From Okeania sp. SIO2B3 (GTDB lineage Bacteria > Cyanobacteriota > Cyanobacteriia > Cyanobacteriales > Microcoleaceae), in assembly GCF_010672525.1 (NCBI RefSeq), contig NZ_JAAHGH010000054.1:1-46041 (forward strand): a stretch of 46,041 nt of DNA. The letters run 5' to 3'. A program made the translations under genes and the position numbers. A model generated the notes under the pieces. That model searched no databases. It worked only from the letters and a program-made list of their open reading frames with translations, and was not told the origin of the DNA. Shown here one piece after another: positions 1 to 46,041 of this stretch; position 1 is the stretch's first letter; each line of letters starts with the position of its first letter.

Positions 1-150
1 TAGCGCAGCTTTCCCGTAGGCTGGGATGGCGAGGTCTCGGGGCCATATCCAATCGACCAAGAGAGAAAAAACTTTCATGATTAGTCAATCCTCTTCTTTT
101 GAAGGAGAGGTAATTATTAATTATTAATTATTCATTATTCATTGTTGAAC
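1..150 (-). repeat. Dispersed intergenic repeat, family A (copy 1, cut by window edge)
   Basis: Carries the family landmarks: a segment reading GATGGCGAGGTCTC, a CAAGAGAGAAAAAA stretch, the arm AAGGAGAGGTAATTATTAAT, then heptameric TTAATTA repeats ending in GTTGAAC. The same order of blocks recurs near 3.6, 9.3, 12.6, 28.8 and 31.6 kb in both orientations. This copy overlaps the last codons of the redoxin gene to its right. Confidence 0.75.
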
Positions 151-700
151 AACGCCATTTAATGGAGCAACCAATGACTTCTGTGTAAGATTTGCTTACT
201 TCTTCATCTTCAAGAAGTTGGGAAATTGCCTGATGTAGATAAGCAATTTTTACTGCTTCTGGCTGATTAACATTATCGTCTATTAGGCCACGATATCGTA
301 ACTTACCTTCCCGATCCAATAAAAAAGCCTCGGGTGTTTTGTCAACCCCAAAGCTTTCTGCTACATCTTGAGTTACATCCCGAATATAGGGAAAATTTAG
401 TTGATTATTTGCTGCAAATTCTTTCATTTTTTCAAAACTATCTGTGGGAGAAATCATCGCATCATTAGCATTCATTCCAATTATGATTACTCCTTGGTTT
501 TGAAAATATTTTTGTAGTTGCTTAATGCGTTCAATGTATAAATCTACTTCTGGGCATTGATTGCTCAAAAATATCACACAAACTACTTTAAAAGTTTCCA
601 AATATCTTGCTAAATGATGAACCTCACCATCTACTCCTGGCAATTCAAAATCTGGAGCATAATTATCAATTTCTGTTCCTGTCATTTCTGTCGAACTCAT
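128..700 (-). CDS. Thioredoxin-fold redoxin (AhpC/TSA-like, peroxiredoxin-like)
   Basis: A 190-residue protein of the thioredoxin-like AhpC/TSA superfamily. It opens with the typical APDFELPGVDG block (residues 15-25) and a strand leading to SNQCPEVD (46-53), where C49 sits at the active-site position. C41 lies just before it, so there is no CxxC pair. TPEAFLLDREGKLRYRG (about 120-136) is the usual cis-Pro TPE strand and hairpin. The near-terminal GCSIKW motif holds another cysteine. Such proteins are cytosolic and are thought to reduce peroxides or disulfides; substrate unknown. The last residues (about STMNNE) and the stop are read out of the neighbouring dispersed repeat, so the native C-terminus has probably been altered. 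It shares orientation with the agmatinase gene 65 bp upstream. Confidence 0.85.
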   Translation of the reverse strand: MSSTEMTGTEIDNYAPDFELPGVDGEVHHLARYLETFKVVCVIFLSNQCPEVDLYIERIKQLQKYFQNQGVIIIGMNANDAMISPTDSFEKMKEFAANNQLNFPYIRDVTQDVAESFGVDKTPEAFLLDREGKLRYRGLIDDNVNQPEAVKIAYLHQAISQLLEDEEVSKSYTEVIGCSIKWRCSTMNNE

Positions 701-765
701 ATCTCTATTACCTGTAAAAAATTCCCTTACTTAGAACAAATATTTTTCTATAATATCCCATATTT

Positions 766-1677
766 TTACCACCCTTGAGCTAATGCTTGATATCCAATAA
801 GTTTATAGACTAATTTAGCTGCTGTAAACTCAGATACTACAGAATCAGTGACTGGAGCTAGCTCCATAATGTCACAACCTATTACTTCGTGTAATTCAAA
901 TAATTTCCGCAAAAATGCAGTTAAAGAATACCAATTTAGTCCGCCCGGTTCTGGCGTACCAACTCCAGGAATTAATGTTGGGTCAATTCCATCTAAATCT
1001 ATTGTTAAAAAAACTCGTTGAGTCTGAATACTAGCGATCGCTCTCTCTATCCAATCTGGCTGAATAGCTATTTCTCTTGCACGAAAAACTGTGAGATTTT
1101 TCTCTTTGATTAAATCTGCTTCTTCTTTGCAAATTGCCCGAATACCGATTTGTATTGTTGGCAATTTCATTTCAATTATCCGTCGCATTACGCAGGCATG
1201 GTTATATATTGAACCTTCATATTCATAACGTAAATCCCCATGAGCATCTATTTGAATTACTGTAAATTTTTCATCCAAATATATTTTTTGATAAGCTTTA
1301 ACAATCCCATTTGTAATGCTATGCTCCCCACCTATAGCAATGACAAATTTTCCATCATTCACTAATTTTTCTACTGTTTCTTGGGTTACTTTTAGCATAT
1401 CCAATGGTAATATTTTTTTTCCATTACCAGTATCTGCTATGGATTCGTGGGTATATATACCAACTTCTAAACCAGTTTCTCGGTCTAATTCTTCGTCATA
1501 ACATTCTAACTGTTGAGACGCATCTAATAGTGCTGATGGACCATTAACACAACCCCTTCTATAAGTGGTAGTTGCTTCATAAGGAATTGGTAAAATTGCT
1601 ACTTTGGCAGTGGTGTAATCTGGTTCAATTTCCGAACCTATAAATGGTATATTTGATGTAGGGTAAATTGCTGACAT
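766..1677 (-). CDS. speB: Agmatinase / ureohydrolase family enzyme
   Basis: A 303-residue arginase/agmatinase-family enzyme. All binuclear Mn ligand motifs are visible: GGEHS (116-120, H119), DAHGD (144-148; D144, H146, D148) and the IDLDGIDP strand (226-233; D227, D229). MELAPVTD (271-278) is also typical of the family. The likely reaction is agmatine to putrescine plus urea, in cytosolic polyamine synthesis. Cyanobacterial members can differ in substrate (agmatinase versus guanidino-acid hydrolases), so the substrate is by family resemblance only. Length is normal and the start MSAIYPTSNIPF is typical of the cyanobacterial branch. It lies 65 bp upstream of the redoxin on the same strand. 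Confidence 0.88.
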   Translation of the reverse strand: MSAIYPTSNIPFIGSEIEPDYTTAKVAILPIPYEATTTYRRGCVNGPSALLDASQQLECYDEELDRETGLEVGIYTHESIADTGNGKKILPLDMLKVTQETVEKLVNDGKFVIAIGGEHSITNGIVKAYQKIYLDEKFTVIQIDAHGDLRYEYEGSIYNHACVMRRIIEMKLPTIQIGIRAICKEEADLIKEKNLTVFRAREIAIQPDWIERAIASIQTQRVFLTIDLDGIDPTLIPGVGTPEPGGLNWYSLTAFLRKLFELHEVIGCDIMELAPVTDSVVSEFTAAKLVYKLIGYQALAQGW

Positions 1678-2173
1678 CTTTAATATTTTAGTATTCTAGA
1701 GTTGAATGATTTAAAATTTAGCAAAATTTTAATGGTTATGGTTATTGTAAATTTTAAGTTTAGCATATTATAAAGTTTTTCATATTAATGATTAATGGTA
1801 ATTATACTTGACAACAAAGTAAAAGTGTAAGTATAAAAATCACAATGCTAATATAAAAATTTATTTTATATAAAAGCTCTAAAACTATTCCTACTATTTA
1901 TTAATGCTGTAGATATTTTCTACACAACTAATGATTGCTACAGGAATTCCCAAGAAGTGTGAGATACAAAATTTGTTTGTTTTAGGGAGTAGGGAGTAGT
2001 AATACCAAATCTCAAAAAGCTTGCTATATATCTTTTATTTGTAATGGTGAGATAGGGAGATGCTAATCAAACATAGCATTACTATTCATAAATGGTATAA
2101 TTCGGGAAATAGGTAATAGAAAATAAAAAAAACAACTGTACCTCAGTAACTTGAGAAACGCTATATATATCAA
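1678..2173. other. AT-rich intergenic stretch
   Basis: No convincing gene. It contains short G-rich runs of the gggagtagggagtag type near 1984 and AT-rich sequence. It may hold the promoter for the minus-strand agmatinase gene, but no specific element can be assigned. Confidence 0.5.
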
Positions 2174-2625
2174 CAAATAATGAATCTAATTTAGAAGATA
2201 ATTATTGAGATAAATTACTCATTTTTTCAAGGTCAGGAATTACGCAAAGGTACTATATATAGTAGATAAAAACTATAGCACTATGGTATATATAGCGTTT
2301 TTGTCGGAAAAATGCGTAAGTCCTGAAGGTTTAAGATGAAAATTATTATTAGCTCGCAAACTACAGAAAATTCCTCAAGGTAAATTCAGGTAAAATAATC
2401 AAATAATGAATCTAATTTAGAAGATAATTATTGAGATAAATTACTCATTTTTTCAAGGTCAGGAATTACGCAAAGGTACTATATATAGTAGATAAAAACT
2501 ATAGCACTATGGTATATATAGCGTTTTGTCGGAAAAATGCGTAAGTCCTGAAGGTTTAAGATGAAAATTATTATTAGATCGCAAACTACAGAAAATTCCT
2601 CAAGGTAAATTCAGGTAAAATAATC
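2174..2625. repeat. 226-bp tandem duplication containing an inverted-repeat element
   Basis: Two direct copies (2174-2399 and 2400-2625) are near identical; I see a one-base length difference in a T run and one substitution (TTAGCTCGC versus TTAGATCGC). Each copy contains TCAGGAATTACGCA at one side and TGCGTAAGTCCTGA at the other, an inverted repeat with one mismatch around an AT-rich core with TATATATAG. The TGCGTAAGTCCTGA end recurs at about 39293-39306. It reads as a small terminal-inverted-repeat element (MITE-like) caught in a recent duplication, just upstream of the hydrolase start. Confidence 0.85.
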
Positions 2626-2655
2626 AAACTTAATGATAAATACATCTTAAATCTG

Positions 2656-3555
2656 ATGACTACCGCTAAAACTTGGATATGGCGAGGTTGGCCTATTTGC
2701 TACCAAAGCCAAGGAGAAAAAGGCCCTTCTGTAGTATTAGTACATGGTTTTGGTGCTTCCTGGGGACACTGGCGCAAAAATATCCCTGTACTAGCTACCA
2801 ATTGTCGCTGTTATGCTATTGACTTACTTGGTTTTGGTGCTTCAGCTAAACCAACTCCAAGCAAAGATGTTACCTATACATTTGAAACTTGGAGTCAACA
2901 AATTGCTGATTTCTGTAGAGAAATAGTTGGCACCCCTGCTTTTCTTGTCGGAAATTCTGTTGGTTGTATTGCGGTGATGCAGGCCGCAGTTGATTATCCA
3001 GATATTGCTTTGGGTATAGGAATTATCAATTGTTCTTTGCGACTTTTGCACGAACGGAAACGGTCTACTCTTCCTTGGTATCGTAGTCAGGGGGCATACT
3101 TAGTACAAAAATTGCTAAAAGTCAAGTGGATAAGTCAAATATTTTTTAATCAGTTAGCAACAAAGAAAACAGTCAGGCGAGTATTGTTGCAAGCTTATAA
3201 ACGTTCCGAAGCTGTTACTGATGAATTAATAGATATACTTTTAACACCAGCAAAAGATGAGGGAGCAGTTGATGTTTTTGTAGCTTTTACTGGTTATTCC
3301 CAAGGACCTTTACCAGAAGATTTATTGCCAATATTACCATGTCAGGCTCTCATTTTATGGGGAGAGGAAGACCCCTGGGAAAATATTGAATTGGCAAATT
3401 CCTTTGCCAAGTTTGAAACAGTAGAAAAGTTTATTTCTTTACCTGGTGTTGGTCATTGTCCTCAAGATGAAGCACCTGAATTAGTCAATCCTATTTTGCA
3501 AGAATGGATATTTGAAAAATGGGAGTGCTACTCTAAACCTCGTCAAAGCACTTAA
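2656..3555 (+). CDS. Alpha/beta-fold hydrolase
   Basis: A 299-residue alpha/beta hydrolase with the complete catalytic set. The oxyanion motif is HGFGAS (30-35). The nucleophile elbow is GNSVG (99-103, S101). The acid is D239 in WGEEDPW and the base is H267 in GVGHCPQDEAP. The DLLGFGAS block (56-63) is typical of cyanobacterial and plastid hydrolases related to esterases and pheophytinases. Cytosolic, with no signal peptide; the substrate cannot be named. The start lies only about 30 bp after the tandem duplication, so its promoter may be inside the repeat. The C-terminal residues after about 285 look unconserved. Confidence 0.88.
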   Translation: MTTAKTWIWRGWPICYQSQGEKGPSVVLVHGFGASWGHWRKNIPVLATNCRCYAIDLLGFGASAKPTPSKDVTYTFETWSQQIADFCREIVGTPAFLVGNSVGCIAVMQAAVDYPDIALGIGIINCSLRLLHERKRSTLPWYRSQGAYLVQKLLKVKWISQIFFNQLATKKTVRRVLLQAYKRSEAVTDELIDILLTPAKDEGAVDVFVAFTGYSQGPLPEDLLPILPCQALILWGEEDPWENIELANSFAKFETVEKFISLPGVGHCPQDEAPELVNPILQEWIFEKWECYSKPRQST

Positions 3556-3592
3556 ATATTAGACTTATTGCTGAAGGGGGGAATAGGAAATA

Positions 3593-3761
3593 GTTCAACA
3601 ATTAATTATTAATTATTACCTCTCCTTGAAAAGAAAAGAATTGACTAATCATAAAAATTTTTTCTTCTCTTAGTCATTGGATATGGCTCCGAGACCTCGC
3701 CATCCCTAGACCGCTTGTTCCTCCTTGAAAGGAGAAGTTTTAAACCTTAATTATTCGGTAA
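3593..3761 (+). repeat. Dispersed intergenic repeat, family A (copy 2)
   Basis: Runs from GTTCAACAATTAATTATTAA through TACCTCTCCTTGAAAAG, TTTCTTCTCTTAGTCATTGG, GAGACCTCGCCATCCC, GACCGCTTGTTCCTCCTTG and GTTTTAAACCTTAATTATTCGGTAA. This is the most complete copy and defines the two ends: GTTCAAC...(TTAATTA)n and ...TTCGGTAA. Confidence 0.8.
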
Positions 3762-3874
3762 GACATTTTCGAGAAAAATGTCCGAATTTTTTTTTACTTT
3801 TACTTTTGCCAGAGGTATATTAGTTTAAATATCCCGTTATTTTTGAGAATATAGTATCAGTTAATCTCCATGTT

Positions 3875-4375
3875 TTAAATCTTAGATAAAAGAGTAAAAT
3901 AAACATTAGATGTTATTATAAAATATCCTCCACAAGTTTCAGGATATATAAAAGTATCAATAGCCCAAAAAGTTGGAAGATGACCCAATGGTGCATGAAT
4001 ATTAAAAGTATATTGAGATGGATAATTAAGCCAAACTCCTTCTTTTCGCCAGCCTACATTATCACCTAATTTGTTTATAATAGCAGGAGTCCAATTAAAA
4101 TTTTCTTGATTCAGGCGATCAAAACATATTATTTCCTTGTGTATAGAAAAACCGAAATGATTATTACTATATTTTAACCACAATTGATCGAGAGTTTTTA
4201 AATTTTCTACAGACATTTTTTCAATATCATTTGGGTCTATAAAGTCTGTTTCCAAACCATCTTCTGATATTTTCAAGAGTATTTGTTCCGTTTCTTCATT
4301 AGCACATTGCCACTGTTGTTGTTGGAGATAATTTTCTAAATTTGCAAATAATAAATTATTACTTTTTTGTTCCAT
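3875..4375 (-). CDS. GUN4-domain protein, probably 5'-truncated
   Basis: A 166-residue protein consisting of one GUN4 domain. The YLQQQQWQCANEET helix (16-29), TLDQLWLKYSNNHFGFSIHK (61-80), VGWRKEG (107-113) and APLGHLPTFW (128-137) follow the order of GUN4 proteins. These bind Mg-protoporphyrin and stimulate Mg-chelatase; stand-alone or fused paralogues in cyanobacteria are often of unknown role. The frame begins at the domain edge, and a mobile element starts only 5 bp upstream of the ATG, so native upstream sequence (RBS, possibly more N-terminus) has been replaced. Expression is therefore doubtful. This is not necessarily the main gun4 gene. Confidence 0.75.
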   Translation of the reverse strand: MEQKSNNLLFANLENYLQQQQWQCANEETEQILLKISEDGLETDFIDPNDIEKMSVENLKTLDQLWLKYSNNHFGFSIHKEIICFDRLNQENFNWTPAIINKLGDNVGWRKEGVWLNYPSQYTFNIHAPLGHLPTFWAIDTFIYPETCGGYFIITSNVYFTLLSKI

Positions 4376-4380
4376 ATTCT

Positions 4381-4561
4381 AGGGTTTGCTGAAAAAGACA
4401 GAGAAAGTGTGAGGAATAATTTTACCTGTATCTGTACTGTGCTTGTCTGCTCAAAGTTCTAACTTTTTGGCAACTCAAGCTGAAAGGTTGCCACTTTTTT
4501 TCGCTCCAAAAAGGCTAAAACTTTTATATGTCAGTGCTTTTAGATTTAATCAGCAAACCCT
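4381..4561. mobile_element. MITE family B (AGGGTTTGCTGA ends), copy 1
   Basis: A 181-bp non-coding element with perfect 12-bp terminal inverted repeats AGGGTTTGCTGA / TCAGCAAACCCT. The internal block TTTTTTTCGCTCCAAAAAGG is shared with the neighbouring copy. It has no coding capacity. It sits 5 bp from the GUN4 start codon. Confidence 0.85.
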
Positions 4562-4565
4562 ATTG

Positions 4566-4809
<244 letters not shown>

Positions 4810-4912
4810 GTTTAGGTAAGTAATTTGATTTTAACTTAAATATGTTGCTTTAAAATCACACTAATTTCTATTGATTTTAAACCCAAATATTAATTTAGAT
4901 AAAATTTAAAAT

Positions 4913-5091
4913 TCAACCAATTAATAATACAATTAATAATAAAACAACACCAATAGCTATCAATATAATTCCCGCTAATATAACTAAATTTGTATATAAT
5001 TTAAATTACTTTGAGCTTGAGGATTAAAAGCGATGAATAAGCATATAATTCCAAGAACCAACAAAACTATAGGAATGATAAACATAATCAT
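4913..5091 (-). pseudogene. Possible small two-helix membrane protein, frameshifted
   Basis: The minus strand from an ATG at 5091 reads 35 codons: a first hydrophobic helix (MIMFIIPIVLLVLGIICL) and a polar NPQAQSNLNY segment, then a TAG at 4984-4986. A one-base change of frame continues into a second helix (LVILAGIILIAIGVVLLL) that ends at TGA 4913-4915. Helix-loop-helix across two frames suggests a small membrane protein with a frameshift. I do not recognise the family; a chance AT-rich match is possible. Confidence 0.4.
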
Positions 5092-5265
5092 AATAAAATA
5101 TTTTCTATTCTTGCTATGTAAGCATTCCGCAGGAAATACTTACATAGGTATTTTTAGAATATAGTCATACTAAATAATTGGTGAAAAAACTACTCCCCTA
5201 CTTCCTACTGCTTCTTTTCCGGATTATTTATAATAATCATAACTGAGCCGATCAAACTTTGAGCG

Positions 5266-7284
5266 TTAAACTTTCTTCTTGTTTACCATTTGATTTTCAA
5301 ATATTTCTAAGGTTCTTAACAGAGAAATTGCTGACTGAAAAGCTTCCTCAGTAAGTTCTGTCTGTTCTTCGGGTGTATCAACTATTTCATCAGCTAATAG
5401 TCTCAAAGAACCAATAATTTGATTGAGAGAACCACGAGCTTCATAAGAAGCTTTAGTCAAAAGTTGGTGGTCAATATAACTATCTGCCTTAGATTGGTCG
5501 CCAAACTGTATAGAATATAGACGGCGATAGTAACCATCTTCTTTTTCTAGAAGTTCCAAATGAGTGCCAATTTCCACTAACTCTCCACGCTCTAAAACAG
5601 CTATTTGATCTGCATTTTGAATTGTTGAGAGACGGTGGGCAATAACTAAAACTGTTCGGTCTCGACTTAATTTATCGATGGCCTCCTGCACCAAACGTTC
5701 AGAAACAGTATCAAGGGCACTGGTGGCCTCGTCTAAGATTAATATTTCTGGATCTTGCAATAATGCTCTAGCAATAGCCAAGCGTTGACGTTGACCCCCA
5801 GAAAGCATAACACCCCGATCGCCTATTTCGGTCTCCCATTGCTTTGGCAATTCCATAATAAAATCATAAGCATTAGCTTGTTTGGCCGCTTGAATCATTT
5901 CATCTTCTGTGGCATCAGGACAAGCATAAAAAATATTATTTCTAACTGTGTCGTTGAATAAATGAGTAGTTTGACTAACAATACCAGTTTTTCTTCTGAG
6001 GCTGGTAATATCGAACTCACGCAAGTCAATGCCATCTATAGTAATGGAACCAGAGATAGGGTCATAAAATCTTGGTAGTAGGTCGGCAAATGTTGACTTA
6101 CCTGCTCCCGAACCTCCCACTAATGCTAAAGTTTTACCTTTAGGTACAGATACATCAACATTTTTGAGAACTAAATTACTATTACCTGGATAAGAGAAAG
6201 AAATTTTATTAAAATGAATTTTCCTCCTAACTTTTTGAAAGGGTATGGAACCAGGTTTCATAATTGGTTTATTATCTCTTCTCCATAAGTCTAAAGCCAT
6301 ATTAAAACTAGCAGACCCTTTGGCAATTTGATTACGGGTACCATTAATTCCTGATATCATTGGTAGTGAGCGAAACAGAACTAAAAGATAAGTAAGTAGG
6401 ATAGCAGAAACGTTTGCCATTTGATCGGCAAATAAAGTTCTACCTAATAATAAAATACTGATTACCGTAATTATGCTGGTAACCTCATTAACTGGTGCGA
6501 TTAACGCTGAATTCATTTTTGCTCTCAGCGCTATATCTTCTAAGGACAGCATTAATTTTCTTAACTGTTTATATTCTCTATTTTCGCTACTTACTGATTT
6601 AATTAAACGGATACCACTAAGAGTTTCAATTACTTTGATGGCATAAGTTTTTTGTTCCCGGTTCAACAAAGACCCAAATTTCTTTGAACGACGGATAAAT
6701 AATTGATTAATACCTGCTATTAAAGTTACCAATAGAGTAGAAATTAAAGTAAGTTGCCAAGAGATAGAAATTAGTATGCTGACAAATAATAAAATAGTTA
6801 TTGATTGAGTTACTATATTAATATAAGCATTAATTGTTTGCGTGCATTGAGCTGTATCTGAGCCTAAACGTTTCGTTAAATCTCCTACTTTTACTTTTGT
6901 GAAGAAGTCTAAATCGCTGTCCATTAATGTTTGGAACATTTCCGATTTAATACTATTTGTGAGGCTACGAGTAAAAGCTACTGACAACAAATTTTTTAAA
7001 TATGTGGTTAAATTTTTCAGAATAATAGTTAATATCACTGCTAAAAGCATCACCACAAGACGATACTTTTCTGGAACTCCGTCAAAAGGAGATAATAAAA
7101 ACTGAATTATCGGTGGAGAACCCTTCAGTTCAATTTCTTGCCCAGAAATTTGCAGTAGTATTGGTACTATTAGGGCTGTATTAACTCCATTAAATAATCC
7201 TCCGGCAAAACCTAATATAATATTTCCTATTATGTGGAAAGGATAACGCCGAATAAATCTTAAAATAAATTCTTTTGTAGACAT
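5266..7284 (-). CDS. ABC exporter (fused TMD-NBD) with unusual C-terminal extension
   Basis: A 672-residue half-transporter. The exporter transmembrane domain spans about 15-325, with several hydrophobic segments. The nucleotide-binding domain has Walker A GGSGAGKST (390-398), Q-loop VSQTTHLFND, signature LSGGQRQR (494-501), Walker B ILILDEATSALD (514-525) and H-loop H550. The usual exporter C-terminus is near 595. The remaining 77 residues contain SYEARGSLNQIIGSLRLLAD (613-632) and EEAFQSAISLLRTLE (646-660), which resemble the two helices of a cyanobacterial histidine-kinase dimerisation domain, with Tyr (614) where the phospho-accepting His would be. Likely an inner-membrane lipid or polysaccharide-precursor exporter. 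It lies 72 bp downstream of the glycosyltransferase, probably in one operon. Resemblance to HepA-type exporters is a guess. Confidence 0.88.
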   Translation of the reverse strand: MSTKEFILRFIRRYPFHIIGNIILGFAGGLFNGVNTALIVPILLQISGQEIELKGSPPIIQFLLSPFDGVPEKYRLVVMLLAVILTIILKNLTTYLKNLLSVAFTRSLTNSIKSEMFQTLMDSDLDFFTKVKVGDLTKRLGSDTAQCTQTINAYINIVTQSITILLFVSILISISWQLTLISTLLVTLIAGINQLFIRRSKKFGSLLNREQKTYAIKVIETLSGIRLIKSVSSENREYKQLRKLMLSLEDIALRAKMNSALIAPVNEVTSIITVISILLLGRTLFADQMANVSAILLTYLLVLFRSLPMISGINGTRNQIAKGSASFNMALDLWRRDNKPIMKPGSIPFQKVRRKIHFNKISFSYPGNSNLVLKNVDVSVPKGKTLALVGGSGAGKSTFADLLPRFYDPISGSITIDGIDLREFDITSLRRKTGIVSQTTHLFNDTVRNNIFYACPDATEDEMIQAAKQANAYDFIMELPKQWETEIGDRGVMLSGGQRQRLAIARALLQDPEILILDEATSALDTVSERLVQEAIDKLSRDRTVLVIAHRLSTIQNADQIAVLERGELVEIGTHLELLEKEDGYYRRLYSIQFGDQSKADSYIDHQLLTKASYEARGSLNQIIGSLRLLADEIVDTPEEQTELTEEAFQSAISLLRTLEIFENQMVNKKKV

Positions 7285-7356
7285 TTATATTTTCCTTTTG
7301 TCTGAATAGCCTAGTTGTATTGCGCCTCAATTTTTACTACTCTTAATACCTTCTAG

Positions 7357-8526
7357 CTAAATTTTGATTAACTCTGATAAAATACTTGCCATAGCATCAA
7401 TACTATAATATTTAATACATCTTTCTCTGGCTTTCATGCCTTTGGTATTTGCTGTGGCTAAGTCGTTAAATATTAATTCAATTTGTGCTGCAATTTGTTC
7501 AGGAGAACTAGGATTGACTAAATAGCCAGTATCGCCTACAATTTCTGGTATATCCCCTACTTTTGTGGCAATAATTGGTTTGGCCATTGCCATGCCATCA
7601 GTTAGTTTTAATGGAAATTGTGCTTGGGCTTCTGGAGTATCTCTCTGGGGGACTACTATTATATGGGCAGCCGCTACAATTTCTGGCATAACTGTAGGTG
7701 GATATTTTGGCATTTTAATTATCCAATTTCCCCATCTTTCCATTAGTTGACGGTCATAATCATCATAAGGACTACCTCCAACAATTACCAATCTTAAATC
7801 TGGTTGATTGATATTTTCTAGGGCTATTAACACGTCTTCTACACCTTTATAAGGTCGTGGTGCCCCTGGAAACATTAAAATTTTATAATCGCTCAAACCA
7901 TAACGAGTTCTGCTTACCTCTGGATCGTACTTGGTGGGGTCAAATAAAGTTGTGTCTTTTCCATTTGGTAAATAAGTACCACCAAAGCGTTTTTTGAGAA
8001 ATTGATTGTGTAGAGTTACCCTGTCTGCTTTGGAGACGAAACTTTCTATCCATTTTAAATAAAAGGGATGGTCTGGTTGTCGTAATGCTCCTTCTGGTTT
8101 CAAAATATCTCTAGCTAATTGTTTAATACTGGGATGATATTTCCAATTATCCCCTCCATGCCAGCTTAACTCCCAATCGTCAATATCCAAAAATACTGGG
8201 CGATGGGTTTGCATTTTTCTTACTAGAGATAAACCTAGGCTGGTAGGTTTTAATTTGTAGGCGTAAATTATATCTCCTGTTATTTTATCTAGAAGTTGTT
8301 TGGCTGATAATAAAAATTTGGGATAGTAGTTTTGGCTATCTATAGCGATAATAGAATTTTCCTGATTAGTTGCTAATTGTTGTTTTTCTCCACTAATAAA
8401 GCCAACAATTTCTACATCTACTTGTAGTTTTTTCAATGCTTGAGATAATAAGAAAGGACGAACTGCGCCTCCCCATCTACCCACACCACTACTTGATAAA
8501 TCACTAACAACTAATGATACTTTCAC
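7357..8526 (-). CDS. Glycosyltransferase family 4 protein
   Basis: A 389-residue GT-B fold enzyme. The N-terminal Rossmann half begins MKVSLVVSDLSSSGVGRWGG. The C-terminal donor half has PGAPRPYKGVEDVLIALENI, LRLVIVGGS, the FPLKLTDGMAMAKPIIAT region of GT4 enzymes and a GDTGYLVNP loop. It transfers an activated sugar; substrate unknown. Encoded just upstream of the ABC exporter, which suggests exopolysaccharide or glycolipid assembly and export. The start is GTG (8524-8526) with a weak ribosome site. The same frame stays open for about 55 codons upstream without an ATG, so the 5' end is slightly uncertain. Confidence 0.85.
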   Translation of the reverse strand: MKVSLVVSDLSSSGVGRWGGAVRPFLLSQALKKLQVDVEIVGFISGEKQQLATNQENSIIAIDSQNYYPKFLLSAKQLLDKITGDIIYAYKLKPTSLGLSLVRKMQTHRPVFLDIDDWELSWHGGDNWKYHPSIKQLARDILKPEGALRQPDHPFYLKWIESFVSKADRVTLHNQFLKKRFGGTYLPNGKDTTLFDPTKYDPEVSRTRYGLSDYKILMFPGAPRPYKGVEDVLIALENINQPDLRLVIVGGSPYDDYDRQLMERWGNWIIKMPKYPPTVMPEIVAAAHIIVVPQRDTPEAQAQFPLKLTDGMAMAKPIIATKVGDIPEIVGDTGYLVNPSSPEQIAAQIELIFNDLATANTKGMKARERCIKYYSIDAMASILSELIKI

Positions 8527-9249
8527 TGATGATTTATTTCCTGATTTTACTACTTCTATTCTAATTTTATTTCTTTGATCTAAGGATTCTTTACTTGATT
8601 TAGCAATTAGTTCTTGAGCAATTTCATTATATATCCCTAATTTAGAGATTTTGTTTGTGTGATATTTTTTAATAAAAATAGGAGGAGTTAGTTTAATGGA
8701 TAAATTTCAAAAGTCCTGATCAAATTCAAGACCTGTGAATATAGTCATAAATTCTTTTTTTTATTTTATTTTATAGATGGCAAATTTTTCTAGTTTATCC
8801 ATACAATAATAAATTTGACTACACTTGTAGTTCATCATAAAAAATATTGTTCCATACAATGCTTTTCTTTAAATAATATAACTGTCCTAAATAGTTATAG
8901 TTATAGGCTTTGAACAAATGTTAGTTATCTAAATACTAAGGGTTAATTCTCTTGATATGTAATTAATGTTCATATTTTATCTAAAATAGCTATACTCTAT
9001 CAGGAGTGATGATAACTCATGTTAAAGCTTCCTGTCAATTATTACATGAAAGTTCAAAAGTAAGTATTAACCCCGATCTCTTGAGATAGCTAATTATTTA
9101 AGGGGTTGGAGAGTAAGAAGCATCAAAATAGGCTGGTCTTCTATAGTATTTTTCATCAATACAGGTGAAGTACATTATTATGTTTTCTGATTCTCAGTTA
9201 ACTATTATCAATTTTCTACCTTGGACAATATGGACAATATGATAGATTT
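8527..9249. other. Intergenic region upstream of the glycosyltransferase
   Basis: No gene recognised. The first 160 bp read on the minus strand as an open frame in phase with the glycosyltransferase but lacking a normal start codon. The rest is AT-rich, with no clear promoter or RNA structure. An AGGAGG near 8682 precedes only a 7-codon frame. Confidence 0.4.
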
Positions 9250-9454
9250 CATTAATGGATAATGGATAATGGATAATGGATAATTACCTCGGGTTTTAAC
9301 CGTTACGGAATTGAATATCAGGAGATATTATTTCTTCTCTTGGTTGATTGGATATGGCGAGGGGACCTCGCCATCCCTCAACCGCTTTTTTCCCCTTAAA
9401 AGGGTCGGCTTTAAACCAGAATTATTTAATAATTAATAATTAATAATTCGGTAA
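9250..9454 (+). repeat. Dispersed intergenic repeat, family A (copy 3) with TAATGGA heptamers
   Basis: Four TAATGGA heptamers lead into ATTACCTCGGGTTTTAACCG, then TTTCTTCTCTTGGTTGATTG, GGACCTCGCCATCCCTC, AACCGCTTTTTTCCCC and end with TTAATAATTCGGTAA. It has the same block order as copy 2, but with a different heptamer at the left end. Confidence 0.75.
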
Positions 9455-9575
9455 TATTAGGCTGTCATTCATTAACTGTACTTAGTTGAGTTATTTAAAA
9501 TTGTATAATTTTTATAAAACTCCTGTTATCCCACCAATATTACAAATCTTATCGTCATACAATTTGCAGTATTAT

Positions 9576-10004
9576 ATGTCTACTCAAAATATTCAGAATC
9601 TTACCATTGCTCAAGCTGAAAAAATCCTCCATAAATTTACCTGCCAAAACATTAAGTTAGTAGAATCACCAGAGGAAAAAGCTATTACTCAAGCAGCAAT
9701 TTTGCTATTAGCTAATTTGTCTGACTATCAAATGTTGGGAATTTGTGCCGAATCAACTACTGAGGCTTTATCTGCTTTAGAAAGCTATCTAGGGGCATTA
9801 GGATATAATACCACCCTAATTGATGACTCTAATTGTAGAAAAATTGAAGGTTCAATTTATATAAAATTTAATGGGATAAAAGAGTCATATCATCTTGAAT
9901 CCTATACCGGAGAATATAGAGGGGTATTAGTATCTTGTCAATCTGCTGAAGATACAGGAGTTAATGGAACTTATGGTCATTTACCGCTAGATTTATTTAC
10001 TTAA
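9576..10004 (+). CDS. DUF1824 family protein
   Basis: A 142-residue cyanobacterial protein of the DUF1824 family: LTIAQAEKILHKFTC at the N-terminus, ANLSDYQMLGICAES in the middle, then IYIKFNG, ESYTGEYRGVLVSCQS and the strongly conserved NGTYGHLPLDLF end. Function unknown; probably soluble. I place the start at the ATG at 9576 (MSTQNIQNL), because the frame upstream opens only with a TTG at 9486 and those 30 residues do not look like the family. It is convergent with glgA, with a hairpin between them. Confidence 0.8.
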   Translation: MSTQNIQNLTIAQAEKILHKFTCQNIKLVESPEEKAITQAAILLLANLSDYQMLGICAESTTEALSALESYLGALGYNTTLIDDSNCRKIEGSIYIKFNGIKESYHLESYTGEYRGVLVSCQSAEDTGVNGTYGHLPLDLFT

Positions 10005-10124
10005 AAAAAAGCATTTTTGATGTTAATTTAGTAAATTAACTAGCTTTAAAAGCAAGACGTTCGGGGAAATAAAAAAGCTGACAACTGATACATTTCAGTA
10101 CAAGCTTTCTATAATCAAGAAATA

Positions 10125-10152
10125 AGGAATTGGGTGTTTTACCTCAATTCCT
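10125..10152. terminator. Candidate bidirectional terminator hairpin
   Basis: AGGAATTG and CAATTCCT form an 8-bp perfect stem around a 12-base loop that can pair further (GGT/ACC). It lies between the convergent DUF1824 gene and glgA. On the minus strand it is followed by a T-rich run (TTATTTCTTG), so it best serves as the glgA terminator. Confidence 0.55.
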
Positions 10153-10172
10153 ATTCTAAAAATTAGGTTTTA

Positions 10173-11588
10173 CTAAACTAATTCAGGCTCCTTCTCTGTT
10201 GTTGTTTCTTCCTCAGGTAAGCCAAGTATTGATTTGTACATTTTAATATACTCCTTAGCTGATTTGTCCCAACTAAAGTTTTCTCTCATGCCACGTTTTT
10301 GTAACTCTTGCCATTGATCTTTAAAGCGGAAAGCTTCACAAGCTCTAACCATTGCTGTAAAGAAGTCTAGTGGTTCATAGCGATCGAAACAATAGCCAGT
10401 ACCAGCATTGTTAACTGGGTCATGGAAAGATACTGTATCAACTAACCCTCCTGTGCGACGCACAATTGGTACACTACCATAACGCATGGCCAACAATTGA
10501 CTAATACCACAAGGCTCAAACCTACTAGGCATTAAAAAACCATCAGTACCTGCATAGATCCGGCGAGATAGGGCATCATTATATAAAAGTTGGACACTCA
10601 TACGACCAGGGTAACGAGTAGCTATCTGCCACATTTGGGTTTCATAGAAGCGATCGCCAGTGCCTAACAATATAAACTGACTATCGGTGTAAGCCATAAA
10701 CCGATCCAATACTTGCAGCATTAAATCAAGTCCTTTTTGATCTACCAGTCGGGAGACCATTCCTACTAAAAAGGTGTTTTTATTAACTTCAAAACCTACC
10801 TCTTCTTGGAGAGCAACTTTATTAGCATCACGTTTTTCTAAGGTATCGATAGTATAAGTTTGAGCAATGTATCTGTCATTAGCTGGATTATAAAAGTTCA
10901 GGTCAATACCATTAAGAATACCTGTTAACTTACCGCTAATAAAAGACATTAAACCATCTAGGCGTTCGCCATAAGCTGGTGTTTGGATCTGACCTGCATA
11001 AGTAGGAGAAACAGTAGTGACCCGGTCGGCAAACTGTATTGCTGCAGCCATTGTATTATGTCCCTCCATATACCAGGGACACCAAGTAATTCTTTCTAAT
11101 AACCAGCGCCAAGGTCCTTGATAAGCTAGGTTATGAATAGTAAATACGGTTTTAATATCTGGGGTTTCATGCATCCAAACTGGAATCATGCCTGTGTGCC
11201 AGTCATTGCAATGAATAATATCTGGTTTCCAGCCATTCCAGCAAAACTCAGCTGCTCCATTGGCAAATAGAGTAAACCTCCAGTCTTCGTCATCTCCGTA
11301 GTAGATACGACGTGGCCAAAAAGCAGGATGACCAAATAGGTACAATGGCACGTCGCTTTTTGGTAGTACTGTCTCATAAATACTAAAGCTTTGATACATG
11401 GCGCTTCCTTCCCAGATTGGTTCTTCTGGAATTTCCATTTTGTCGCCTAGAAAGCCATAGTAAGGCATAAAGATACGGACATCGTGACCCATGGCCCGTA
11501 GCACTTTGGGTAAGGCTCCAACTACATCGGCCATACCACCAACTTTGGCTAAAGGAGTTACTTCAGCTGCCACAAATAAAATTCGCAT
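10173..11588 (-). CDS. glgA: Glycogen synthase (ADP-glucose, GT5)
   Basis: A 471-residue starch/glycogen synthase. The N-terminal ADP-glucose site is KVGGM (15-19) followed by [11 protein letters not shown]. The GT5 catalytic half contains [26 protein letters not shown] and [18 protein letters not shown], which includes the E-x7-E-type motif and the RTGGLVDTV donor loop. It extends alpha-1,4-glucan from ADP-glucose in the cytosol. Length and motifs are normal for cyanobacteria. The C-terminal acidic/threonine-rich tail ([10 protein letters not shown]) is a lineage extra. It stands alone, with no other glycogen gene in the window. Confidence 0.95.
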
Positions 11589-12052
11589 GATTCTTTAATT
11601 TGCGTTCCCTTCATTGATGCTCAATATCGTCAATCATACCTGTATGGGCGCACCTAGACTATAAGTCAAAAGTCAAAATTTAAAAGTCAAAGAAGAGTTA
11701 TTTGATTTGATAAGAATTCGGGTTGAGAAAAGATAATATTAATATTAAGTAGCTAGATAGATAGTATAGATGTTAAAAATTATTGTGATGATAGGGTCTA
11801 AGTTTGGTTTGCGAGTTAGAGACAGAGGGTAGAATACAGAAGGGAACAAGTTTTTTTGTGAGATTGCCATTACATTTTCTTTTGAAAAATAGGTAATTTT
11901 TAATACCAAATTCATTTCTAAGTTGCATAGAATAATATTTTGATTGGGGTTGACTGTAGATCGAGATAGACAAGTTAATAAATTTCATAATTCTGTGCCA
12001 CCTCACATCACATTGGTGTAACTGTTAATTGTTGATTTTTGAACTTTTTTAT
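11589..12052. other. Intergenic region upstream of glgA
   Basis: No gene recognised. It includes short AAAAGTCA-type repeats near 11666-11692. It should contain the glgA promoter (minus strand), but no element can be pinpointed. Confidence 0.4.
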
Positions 12053-12520
12053 TTATTTCAAAAATTTAGTTAAATCAAATTCTGCTTCTGTCTGAGGTTT
12101 TTGATATCTCTGGGAAATTAAGACTAATAAAAGTCGTTCTGAATAATCTACTGCACCCCGCATTTCATCTCGTAATATTTCTAACCCTCCATTGGCATAC
12201 TCTTCAAATATTTTAATGTAATTTTCTTCTATTTCTTCATTTGTTGGAGAGAGAATTTGTTTATCTTTTGTGTCGGCGATCGCGATTAATTTAATAATAC
12301 TGTCATATCCCCTAGACCAAAATACTTCAATACTAATTGGACCTGGTTCTCTTGGAGAAATTTCTGTTAGTGGAACTCGGTGGTTTTTTTTAATGGCTAA
12401 AGATGCGGCAAATACCATTACATCAGCATAAGTTTTAAAAGGACCTGTTTTTTCTTCTGACTCGGTTAAAGCTTTGACTAAATCTGCTTTATCTCTGGCA
12501 ATTCTTATTCTATTCATCAC
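12053..12520 (-). CDS. DNA phosphorothioation-associated protein 4 (Dnd-associated)
   Basis: A 155-residue protein matching, from memory, the TIGR04062-type family 'DNA phosphorothioation-associated protein 4': an RIARDKADLVKALTESEE start, GPFKTYADVMVFAASLAIKK, ISIEVFWSRGYDSIIKLIAIA, IFEEYANGGLEILRDEMRGA and a DYSERLLLVLI helix. The biochemical role is unknown; the family tracks Dnd phosphorothioate modification loci. It is cytosolic and helical. It lies at the left edge of the Dnd-related region and about 4.4 kb from the DndD-like ATPase, separated by unrelated genes and repeats. This spread layout is unusual for the family. Confidence 0.75.
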   Translation of the reverse strand: MMNRIRIARDKADLVKALTESEEKTGPFKTYADVMVFAASLAIKKNHRVPLTEISPREPGPISIEVFWSRGYDSIIKLIAIADTKDKQILSPTNEEIEENYIKIFEEYANGGLEILRDEMRGAVDYSERLLLVLISQRYQKPQTEAEFDLTKFLK

Positions 12521-12592
12521 TAAAAATTAAATATATTCATCTGTTTGAGATGTGTGAAATTTTCAAAATTATAGATTTAAGCTATAAAGTTT

Positions 12593-12726
12593 TTACCGAA
12601 TAATTAAGATTTAAAGTCTCTTCTTTAAAGGAGAAACAAGAAAAAAATTTCCTCAAGCCTCAATCCTCTCCTTGAAAATAATTGTTAATTGTTAATTATT
12701 AATTATTAATTATTAATTATTAATTA
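12593..12726 (-). repeat. Dispersed intergenic repeat, family A (copy 4)
   Basis: Begins TTACCGAATAATTAAG, continues TTTAAAGTCTCTTCTTTAAA, GAGAAACAAGAAAAAAA and ATCCTCTCCTTGAAAATAAT, and ends in at least five TTAATTA heptamers. It is shorter than copy 2 because the GATGGCGAGGTCTC middle is missing. It abuts the stop codon of the pyrophosphohydrolase gene to its right. Confidence 0.75.
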
Positions 12727-13059
12727 TTTAGTAGTATTTTCTTTTGTCCACAATAACATGATTTTTTGATCAAAATCTCCTTTAGTTGCGCGTTTTCGGT
12801 CTCGTTCGAGTGTAATTTGATTATGAGAAATGCCATAAATTTTGAGTAAAGCATCTACTACTTCTAATAAGTCGGCTATTTCTATGGCTAATTCACCGTT
12901 ACTTGCTGTTGCTGCTTCTTGAGCTTCTTCAATAAGTTTTTCTCGTAATGCTTGGCGATATTCTACTTCTGAGAGAGTGATCGTTTCACACTCTAAACCA
13001 CTTTTACGGATAATTTCGGGAATGTGATCGCGTACTAATTTATTATATTCTTGAGGCAT
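12724..13059 (-). CDS. MazG-like nucleotide pyrophosphohydrolase
   Basis: A 111-residue all-alpha NTP-pyrophosphatase-like protein (phosphoribosyl-ATP pyrophosphohydrolase/MazG fold). It starts YNKLVRDHIPEII and has the Mg-binding EEAQEAATASNGELAIEIADLLEV pattern (44-67) with the expected acidic E-E-x2-E and E-x2-D residues. It ends with RKRATKGDFDQKIML. It would hydrolyse a nucleoside triphosphate to NMP and PPi; the housecleaning role is family knowledge. Such proteins are frequent in accessory regions. Its stop codon TAA is directly at the boundary of the TTAATTA repeat. Confidence 0.8.
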   Translation of the reverse strand: MPQEYNKLVRDHIPEIIRKSGLECETITLSEVEYRQALREKLIEEAQEAATASNGELAIEIADLLEVVDALLKIYGISHNQITLERDRKRATKGDFDQKIMLLWTKENTTK

Positions 13060-13145
13060 AATTGTATTATTTTACCAACTAATTGTTATTGATTGCTTGA
13101 ATTTATATAAACTACTGTATCTCAACTTAAAATATATACCAATAC

Positions 13146-13212
13146 GTTCAACAATTAATAATTAGTTATTAATTATTAATTATTACCTCTCCTTGAAAAT
13201 AAGAGGATTGCA
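13146..13212 (+). repeat. Dispersed repeat family A, partial end
   Basis: GTTCAACAATTAATAATTAG, more TTAATTA heptamers, then TTACCTCTCCTTGAAAATAA. Only the left arm of the family is present, so it is either a solo end or a truncated copy. Confidence 0.7.
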
Positions 13213-13325
13213 GATATATAAGGCGAGGATAAGGAAAGTAGTTATAACTAAATTTTGCTTTGGCTTTACTTACTAATTTGGTGGAATATGATAAGATTAT
13301 TCTAGTTATTTAATCCTAGTTAATT

Positions 13326-14090
13326 ATGAATAAATTGTTCATCAACTATTTGAAAAATGTAGGCATAATTTTATTTATATCTATTCTAAGTCTACTCTTA
13401 AATGCTTGTTCTATAAAAGCTAATGTGGTTGCTAGTTCAGATGGAGTTTATCAATATAAAACTATCCATAATCCGGAAGGTATTGGGAAATTTTATCTAG
13501 GTCGAGAAATAGCTAAAGTTATGGGTCATGAAGGTGCTGTTTGGTTAGAAAGACCTAGCAGAAGTTATAGAGAAAATCCTCAAAATGCTATTGATCGTCT
13601 TGATTTAAAATCTACAGATGTTGTGGCAGATATTGGTGCTGGTACTGGTTATTTTACTTTTAGAATTAGTCCTTTGATTCCTCAAGGTAAGGTAATTGCG
13701 GTAGATATACAACCGGAGATGTTGGAATTAATTAATTTTGTTAAAAATGAGGAAAATATTACTAATATTGAGACGGTTTTAGGGGATGTAGATAATCCTA
13801 AGTTGTCTCCTTCTACTGTTGATATTGCTTTGTTAGTTGATGCTTACCACGAGTTTGAATATCCGCGAGAAATGATGTTGGGAATAGTTGCTGCTTTGAA
13901 GTCTGGTGGGCGGGTTATTTTATTGGAATATCGGGGTGAAAATCCGATGATTATGATTAAGGGTTTGCACAAGATGACTGAGAAACAGGTGAAAAAAGAA
14001 ATGAATGCTGTGGGTTTGGTTTGGCAAGAGACTGATGATTTTTTACCACAACAACATTTTCTAGTGTTTAAAAAGTCTGATGTTTTTTGA
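13326..14090 (+). CDS. Lipoprotein class I SAM-dependent methyltransferase
   Basis: A 254-residue protein. Residues 1-28 form a lipoprotein signal peptide: positive N-terminus, hydrophobic core GIILFISILSLLLN and lipobox LNAC with C28. The mature part is a class I methyltransferase with motif I VVADIGAGTGYFTF (99-112), acidic strand KVIAVDIQPEML (motif II) and VDIALLVDAYHEFEYP. Exported, lipid-anchored methyltransferases occur in cyanobacteria and proteobacteria, and their substrate is unknown. S-adenosylmethionine supply outside the cytoplasm is the open question. It is transcribed away from the MazG-like gene, with its own upstream region. Confidence 0.85.
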   Translation: MNKLFINYLKNVGIILFISILSLLLNACSIKANVVASSDGVYQYKTIHNPEGIGKFYLGREIAKVMGHEGAVWLERPSRSYRENPQNAIDRLDLKSTDVVADIGAGTGYFTFRISPLIPQGKVIAVDIQPEMLELINFVKNEENITNIETVLGDVDNPKLSPSTVDIALLVDAYHEFEYPREMMLGIVAALKSGGRVILLEYRGENPMIMIKGLHKMTEKQVKKEMNAVGLVWQETDDFLPQQHFLVFKKSDVF

Positions 14091-14194
14091 CAAAATGACA
14101 ATTAAATAGCTGGATTTCTCATAGGAGAGCTATTTAAATTCCTTCTAATTGAAAACGAATAAAAATTTATATTTATGTGAAATACATTTTTTTT

Positions 14195-14850
14195 GTTGAA
14201 TAAAAAGTCATGCTTAGGTACGAATAGATCCTAATACAACAACTGTATCACTATTATTTGGAGAATGCAAGACAAAAAACCTTGGCAATTTTTTAGATGC
14301 TTCACAGAATGACAATTTGTGGGATTTTTCTTGATTAGCGATCGCTTCTATCAAAAATGCAGCTTTGAGGACTCCCGGTATCATCTCCGATTTACCGGGA
14401 GAGGATGTCAAATTTTTGTCTTTTATTTCTCCAGACTATTTCATAGATCTTTCTTGGTTGAATAAAAAGTCAAGTGCATAGGCGAGTTGACCCTTATAGT
14501 TAAATTCTCTCACAATTATTTGAGCAATGCAAGACAAAAAACCTTGGCAATTTTTTTGGTGCTTCACAGAATGACAATTTGTGGGATTTTTCTTGATTAG
14601 CGATCGCTTCTATCAAAAATGCAGCTTTGAGGACTCCCGGTATCATCTCCGATTTACCGGGAGAGGATGTCAAATTTGTGTCTTTTATTTCTCCAGACTA
14701 TTTCATAGATCTTTCTTGATTGAATAAAAAGTCAAGTGTATAGGCGAGTTGACCCTTATAGTTAAATTCTCTCACAATTATTTGAGCAATGCAAGACAAA
14801 AAACCTTGGCAATTTTTTTGGTGCTTCACAGAATGACAATTTGTGGGGTT
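14195..14850. repeat. 262-bp tandem repeat, about 2.5 copies
   Basis: Copies begin at 14195, 14457 and 14719 (period exactly 262), each starting at TTGAATAAAAAGTCA. Shared blocks include GCAAGACAAAAAACCTTGGC, TGCTTCACAGAATGACAATT and an AGCGATCGCTTCTATC HIP1 site. Copies 1 and 2 carry a hairpin CTCCCGGT-N14-ACCGGGAG at 14372-14401 and 14634-14663. Copy 3 stops after GACAATTTGTGGGG. Short open frames inside differ between copies, so I read it as non-coding. Confidence 0.85.
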
Positions 14851-14997
14851 TCTCGCTAGATTTTTTTTAACTTTAAGCTGTAGGGTTGCTGTTTTTTCTC
14901 TTAGTCCTAAAGATATCAGGATATTAGTTAGTATATTCCTTTAATTGTTGGGAGTTAAGCTTCAAAAATTATTATTTGTTTACCACTACCTTTTTTC

Positions 14998-15462
14998 TTA
15001 ATCAGACCAATCTATAGACCATTTTTTTGATGGTAATTTAGTAGTTGGCACATTGTTATGGGCAGTTTTTCTTTGAAGATTTGTTGCCTGAGCAACCCAA
15101 CTTCTAACAAGACTTAAACTAGGCAAGCGTTGCACGAGTTGTTTTTGAAGGTTAAGCTTCATCATCTGAGAGTGGAGTGTTTCAGGAAACCGATTTTTTA
15201 ATTCAGAAATTGTATGTATTCCCAAAGCTGATAATAGGGAAAAATATTCCCGGTCTATTCCTTTAATTTGTGATAAATCAGCAAAATTTACCCACTGAAT
15301 AATCAGGTTTTTTTCAATGGTAGTAGCTTGCTCTAATTCTTCTATTCCTGCGAGAGAAGAACATTTTTCTAATAGTTCTGTTACATTAGTAATACCTACT
15401 CCTATTAATTTTTCAGCATATACAGAATTCATGCCTTCAATATCTTGAATATTATGTATCAT
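14998..15462 (-). CDS. DUF4332 (helix-hairpin-helix) protein
   Basis: A 154-residue protein with two helix-hairpin-helix-like repeats of the DUF4332 type: IQDIEGMNSVYAEKLIGVGI, then WVNFADLSQIKGIDREYFSL, followed by LSALGIHTISELKNRFPETL and SLVRSWVAQATNL near the C-terminus. HhH motifs suggest nucleic-acid binding, but the function of the family is unknown. An upstream in-frame ATG exists at 15483, but AGGAGAG lies 5 bases before the ATG at 15462 (MIHNIQDIEG), which I take as the start. The C-terminal tail after about residue 140 is lysine/serine-rich and probably flexible. Confidence 0.82.
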   Translation of the reverse strand: MIHNIQDIEGMNSVYAEKLIGVGITNVTELLEKCSSLAGIEELEQATTIEKNLIIQWVNFADLSQIKGIDREYFSLLSALGIHTISELKNRFPETLHSQMMKLNLQKQLVQRLPSLSLVRSWVAQATNLQRKTAHNNVPTTKLPSKKWSIDWSD

Positions 15463-15483
15463 AATTTCTCTCCTATTTGACAT

Positions 15484-16185
15484 TTGACTATTTTACCTCT
15501 TTCCGAGGAGCTATATTCAAGAAGTTAAAAATCAGAAGTGTGTTTGCGGAGCATTAGGACTGAAAGTTAGAAGTTAAAATTAGTGGGAGATTGTTACTCA
15601 CCACTAATTTTTAACCACTAAAATAAAATTTGTAGCGGGGGTAGCGTCACTATATTTATCCGTCTAAAAATAGAGATTTTATTACCGAAAATGATTGTAC
15701 GAAAAACTTCTGACTTGGTGAGTTCCTATTTCTGACTTTCCGTTTTTCATGCTGCACAAAGGAGGGCAGCGATCAGGGAATAAGCTATGTATAAATGCAA
15801 GATAAAAAGGGTGAGATTACTCCACAATATCTCCACTTAAAAACTTGAGTTAATATTACTAATACTAATTCACATAAATAATGTAATTTCAGTTATCAGT
15901 TAGCCTCCTGCTGGAGGAACTGCGTTAATAGTATCTCTAGCTGTTTGCGCAACATTCCGTAGGAAAGCAAGAAGCTTTAAATATTGAATATTCTCTTTTT
16001 ATCCCCTTAAAAAGGGAACCTTGAGACAAAATTTTTTCGGTCATATCTAATGACGTGAAATAATCATTTGAAATTATTTTCAATCAAAGTTTAGGTGTTC
16101 ATGGGATTTTAAAGGATGACTGTCTTGAGTGTATCTTACCTAGCTGTTTGCATAGTATTTCCGGAGGAAAGTTTTTCTCATAATT
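15484..16185. other. Repeat-rich intergenic region
   Basis: No gene seen. It contains two pieces of a dispersed motif with CTGTTTGC and a TTCCG..GGAAAG core (near 15940-15970 and 16143-16170), which recurs elsewhere as GGAATGCTACGCAAACAGC, plus AT-rich sequence. Confidence 0.5.
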
Positions 16186-16440
16186 AGGGCTTGCTGATTA
16201 AATCTAAAAGTATTTACAGATAAAGGTTGAGCGCATTTTTAAGTATCAAAAAGTGTGAGGTTTTAGGTGGTAATGGTTCAAAAATTCAGGATTTTGGTCA
16301 AGAGTTGGGCAGAAAAATTGAGAGACAAAACGCCCGCTCCTACCTCCTCGCTCATTCCCATTCCTCCTGTCTCCTGGGGGGCGAGGGGTGGGTTTTCTCC
16401 TGTCTCCTACCCCTACTAAAAGACTTTTTCAGCAAACCCT
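16186..16440. mobile_element. MITE family B, copy 3, with target duplication
   Basis: Ends AGGGCTTGCTGA / TTCAGCAAACCCT, flanked by AATT on both sides (TAATT|AGGG and CCCT|AATT), consistent with a 4-bp target duplication. The interior includes AGACAAAACGCCCGCTCCTA and TCCTCCTGTCTCCTG, the reverse of the GGAGACA heptamers of other copies. The open frame across it is accidental. Confidence 0.8.
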
Positions 16441-16934
16441 AATTAGGCAATTGATGGATGACTTCTGTGAAACTGTATAGTTATAGCAGAAGGAAGAAAG
16501 AAGAAGTAAGAAGGAACAATCTTGCGTTGTCTGAGTTTTAAACTTTTGATATATTCTAACCTTTCCTTTGATTGCTATATATTCTACTATTTAGAGTTGA
16601 AAATACTTCTTGCAGAAGTCGGGGAATAGGGAATAGGAAATAGGGAGATGAAATTGTTTATTTCATGTAAGCATTCAGCTATTAGCTGTCAGCTTTTCCT
16701 GCGGAATGCTACGCAAACAGCTTTTGAATCTAATAACTTACTAAAGCTAGCTAATGACCTTTTTATTTCCTGCGGAATGCTACGCAAACATAAGTTTTAA
16801 TTCTTTTTGGAGACTAATTCCTCTTTCGGTGTAATAGTAAGTTCATAACTCATAGCTGATAGCTGATAGCTGACAGCTGAATGCTTACTATTTCATAGTC
16901 TTGAATTGATTTAATTAACACTTTTCCCAGAGGT
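16441..16934. repeat. Intergenic region with CGCAAACAGC-type repeats
   Basis: No gene. Two copies of CCTGCGGAATGCTACGCAAA (16698-16717 and 16769-16788) lie amid AGCTATTAGCTGTCAGC and AGCTGATAGCTGACAGCTG heptamer-like strings, plus a GGGAATAGGAAATAGGG run. This is typical of the short repeats between genes across the window. Confidence 0.6.
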
Positions 16935-19001
16935 TTAATCATAATCTACTTCAAGTACTTCTGTATATTCAAATTCATTCGGACTACGTTTTACTAAAGG
17001 ATAAGATTCTCCACTTAACTGAATAGCATCTTCTTCACAATCTAATTTTGGAGAATTATAGGAAAGTACGTATTCTCTACCAATATAATCAGTCATTTCT
17101 TCAGCTACTTCGCCTCGCCATTGAGTTTTAGTTACTAATACAACTAATTGATTTGCTAATTGAGGAATAATATTGGCAATTTGTCTGCGATAAATTTCAT
17201 CTAAACTGCCAAAAGGGGAATCCATTACTATGGGAAAAGTGCTACTATCGGGTCCCATTAAAGTGTTTTTTTGACTCCAGATTCTTACTTCGTCAATAAT
17301 ACTACCAATAAATGCCAAACTGAGGATTTGATTTTCTCCTGTAGAAGCGGCAACTAAGGCATCTTCTCCACCAGTATTTTCTACTAAAGTTAATTCATAG
17401 TTTTCATTCAATTTAGGAATATAAGGGGTAAAGGAAATTTCTGAAAATAATTCTTGTATTCGTTTTTCCAAAGAAATTCTAAACTGTTTTTCTAGACGCC
17501 CTCGGACTTCTACCAATCTATTCATAGCATCTTGAGTAGCTGCAATTCGCCTTTGGGCTAAAACTTGTTTTAATTCATTCATTTGTTGTTTATCAAGTTG
17601 TTTTTCTAAGACTTTAATTTCTTTATTTAAAGTTTCTAGCTGTAGAGCATTTGAACCAGTTTCTCGGTTTAAGTTTCCTACTTTAATTTCTATTTCATCT
17701 AACCGTTTTTGTAACTGCTGAATATCTTCGTCTGGATAATTTCGTAGTTTTTTATGAACTGACTCTAATTCATTTTCAACCCGTGAAAGTTGATGACGCA
17801 ATTTTTCGATATTACCTTGTTGTCGATCGACTTCATCCCAAAACTCTACTACTTGTTTGTCAATTTCATCTATCTGTATACTCATTCTAATTGCGGTTTC
17901 TTCTACATCAGCAATTTCGGCTTTTTCCATCCATTTTTCTACTGATTTTCTCCCTGGAGAATCTATAGTTAATTCTGCTCCACAAATACAACGTTGTTTT
18001 TCTAATAATTGTTGTACAAACTGTCTTTTAATTCCTATGGGTAACTCACCTTTTTCTTTTAAATTACCAAAAATTTCTCGGAATTTTTCTATGGCATCTG
18101 ACAAGAAAACCATATAACCACGAGTTGATATGGCTCTTTTTAAACTCTGATAAGCTTGTAATATTTGTTCTTTGATTGATACTACCTGGAGATTTAATTG
18201 GTCTTTTTGTTGAGGTAATCCTTCTGCTCCTTTAAACTCCACTAAACGACTACTAATTTCTTTCTTCACTTCTCGATGATTTTGTAATTCTTTCTCTATC
18301 TCTGTTTGGCGTTTTGATAATTTGTTAATTTCTTGTTCAATTTGATTTTTTTCTTTCAGCAGTTTTTTAGTTTCAGGATTACCAATTAATCTCAAATCAG
18401 TTTCTAAGGATTTTTTGGCTTCTCCTAAATGTCTAACAGAACGATTTAATACTTCAATTCCTAATAATTCTTTCGTTGCTTCTGCTATTTCACTTTTCCG
18501 GTCATCTCTAACAATATACTCAATTCTTTCTCCGTCAAAAAAGAAATATCTATGTAAACTTTCTGGCAAAATTCTACCAATAATATCATCAGGATGTTCT
18601 GGGGGTGGAGACCAACGTCCGTCATCTCCAGCTATCTGCATATATAACTCACTTTTACCATGTTCAATTTCATTTTTTTCATTCCTATAAGCTCGTGATA
18701 AACGTTTAGCTTGATACCGTTTATTATCATGTTCAAATACAATTTCTACCCAACAAGCTATGGCTTTACCAAGTTTTGCTTCTGTAATTGCTCGTTTATT
18801 TACCAGTTGAGTTTCTATTACAAAAGCGGCGCTAAATTTTTCATAAAGTACCCAAGTAAAAGCGTTCATTATGGTAGTTTTACCTGCACCATTATTGCCA
18901 TGAATAATTGTTGTATTTTTTTCGCCTGATGCTAAAATTATTTCTGGCGTTTTGCCGTAAAACTGACGAAAGTTACACAAGATAATTGAGATTAATTTCA
19001 T
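16935..19001 (-). CDS. DndD-like SMC/Rad50-type ATPase with Cys hook
   Basis: A 688-residue split-ABC ATPase. Walker A is GNNGAGKTT (35-43). RYFFFDGERIEYIV (151-164) is the FFDGE motif seen in DndD and related ATPases. Two long coiled-coil arms (about 210-285 and 355-480) flank a hook-like CICGAEL (C338, C340). The C-terminal lobe has STGENQILSLAF (signature) and FPIVMDSPFGSLDE (Walker B and D-loop). Family role: ATP-driven DNA engagement in Dnd-type or other defence systems. It is distinct from the dndD at 36 kb, which lacks the cysteine hook. The small ORF upstream and the helicase suggest a restriction-like module. Its original ATGA coupling to the small ORF has been disrupted by a 153-bp tandem duplication. 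Confidence 0.8.
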   Translation of the reverse strand: MKLISIILCNFRQFYGKTPEIILASGEKNTTIIHGNNGAGKTTIMNAFTWVLYEKFSAAFVIETQLVNKRAITEAKLGKAIACWVEIVFEHDNKRYQAKRLSRAYRNEKNEIEHGKSELYMQIAGDDGRWSPPPEHPDDIIGRILPESLHRYFFFDGERIEYIVRDDRKSEIAEATKELLGIEVLNRSVRHLGEAKKSLETDLRLIGNPETKKLLKEKNQIEQEINKLSKRQTEIEKELQNHREVKKEISSRLVEFKGAEGLPQQKDQLNLQVVSIKEQILQAYQSLKRAISTRGYMVFLSDAIEKFREIFGNLKEKGELPIGIKRQFVQQLLEKQRCICGAELTIDSPGRKSVEKWMEKAEIADVEETAIRMSIQIDEIDKQVVEFWDEVDRQQGNIEKLRHQLSRVENELESVHKKLRNYPDEDIQQLQKRLDEIEIKVGNLNRETGSNALQLETLNKEIKVLEKQLDKQQMNELKQVLAQRRIAATQDAMNRLVEVRGRLEKQFRISLEKRIQELFSEISFTPYIPKLNENYELTLVENTGGEDALVAASTGENQILSLAFIGSIIDEVRIWSQKNTLMGPDSSTFPIVMDSPFGSLDEIYRRQIANIIPQLANQLVVLVTKTQWRGEVAEEMTDYIGREYVLSYNSPKLDCEEDAIQLSGESYPLVKRSPNEFEYTEVLEVDYD

Positions 19002-19335
19002 TGCACTGCTTCTTTAATAATTTTGAGAATATCATCTTAATTTAAGGAAGAAGGAAGAAGTAAGAAAACTCCATTTCTCTGATGCCAAAATTATTTCTGG
19101 AGTTTTGCCGTAAAACTGCCGAAAATTACACAAAATAATTGAGATTAATTTCATTGCACTGCTTCTTTAATAATTTTGAGAATATCATCTTAATTTAAGG
19201 AAGAAGGAAGAAGTAAGAAAACTCCATTTCTCTGATGCCAAAATTATTTCTGGAGTTTTGCCGTAAAACTGCCGAAAATTACACAAAATAATTGAAATTA
19301 ATTTCATTGAACTGCTTCCTTGATAATTTTGAGAA
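18929..19335. repeat. 153-bp tandem duplication of the small-ORF/ATPase junction
   Basis: Landmarks recur with a 153-bp period: TTTAAGGAAGAAGGAAGAAG at 19041 and 19194, and AATTTCATTG at about 18995, 19148 and 19301. Each of the two extra units holds the first ~26 codons of the ATPase gene and the last ~9-10 codons of the small upstream gene joined at caATGA, followed by GGAAGAAGGAAG and CTCCATTTCT filler. The junction at 19304-19307 shows the ancestral ATGA overlap; the working ATPase start is at 19001. Confidence 0.85.
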
Positions 19336-19549
19336 TATCATCGTTTATCCGGGGTGTTTTTTTATAAAGTCTGTCTTTTTCTAGTTGTAATACTCGCCCA
19401 ATAATTTGCTTTACTTCTGGGGGTGCAGTAGTAATTGGTTCTTGAATGTTATTCAGTTTTGCTTGAGTTTTAACGTCATACTTTGAATGCTTTTCTGAAA
19501 AAATTGTTGATATTGTTGTAGTTACTTTGTCTGAGTATTTTGAAGTCAT
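19304..19549 (-). CDS. Small conserved-looking partner of the DndD-like ATPase
   Basis: An 81-residue soluble protein with a variable N-terminal half and an ordered C-terminal helical part, APPEVKQIIGRVLQLEKDRL followed by KTPRINDDILKIIKEAV. I do not recognise a named family. It is near the size of DndE but has none of the DndE sequence features I know. Its TGA (19304-19306) overlaps an ATG of a duplicated ATPase 5' fragment as ATGA, so it was ancestrally translationally coupled to the ATPase. That makes it a likely functional partner of the ATPase. The duplicated fragments now separate them by about 300 bp. Confidence 0.65.
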   Translation of the reverse strand: MTSKYSDKVTTTISTIFSEKHSKYDVKTQAKLNNIQEPITTAPPEVKQIIGRVLQLEKDRLYKKTPRINDDILKIIKEAVQ

Positions 19550-20328
19550 TTTAATTTAAGGAGGTAGCAGGGAGTAGGGAGTAAAGAGTAGGGATTAGGG
19601 AATAGTGTTTTTAGGTATGAAAATATCTTTGTTCTTTTCCTATAATCGTTAAAAAACATTGCTGAATCTTATTTATTACTTGATAACTGAAATATTGAAG
19701 CAATATAAAATTATTTCAATATATTAGTATGATGTAAGTATTCAGGTAGGTCGCATTCAGCTTTTAGCTCTTTTATAAATCATGAATATACACTCCTAAG
19801 GTCAAGGTTAGTTGTTTTTTCAATACTTTGAATTCTTCTTAAACCTCTCAATACTAACTCCTCCTATAAAGGCAGTGAATTAATAGCTGATTGCTGATTG
19901 TTGACCGCTGAATGCTTACAGTATGATATTAATTATATCTAATGTTTTCATATTGGCTATCTCCTAAAAATCTTTACCTTTTTCTTTTTTATAAACCAAT
20001 CTGGTAATAATACAGTTAAATAAAAATATAGTAAACGATTTGTGAAAAAACTGTACTACCCCTAAGTTTATGAAGTTGGTATTATTATATTGGGTTACTA
20101 GGTGTTAGGTGGTAGATATTATACTAAATCCGGTTTATACACCAACCAAATATTATCGAAAACACTTTTTATATATTAGAATTATTGCAGAAGTCAGGGA
20201 ATAGGGAATAGGGAATAGGGAGATTAAATTGTTTATTTCATCTATTGAATTGGTTTAATTAAAACTTTTGCAACAGGTTTATTATTTGTCTATAATTATT
20301 AGATTGTATTATAAATAGGATTGTGATT
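19550..20328. other. Intergenic region, repeats only
   Basis: No gene seen. It contains GGGAGTAGGGAGTA-type and GGGAATAGGGAATAGGG strings near 19570 and 20196, and a CTGATTGCTGATTGTTGACC heptamer-like run near 19890. It separates the ATPase module (minus) from the DJ-1 gene (plus). Confidence 0.5.
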
Positions 20329-20976
20329 ATGAGCGAATTTATTGTAGGCATTCCATTATATTCTGGTGTAGATTTATTAGATGTAGTAAGTGCCCAGGAA
20401 CCTTTTTCTTTTGTGGAAACAGTGAGCGACCACAAAATGACCACCTACCTTATTGCCGAGAGCACTGAACCTGTGGAAACTTCCCCTGGGGGTCTTCGAG
20501 TTATACCAGATAAAAGCTTTCAAGAAATAGATGAAGTAGATATCCTGTGGGTACCGGGAGGCAAACCTGCTTCCATCGAAGCGACTTTGCAAGACAATAC
20601 TTTACTGAACTACATCAAGACATTAAGCCAAAAATCAAGCTGGATAACCTCGGTGTGTACTGGGTCGCTTTTGCTCGCGAAAGCAGGTTTACTCAATGGA
20701 TATGAGGCAACTACCCACTGGAAGTTTATGCCTTGTCTGAGGAAATTTCCGGAAGTAAAGATACCAGAGGGCTATAATCGTTTTGTGAAAGATGGTAACC
20801 GAATTACAGGAGGAGGTATTTCTTCGGGTATAGAAGAAGCCCTGGAAATCATTACCATTGTCATCTCGGAAGATGTAGCCAACAGTGTTAGAGAAATACT
20901 TGAATATTATCCACAGATTTCTGAAGATCTACCTCCTACGCAGGAGCAATGCGAGATATCTACTGGGCTTTGTTGA
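20329..20976 (+). CDS. DJ-1/PfpI family protein (isonitrile hydratase-like)
   Basis: A 215-residue class I glutamine amidotransferase-like protein. D15 is in GVDLLDVV and C110 is in the nucleophile elbow SVCTGSLLLAKAGLL (108-122), followed by NGYEATTHW. The pattern fits the isonitrile-hydratase-like branch of DJ-1/PfpI, where the Asp and Cys are catalytic. The substrate is unknown. I chose the ATG at 20329, with GGA 8 bases upstream, over the GTG at 20323. Its base composition is richer in GC than the Dnd genes around it, and it has no evident functional link with them, so recent arrival by transfer is possible. It lies between the ATPase and the helicase, on the opposite strand. Confidence 0.85.
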   Translation: MSEFIVGIPLYSGVDLLDVVSAQEPFSFVETVSDHKMTTYLIAESTEPVETSPGGLRVIPDKSFQEIDEVDILWVPGGKPASIEATLQDNTLLNYIKTLSQKSSWITSVCTGSLLLAKAGLLNGYEATTHWKFMPCLRKFPEVKIPEGYNRFVKDGNRITGGGISSGIEEALEIITIVISEDVANSVREILEYYPQISEDLPPTQEQCEISTGLC

Positions 20977-20979
20977 ATG

Positions 20980-21135
20980 GTGCTGCTTTACTGCCCATAA
21001 ATCTGAAAGAAATTGCTTTGCATCTGTTGGACCGGTGGTTGCAGGATAATGAGATTACTGTACTGCCCCTAAATCTAAAAGAAATTGGTTTGTATCTGTT
21101 GGACCGGTGGTTGCAGGATAGTGAGATTACTGTGA
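20980..21135 (+). repeat. 72-bp tandem duplication
   Basis: Two copies of a 72-bp unit, with ATCTGTTGGACCGGTGGTTG starting at 21022 and 21094. 72 is a multiple of 3, so the plus frame stays open and reads NLKEIALHLLDRWLQDNEIT, then a near copy. There is no recognisable product and no Shine-Dalgarno sequence, so I treat it as a repeat. Confidence 0.75.
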
Positions 21136-21193
21136 TGTTTGTTGTGGCCACCTTGTTTAGTCACTTCGGTAGCAGATTTATCGGACTTAAATA

Positions 21194-21378
21194 AGGTCTG
21201 CTGAAAAAATTGGTTGGTGGGGGTAGGACACGGGGACGCGGAGACACGGAGACACGGAGATGGCGGAACAGGCAACGGTTTCGGCAATTTTATGTGAAGA
21301 AATTTTCTTGAATTTCAGCAGAAAATTTCAGTAAATTGATGCCAATAACCTGACTTTTAGCTTTATTCAGCAAACCCT
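21194..21378. mobile_element. MITE family B, copy 4, abutting the helicase stop codon
   Basis: Ends AGGTCTGCTGA / TTCAGCAAACCCT, with AAATA on both sides as a possible 5-bp target duplication. The interior has GGAGACACGGAGACACGGAG. The last T of the element forms part of the helicase TAG stop (21377-21379 on the minus strand). Confidence 0.75.
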
Positions 21379-22765
21379 AAATATCTAATAATCCGTATCT
21401 TTTTTGAATGTTTAATAACTTTCTCCTAGCTTCTCCAGAATTATCTGCTAAATCTGCAAATTCTAAGAACCTTTTCAACTCTTTTCTAAGTAAATTTCGT
21501 TCTACTTCCAATGTGCTTCTACCCATATCAGGAGGCAAAACAATCATGTCAAATAAAGTTGCCCTTTCCTTACTTGGATGAGGTCGTAAAATTCTGCCTC
21601 TTCTCTGAATAAACTGTCGAGGATTTTGACTACTTGCTAAAATAACTGCATTTTTAATTGCTGGTATATCTACTCCTTCATCTAAACATCTAATTGCTAC
21701 TAAACCTTGCAATTCTCCACTTTCAAATTGTTGTCTTAATTTTTCTCTTTTTTTAATTGGAGTTTCAGCAGTATAAGTATTAACTCGATAACCTAATTCA
21801 TAACCTAATATTCTTACCACTGCTTCCATTTGTCTTAAATTTGAAATATCTTCAGTTTCTACCGAACTATCCCCACAATAAAATAAAGTATGACTGGTTT
21901 GTAAACGGTTTGCCATTAATGCTTTTAATGCTGTTAATTTATTTGTTGCTGAAGCGACTAAACGAGAACGCTGCATTAATAAAGCTGTTAAATCTTCTTT
22001 TTCTATTTCTACATTTTCTTTTTCTGATAATAATAATGCCCAACCAATCTTGGAAGTTAATTTAGCATAAGCGCGACTTTCTGCTTCGGTTAGTTCTACT
22101 AAAACTGGATAATAAAGATAACGAGCTAAAGCACCTTGTCTAATAGCATCAGCTAAAGTTAATTCAGGCTGTAATACTTCACCAAAATAATCTAAAATTG
22201 CCGTAGTTCCTTGGTCATCAAAATATCTTTCTGGCGTGGCAGACAAAGCAAGTCTTAAACCAATATTTTTTGGTAAATTCTTTTCTAACTTGGGCGAACC
22301 TAAATGATGTGCTTCATCCCCAATAATCAGAGTTTTTTCAGGAAAATATTTAATCTGAGATTGGAGACTGTCTGAAATAAAAGTAGAGTTCGTAGTAATA
22401 ACAGTAATAAATTCTTCATAGCCAGAATGAATATTATAAAGTGTAGTAGAAAGTTGATTTTGCCAAGTATGTACATTCTCAAAAGCGAGAATTGGTTTAA
22501 GATTAAACTTTTCACATTCTCTTGCCCATTGAGTTACTAAATGACAGTAAGGACAAATCACAATTAATGCTTGTAAAGCAATTTTTTGATAAAGCTGAGT
22601 AGCGATCGCTAAGGCAGTTATTGTTTTTCCACTACCTGTTGCCATCTTCAAAATTCCCCTACCTCTATTTGTAAACCAATTATTAATAGCTTGTTCTTGA
22701 TAGGGTCGTAATTTAAGTTGAGATGGCATTATTGGGTAGCAAAAATTTACTGTTAGTTTATTCAT
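21377..22765 (-). CDS. Superfamily II helicase, Dnd-system restriction enzyme type
   Basis: A 462-residue DEAD/DEAH-box ATPase. Q-like KLRPYQEQAI (18-27), Walker A MATGSGKT (41-48), CPYCHLVTQW (71-80), DEAH (150-153) and SATPERYF (175-182) make up the first RecA lobe. TLFYCGDS, LVAIRCLDEGVDIPA and QFIQRRGRILRP make up the second. Length, order and the CPYCHLV segment fit what I recall of the 'DNA phosphorothioation system restriction enzyme' family (TIGR04095 type), linked to Dnd by co-occurrence. It probably translocates on or unwinds unmodified DNA with partner proteins; no nuclease domain is visible. The C-terminus ends at a MITE junction and may have lost a few residues. Start could also be M13. 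Confidence 0.8.
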   Translation of the reverse strand: MNKLTVNFCYPIMPSQLKLRPYQEQAINNWFTNRGRGILKMATGSGKTITALAIATQLYQKIALQALIVICPYCHLVTQWARECEKFNLKPILAFENVHTWQNQLSTTLYNIHSGYEEFITVITTNSTFISDSLQSQIKYFPEKTLIIGDEAHHLGSPKLEKNLPKNIGLRLALSATPERYFDDQGTTAILDYFGEVLQPELTLADAIRQGALARYLYYPVLVELTEAESRAYAKLTSKIGWALLLSEKENVEIEKEDLTALLMQRSRLVASATNKLTALKALMANRLQTSHTLFYCGDSSVETEDISNLRQMEAVVRILGYELGYRVNTYTAETPIKKREKLRQQFESGELQGLVAIRCLDEGVDIPAIKNAVILASSQNPRQFIQRRGRILRPHPSKERATLFDMIVLPPDMGRSTLEVERNLLRKELKRFLEFADLADNSGEARRKLLNIQKRYGLLDI

Positions 22766-23104
22766 TTATACTAATTTTTAGATACACCAATTTTCAATAA
22801 ATAAATTTATTATATAGTTATCAGAACTTAGTTTTAAACTTAAATCAAAACTATGAATTGCAGTGTACTAGAATCTTATGGTTGTTACAGGCGTTTTTTT
22901 GTAGTGCCATACTCTACTAAAAATTTTTACAAGTATCTATGAGATAGATGAACAGAAAAAATTAATGACTCACATCAGACTATTTGTCAGATTAATTTCT
23001 TGAGGTTTAAGATCAACCGGATATTCAAATTGTTCCTAATACAATACTTACTTTACTTTTGGATATAAATATATTTTTTAAAATTTGTAAACCAGAAAAA
23101 AACA
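22766..23104. promoter_or_regulatory. Divergent intergenic region between helicase and PfkB kinase
   Basis: 339 bp between divergent genes, so it should hold both promoters. AT-rich; no operator or specific -10/-35 pair can be defended, and no repeat family is present. Confidence 0.35.
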
Positions 23105-23962
23105 ATGACTAAAACCGGATTATTTGTCGGATTAATAACCTTAGATTTAGTTTATCTCACAGCAACTTATCCTGAGAAAAATCAAAAAGTTGTTGCTTCC
23201 GATTATACTATTACAGCAGGGGGACCTGCCACAAATGCAGCAGTAACATTTAGCTATTTTGGCAATCAAACAACTCTTCTCTGTGGGTTAGGAAATCATC
23301 CTATAACTCACCTAATTAGAGCTGATTTAGAAAAGCATAATGTCACAATACAAGACTTAGATAAAAATCGTGACGAACCACCACCAGTTTCATCAATTAT
23401 TACTACTCAAAATACAGGCGATCGCTCTGTAATTTCTATCAATGCTACTAAGTCTCAAATCTCAAAAGAATTGATTGACCAAGATATTATTCATAATATT
23501 GATATTGTTTTAATCGACGGTCATCAAATGGCAGCGAGTTTAGAAGTTGCTCAACTTGCTAAGTCAAAAAATATTCCTATTGTTATAGATGGTGGTAGTT
23601 GGAAACCAGGATTTGAAGAAATTTTACCTTTTGTTGATTATGCTATTTGTTCTGCTAATTTTTATCCTCCTAACTGTGAAAGTCTAGAGGAAGTTTTTGC
23701 TTATTTAGCAAATCAAAATATTCCACATATTGCTATTACTCAAGGAGAAAAACCTATTAAATATTTGAGTCAAGGTAAGTTTGGTAATGTGGAAGTTCCG
23801 AAAATTAATGCTGTTGATACTTTAGGTGCTGGTGATATTTTTCATGGATCTTTTTGTCACTATATTTTTGATGGGGAATTTACAGAAGCATTGGCAAATT
23901 CTATTAATATTGCTGCTCATTCTTGTAAATATTTCGGAACTAGACAGTGGATTAACAGTTAA
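23105..23962 (+). CDS. PfkB family carbohydrate kinase
   Basis: A 285-residue ribokinase/PfkB-fold kinase. The N-terminus GLFVGLITLDLVYLTATYP is followed by TAGGPATNAAVTFSYFG (substrate-side glycines). The C-terminal signature DTLGAGDIFHGSF (238-250) has catalytic D244. It phosphorylates a sugar or related alcohol in the cytosol; substrate unknown. Cyanobacterial homologues are usually annotated only as sugar kinases. The TAA stop lies at the first unit of a CAGTTAA/CAGTTAT heptamer repeat. There is no functional link to the Dnd genes around it. Confidence 0.88.
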   Translation: MTKTGLFVGLITLDLVYLTATYPEKNQKVVASDYTITAGGPATNAAVTFSYFGNQTTLLCGLGNHPITHLIRADLEKHNVTIQDLDKNRDEPPPVSSIITTQNTGDRSVISINATKSQISKELIDQDIIHNIDIVLIDGHQMAASLEVAQLAKSKNIPIVIDGGSWKPGFEEILPFVDYAICSANFYPPNCESLEEVFAYLANQNIPHIAITQGEKPIKYLSQGKFGNVEVPKINAVDTLGAGDIFHGSFCHYIFDGEFTEALANSINIAAHSCKYFGTRQWINS

Positions 23963-24060
23963 CAGTTATCAGTTATCAGTTAATAGTTATCAGTTATCAG
24001 CGATTAGTTATTAGCGATTAGTTGACAGTTAATAGTTATTAGTTACCAGTTGTCAGCTAT
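23953..24060 (+). repeat. Heptamer tandem repeat (CAGTTAT-type STRR)
   Basis: Degenerate 7-bp units: CAGTTAA, CAGTTAT, CAGTTAT, CAGTTAA, TAGTTAT and related forms. It starts within the stop codon of the kinase gene. The following 350 bp (to 24417) contain no recognisable gene. Confidence 0.75.
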
Positions 24061-24417
24061 AGCGAATTTTATCTCAGTTACTAATAGCGGGTAAGATGCC
24101 CACACTAGATATTTGAATTAAAATGGGAGAGCTTAATATTATAAATTTGGAAACTCATACAATTTTAATAAAATTATGACATAAACCTGACTTTTTCAAG
24201 GGCGTTTTGGCGAGATTAAACTGTTCCACATCTTTAACAAATTGGTATAGACATCCGTGCTTATGTTGTAATATTTTATCGTAGGGGTTTGGTCTCTAAA
24301 TCAATTTTTACCCTCGGTTTGGAAACGAAACCTCTACAGTTTTTTCACAAATAAAATCATTTATGATTGCTATATCAGGTTAACCATTTTTATTGAAAAA
24401 AATAAAGAGACTATCCA

Positions 24418-25344
24418 ATGGAGCACTTAAACGAATATTTTACAGCAATTAAAACATCATTAGAAAATAGTGATTTTTGGCAAAAGGTTGCTATTGCTAT
24501 TATCTCTGGTTTTTCAGTAGCATTATTTAATTACTTTTCATCAAACAAACAACGTCAAGACCAAGCAATGGAGCTTTCCTATACAATAAATACATCAAGT
24601 ATTTTAGATTTCAAAAAAGATATAGATCAGAAAAATATTAGTATCCTTTATGGTGAAAATTGTCAGGTTGCAGATTTGTATATCATCTCTTGCGATATTG
24701 AAAATACTGGTAGAAAAGTAATTAAAAATCAAGAAATTACTTTTGAGTTTCTTTCTACAAATGTTGGAATTTTAGAAGAATTTTTCGAGCCGCCTTTGAA
24801 TGGTAATTCAATGGGTATAGAGAAACTTGAGATAGAGGATATTCAGCAAGGTGAAGTAAAAAAAAGGTATTTAATCAGAGAAATTTTACCGAAACGTCAA
24901 GTAGGGTTTCGATTTTTGTCGGGAAGGCGAACTGAGGAAAATGAAGTACCAAAATTATTTGTTTCAAATCAAGATAGTAGCAAAGTTCAACTTATTCCAA
25001 GAACATATAAAAGTGAGAGGGATGAAATTTCTAGAATTATGAATTTTGTCAGCTTCTTGATATTATTTTTTGCTCTGCCACAAATCTTGGAATTGATTCC
25101 AGATTGGGGTAAAATTCTAGCTTTTTTAGCAAAATTAGTTATATTTGTATTTATTATTCGAGACATAGGTACTTTTTCTAAAAAAATTGCAGAGCTTCTA
25201 ATACTGCCTTTTCAAATAAGTAAAACTCAAAGAGCTAAGTACAACATAAATATACAAGATTCAAAAATAGAGGATTCAGGTATATCAATTGGAGATATAG
25301 TTAGGAGTTCTTTTAAGCAGGAGCGACAAAAAGACGAAAAATAG
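24418..25344 (+). CDS. Predicted membrane protein of unknown function
   Basis: A 308-residue protein I do not recognise. A hydrophobic helix near 23-41 (VAIAIISGFSVALFNYF) is followed by a soluble region of about 160 residues with beta-strand character. Two further hydrophobic helices follow at about 207-226 and 231-252, before a basic amphipathic stretch and a polar C-terminal tail. The soluble part has CDIENTGRKVIKNQEITFEF, reminiscent of small beta-sandwich domains. AAAGAGA upstream could be a weak ribosome site. Its position inside a defence-gene neighbourhood makes a membrane effector conceivable, but nothing in the sequence proves it. Confidence 0.7.
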   Translation: MEHLNEYFTAIKTSLENSDFWQKVAIAIISGFSVALFNYFSSNKQRQDQAMELSYTINTSSILDFKKDIDQKNISILYGENCQVADLYIISCDIENTGRKVIKNQEITFEFLSTNVGILEEFFEPPLNGNSMGIEKLEIEDIQQGEVKKRYLIREILPKRQVGFRFLSGRRTEENEVPKLFVSNQDSSKVQLIPRTYKSERDEISRIMNFVSFLILFFALPQILELIPDWGKILAFLAKLVIFVFIIRDIGTFSKKIAELLILPFQISKTQRAKYNINIQDSKIEDSGISIGDIVRSSFKQERQKDEK

Positions 25345-25530
25345 CACAATAATTTGATAATTTGATTTGGGTATTGATGCCAAACTCTACTATCAATACA
25401 ATCTCATATTCTTGCTTCTTACTTCTTCCTTCTTCTTTCTTGCTTCTTCCTTCTTCCTTCTAATTTCTGACTTCTCCCTTCTTCCTTCTTGCTTCTTGCT
25501 TCTTCCTTCTTAAAGAGTTTTCCTTTAAGT
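25345..25530. repeat. Pyrimidine-rich short tandem repeat
   Basis: From about 25410 to 25515 the plus strand is a run of CTTCTTCCTTCTTGCTTCTT-type units. The same sequence type reappears near 25990-26045 and, as its complement, at 19044-19060 and 19204-19215. Confidence 0.7.
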
Positions 25531-25752
25531 GCAGAGATTATTTCCCCTACAGATTTAGCTGAAAATGTCTTTTTAAAAGCTCAGGAATATTTAGAGTCTG
25601 GTGGCGAAGAAGTTTGGTTAGTTTTTCCTGAAAGTAAATGGATAATAATAGTTACTGAAAATCAAGGTTTAATGTTTACTTCTGGTCAGGTTGTTACTAC
25701 TCAAAAAGTTTTAATAGGTTTTAATATGGCAGTAGATGATTTATTAGCTTGA
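25489..25752 (+). pseudogene. Uma2 (DUF820) endonuclease-fold remnant
   Basis: Only the second half of a Uma2-family protein remains: AEIISPTDLAENVFLKAQEY (from about 25531) with the nuclease-fold EIISP motif, then ESGGEEVWLVFPESKWIIIV and a C-terminal VLIGFNMAVDDLLA. Full-length members are about 190 residues, and here the N-terminal half is missing. It is replaced by a CTTCTTCCTTCTT-type pyrimidine repeat that runs up to the break. There is no valid start or ribosome site at the break, so it is a relic. Confidence 0.75.
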
Positions 25753-26046
25753 GAATTAATTATATTTTTTTCTAATCTATATCAAAGGCAAAAATATTCG
25801 CAAACGCCATTCCTTTTTACCGCAAAAAAATATCTGCCATCTCTAGCAAAACCTCCTCCAGTCAGATTCCGAAATTTGGGAAAAATATTTATGGTTTGTC
25901 TACTACTATTCTGACAACTTTCCTCTTTCCAACAAAGCAAAAAATTTTCATATTTGTAGTTAGCTAATTTCCTAAATTTTAACTTCCAACTTCTAACTTC
26001 TGACTTCTCCCTTCTTCCCTCTTCCCTCTTCCCTCTTCCTTCTTCC

Positions 26047-26937
26047 TTACATAAAACGAATAAACCAACGTTCCTTAAAACTCACACCTGCTAATGCTTC
26101 ATACTCTGCCAAACTTCTGACATTTCCTAACCCATAAATGCCAAAATCTTCCGTAGCAGTTTCCATTCCCAAAATCTGACGAAAACGAGATTCAGATATC
26201 TTATTTTGTACCCACCAATCTTGATGATCTTCCCAATGTACAACCCGCTTTTTACCAGTATTATAAAAATGCCAACAAACACTAAGATTAGGATGATAAA
26301 TATCCCATCCCCTAGTCCAAGCTTTAGCAGCAAATAATACCTCTTCCCCAGTAAAATAAATCTCCGGGTCGTAGGGTACTTCCTCAATAATTAACCCATC
26401 TGCAAAAATAAATCCAGCAGCAACAAAAGCTCCTAGTTGTGGAATACTACATTTACTCAAATCACCTATTGCTCTCAAACTTAAAATACCAGGATCTCCA
26501 AACCCCTTTGCCTCTAACCGACTTGGCGTATCCCCAACCAATTCCCTGGGAGGTCTGTAAGCAGGAGGATAGGTACTCAAAAGAGGTTTTTCACTGGGAC
26601 ACATTTCCAGCATTTTAATCAATTCTATGTCCCAGCCAGGCAAAAATCTCATGTGGGCATCAATTTGTAGAGTATAACGTTCCTTTTGCCACAACTTTTG
26701 TACCAAAGACCTCGCCCAACCTACGCCACGAGCTTCAGAAGCAGGCACTGCAATAATACGACAATCTTGAATACCTTTAAGTTTACTGATATAGTCCTTT
26801 TCCTCATCCGTACCATACTGCCAACAAATGCCAAAAGTGAGGCGTTCAGGATGAGTGGCATGAGCGATCGCTTCTTCTACTGTTGGGACTAATTCTAAAT
26901 CGCGATAGGCAACTATTTGAATAAAAATACTATCCAT
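26047..26937 (-). CDS. GlcNAc-transferase-like glycosyltransferase (GT-A)
   Basis: A 296-residue protein of the 'glycosyltransferase (GlcNAc)' family (PF11397 type), related to Skp1-type polypeptide GlcNAc transferases. It begins IFIQIVAYRDLELVPTVEEA, the usual family start, and continues RLTFGICWQYG and SEARGVGWARSLVQ. The metal-site region is LQIDAHMRFLPGWD (90-103; DAH in place of DxD). EVPYDPEIYFTGEEVLFAAK and a WHFYNTG segment complete the domain. It probably transfers an N-acetylhexosamine to an unknown acceptor in the cytosol. It stands alone between repeats. Confidence 0.82.
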   Translation of the reverse strand: MDSIFIQIVAYRDLELVPTVEEAIAHATHPERLTFGICWQYGTDEEKDYISKLKGIQDCRIIAVPASEARGVGWARSLVQKLWQKERYTLQIDAHMRFLPGWDIELIKMLEMCPSEKPLLSTYPPAYRPPRELVGDTPSRLEAKGFGDPGILSLRAIGDLSKCSIPQLGAFVAAGFIFADGLIIEEVPYDPEIYFTGEEVLFAAKAWTRGWDIYHPNLSVCWHFYNTGKKRVVHWEDHQDWWVQNKISESRFRQILGMETATEDFGIYGLGNVRSLAEYEALAGVSFKERWFIRFM

Positions 26938-27681
26938 AAAATTTGTTTATATTCATCTTAATTATATTGTTTAACTAGCTATTAGCTTTTAGCATTTCCG
27001 TACCCGAATGCTCCGCAAACAGCTAGTCTCTTGCAGAGGAACTGTGTTAACAGCTTGTAGGGACGCCATTCGGCAGCTCTACGTTAGCAAATGGCCATTT
27101 GCCCCTACTTGGGTTTATAGCAGTTTTCATGTTTCATAGAATACAGAGATTTTGGCTTAAAGGCAGCTATGCTGAGAGCAGAAGGCAGAAGCTTTGTAGT
27201 CAACATGAGTGAAAACCGCTATAAATACCAGGTTTCTATAAAGCGGAAGGTGCGCGGAGGGGTAACAGTCCCCTTCTAAACATTTACTGCTGACTGCTGA
27301 CCGCTTTTTTAACTTATTACTACTTTAGATAGTGCAAATCAGACCATCGGTAGACTCATGCTAAATCCAGTTATTATAGGCTAGTTATATATATCAATTC
27401 CCATACTGATGATGTACAAATTCTTTTCAAGGAGAGGTAATTATTAATTATTAATTATTAATTATTAATTATTAATTGTTGAAATAGCTCCAATGATTTT
27501 CTTCAACATCCGTAGATCCACAAGAGGTCACACTATACTATTGATCTAGATCGCAAAAGACATAAAAATTTGTCACAATAACACCTTGACTAGGCTCACT
27601 GAAATTACGGCATGAATAATCAGATGATATATTAAAGTTGAAAAATTGATTAAAATTCAGGGTTTTTACTGATATTAAATT
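26938..27681. repeat. Intergenic region with several repeat pieces
   Basis: No gene seen. Contents in order: an AGCTATTAGCTTTTAGC and GAATGCTCCGCAAACAGC piece (26975-27022); a GTAGGGACGCCATTCGG...TTTGCCCCTAC inverted-repeat remnant (27057-27104); a partial family A end (27421-27483) with TTAATTA heptamers after AAGGAGAGG. No clear promoter for the next gene. Confidence 0.6.
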
Positions 27682-27942
27682 ATGGAAATTACTACTAATA
27701 ATCCAATAAATATTAATTCTGAAATACCTAGTCCTGTTGAATGGGTAGAAGAACATTATTCGATCGCCAATTTAATAGATACTCTCACCGATCTACAAGA
27801 GGTACTTGCTCATGGACTACTATTCCAAGATAATCAAGATGGAGAATTAGTTATTAATGCTGATGTGAAAGATTTACTACAAGAAGAATACGGACATCAA
27901 CATTGGCAGTATTTAGAAAAGTATTTATTGAGTCATGGTTGA
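27682..27942 (+). CDS. Small acidic conserved-type protein, function unknown
   Basis: An 86-residue acidic protein with the segments SPVEWVEEHYSIANLIDTLT, LQEVLAHGLLFQ and KDLLQEEYGHQHWQYLEKYL, predicted helical and soluble. It looks like a small conserved cyanobacterial protein, but I cannot name a family. No strong ribosome site is seen. It is isolated between repeats. Confidence 0.6.
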   Translation: MEITTNNPININSEIPSPVEWVEEHYSIANLIDTLTDLQEVLAHGLLFQDNQDGELVINADVKDLLQEEYGHQHWQYLEKYLLSHG

Positions 27943-28199
27943 AAATAGTATTTTGTAGCGTAGTATTATTGATTATTGAGTAGGGGAGTAGGGGAGTAGA
28001 GAATAGTTATACCATTTCTCAAAAACTTTTCTACACTTTGTTGAGCAGGAGACCCACCCGCGGGCCCCGACCGTGGAGGGGAAGCAAACATCACAATAAT
28101 TAACATTAACGCAAGCTGAAATTAGCATACAAAGTGATTTTGCTTGTACCTATCAGTTGACAACTGAAGTATTGCCCAAGTATAGCAATAATGCATGGG

Positions 28200-28396
28200 A
28201 ATTGGTATTAGGAGAAACGAGGAATTAATTAGGAGATAGTCGGATATATTTGTCCCTTAATTTTTCTGCTAAAATTTCTGCCTTTTATGCTAAGTTTTTG
28301 AGGGTTTTCAACTGAAAACCAGGCACTTTTTTCGCTTCTTTAAATGCTAAAACCTTTATCAAAAGAGTGCTTTTAGCTTTTATCGGTAAGCCCTAC
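28200..28396. mobile_element. MITE family B, degenerate copy 5
   Basis: The body matches other copies: TTTGTCCCTTAATTTTTCTG, GCACTTTTTTCGCTTCTTTA, TGCTAAAACCTTTATC and AGAGTGCTTTTAGC. The right end is decayed to TTATCGGTAAGCCCT. The left end is not clear. Confidence 0.6.
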
Positions 28397-28406
28397 TTAA
28401 ATAATT

Positions 28407-28580
28407 GGGTGCATCTCATATTTGCAAAAATACTTTTTCCTATATATTTCCTGTTGCCTCACAGGAGTGCGCATTCCGCAAGCGAGCTGACGTCGTCGCG
28501 GGGTCGCACCGCTGTTGCTTTCCGGAGCTGTTGCCTAAAAGCGATAAATTTTTGGCTTTATTCAAAATTGAGATGCACCC
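28407..28580. mobile_element. Small inverted-repeat element (GGGTGCATCTCA ends)
   Basis: Perfect 12-bp terminal inverted repeats GGGTGCATCTCA (28407-28418) and TGAGATGCACCC (28569-28580) enclose a 174-bp element whose core is GC-richer than its surroundings (GCTGACGTCGTCGCGGGGTC). Both flanks are TAATAATT-like. No transposase; MITE-type. Confidence 0.75.
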
Positions 28581-28732
28581 TAATAATTGAAGTTTCACCT
28601 CACAAAAGTATTCTTTTTTCACCCTTAGGTATAAAACAGCTTTCATTGCAGATAAATTTTTGTAGCTTATTGCATTAAAGCTAGTCTAAAGAAGTTGAAA
28701 AAATTCAAAACATCAATCAACTCTTCCTCACC

Positions 28733-28938
28733 AAATAATTAAGGTTTAAAGTCTCTCCTTTAAATGAGAAACAAGCGGTCGTTCTCTCTTCGCAGCGCAC
28801 CCGTTGGGTGGGATGGCGAGGTCTCCTCGCTGTCCGACCATCGACCAAGAGAGAAAAAATTTTTATGATTAGTAAATCCTCTTCTTTTCAAGGAGAGGTA
28901 ATTGTTAATTATTAATTATTAATTATTAATTGTTGAAC
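28733..28938 (-). repeat. Dispersed intergenic repeat, family A (copy 7, long form)
   Basis: AATTAAGGTTTAAAGTCTCT, GAGAAACAAGCGGTCG, GGGATGGCGAGGTCTCC, CTGTCCGACCATCGACC, AAGAGAGAAAAAATTTTTAT and AAGGAGAGGTAATTGTTAAT, then TTAATTA heptamers to GTTGAAC. It is 20 bp from the dndB-like stop. Confidence 0.8.
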
Positions 28939-28958
28939 TTGCCTTTTTTTCTCACACT

Positions 28959-30560
28959 CTAAGACAAAATTTTCGGCAACCCTACCTTTTTTAATTCCAC
29001 AAACTTACCTTGAAAATCTACAGCTTGATTCTCCCCAACTCTCCTTGCTTCTGCCAATTCTCGACGAATTCCTGCTCGTTCCATCTTGTCAGAAATTCCA
29101 CCTAATATATAGATAAATAATCTCATTGCTAAATCTCTTCCAGCTACCGACATTCGCTTCCGATTAAAATCATATAAAACCCCATACCAAATAGAGTCAA
29201 AAAATTCTATTCCACTCAAACCACCATCCACATCATACTTATTTAATTTCTGAAAAACCTCCTCCAGAGAAAATCCTTTTTTGTATATTAAAATTCCTAG
29301 AGCTTCAGCAAAAGCAATTTGTCCAACAGGGCGAAATAAAACATGACCTTCTCCTGGTTTTATTTCAAAACTAAATCTTCTCAATTCTGGAGTTTCGGCA
29401 CCATTTTCTAATCTTGAATAACTAGGTAAATTAGCTAAATAATTCCAAAGCAACATAAATTCCTCTAGTCCCTCTTCTAATTCTTCTTCTTCAGGACACA
29501 TCGGAATTAAGCCTTTATCTGAAGGTTTCCAATGAGGATAACGAGGCTTTAAATATCTTTCAGACATTTCTTGAATTGCCTGAAGAGTTGTTAAAACAGT
29601 AGACTTAGTTGCTACAGTTGCACTATCCCAATTCACCCGTGGATTTCTATCATCTTTCTCCTTTAATAAAGGATGATAAATTGCTGTTTTTCTAGCCACA
29701 ATGGCAAACCCGTCATCCTCATTTAATAATGCCAACTGCCCTTTACTTAATTTTACAGCAGTCAAATTTACATGAGCAAAAACTGACCTAACTCTCCGTC
29801 GTGCTTGTGCTCTATTTTCTCCTTTTACTACTGCTGGAATAAATTCTATTCCTATTTGTTCGTAAGCTAATTTTTGTAGTTCTGGTAATTCAATATTATG
29901 AGTTTCCGCTAAATCATCAATATTAATAGCTGCACCTACTGGTTTTTTTTGTTTGTTATATCTAGGCAACCTACCTGTTTTTATTAATTCCATTAAACCT
30001 TGAATTCCCATCAGTCGATGTTGACCGTCTAGGGCAAATACTGCTACTTCTAAACGTAGGTCTAATAATCCTACTTTTCCGGCTGAGTCTAGGGGTAAAA
30101 AATCAGTAGCAGATTTATTTGCTTCACCATTTTTATTCCATTCCTCTGCTTTGGGATTATCTACCCAACTGGGGCTAATTACTACTAATACTGCTGGAAA
30201 TTTGTGAGCTTTTCTTGTTGCTAAATATAGGGTTAATGGGGCTTGACGAGACCAATCTAAAGGTCGTTGTTGAATTTCATCTATTGTTTCTGCATCACGA
30301 ATTACATTATCTGTTTCTATATCAAATTTTTGCCGAAATAATGGTAGTTGAGAGGCAAAACGTACACGACTATCTAACCATTCTAGAGTGACAGAACCGA
30401 TGTAAGCTTCCGTTTTTCCCATCATAGTTTTTTGTACTAAAAGTCTGTCATCTTTGCCTATATGTTTGTCTAAAAGGATAGCGATCGCTTCTCTTTCTCG
30501 ATTATCATTTTCTAAAATTTCTTTTGCTATTTCTGATGTGGGTTTATTGGTCTTTTTCAT
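28959..30560 (-). CDS. dndB: DGQHR-domain protein, DndB-like
   Basis: A 533-residue protein with the DGQHR motif (178-182, in VFALDGQHRLMGI) of DndB, which represses and tunes Dnd phosphorothioation in known systems. Further family features are GIEFIPAVVKG, RRRVRSVFAHVNLTAVKLSK and the long helical C-terminal half. It is longer than the classical DndB (about 360-390 residues), so it may be a distinct DGQHR subfamily linked to Dnd. It sits divergently to the HNH-dndC-dndD operon across a 1.2-kb repeat-filled region, so it could control that operon as DndB does elsewhere; that is inference. Confidence 0.75.
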   Translation of the reverse strand: MKKTNKPTSEIAKEILENDNREREAIAILLDKHIGKDDRLLVQKTMMGKTEAYIGSVTLEWLDSRVRFASQLPLFRQKFDIETDNVIRDAETIDEIQQRPLDWSRQAPLTLYLATRKAHKFPAVLVVISPSWVDNPKAEEWNKNGEANKSATDFLPLDSAGKVGLLDLRLEVAVFALDGQHRLMGIQGLMELIKTGRLPRYNKQKKPVGAAINIDDLAETHNIELPELQKLAYEQIGIEFIPAVVKGENRAQARRRVRSVFAHVNLTAVKLSKGQLALLNEDDGFAIVARKTAIYHPLLKEKDDRNPRVNWDSATVATKSTVLTTLQAIQEMSERYLKPRYPHWKPSDKGLIPMCPEEEELEEGLEEFMLLWNYLANLPSYSRLENGAETPELRRFSFEIKPGEGHVLFRPVGQIAFAEALGILIYKKGFSLEEVFQKLNKYDVDGGLSGIEFFDSIWYGVLYDFNRKRMSVAGRDLAMRLFIYILGGISDKMERAGIRRELAEARRVGENQAVDFQGKFVELKKVGLPKILS

Positions 30561-31379
30561 CGCTGATTTTGGGAAATATTTTTAATGATTTTTGAAAATT
30601 ACTACATATATAAATTTTTGTCAATAAACGTTTTTAAAAACTTTTGAGTTAGTATAATTATTAATTGTATAGTAATTTTGCTTATCATATACTATTTATT
30701 ATGTCAATACTAACGGATGGAACATGAGGTATGAATATTGATGTCTTTTTATAGCTATAAGCATTTCCGTTTGTCATGCTCCGCAAACAACATTCAGCTA
30801 TGAGCTAGAGTCAAAAATTTTAACTGTAATATTTTGAAGTTTCTTAGCTGTCCTAATTTTAATGCGTAGTGCTATAACATCAAAATAATAGCCATTCAGC
30901 TATTAACAGCTAGTTTTCACAGAGCATAGTGTTTAGAGAAAAATGAATAATTTATTAGTACTTTTCCTAAAACTTACTACTTAATAAATTTGAATATCAG
31001 CTATTTTAGCTGACGAATACATCCTTACTGAAAATAGAAATAGTATCTAATAGATAGTTCATTTCTTTCTGTAAAAAAAAGGGATGAAAAACTTATTTAT
31101 TTTGTAGAAGTACAACATTACAGTAGCAGGTATAAATGAGAAACTAATCAACTTAATTTTGCCATTGAAAAAGCGTTTCCTGACGGAATTCTGAGCAAAC
31201 AGCAGTTCGGCAATCAGTTTTTTAGAAGGGGATTTAAACCCAAGCTTGGACGTTCCGGAATGCTCCGCAAACAGATACCATTACATAAGCACAAATTTTT
31301 AGGCTAATAGCTGTTAACGTAGTTCCGACTCAGGAGGCTAGCTAATAGCTGATAGCTAGTTAAAAAAGGAGGAATTAGA
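30561..31379. promoter_or_regulatory. Divergent region between dndB-like and HNH/dndC operon, left part
   Basis: Holds the start side of the dndB-like gene. Three pieces of the CGCAAACA repeat family are present (near 30765-30790, 31185-31205 and 31253-31276), with TTAGCTGT-type heptamers. No operator is convincingly identifiable; an inverted-repeat search here would be useful because a DndB-like regulator is adjacent. Confidence 0.45.
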
Positions 31380-31466
31380 ATGGTTATGGTAAATTTAACT
31401 TTGGTAGTTATTTTAGATTTAATCTGGCATATTTATTTAGTTAATCTGCTGGTTTATGACAAATAA
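31380..31466 (+). CDS. Candidate 28-residue membrane micro-protein
   Basis: An ATG at 31380 is preceded by a perfect AGGAGG (31367-31372) at 7-base spacing. The frame reads MVMVNLTLVVILDLIWHIYL followed by VNLLVYDK and TAA (31464-31466): a single hydrophobic helix with a polar end. The size and topology resemble the one-helix peptides of cyanobacterial membrane complexes, but the sequence matches none I know. It lies amid repeats, 290 bp upstream of the HNH gene. It is the strongest ribosome site in the intergenic space of the window, which is why I call it; the short length keeps confidence low. Confidence 0.4.
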   Translation: MVMVNLTLVVILDLIWHIYLVNLLVYDK

Positions 31467-31486
31467 ATAGTAAAAATATAGATGTT

Positions 31487-31742
31487 TTACCGAATTATTA
31501 ATTATTAATTATTAAATAATTCTGGTTTAAAGCCTCCCCTTTTAAGGGGAAAAAAGCGGTCGAGGGATGGCGTTTTGCTCCGCAACATATAAAGCGGAGC
31601 GGCTCTGTCACTCTTAGGGTCTCCTCGCTGTCCGACCATCGAGCAAGAAAAGAAATAATATTTCCTGATATTCAATCCTCTCCTCTCGGTTTTAACCAGA
31701 GGTAATTATCAATTATCCATTATCAATTATCAATTAATGAAA
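31487..31742 (+). repeat. Dispersed intergenic repeat, family A (copy 8, with insertion)
   Basis: TTACCGAATTATTAATTATT, CTGGTTTAAAGCCTCCCC, AAAAGCGGTCGAGGGATGGC, then an extra TTTTGCTCCGCAAC...AAGCGGAGCGG hairpin piece not seen in other copies, GGGTCTCCTCGCTGTCCGAC, ATATTTCCTGATATTCAATC and a TCAATTA/TCCATTA heptamer end. It ends about 11 bp before the HNH start codon. Confidence 0.75.
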
Positions 31743-31753
31743 TAGTGCTATAA

Positions 31754-32737
31754 ATGAGTAAAAATCAAGAATCAAGCAGAGAAAAAAAATTAGCATACTA
31801 CTGTCAACTTTTTACTGAGATTAATACAAGTAAAAGTCAAAAATTAGGTACTGCCAAACACAAGCCAATTTTACTTTTATCTGTAATTGATTTGATTGCA
31901 CAAGGTTTAATCCAAAAGAATGAAATTAATGTTTCAAAAAAATTAGTTGATACTTTTAATCAATACTGGGATCTTCTATCCTCTGATTCTCATCGACGTG
32001 GTTTGTACTATCCTTTTTACCATCTACAGAGCGATAATTTTTGGCATATAAACTTTAACTCTGACTTTATTAATACTTTGCCAGAAAAAACAGTTACAAA
32101 GGAAGACAGGCCAAAATCACTAACAAAGCTAAGAAAAATAGTTAATTATGCCAGTTTTGATGCATAATTATTTGAATTACTACAAGATAAAAATCACAGA
32201 AAAGAATTAACAGATGTACTAATTGCAAATTGGTTCTCAGCCAACCAAAAAGACACCAAAGAACTCATCAGAATTAATCAAAATTTTCAAAAAAATGATG
32301 AGCAAGAAGAAGAACAAAAACAGCCTAAATCATATTTCAGAAAATCTGTACTTAGAGATGGTATTTTTCGTAAAGCAGTTGTACATACTTATAACTATAA
32401 ATGTGCTTTTTGTGGAATAAAAGTAACCATGTCAATCAAGCAAAATATTGTAGATGGAGCGCATATAAAACCATTCGCCAAATTTTATGACAATAGAATA
32501 GATAACGGCATATCACTTTGTAAAAATCATCATTGGGCATTCGATAAAGGTTTATTTACTATCTCTGATGATTATGATTATAGAATTATCGTTTCCAATA
32601 ACTTTCAAGAAGAATCACCAAATTCTAAAGCCATGAAAGAATTTAATGATAATCAGCTTTGGTTGCCTAGTGAAAAAAAATATTTTCCTAGAATAGAAGC
32701 TTTACAATGGCATCGCCAGAATATTTTTATCTCATAA
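31754..32737 (+). pseudogene. HNH endonuclease with sulfur-binding-like N-domain, one in-frame stop
   Basis: A single 328-codon frame interrupted only by TAA at 32165-32167 (codon 138). The N-terminal domain (1-137) has AKHKPILLLSVIDLIAQGLI (34-53) and YPFYHLQSDNFWHI (86-99), resembling the phosphorothioate-DNA-binding domain of ScoMcrA/EcoWI-type enzymes. The C-terminal HNH_2-type domain has CAFC (217-220), GAHIKPF with H237, and ISLCKNHHWAFDKGLF. The frame after the stop keeps coding character to the end, so it looks like a recent nonsense mutation rather than decay. Intact, it would cleave DNA on recognising modification, or serve as the nuclease of the Dnd system. dndC follows 39 bp downstream. 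A re-initiated C-terminal HNH fragment cannot be excluded (ATG at 32429). Confidence 0.8.
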
Positions 32738-32776
32738 AAATAGATATTAATCAAAAAATTGAGGATATTTCTAAAT

Positions 32777-34333
32777 ATGAAAGGTATACAACAATCTTTA
32801 TTTCCCAGCAGAACTACTGCCGAATTAGTAGAAGACATAAAAAAACTAACTACAGAAATTCAAGAACTATATTGTTTAGATTCTATTCCCTGGGTTGTTG
32901 GATATTCAGGCGGTAAAGATAGCACCGCAATATTACAACTAATATGGAATGCGATCGCTGAACTTCCGAAAAAAAAACGAGCTAAAACTATCCACGTTAT
33001 TACCACAGATACATTAGTAGAAAATCCCATCGTTTCTGCTTGGGTAACTAACTCTTTAAACTTGATGGAAGAGGCGGCAAAAAATAATAAACTACCTATA
33101 GAATGTCATTTATTAAAACCAGAAGTCAAAAAAACATACTGGGTGGGATTACTTGGTAAAGGATACCCAGCCCCGCGTCATACATTTCGCTGGTGTACTC
33201 CCCGTTTAAAAATAGATCCATCTAATATTTTTATTCGTAATGTTGTTAGAAATAATGGGGAAACAATAGTTGTTTTAGGAACTCGTAAAACAGAAAGTGC
33301 TAATCGTGCTGCAATAATGAATCAACGAGAAATTGGTAGAATAAGAGACCATTTGAGTCCTCATCCTAGTCTGCTTAATTCTTTACTTTATACTCCTATT
33401 GAAGACTGGCGAACTGATGAAGTTTGGCTATATTTAATGCAGTGGGAAAATCCTTGGGGAAATAGTAATAAAGATTTACTAGCAATGTATCGAGGTGCGA
33501 CGGAAGATAATGAATGTCCGTTAGTAGTTGATACTTCTACTCCTAGTTGTGGAAGTTCTCGTTTTGGATGCTGGGTTTGTACTTTAGTAGATAGTGATAA
33601 ATCTATGTCAGCAATGATTCAAAATGATGAGGAAAAAGAATGGTTACAACCTCTTGTAGATTTGCGTCGGGAACTAGATATTTCTGATAGAGATAAAAGA
33701 GATTTTCGGCGAATTTGGGGTACAGTTCAACTATTTGAACGGAATATAGATGGTGAAGTTTCTGTAGAACCAATTCCTGGTCCGTACAAAAAAGAATGGC
33801 GAGATACTTTACTGAGAAAACTGTTAGAAGCTCAAACACAAATTCGTGAAACTGCTCCAGAAAATATGCGAGATATTACTCTCATTTCTCTGGAAGAACT
33901 GAGTGAAATTAGACGCATTTGGTTAGAGGAAAAACATGAGTTTGATGATAGTTTACCTCGTATATATGAAGAAGTAACAGGAGAGAAATTTGAAGACTGT
34001 CGTCCTGGTGCAGGAATAAGTCTTTTAGGTAGTGATGAATGGTCAGTATTAGAAGAAATATGTAATGGGGATGAAATGCACCTTGAACTTATGGCAAAAC
34101 TGTTAGATACAGAGCGACAATATTATATTAAGTCTCACCGATATAAGATTTATGAAAGTCTCGAACAATGTTTTGAAACAAGTTCTCGATCCAAGGAAGA
34201 AGCTATTCAAAACGCTCATAATAAAAGAGACCTTAAAAAAGCTGTCGAACGAGGAAAAGTCTCAGATAAAATTAAACAATTAAGTTGGGCAAATATGAAA
34301 TTTTCTCCTCAAAATTCGGCAGATATTGAGTAA
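32777..34333 (+). CDS. dndC: DNA phosphorothioation sulfurtransferase DndC
   Basis: A 518-residue PAPS-reductase-like enzyme. The PP-loop is YSGGKDST (43-50). RHTFRWCTPRLK (134-145) is the adenylation/substrate region. Four cysteines, C247, C258, C265 and C268 (spacing 11-7-3), form the [4Fe-4S] site expected in DndC. GYSGGKDSTAILQL and the long helical C-terminal half are also family-typical. In the pathway it activates DNA and passes sulfur from a cysteine desulfurase (DndA/IscS) into the backbone together with DndD and DndE. I choose the ATG at 32777 (GAGGATA 9 bases upstream, MKGIQQSLFP) over a TTG at 32759. It is downstream of the broken HNH gene and upstream of the 137-bp array. Confidence 0.93.
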   Translation: MKGIQQSLFPSRTTAELVEDIKKLTTEIQELYCLDSIPWVVGYSGGKDSTAILQLIWNAIAELPKKKRAKTIHVITTDTLVENPIVSAWVTNSLNLMEEAAKNNKLPIECHLLKPEVKKTYWVGLLGKGYPAPRHTFRWCTPRLKIDPSNIFIRNVVRNNGETIVVLGTRKTESANRAAIMNQREIGRIRDHLSPHPSLLNSLLYTPIEDWRTDEVWLYLMQWENPWGNSNKDLLAMYRGATEDNECPLVVDTSTPSCGSSRFGCWVCTLVDSDKSMSAMIQNDEEKEWLQPLVDLRRELDISDRDKRDFRRIWGTVQLFERNIDGEVSVEPIPGPYKKEWRDTLLRKLLEAQTQIRETAPENMRDITLISLEELSEIRRIWLEEKHEFDDSLPRIYEEVTGEKFEDCRPGAGISLLGSDEWSVLEEICNGDEMHLELMAKLLDTERQYYIKSHRYKIYESLEQCFETSSRSKEEAIQNAHNKRDLKKAVERGKVSDKIKQLSWANMKFSPQNSADIE

Positions 34334-34372
34334 GGGAGTAGGGGAATAGGGGAGTAGGGGAGAAATAAAAAT

Positions 34373-36130
34373 ATGAAACTTTATCTGGAAAATTTATCTT
34401 TTCTTCTACGGGAAAAATGCAAAAATGACTAACAATTGATGAAATTTTATCTTGCAAATTCATCTGTGGAAAACCTCTGTTTTTCTCAGTCTGAGTCAGA
34501 GGCAAAAATTCTCCGTCGCTTGAGACGAAAATTTTATTTGTCAGACCTATCCCCTATAGGAAAAATGCAAAAATGACTAACAACTGATGAAATGTTCTTG
34601 GGAAAACTAATCTGTGGAAAACCTCTATTTTGGCAAGTCTAGGTTAAAGGTAAAAATTCTCTATTGGTGAACAAGAAAATTCTATTTCTCAGACTTATTT
34701 GCTACGATCAAAATTCAACAATAACTAACAACTGATGAAATGTTTTCTGGAAATCTCATCTGTGGGAAACTTCTCTTTTTCTCAGTCTAAGTCAAAGGCA
34801 AAAATTACAAGAAAACTCGATTTGCCAGACCTATCTCCTACCGGGAAAAATTCCACAATGACTAGAAAGTTATGAAAATTTATCTGGAAACCTCATCTGT
34901 GGAAAACCTCCCTTTTTCTCAGTTTGAGTCAGAGGCAAAAATTACAAGAAAACTCGATTTGCCAGACTTAACTTCTACTGGGAAAAATTTCACAATGACT
35001 AGAAAGTTATGAAAATTTATCTGGCAAACTTACCTCTGGGAAACCTCTGTTTTTCTCAGTTTGAGTCAGGGGCAAAAATTCGGGCGTTACTTGAGAAGAA
35101 AATTAGATTGGTCAGACCTATCTCCTACCGGGAAAAATTCCACAATGACTAGAAAGTTATGAAAATTTATCTGGAAAACTCATCTATGGGAAACCTCTGT
35201 TTTTCTCAGTCTAAGTCAAAGGCAAAAATTACAAGAAAATTAGATTGGTCAGACTTACCTCCTACCGGGAAAAATTCCACAATGACTAGAAAGTTATGAA
35301 AATTTATCTGGCAAACTTACCTCTGGGAAACCTCTGTTTTTCTCAGTCTAAGTCAAAGGCAAAAATTACAAGAAAATTAGATTGGTCAGACTTACCTCCT
35401 ACCGGGAAAAATTCCACAATGACTAGAAAGTTATGAAAATTTATCTGGCAAACTTACCTCTGGGAAACCTCTGTTTTTCTCAGTCTAAGTTAAAGGCAAA
35501 AATTACAAGAAAATTAGATTGGTCAGACTTACCTCCTACCGGGAAAAATTCCACAATGACTAGAAAGTTATGAAAATTTATCTGGAAACCTCATCTGTGG
35601 AAAACCTCCCTTTTTCTCAGTTTGAGTCAGAGGCAAAAATGGCAAAAATTCGGGCGTTACTTGAGAAGAAAATTAGATTGGTCAGACCTATCTCCTACCG
35701 GGAAAAATTCCACAATGACTAGAAAATTATGAAAATTTATCTGGAAACCTCATCTGTGGAAAACCTCCCTTTTTCTCAGTTTGAGTCAGAGGCAAAAAAT
35801 ACAAGAAAATTAGATTGGTCAGACTTACCTCCTACCGGGAAAAATTCCACAATGACTAGAAAGTTATGAAAATTTATCTGGCAAACTTACCTCTGGGAAA
35901 CCTCTGTTTTTCTCAGTTTGAGTCAGAGGCAAAAATTCGGGCGTTACTTGAGAAGAAAATTAGATTGGTCAGACCTATCTCCTACCGGGAAAAATTCCAC
36001 AATGACTAGAAAGTTATGAAAATTTATCTGGCAAACTTACCTCTGGGAAACCTTTGTTTTTCTCAGTCTAGGTCAAAGGCAAAAATTCGGGCGTTGGTTG
36101 ACAAGAAAATTCTATTTTTCAAACTTATCT
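34373..36130 (+). repeat. 13-unit ~137-bp tandem array between dndC and dndD
   Basis: Unit starts (ATGAAA) are at 34373, 34439, 34587, 34735, 34872, 35009, 35159, 35296, 35433, 35570, 35729, 35866 and 36016. Spacing is mostly 137, otherwise 148-150 or 159 (first 66). Most units read MKIYLANLPLGNLCFSQ or a variant, then one of two tails. The 137-bp form ends NSTMTRKL with TGA overlapping the next ATG (ATGA). The 150-bp form has a 13-bp insertion around CGGGCGTTACTTGAG, shifts frame and ends in TAG 7 bp before the next ATG. Unit 3 is frameshifted. GGGGAG precedes the first unit. Conserved blocks include CTACCGGGAAAAATTCCACA and AATGACTAGAAAGTTATGAA. No variable spacers, so not CRISPR. Confidence 0.9.
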
Positions 36131-36192
36131 CCTACCGAAAAAAGGTAAATTCTAAGAATAAAAAAATCAAGTTAATTATCCCACTACTTTTT

Positions 36193-36231
36193 TTCCTACT
36201 CCCTATTCCCTATTCCCTATTCCCTATTCCC
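36193..36231 (+). repeat. CCTATTC heptamer repeat at the dndD start
   Basis: About four to five 7-bp units of the TATTCCC type end 6 bases before the dndD ATG. They occupy the place where a ribosome binding site would be, and no AGGAGG-like sequence is seen. Confidence 0.8.
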
Positions 36232-36237
36232 TAAAAA

Positions 36238-38220
36238 ATGATTTTCCTAGAACTTGTCTTACAAAATTTCGGACCATACTCTGGTAAACAAACAATAAAC
36301 CTTCGCCCTACTCTTACCGATCACCCTCGCCCCATCATCTTATTTGGAGGTATGAATGGAGGAGGAAAAACTACTCTTTTAGATGCTATTCGCCTCGCAC
36401 TTTACGGTCATCGCGCCCAATGTTCAACTAGGGGAAATTTAACTTATGGCGACTTTCTTTCTCAATGTGTAAATCGTAATACTCCACCTACAGAAAAAAC
36501 TCGCATTGAATTAGCTTTTGAACATATTCAAGATGACCAAATTGTTGAATATCGCATAGTTCGTACCTGGGAAAAAAATCCTAAAGACGGCAAAGATAGT
36601 TTGGGAATTCTTGATGGTGAATGGCCTGATTCTTACTTAGCAAATGCCTGGGATGAATATATAGAAAATCTCTTACCTTTGGGAATTTCTAATCTATTTC
36701 TCTTTGATGGAGAACAAGTAAAAGAGTTAGCTGAACTAGAAACTCCTCCACCTTTGGTTGTAGATGCAATTCAATCATTATTAGGACTGGAATTAGCTGA
36801 ACGTCTGGCAACAGATTTAGATATTTTGGTGACTCGGAAAAAGAAACAAATTGCTAAAACTACAGAATTAAAAAATTTAGAGGAAATTGAACAAAAACTG
36901 CATCAGCAAAAGACAGATTTGGAAGTTGCTACAGAAAAATCGAAAGATTTGGGAAATAAATTAAAAAAGGCTCAACAAAAACAGCAAAAAGCCATGAGAA
37001 AATTTGTCTCGGAAGGGGGAAAAATTGCTGCTGAAAGAAGTCAGTTAAAACAAGAATTTCAAGATGTCGAATTAGAGATGGAAAATGCTCGTCAGGAAAT
37101 GATTGAACTTGCTGCGGGAGCTTTACCTCTGGCTTTAATTTCTCCTCTTTTGGAACAAGCAAGTTCTCAAGGTGATGTAGAGATTTTACGACATGAAGCA
37201 GAAATAGCTTTAGATGCTTTTCAAGAAAGAGACCGACGTTTAGTTAATTATCTGAATGAGTTGTCTATTCCTGCTGGCAAAATTAGTAAAATTAAAACGT
37301 TTCTCCATCAAGAAAATATGATGATTGAAGAGGATATTAATCAAAGTGATGAATCTTGGTTATTAGCAGATGAGAAGGCATTAACTTTACTAGAAAATTT
37401 GTTGCGCTATGAGATTGAAAATTGTCGGAAAAATGCTCGGGAAAATTTAACTCGTCTCAAAGATTTTGAAGTGGAAATTAATGTTTTGGAAAAGCAGTTG
37501 GTAAGTGCGGCATCTCCGGAAGCTTATGAAATTTTGGAAGCTGCTTTACAGGAGGCACAAACTGAGTTAGCTAGGATACAGATAGCTTGTGAAAATAGTG
37601 AACGCGATTGTAAAAAATTGGAGGATACTATTACTCAAACCAAGAAGGAATTATTTAGTTATACTGATGAAACTATAGAACGTCACAATATTCAAAATAT
37701 CATTGAATCTTCTGGCAAAGTGAAGAAAACTTTGCAGCTATTTAAAGAGAAGTTAACTTTGAAAAAGTTGAATAAGTTAGAGATGGAAGTTACTGAGTGT
37801 TTCCGCTATCTTTTGCATAAATCAGATTTGGTACATCGCGTGGCTATTGATACTAATAACTTTGCTCTTTCTCTCTACGATAATCAAGGACAAATTGTTC
37901 CTAAACATCGCATTTCTGCTGGAGAAAAACAGCTTTTGGCAATTTCTTTTTTATGGGGTTTGGCAAGGGTTTCTGGTAGAAATTTACCCGTCGCTATTGA
38001 TACACCTTTGGGTAGATTAGATTCATCCCACCGTCAGAATTTAGTAGAACGTTATTTCCCTTCTGCTAGTCATCAAGTTATTCTTTTATCTACTGATACT
38101 GAAATTGGTAAATCAGAAGTAAAAAATCTCCGTAACTTAGAGGCGATCGCTCACGAATATTTGCTGGAATATGATGCTCAAAAAAATCAAACTAATCTGG
38201 AAAAAGGATATTTTTGGTAA
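36238..38220 (+). CDS. dndD: DNA sulfur modification ATPase DndD
   Basis: A 660-residue SMC/RecF-like ATPase of the DndD family. The N-terminal FLELVLQNFGPYSGKQTI is followed by Walker A LFGGMNGGGKTTLLDAIRLA (35-54), including the GGxNGxGKTT form typical of DndD. FLFDGEQVKELAE follows, then two coiled-coil arms (about 200-290 and 395-480). The C-terminal lobe has signature ISAGEKQLL (559-567) and Walker B LPVAIDTPLGRLD (583-595). DndD provides ATPase or nicking activity in phosphorothioation with DndC and DndE. The start codon directly follows a CCTATTC heptamer repeat with no ribosome site, and a 1.9-kb array separates it from dndC, so co-expression may be reduced. No dndE follows. Confidence 0.92.
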   Translation: MIFLELVLQNFGPYSGKQTINLRPTLTDHPRPIILFGGMNGGGKTTLLDAIRLALYGHRAQCSTRGNLTYGDFLSQCVNRNTPPTEKTRIELAFEHIQDDQIVEYRIVRTWEKNPKDGKDSLGILDGEWPDSYLANAWDEYIENLLPLGISNLFLFDGEQVKELAELETPPPLVVDAIQSLLGLELAERLATDLDILVTRKKKQIAKTTELKNLEEIEQKLHQQKTDLEVATEKSKDLGNKLKKAQQKQQKAMRKFVSEGGKIAAERSQLKQEFQDVELEMENARQEMIELAAGALPLALISPLLEQASSQGDVEILRHEAEIALDAFQERDRRLVNYLNELSIPAGKISKIKTFLHQENMMIEEDINQSDESWLLADEKALTLLENLLRYEIENCRKNARENLTRLKDFEVEINVLEKQLVSAASPEAYEILEAALQEAQTELARIQIACENSERDCKKLEDTITQTKKELFSYTDETIERHNIQNIIESSGKVKKTLQLFKEKLTLKKLNKLEMEVTECFRYLLHKSDLVHRVAIDTNNFALSLYDNQGQIVPKHRISAGEKQLLAISFLWGLARVSGRNLPVAIDTPLGRLDSSHRQNLVERYFPSASHQVILLSTDTEIGKSEVKNLRNLEAIAHEYLLEYDAQKNQTNLEKGYFW

Positions 38221-38222
38221 GC

Positions 38223-38436
38223 AAATTTTGGCGTTGGTAATTTTAGGTATGATACTATGTCCGGATAAGAGCGCGATAGAACTCCGTGACCTTTACGCGA
38301 CCAAAAAACTTTCTCCTTCTAGTCCTATTTCTTCTGTCTTTCTTCCCTCCTGACTCCTGACTCCTGGCTCCTGACTCCTGACTCCTAAAGAATTAAGACT
38401 AATATCATACACGCGCTTTACCAACGCCCAAATTTT
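38223..38436. mobile_element. Inverted-repeat element family C (GGCGTTGGTAA ends), copy 1
   Basis: Left end AAATTTTGGCGTTGGTAA and right end TTTACCAACGCCCAAATTTT are inverted repeats. The interior has TATGTCCGGATAAGAGCG, AAAAAACTTTCTCCTTC, an ACTCCTG heptamer run (38351-38388) and TATCATACACGCGCTT. It begins 3 bp after the dndD stop. Confidence 0.8.
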
Positions 38437-38892
38437 TTCCCTTTACTTTTTCAACTTAAGTTGTCTAAGTAGGGTTTGATGATTAAACATAAAAGCATTG
38501 ACATATAAGGGTTTTAGGGTTTTTTAGTTAAAACCAACATTCCGCACTTCAGAATGTAGCATAAAAAGATACATGAATCATCATCAGAATTTTAGCCAAC
38601 AAATTAATTGTATGGAACCCACATTCCGCACTTCTTAACATTTAATTGATAAATAAATTTTATACTTCGGCTAATATCCTTAGCCAGCAATTGTTTTAGC
38701 CATTCAAGCTAAAATCCCAGAATGTAAATTTTTGTTACTAAAATTATCATAAAACAAGGAATATTGGCGTTCGCAACTCCTGTAAGTACATTTTATCGTT
38801 CAAGAAATTTTGGGAATGTAAACAGATATAAAGATATATTGAGAACTGCGGAATGTGGGATGGAACATAAAAAAGTGAGGGTTAGAGTATAG
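38437..38892. other. Intergenic region with CATTCCGC inverted repeats
   Basis: No gene. CCCACATTCCGCACTTC (about 38618-38634) pairs with GAACTGCGGAATGTGGG (about 38844-38860), enclosing about 240 bp. A further CATTCCGCACTTC copy lies at about 38540-38552. This probably marks the left part of the IS fragment that follows. Confidence 0.55.
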
Positions 38893-38930
38893 TTGTTGAA
38901 CCAGGGAGTTCTCTTGCCAGCAAAAAACAC

Positions 38931-39050
38931 AGTCAGCCAAAAAGTCAAACTCCCTCGCTGTTTTAAGGATGCATCATACTCAGACCAGTTTTTGAGCCGA
39001 TACAAGGACTTAGATTTACTCATACCTACTGACTGTATTTTGTGTACCAT
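38931..39050 (-). pseudogene. IS5-type transposase N-terminal fragment
   Basis: Minus-strand frame MSKSKSLYRLKNWSEYDASL followed by KQRGSLTFWLT. The NWSEYDxxLxxRGSLTFW block is the N-terminus of many IS5-family transposases. Homology stops after FWLT at about 38931. The catalytic DDE domain is absent, so it is a dead remnant. Confidence 0.75.
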
Positions 39051-39197
39051 CTTAACTTCTTTATTTTTACCCTAAACATCATCTTTTGTGCAACAAAGCC
39101 TATAATTAGAGTATTTTGGCAAAATTTATTTACAGTTAGCAACATTTATAATTATGAAAATCAACTATGTTAACCTGTCTTTATATAAGTTATGATG

Positions 39198-39310
39198 ATT
39201 TTCTCATTTAGGCGATCGCTATAATTTTTCAAGCGTTAGCGGAGCTTTGCGTCAGCAATCGCCTAAATTAGTAGGCGCTATATATAGTGTCTTTGCGTAA
39301 GTCCTGATAT
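39198..39310. mobile_element. Small element sharing the GGACTTACGCA end
   Basis: TTAGGCGATCGCTATAATTT, a GCGTTAGCGGAGC piece and CAATCGCCTAAATTA form a hairpin-like half. The segment ends TGCGTAAGTCCTGA (39293-39306), identical to the right ends of the duplicated element near 2.3-2.6 kb. It provides the last codons of the ORF to its right. Confidence 0.65.
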
Positions 39311-39577
39311 AGCTAATCCCATCCGACAACGCTCTTCCAAGGCATAGGGAACACTCGCACAAAAATGCTTTGTGAATGTTTCTATATTTTGCTGAAGTAA
39401 GTCATGGTAAAAGTTGAGACCCGAATCTTGGGATAAAAACTTAAGATCCGCTAATATAGCCTTGCTGGGAAATTGTTTTACTCCTTCTGCAATAGTCCCA
39501 AAGTGATTGAAGAGGGTTGTTAGTCGAGGACTTTGCAAACATAGTTCGCGAATTTGCTGGTAATTGTATTTTTTCAT
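39278..39577 (-). CDS. Unknown protein, 3' end supplied by a repeat
   Basis: A 99-residue frame starting MKKYNYQQIRELCLQSPRLT with later blocks LFNHFGTIAEGVKQFPS and YHDLLQQNIETFTKHF. I do not recognise it. The last residues (GLTQRHYI) and the stop are translated from GGACTTACGCAAAGACACTA, the end of a dispersed inverted-repeat element, so the native C-terminus has been lost. It lies 45 bp from the sulfotransferase-like gene on the same strand, and its codon use is similar to that cluster. Probably a truncated member of the same acquired cluster. Confidence 0.5.
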   Translation of the reverse strand: MKKYNYQQIRELCLQSPRLTTLFNHFGTIAEGVKQFPSKAILADLKFLSQDSGLNFYHDLLQQNIETFTKHFCASVPYALEERCRMGLAISGLTQRHYI

Positions 39578-39622
39578 GTCTTTGGCTGTTTTATTTTTTA
39601 TTTTTTTCGATTTTTACATAAA

Positions 39623-39871
39623 TCAACTAAAAATCACGCGGTATTGATACAGTTCTTCATAAAGTTGTTGAATTACATTCTCATAGTTGGTTTCACAGGA
39701 TTCAATAATTGCCTGACGATGAGGATGATCGAAACCATGTGTCAACAAGTACGGAGCATATAGCGGTTCATCAAAAATCAGACAACCATCTAACTGTTCA
39801 AATGATCTCGCTATCAGTGTTGAGCGACTTCTCGGGCAAGTCCAGAGGGCAATATGTTGATTCCTGGTCAT
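39623..39871 (-). CDS. Sulfotransferase-like protein, C-terminally truncated
   Basis: 82 residues that begin like a family of P-loop sulfotransferase-like proteins: HIALWTCPRSRSTLIARSFE (6-25, PAPS-binding loop), then CLIFDEPLYAPYLLTHGFDH and TNYENVIQQLYEE. Relatives are about 230-280 residues, so only the first third remains. It stops with a short unrelated tail. Start fits the family. It sits 5 bp from the dehydrogenase gene, so it was probably an operon partner. Likely non-functional. Confidence 0.65.
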   Translation of the reverse strand: MTRNQHIALWTCPRSRSTLIARSFEQLDGCLIFDEPLYAPYLLTHGFDHPHRQAIIESCETNYENVIQQLYEELYQYRVIFS

Positions 39872-39876
39872 TTTAT

Positions 39877-40977
39877 TTATTCCTTTCTTAACCTATTTCT
39901 CAACTTGATAAACTCCTGACAAACTCTTTGTAAGTCTTCAGCACGAAAACCTTCAGCCAAAGATGGTGCGTACTGCTTAATGGCTTGAGATGCTCTTTGA
40001 TTCCAACGAATAAAACCCTCTGTGTCGATCGCTTCTACTCCATCTTCAATAGCTGCCCGACGATTCAACTCAATTGCTTCAGCTATTGTACAACCTTGAG
40101 GTAATGCGATCTCAACCTTGCCCCCTTGTACGACTACAGGATAACCACCGGGCAAGCCATTGGGGCCTGGAACATGAGTATGTACTGGAGAATTTCCCAA
40201 AAGAGCTAAGACCACCTCTGCGGATAGACAACCGACAATTTGATTGATTTGCTCTCCTTTGATAGATTGGATTGGGGAAAGCAGTGTATCGATCTGATGG
40301 AACTGTTGCCCATCTAACCAAATACGAAGACCTTCTAGTTCGGTTAGCCGAGCTTCTGGACTCTCGGCTAAATTGATGACATGAGAATGATGGGCTATGA
40401 CTTGAAAATGGCGAGTTTTACCCAAATTCAGTAGGGATTGAAGTAACGTAGAGATAATACCAACATTGCCTGCACCACAAACAATTGGCAACCCCAAATA
40501 ACTGAGAAGTGGGTTGACTGCATCTGGGTAACAGACATTGACTAAAATTGAGTCAGTAGGCATTGTCCGTTTAATTAACGAGGCAACTCGTGCAACTAGG
40601 GCTGCTTGTAAGGGTAATGTAATGCCAAAACCCCCTTCCTTAATTAGAGAACACCAAGCAGACTGGGAAGCAGTAAATTCCCAGGGAGACTGAAGAGATG
40701 CTGTCTGTAAAATTAAACGTGGAGAGTAGGTTGCTAATTTATCGCTCAGGTCATTTTCACTATCCCAATCAATAGAATCGCCAATAAAAGTAACCTTCGA
40801 TGAGAAGGCAACAGAACGGGCATTAGCAATAGTTACGACTTTATCTACCGAGTTTTTAGATCGTCCGATGACGCACAGTTTTAGTGATTCGGAGAAAGCC
40901 AGGGCGATCGCATAACAAAAAACTTGAGATACAGATCCAGTGCCGATAACTAGGATATCACAGTTCATTACCATCAC
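39877..40977 (-). CDS. NAD-type dehydrogenase-like protein (Rossmann fold)
   Basis: A 366-residue protein with an N-terminal dinucleotide-binding motif DILVIGTGSVSQVFCYAIAL (6-25, GxGxxx). The later segments SILVNVCYPDAVNPLLSYLG and IVCGAGNVGIISTLLQSLL recall lactate/malate dehydrogenase-type folds. The C-terminus has GGYPVVVQGGKVEIALPQG. It probably oxidises or reduces a hydroxy/keto acid; specificity unknown. It appears intact and has its start immediately before the E1-beta remnant stop. The company of a transketolase-like E1 component and a sulfotransferase suggests a small metabolite pathway acquired as a unit. The assignment is by fold only. Confidence 0.6.
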   Translation of the reverse strand: MMVMNCDILVIGTGSVSQVFCYAIALAFSESLKLCVIGRSKNSVDKVVTIANARSVAFSSKVTFIGDSIDWDSENDLSDKLATYSPRLILQTASLQSPWEFTASQSAWCSLIKEGGFGITLPLQAALVARVASLIKRTMPTDSILVNVCYPDAVNPLLSYLGLPIVCGAGNVGIISTLLQSLLNLGKTRHFQVIAHHSHVINLAESPEARLTELEGLRIWLDGQQFHQIDTLLSPIQSIKGEQINQIVGCLSAEVVLALLGNSPVHTHVPGPNGLPGGYPVVVQGGKVEIALPQGCTIAEAIELNRRAAIEDGVEAIDTEGFIRWNQRASQAIKQYAPSLAEGFRAEDLQRVCQEFIKLRNRLRKE

Positions 40978-40978
40978 C

Positions 40979-41690
40979 TCACTTCTTTCTGCGAGCGGCT
41001 GAAGTTACCGCTTCGAGTATTTCTTGATCTTGGAGCGTAGTTAATACCTCCAAAGCTTGCGATACAGGATTAACATCTTTACCTGTAATGCAGATAACTG
41101 GACTTTGAAGACTGGAGAAAAATTTTTCGGTTATATTGGCAGCTATGGTTTTACAAATGCCTTGACTGGCTGTCGCTTCTTCCACGATGACAACAGCACC
41201 AGTTTTTTGAATTGACTTGCCAATAGTATAGTAATCAATACTAGGTGAATCCAGCGATCGCAAATCAATCACTTCCACGAAAATTCCGTCATTTGCTAGT
41301 ATTTTAGTTAAATCCTGGCAACGCCCAACGGCTGAACCATAGGTAACGAGGGTCATATCTTCACCAACTTCCGCAATCCTAGCTTTTGCCATAGAAATAA
41401 AATAGTCCAAATCGACCTTCGGGACTAGAAACTCTCGGTCTATAGAGAGATTTGAACTCGACGATCAAAACTGGGTCGAGGAATTGCATAGCAGAATTGA
41501 ACAAACCGATGTAGTCAAAAGCATTAGAAGGTGCTAGGATACGCCATCCGGTGAATAGGGCCAAAAGACCAACTGGATTCATTGAATGATGTTCCCCCAT
41601 TCCGAAACCTAGGGTCACTTTTGTACGAACTACAATGGGCAGATCGAGGGTGTTGCCGTACAAGTATCTTGATTTGCCAATTTGGGAAAA
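40979..41690 (-). pseudogene. E1-beta (transketolase-like dehydrogenase subunit) remnant, frameshifted
   Basis: Upstream part: GKSRYLYGNTLDLPIVVRTK, GFGMGEHHSMNPVGLLALFT, GWRILAPSNAFDYIGL and VLIVEFKSLYR, the central part of a pyruvate/2-oxoacid dehydrogenase E1-beta subunit. Downstream part, in another frame: DYFISMAKARIAEVGEDMTL, VTYGSAVGRC and VVIVEEATASQGI, the transketolase C-terminal domain. The frames switch near 41420-41430, just after LYRPRV. The N-terminal ~100 residues of the family are missing at about 41690. So it is truncated and frameshifted; a sequencing error would explain only the second defect. Confidence 0.75.
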
Positions 41691-42028
41691 AAGTTTTTAG
41701 CTTTTTTCCCTTTAAGCACATTTTTTTTTCCCAAACTAATTGACCAAAATTTAATTACCTAATTCTATTCTCTTGTTCCATACACTATTGTATCATGTCC
41801 AGATGATTAGTGATGATTAAGAATTCCTAGTTTGAGGCCACAGCGTGAAAACAGGTTAACCCCCGAACAAATTCCTGCTGCTCCATAATTTTCTGACAAC
41901 GATAGACCAGCAGATGTTCGAGCTTCATCTAAGTTTTCTGGTGAATAATCGCTCTTTGAAGTTTTATTATACCTAATCATCCGGACACGATATAATATCC
42001 TATATAACGCTATACCTTCAAGACCAGC
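41691..42028. other. Intergenic region
   Basis: Contains a short CATGTCCAGATGATTAG string near 41793 and CTAATCATCCGGACACGATA near 41976, related to the ATCCGGACATGATA motif of the family C elements. No gene seen. Confidence 0.45.
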
Positions 42029-42241
42029 TTAAAAATATGCATAGGAGTGTTGAGACATTTGAGTTAGGTGAGTCATGCAAGTACCCATCAGAAAATAAAC
42101 TACCATCATTGCAGCAGCAGATGTAGCAACTAAAATACCAGCTAGCATTAGGGAAAACTCTCGATGATTAAATGATTCCTGCATGAGATGCAGAGACCAA
42201 GCCACTAAGGCCACATCAAGTATTAGAATAGTGAATAACAT
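42029..42241 (-). CDS. Small two-helix membrane protein
   Basis: A 70-residue protein with two hydrophobic helices: ILILDVALVAWSLHLM (5-20) and LAGILVATSAAAMMVVYFLM (33-52), with NHREF between. It looks like a small conserved cyanobacterial membrane protein; I cannot name a function. The ATG at 42241 is the only sensible start. It lies between the degraded E1-beta gene and a family C element. Confidence 0.6.
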   Translation of the reverse strand: MLFTILILDVALVAWSLHLMQESFNHREFSLMLAGILVATSAAAMMVVYFLMGTCMTHLTQMSQHSYAYF

Positions 42242-42308
42242 AAGTTACATTTTGTAACAGTTACTTTATTCTAACAACATTTCTTAAAAAAATAACCTAA
42301 TTTTTTTA

Positions 42309-42497
42309 CTAAAAAAATAGGCGTTGATGAAGCGCGTGTATGATATTAATCTTAATTATTTAGGAGTCAGGAGTCAGAACTCAGGAGTCAGGAGGAAAGA
42401 AAGAAGAAGAAAGAGTAGTAGAAGGAAAAAGTTTTTTGTTCATGCTCTTATCCGGAGAGGATATAATACCTCTTTTCACCAACGCCAAAAAATCTAA
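42309..42497. mobile_element. Inverted-repeat element family C, copy 2 (inverted)
   Basis: Left end AAATAGGCGTTGATGAAGCG, right end TCACCAACGCCAAAAAATC. It carries GCGTGTATGATATTAATCTT, an AGGAGTC heptamer run (42362-42389), AAAAAGTTTTTTG and CTCTTATCCGGAG. It is the reverse complement of copy 1 and lies directly downstream of hisF. Confidence 0.75.
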
Positions 42498-42505
42498 AAA
42501 TCATC

Positions 42506-43276
42506 TTAACCATGTCTCACAGGAACTTGATGGTTAGCCAAATAATCTTTAATTTCCGACACGCTTAGTTGACCATAATGAAGTAAAGAAGCAAGTAAAG
42601 CCGCTTCTGCTCTACCCTCAGTTAAAGCCTCAAAAATGTGCTGACAGTTACCCGCACCGCCAGAAGCAACCACTGGAATTTGAACATTCTCTGCTATAGT
42701 TCTAGTAAGCGCTAAATCATAACCAGCTTGAGTTCCATCAGCATCCATACTTGTAACAAGAAGCTCTCCTGCGCCTCTTTTCTCTACTTCCAATGCCCAA
42801 GATATTGCATCTTTACCAGTATTTTCTCGTCCACCCCGCACATAAACGTCCCATCCTAATTTGTCTGGGTCTAGACGACGACGGGCATCAATAGCTACTA
42901 CAATACATTGATTCCCGAAGCGGTCACTTGCCCGATCTATCAAGTCAGGATTCCGTACTGCTGCCGAGTTTATACTAACTTTATCTGCACCTGCTCTTAA
43001 CAAATCTTTAATATTTTCTAAGGATTGGATACCACCACCCACTGTTAGAGGTATAAAAACCTGCTCTGCAGTCCTATAGACCACATCTATTATGGTTCCT
43101 CGGTCTTCGTGAGTAGCAGTAATATCAAGAAATACCAATTCATCAGCACCAGCATCATTATATACTTGGGCCAGTTCTACAGGGTCTCCAGCATCTTGAA
43201 GATCAACAAAGTTGACACCTTTAACTACTCGACCTGCATTAACATCAAGACAAGGTAAAATTCTTTTGGCTAGCAT
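42506..43276 (-). CDS. hisF: Imidazole glycerol phosphate synthase, cyclase subunit
   Basis: A 256-residue TIM-barrel HisF. Catalytic D11 is in [14 protein letters not shown] and D130 in VVAIDARRR. Phosphate-binding and barrel motifs are LTVGGGIQS (77-85), [10 protein letters not shown] and [13 protein letters not shown]. With HisH it converts PRFAR plus ammonia to IGP and AICAR in histidine synthesis. Full length and intact. It is not clustered with other his genes here, as is usual in cyanobacteria. Family C-type repeats bracket it on both sides. Confidence 0.95.
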
Positions 43277-43305
43277 AGAAATAAGTTAGTTATAAACAAC
43301 GGAGG

Positions 43306-43496
<191 letters not shown>

Positions 43497-43647
43497 AGCT
43501 ATTCAATCTTATTAACTTTTACACAATTTAAGTAGCTATCAGCTTTTCCTTAGGTCATGCTCCGCAAACAGCATTTAGCTGGAGCGCTAAAAATTCAAGG
43601 GTTTAAGTCCCCCACGCTTATTTGAAAAAGCGCGTGGTGCGCCTTTT

Positions 43648-43668
43648 ATGAGGGTTTTAATCCCTCAT
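43648..43668. terminator. Candidate hairpin downstream of the antiporter gene
   Basis: ATGAGGG-TTTTAAT-CCCTCAT is a perfect 7-bp stem with a 7-base loop, 50 bp beyond the antiporter stop on the minus strand. A second weaker stem CCACGC...GCGTGG lies at about 43611-43637. No long T run follows, so termination is possible but unproven. Confidence 0.4.
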
Positions 43669-43717
43669 TATACACCTTGAGAAGCTGATGGCTGATAGCT
43701 GAGTGCTGAGTGCTACT

Positions 43718-44836
43718 TCAAGTTAATCCTTCAATGACAGGATGGTAATAAAAAGCTAATCCCAAAACGGCATAAGCTGCTAATAATAAAGCTCCTTCTA
43801 ACCAATCAGAACGACCATCAGAACTTACAGAATTAGCAATTAATACTGCTACTACTACTGCTACTAATTCAAAAGGATTAAAATTCAAATCCATTGGTTG
43901 ACCCAATAATAAACCCGCTAAAATTAACACTGGTGCTACAAATAAAGCAATCTGTAAACTAGAACCTACTGCCACTGAAACAGACAAATCCATTTTATTT
44001 TTCATAGCAACAGTAACTGCTGTAGCGTGTTCAGCAGCATTACCAATAATTGGAACTACAATTACACCAGTAAATAAAGTAGTTAATCCCAAAGTTGCTG
44101 TAGCTTCTTCGAGAGAATCAACCAATAATTCTGATTCAAATGCTACGGCTAAAGTTGCTATTAATAATACAGAAATCCACAGTAATAAATTAGGTTTATG
44201 CTTAGAATGTTCTTCTGATTCAGTATTAGAATCTGATTCTTCTGGCTCATTACCTGCCACACCAACTTCATATAAATAAGAGTGAGTCTTCATTGAAAAT
44301 AATAAGGTGAGTATATAAACAGCAATTAAAACTACTGCTACTGCACCCGATAAATTCTGCATAGTACTTTGACTAATACCATCAGAAGTAGCATTTACAG
44401 CTGTTGGAACTAAAATTGCAATTACGGCTAAGTTCATTGCTGAAGCATTTAAACGAGCTACTACAGACTGAAATTTTTGTTCTTTGAAACGTAGCCCACC
44501 TAAAAACATTGCTAAACCCATTACTAACAATAAGTTACCAATTATAGAGCCAGTAATACTAGCTTTAACTACGCTTACTAACCCGGCATTTAGAGCAATA
44601 ATACCAATAATTAATTCTGTAGCATTTCCGAATGTAGCATTCAATAATCCACCTAAGTTAGGACCAAGAACAACAGCAATTTCTTCTGTGGCTGTACCCA
44701 TCCAACCTGCTAAAGGAATAATTGCAATAGCAGATGTAATAAAGATAGCTGATGAACCCCATTCTAGGAAATTACCTGCAATTGAAATTGGAATAAATAC
44801 TAATAAAATTGAAATGATTGTTTGTGTGTTTAGCAT
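43718..44836 (-). CDS. cax: Calcium/proton antiporter (CaCA family)
   Basis: A 372-residue cation exchanger with about eleven hydrophobic segments. The two alpha-repeat signatures are GNATELI (70-76) and GNAAEHA (265-271), whose acidic residues bind Ca2+. An acidic loop, EPEESDSNTESEEHSKHK (197-214), separates the halves as in CAX proteins. It expels Ca2+ in exchange for H+ across the inner membrane and is linked to salt and alkaline tolerance in cyanobacteria. Normal length and an intact gene. Confidence 0.92.
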   Translation of the reverse strand: MLNTQTIISILLVFIPISIAGNFLEWGSSAIFITSAIAIIPLAGWMGTATEEIAVVLGPNLGGLLNATFGNATELIIGIIALNAGLVSVVKASITGSIIGNLLLVMGLAMFLGGLRFKEQKFQSVVARLNASAMNLAVIAILVPTAVNATSDGISQSTMQNLSGAVAVVLIAVYILTLLFSMKTHSYLYEVGVAGNEPEESDSNTESEEHSKHKPNLLLWISVLLIATLAVAFESELLVDSLEEATATLGLTTLFTGVIVVPIIGNAAEHATAVTVAMKNKMDLSVSVAVGSSLQIALFVAPVLILAGLLLGQPMDLNFNPFELVAVVVAVLIANSVSSDGRSDWLEGALLLAAYAVLGLAFYYHPVIEGLT

Positions 44837-45594
44837 AAGGTGTAAATTCCCAGTTTAGTAAATCAGAAATTAGGCAAAAATCAGTAGGACTTGCTGAAAA
44901 AGTATTTTGCGGAGGGGTATAATTCAGGATTAAGAAGTCGGGAGTTAGAAATCAGGATAAATATGAAAAACCCAAGCAATAGATAGAAAAAATAGGGGAT
45001 TTTTTTGGATATCCTAGACTGATTATAGCAAATTAGCAGTTCAAATGAGTTTAAACTCTTAAATAGCATAGGATTCAACTAAATAAAAATCCATTTTTCT
45101 GAGAATTGCTTTTTTGTATTCCCATAATCCTTGCGTAAAATTCTACCTTAATAACCGATTAATTCAAACCTGACAGAGCAATATAATCTCGATCTCTTCC
45201 CAGTTTAGCTCATAGTTTTTAGCGGACTTAAAAATACATTTTTTGCTATACACCACGAGTTGCAATTTATTAGGAGTCAGGAGTCAGGAGTCAGAAGTCG
45301 TATGGGAATAGCTTCAATACCGATTTTGAGGTAGGAAATGCTCTTTTTTGTCAAAGGGACATTCCCTGAACTTATATTTTAATCGCACTTATTATTCGTA
45401 ACATTCTTTTTTCACGCTTGGTATTATACCAATAACGATTAAACCAATAAAGTATACTGATAGAAATACCTAAAAAATCAGATAACCAAGTTGATCTTCC
45501 GTCTTAATATGTGTCAGAAAATTAGCTATGTACATTGGTGAACGAAAACTGATTTATTTAACGAAAAATTAATATTTTCCAACACATTTTACTT
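44837..45594. other. Intergenic region with a solo MITE end
   Basis: AGGACTTGCTGAAAAAGTAT at 44887-44906 is a lone left end of family B. An AGGAGTC heptamer run lies near 45272-45294. No gene is seen; it is upstream of the antiporter gene. Confidence 0.5.
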
Positions 45595-45841
45595 AGGGTT
45601 TGCGCTTCACTAGTCTTGTTGCTGAGGTAGGAGACAGCTATACTGAAGACAGGAGACAGGAGAAATGGCTCGGGAGCGAAGAGGTAGGAGCGGGCGTTTT
45701 GTTAGAATGATTTTTCTGCCATAATCGTCCCAAAATACTATCTTTTTGAGCTTTTTGAGCTGAAAACAGGTGCACTTTTTTATACCAAAAAATGCTACAA
45801 CCAATATCAGTCAATGCTTTAATATTTAATCAGCAAGCCCT
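45595..45841. mobile_element. MITE family B, copy 6, with ACTT target duplication
   Basis: AGGGTTTGCG at the left and TTAATCAGCAAGCCCT at the right, flanked by ACTT on each side (TTTACTT|AGGG, CCCT|ACTTAGA). The interior has AGGAGACAGGAG, GCGAAGAGGTAGGAGCGGGC and TTTGTTAGAATGATTTTTCT. It belongs to the same family as the copies at 4.4 and 16.2 kb. Confidence 0.8.
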
Positions 45842-45870
45842 ACTTAGACAAATAAGCCTGTTAAAAATAG

Positions 45871-46041
<171 letters not shown>

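Follow-up and report, generated by a model that had tools for sequence, protein, structure and literature searches.

The analysis of 46,041 nucleotides of DNA from the marine filamentous cyanobacterium Okeania sp. SIO2B3 (the window) revealed a tandem array of a 137-bp unit that fills the spacer between a dndC-like and a dndD-like gene. The array is very probably a non-coding minisatellite. This was one of three readings offered in the original prediction, and it is supported by the distribution of variable sites over codon positions, by the occurrence of unit-length frames at chance level, by the rarity of ATGA overlaps in relatives and by confinement of the unit to one locus. Of four minisatellite features that were examined, the array shows three: tandem units, variable copy number and the absence of a codon signature. 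Both in its own genome and in the five relatives that carry it, the unit was detected in the dndC-dndD spacer alone, so the array is locus-specific. Overall, the feature is of an ordinary type, and what makes it interesting is its location.

Layout of the array and its flanks

The names dndC and dndD are based on Pfam matches (PAPS_reduct and AAA_23/SMC_N) and on an adjoining DndB match. The spacer between the two genes is 1904 bp long and, as predicted, is occupied by a tandem array. Twelve full units and a truncated first copy were located between 34373 and 36143 from the sequence itself and by TRF, BLAST and a start scan (Table 1). The last three methods gave the head-to-tail arrangement of units that is characteristic of minisatellites. 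Unit starts were found by the scan at 34439, 34587, 34735, 34872, 35009, 35159, 35296, 35433, 35570, 35729, 35866 and 36016. Six of the 11 steps between them are 137 bp long, which is the dominant period that had been predicted, and the others measure 148 bp (two), 150 bp (two) and 159 bp (one). The last unit runs to 36143 by BLAST and its end is cut by the 3′ flank. Tandem repetition in the array is far beyond chance. The longest exact repeat inside it is 167 bp, and the exact copy number is therefore unsure.

Table 1. Positions of the array, its flanking genes and associated short features in the window.
Feature	Position	Strand	Evidence
dndC-like gene	32759..34333	+	Pfam PAPS_reduct PF01507, E 6.4e-10
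GAGTAGGG-type short tandem repeat, contains GGGGAG before unit 1	34328..34362	+	TRF period 8, 4.4 copies
Truncated first unit	34373..34438	+	Two short unit matches (spacer positions 43-69, 79-101) and sequence
12 units	34439..36143	+	12 BLAST matches, start scan, TRF
Conserved block, 3′ edge of the array	36144..36179	+	Invariant columns in eight aligned spacers, one without the array
CCTATTC short tandem repeat directly 5′ of dndD	36195..36233	+	TRF period 7, 5.6 copies
dndD-like gene	36238..38220	+	Pfam AAA_23 PF13476, E 1.8e-23

The GGGGAG that had been noticed ahead of the first unit is present, but it forms part of the G-rich GAGTAGGG repeat, and the arrays of the related genomes SIO2C9, SIO3I5 and SIO2F4 begin without a GGGGAG repeat. 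The CCTATTC repeat is partly the reverse complement of the GAGTAGGG repeat upstream, with 10-bp exact inverted matches between the two. The conserved stretch of about 36 bp directly behind the array is common to all eight aligned spacers, including the one that lacks an array, and was not seen by eye in the spacers of MAG_R02, MO_207 and SIO1I7. It is possibly a control site of dndD and is regarded here as a candidate. Promoters and terminators were detected at frequencies near chance (6 found and 4.3 expected for the former, 1 and 1.8 for the latter).

Two short ORFs, the second with an HNH_2 domain, are located between dndB and dndC (31754-32167 and 32429-32737). A single DndE match was obtained in the genome, and it lies on a different contig from dndC and dndD (G000:C47:11917-12246).

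Distribution and relatedness of the units

The genome of SIO2B3 (10.0 Mb, 249 contigs) gave 12 BLAST matches to the unit and all 12 are inside this array. Copies at unrelated loci, which had been named in advance as a sign of a minisatellite, were not seen among them; the minisatellite reading is unharmed by this, because a minisatellite that is generated locally needs no such copies. When 59 genomes were searched, unit matches were present in six, the genome of SIO2B3 included. The question had been raised of whether the unit always sits beside dnd genes. It does so wherever it was found, which is in just five of the 58 other genomes: contigs that match the unit also carry dndD, and in all five relatives the matches are within the dndC-dndD spacer. 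These relatives are Okeania hirsuta, with four unit starts, SIO2C9 with 15, SIO3B5 with two, and SIO2F4 and SIO3I5, which are placed in another genus of the same family, with five and ten, respectively; the window has 12. Such variation of copy number between related genomes is a minisatellite feature. The length of the unit likewise varies from genome to genome. Degenerate pieces of the unit are retained in an assembly of Trichodesmium erythraeum.

Spacer lengths were compared in 24 other genomes, a locus being counted only if its dndC match reached residue 500. In the ten genomes with dndD at least 83% identical the spacer is 178-2384 bp long. It ranges from -14 to 980 bp in the 14 more distant genomes, and does not exceed 151 bp in 11 of them.

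The nearest relative, SIO1I7 (dndD 96% identical), has no units apart from a 15-bp match. Its dndC-dndD spacer contains a HEARO RNA (156 bits) and an IscB-type protein with RRXRR (E 5.4e-75) and HNH matches, encoded by an intact ORF. This element is located at L059:4290-5853, and the HEARO match lies directly behind the 15-bp match, which corresponds to the end of the unit. The array thus appears, from this arrangement, to have been replaced by the IscB/HEARO element in SIO1I7. Part of the O. hirsuta spacer looks, on inspection by eye, like the 3′ end of the SIO1I7 element.

In a tree of 42 units the group labels needed 9 changes, as compared with 23.5 in shuffles, which shows that units cluster by genome overall. 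The SIO3I5 units group together, and units from the window, SIO2C9 and O. hirsuta are intermingled in the tree. Mean likeness is 0.849 between units within the window, 0.850 between the window and O. hirsuta and 0.858 between the window and SIO2C9. The units of the window are therefore no more alike than they are to units of these two relatives, which counts against the minisatellite reading. Homogenisation within a genome, judged by unit similarity, appears plain for SIO3I5 and SIO2F4 only.

Tandem arrays of other sequences were frequent in the material sampled. In 800 kb of the SIO2B3 genome (40 stretches from 20 of the 249 contigs, not a random sample) there were 79 arrays with a period of at least 50, and 37 of these were non-coding, defined as having no single frame open over 90% of the array length. 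The same was true of 16 out of 32 arrays in 400 kb of one contig of SIO1I7 and of 18 out of 37 in 400 kb spread over G013, a genome of the same family. It follows that arrays are frequent in the family and are not special to Okeania.

Among individual examples, the window itself contains a 153-bp array at 18926-19342, which reaches into the 5′ end of a minus-strand ATPase-like ORF (16935-19001). This array has one main locus per genome in five genomes of the same genus, SIO2B3 included, with one to eight long matches per genome among the matches listed; it too varies in number, and its short tail matches are dispersed. A 262-bp array of 2.3 copies at 14248-14851 is not open in one frame. Elsewhere in the genome, 24 copies of a 126-bp unit were found (L081:4369-7418), in which no single frame is open despite a period divisible by three. 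In SIO3I5 the 3′ end of dndD is itself amplified, with a period of 149, past the stop codon (L061:7903-9254). Shorter runs of dndD 3′-end copies were observed in the genome G034, and one in SIO2C9.

Folding and coding capacity of the unit

A structured RNA spacer controlling dndD was among the original readings, and folding of the unit RNA on both strands was the check proposed for it. Whole-unit folds were unremarkable. Ten folds, made with units of three genomes and on both strands, gave z values from -1.44 to +2.32; the units are not more stable than shuffled sequences, and this part of the reading is not supported. Rfam returned nothing at gathering score for the window. A consensus fold of 12 chosen units contained 28 pairs on the plus strand, one of them compensated, and 24 pairs on the minus strand, two of them compensated.

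What survives is one small hairpin on the plus strand (unit positions 26-51). Of 30 distinct unit starts, two that contained indels were set aside and 28 were analyzed. In these, 87.5% of cells pair, compared with 46-73% when the register is slid. The covariation score of the hairpin was matched by one shuffle in 500, for a helix that was picked after the fold had been seen. A single pair has changes on both sides, and that pair is broken in seven of the 28 sequences. Double-changed pairs and further pair types are not above shuffles, the observed value being reached by 500/500 and 463/500, respectively. Folded alone, the 30-nt hairpin gave z values of -1.99 to -3.04 in four units, -0.70 in SIO3B5 and -1.02 in Trichodesmium. 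Apart from this hairpin, in which one pair is compensated, nothing hints at a function; it may be weakly suggestive, and we treat it as a lead and not as functional evidence.

The hairpin would be central to a copy-number-tunable RNA or DNA spacer, in which each unit contributed one hairpin and the number of units set the expression of dndD relative to dndC. Its pairing and covariation, and the persistence of the array at the same place in several lineages, favour such a spacer and to that extent count against the minisatellite reading. Nevertheless, a tunable spacer is unlikely: double changes stay at the level of shuffles and one pair alone is compensated, the helix was chosen after viewing the fold, whole units do not fold stably given their composition, the hairpin is weak in SIO3B5 and Trichodesmium, and SIO1I7 has no array. 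If it were true, unequal recombination would tune a phosphorothioation system. Were copy number to affect dndD, the array would offer an easy way of tuning the modification of DNA.

Less likely still is a coding chain, one of the original readings; here micro-proteins of 46-50 aa would be coupled in translation, with a restart at each ATGA. The window itself contains the features from which this chain was built. Frame 0, the one noted originally, begins with ATG in all 12 units. In 11 of them it runs for 44 codons or more without a stop, the exception being the unit at 34587, where it stops after seven codons. The ATGA overlap was found at six of the 11 unit junctions. The expectation that in the length variants the tail would remain open up to a stop just before the next ATG proved correct, since units of 150 and 159 bp have the frame closed by a stop immediately 5′ of the next ATG.

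These features were only partly preserved in the relatives. ATGA is present at 0/3 junctions in O. hirsuta, 2/14 in SIO2C9, 0/4 in SIO2F4, 0/9 in SIO3I5 and 0/1 in SIO3B5, that is, at 2/31 when the five are pooled, so the stop-start overlap is not kept. ATG frames of at least 44 codons occur in 2/4, 6/15, 0/5, 6/10 and 0/2 of their units, in the same order. The steps between units use all residues modulo 3 (17, 15 and 9 of 41). Across the six genomes, 44 of 48 units retain the ATG, and a stop precedes codon 24 in just three of the 48 frames. This retention favours micro-proteins and counts against the minisatellite reading, but it can be explained by common descent, to which we attribute it.

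Variation between units was analyzed over their first 72 nt in 41 gap-free units of five genomes (36 distinct); seven of the 48 units from six genomes had been left out on account of insertions, N runs, shortness or divergence. Variable sites numbered 15, 18 and 8 of 23 at codon positions one, two and three, respectively. The third position is the least variable, which is the opposite of the pattern expected for a constrained protein. A deficit of variable third positions this large has P 0.004 if sites are independent; the sites are in fact linked, and we therefore take this result as the absence of a coding signature and no more. Such absence is itself a minisatellite feature. In frame 0, all pairs together gave a pN/pS of 0.98; the value was 0.72 when genome consensuses were compared and 3.3 for the array of the window alone. 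These values give no indication of purifying selection on this frame. The corresponding ranges for the other five frames were 0.55-0.95, 0.60-0.86 and 0.37-2.42. The value of 3.3 could be held against the minisatellite reading, with diversifying selection as the alternative. We did not adopt this explanation: only a handful of linked blocks of variants lie behind the value, and all pairs pooled give 0.98. The comparison of synonymous and non-synonymous change, suggested with the original prediction, thus gave no coding signature.

A unit-length open frame is at chance level. When the unit was dinucleotide-shuffled and tiled, 9.6% of 2000 trials produced an ATG frame 141 nt or longer, and in 14.5% such a frame spanned 0.9 period or more. 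A unit-length frame is also present in five of the 37 other non-coding arrays sampled from the genome (TRF consensus units, with rows of the window left out). The short open frames in the copies thus look like a chance by-product. Since about one in seven shuffled versions of the unit carries a frame of nearly unit length, tandem arrays can imitate chains of coupled small genes, and this calls for caution in their interpretation.

Unit peptides gave no family match, one having been compared with Pfam and three with PHROGs. There is no clear ribosome site, given that GGGGAG is part of the short repeat and is missing from three of the related arrays. The coding reading was rejected on codon positions, on pN/pS in six frames, on the incomplete survival of the frame in relatives and on the shuffle and array controls.

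Origin of the array and known systems

For the minisatellite we suggest the following origin. A segment of the spacer would have been tandemly duplicated in the common ancestor of the Okeania/Trichodesmium group, and slippage or unequal recombination would then have led to expansion, contraction and partial homogenisation. Repeated copying of one unit with a stop-poor frame could have produced the open frames and ATGA overlaps passively. The most likely sole effect of the array would be a longer spacer between two co-oriented genes. Derivation of the unit from dndC coding DNA was weighed by eye alone and set aside. The locus allows array birth, partial homogenisation, decay and IscB replacement to be compared across related cyanobacteria.

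Two further explanations can be practically discounted. A cluster of phosphorothioation target sites next to the modifying genes is suggested by location alone. GAAC, GTTC, GGCC and CCA/TGG are target motifs of Dnd systems, although they may not be those of this system; the first three occur 1, 1 and 0 times in the array (0.57, 0.57 and 0 per kb versus 2.42, 2.44 and 0.52 in the rest of the window), and CCA plus TGG are at background (26.1 versus 25.1 per kb). An assembly artefact, to which the long exact internal repeat and the N runs in this spacer of two relatives might point, is contradicted by the divergence of the units and by five relatives whose assemblies also place the array in this spacer; only the copy number of the array is doubtful.

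Among known repeats, the LTRR of Anabaena/Nostoc PCC 7120 are described in the relevant part of PMC2408588 as being among short conserved sequences widely spread over the genome. They are similar to the present case in that repeats are found in intergenic DNA of an operon in a filamentous cyanobacterium. By that description, LTRR are set apart by being dispersed, whereas the dnd-spacer unit is 137 bp long and present at one locus; dispersal of this type was not seen in the BLAST matches of the SIO2B3 genome. The TAACTGA-type heptamer repeats before start codons, as presented in the corresponding section of PMC4679880, are short tandem repeats immediately 5′ of a gene, and the CCTATTC repeat before dndD is of similar style. 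The sequence differs, and the likeness concerns the flank and not the 137-bp unit. Long spacers in related organisms are exemplified by Trichodesmium, where about 40% of the genome is given as non-coding in PMC4649490, a paper that deals with introns and in whose main text the word 'repeat' is absent.

A literature search by title did not find the array named anywhere, which is a weak negative, as subscription literature was mostly outside its scope.

The closest parallel is with bacterial minisatellites and VNTR loci, in which non-coding units of tens to hundreds of bases are arranged head to tail, are partly homogenised and vary in copy number. The array in the dndC-dndD spacer is like them in unit size, arrangement, variable copy number and very probable lack of coding function, and it may also be partly homogenised. 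It differs in having a unit longer than that of most typing VNTRs and in its unusual site inside a DNA-modification gene cluster.
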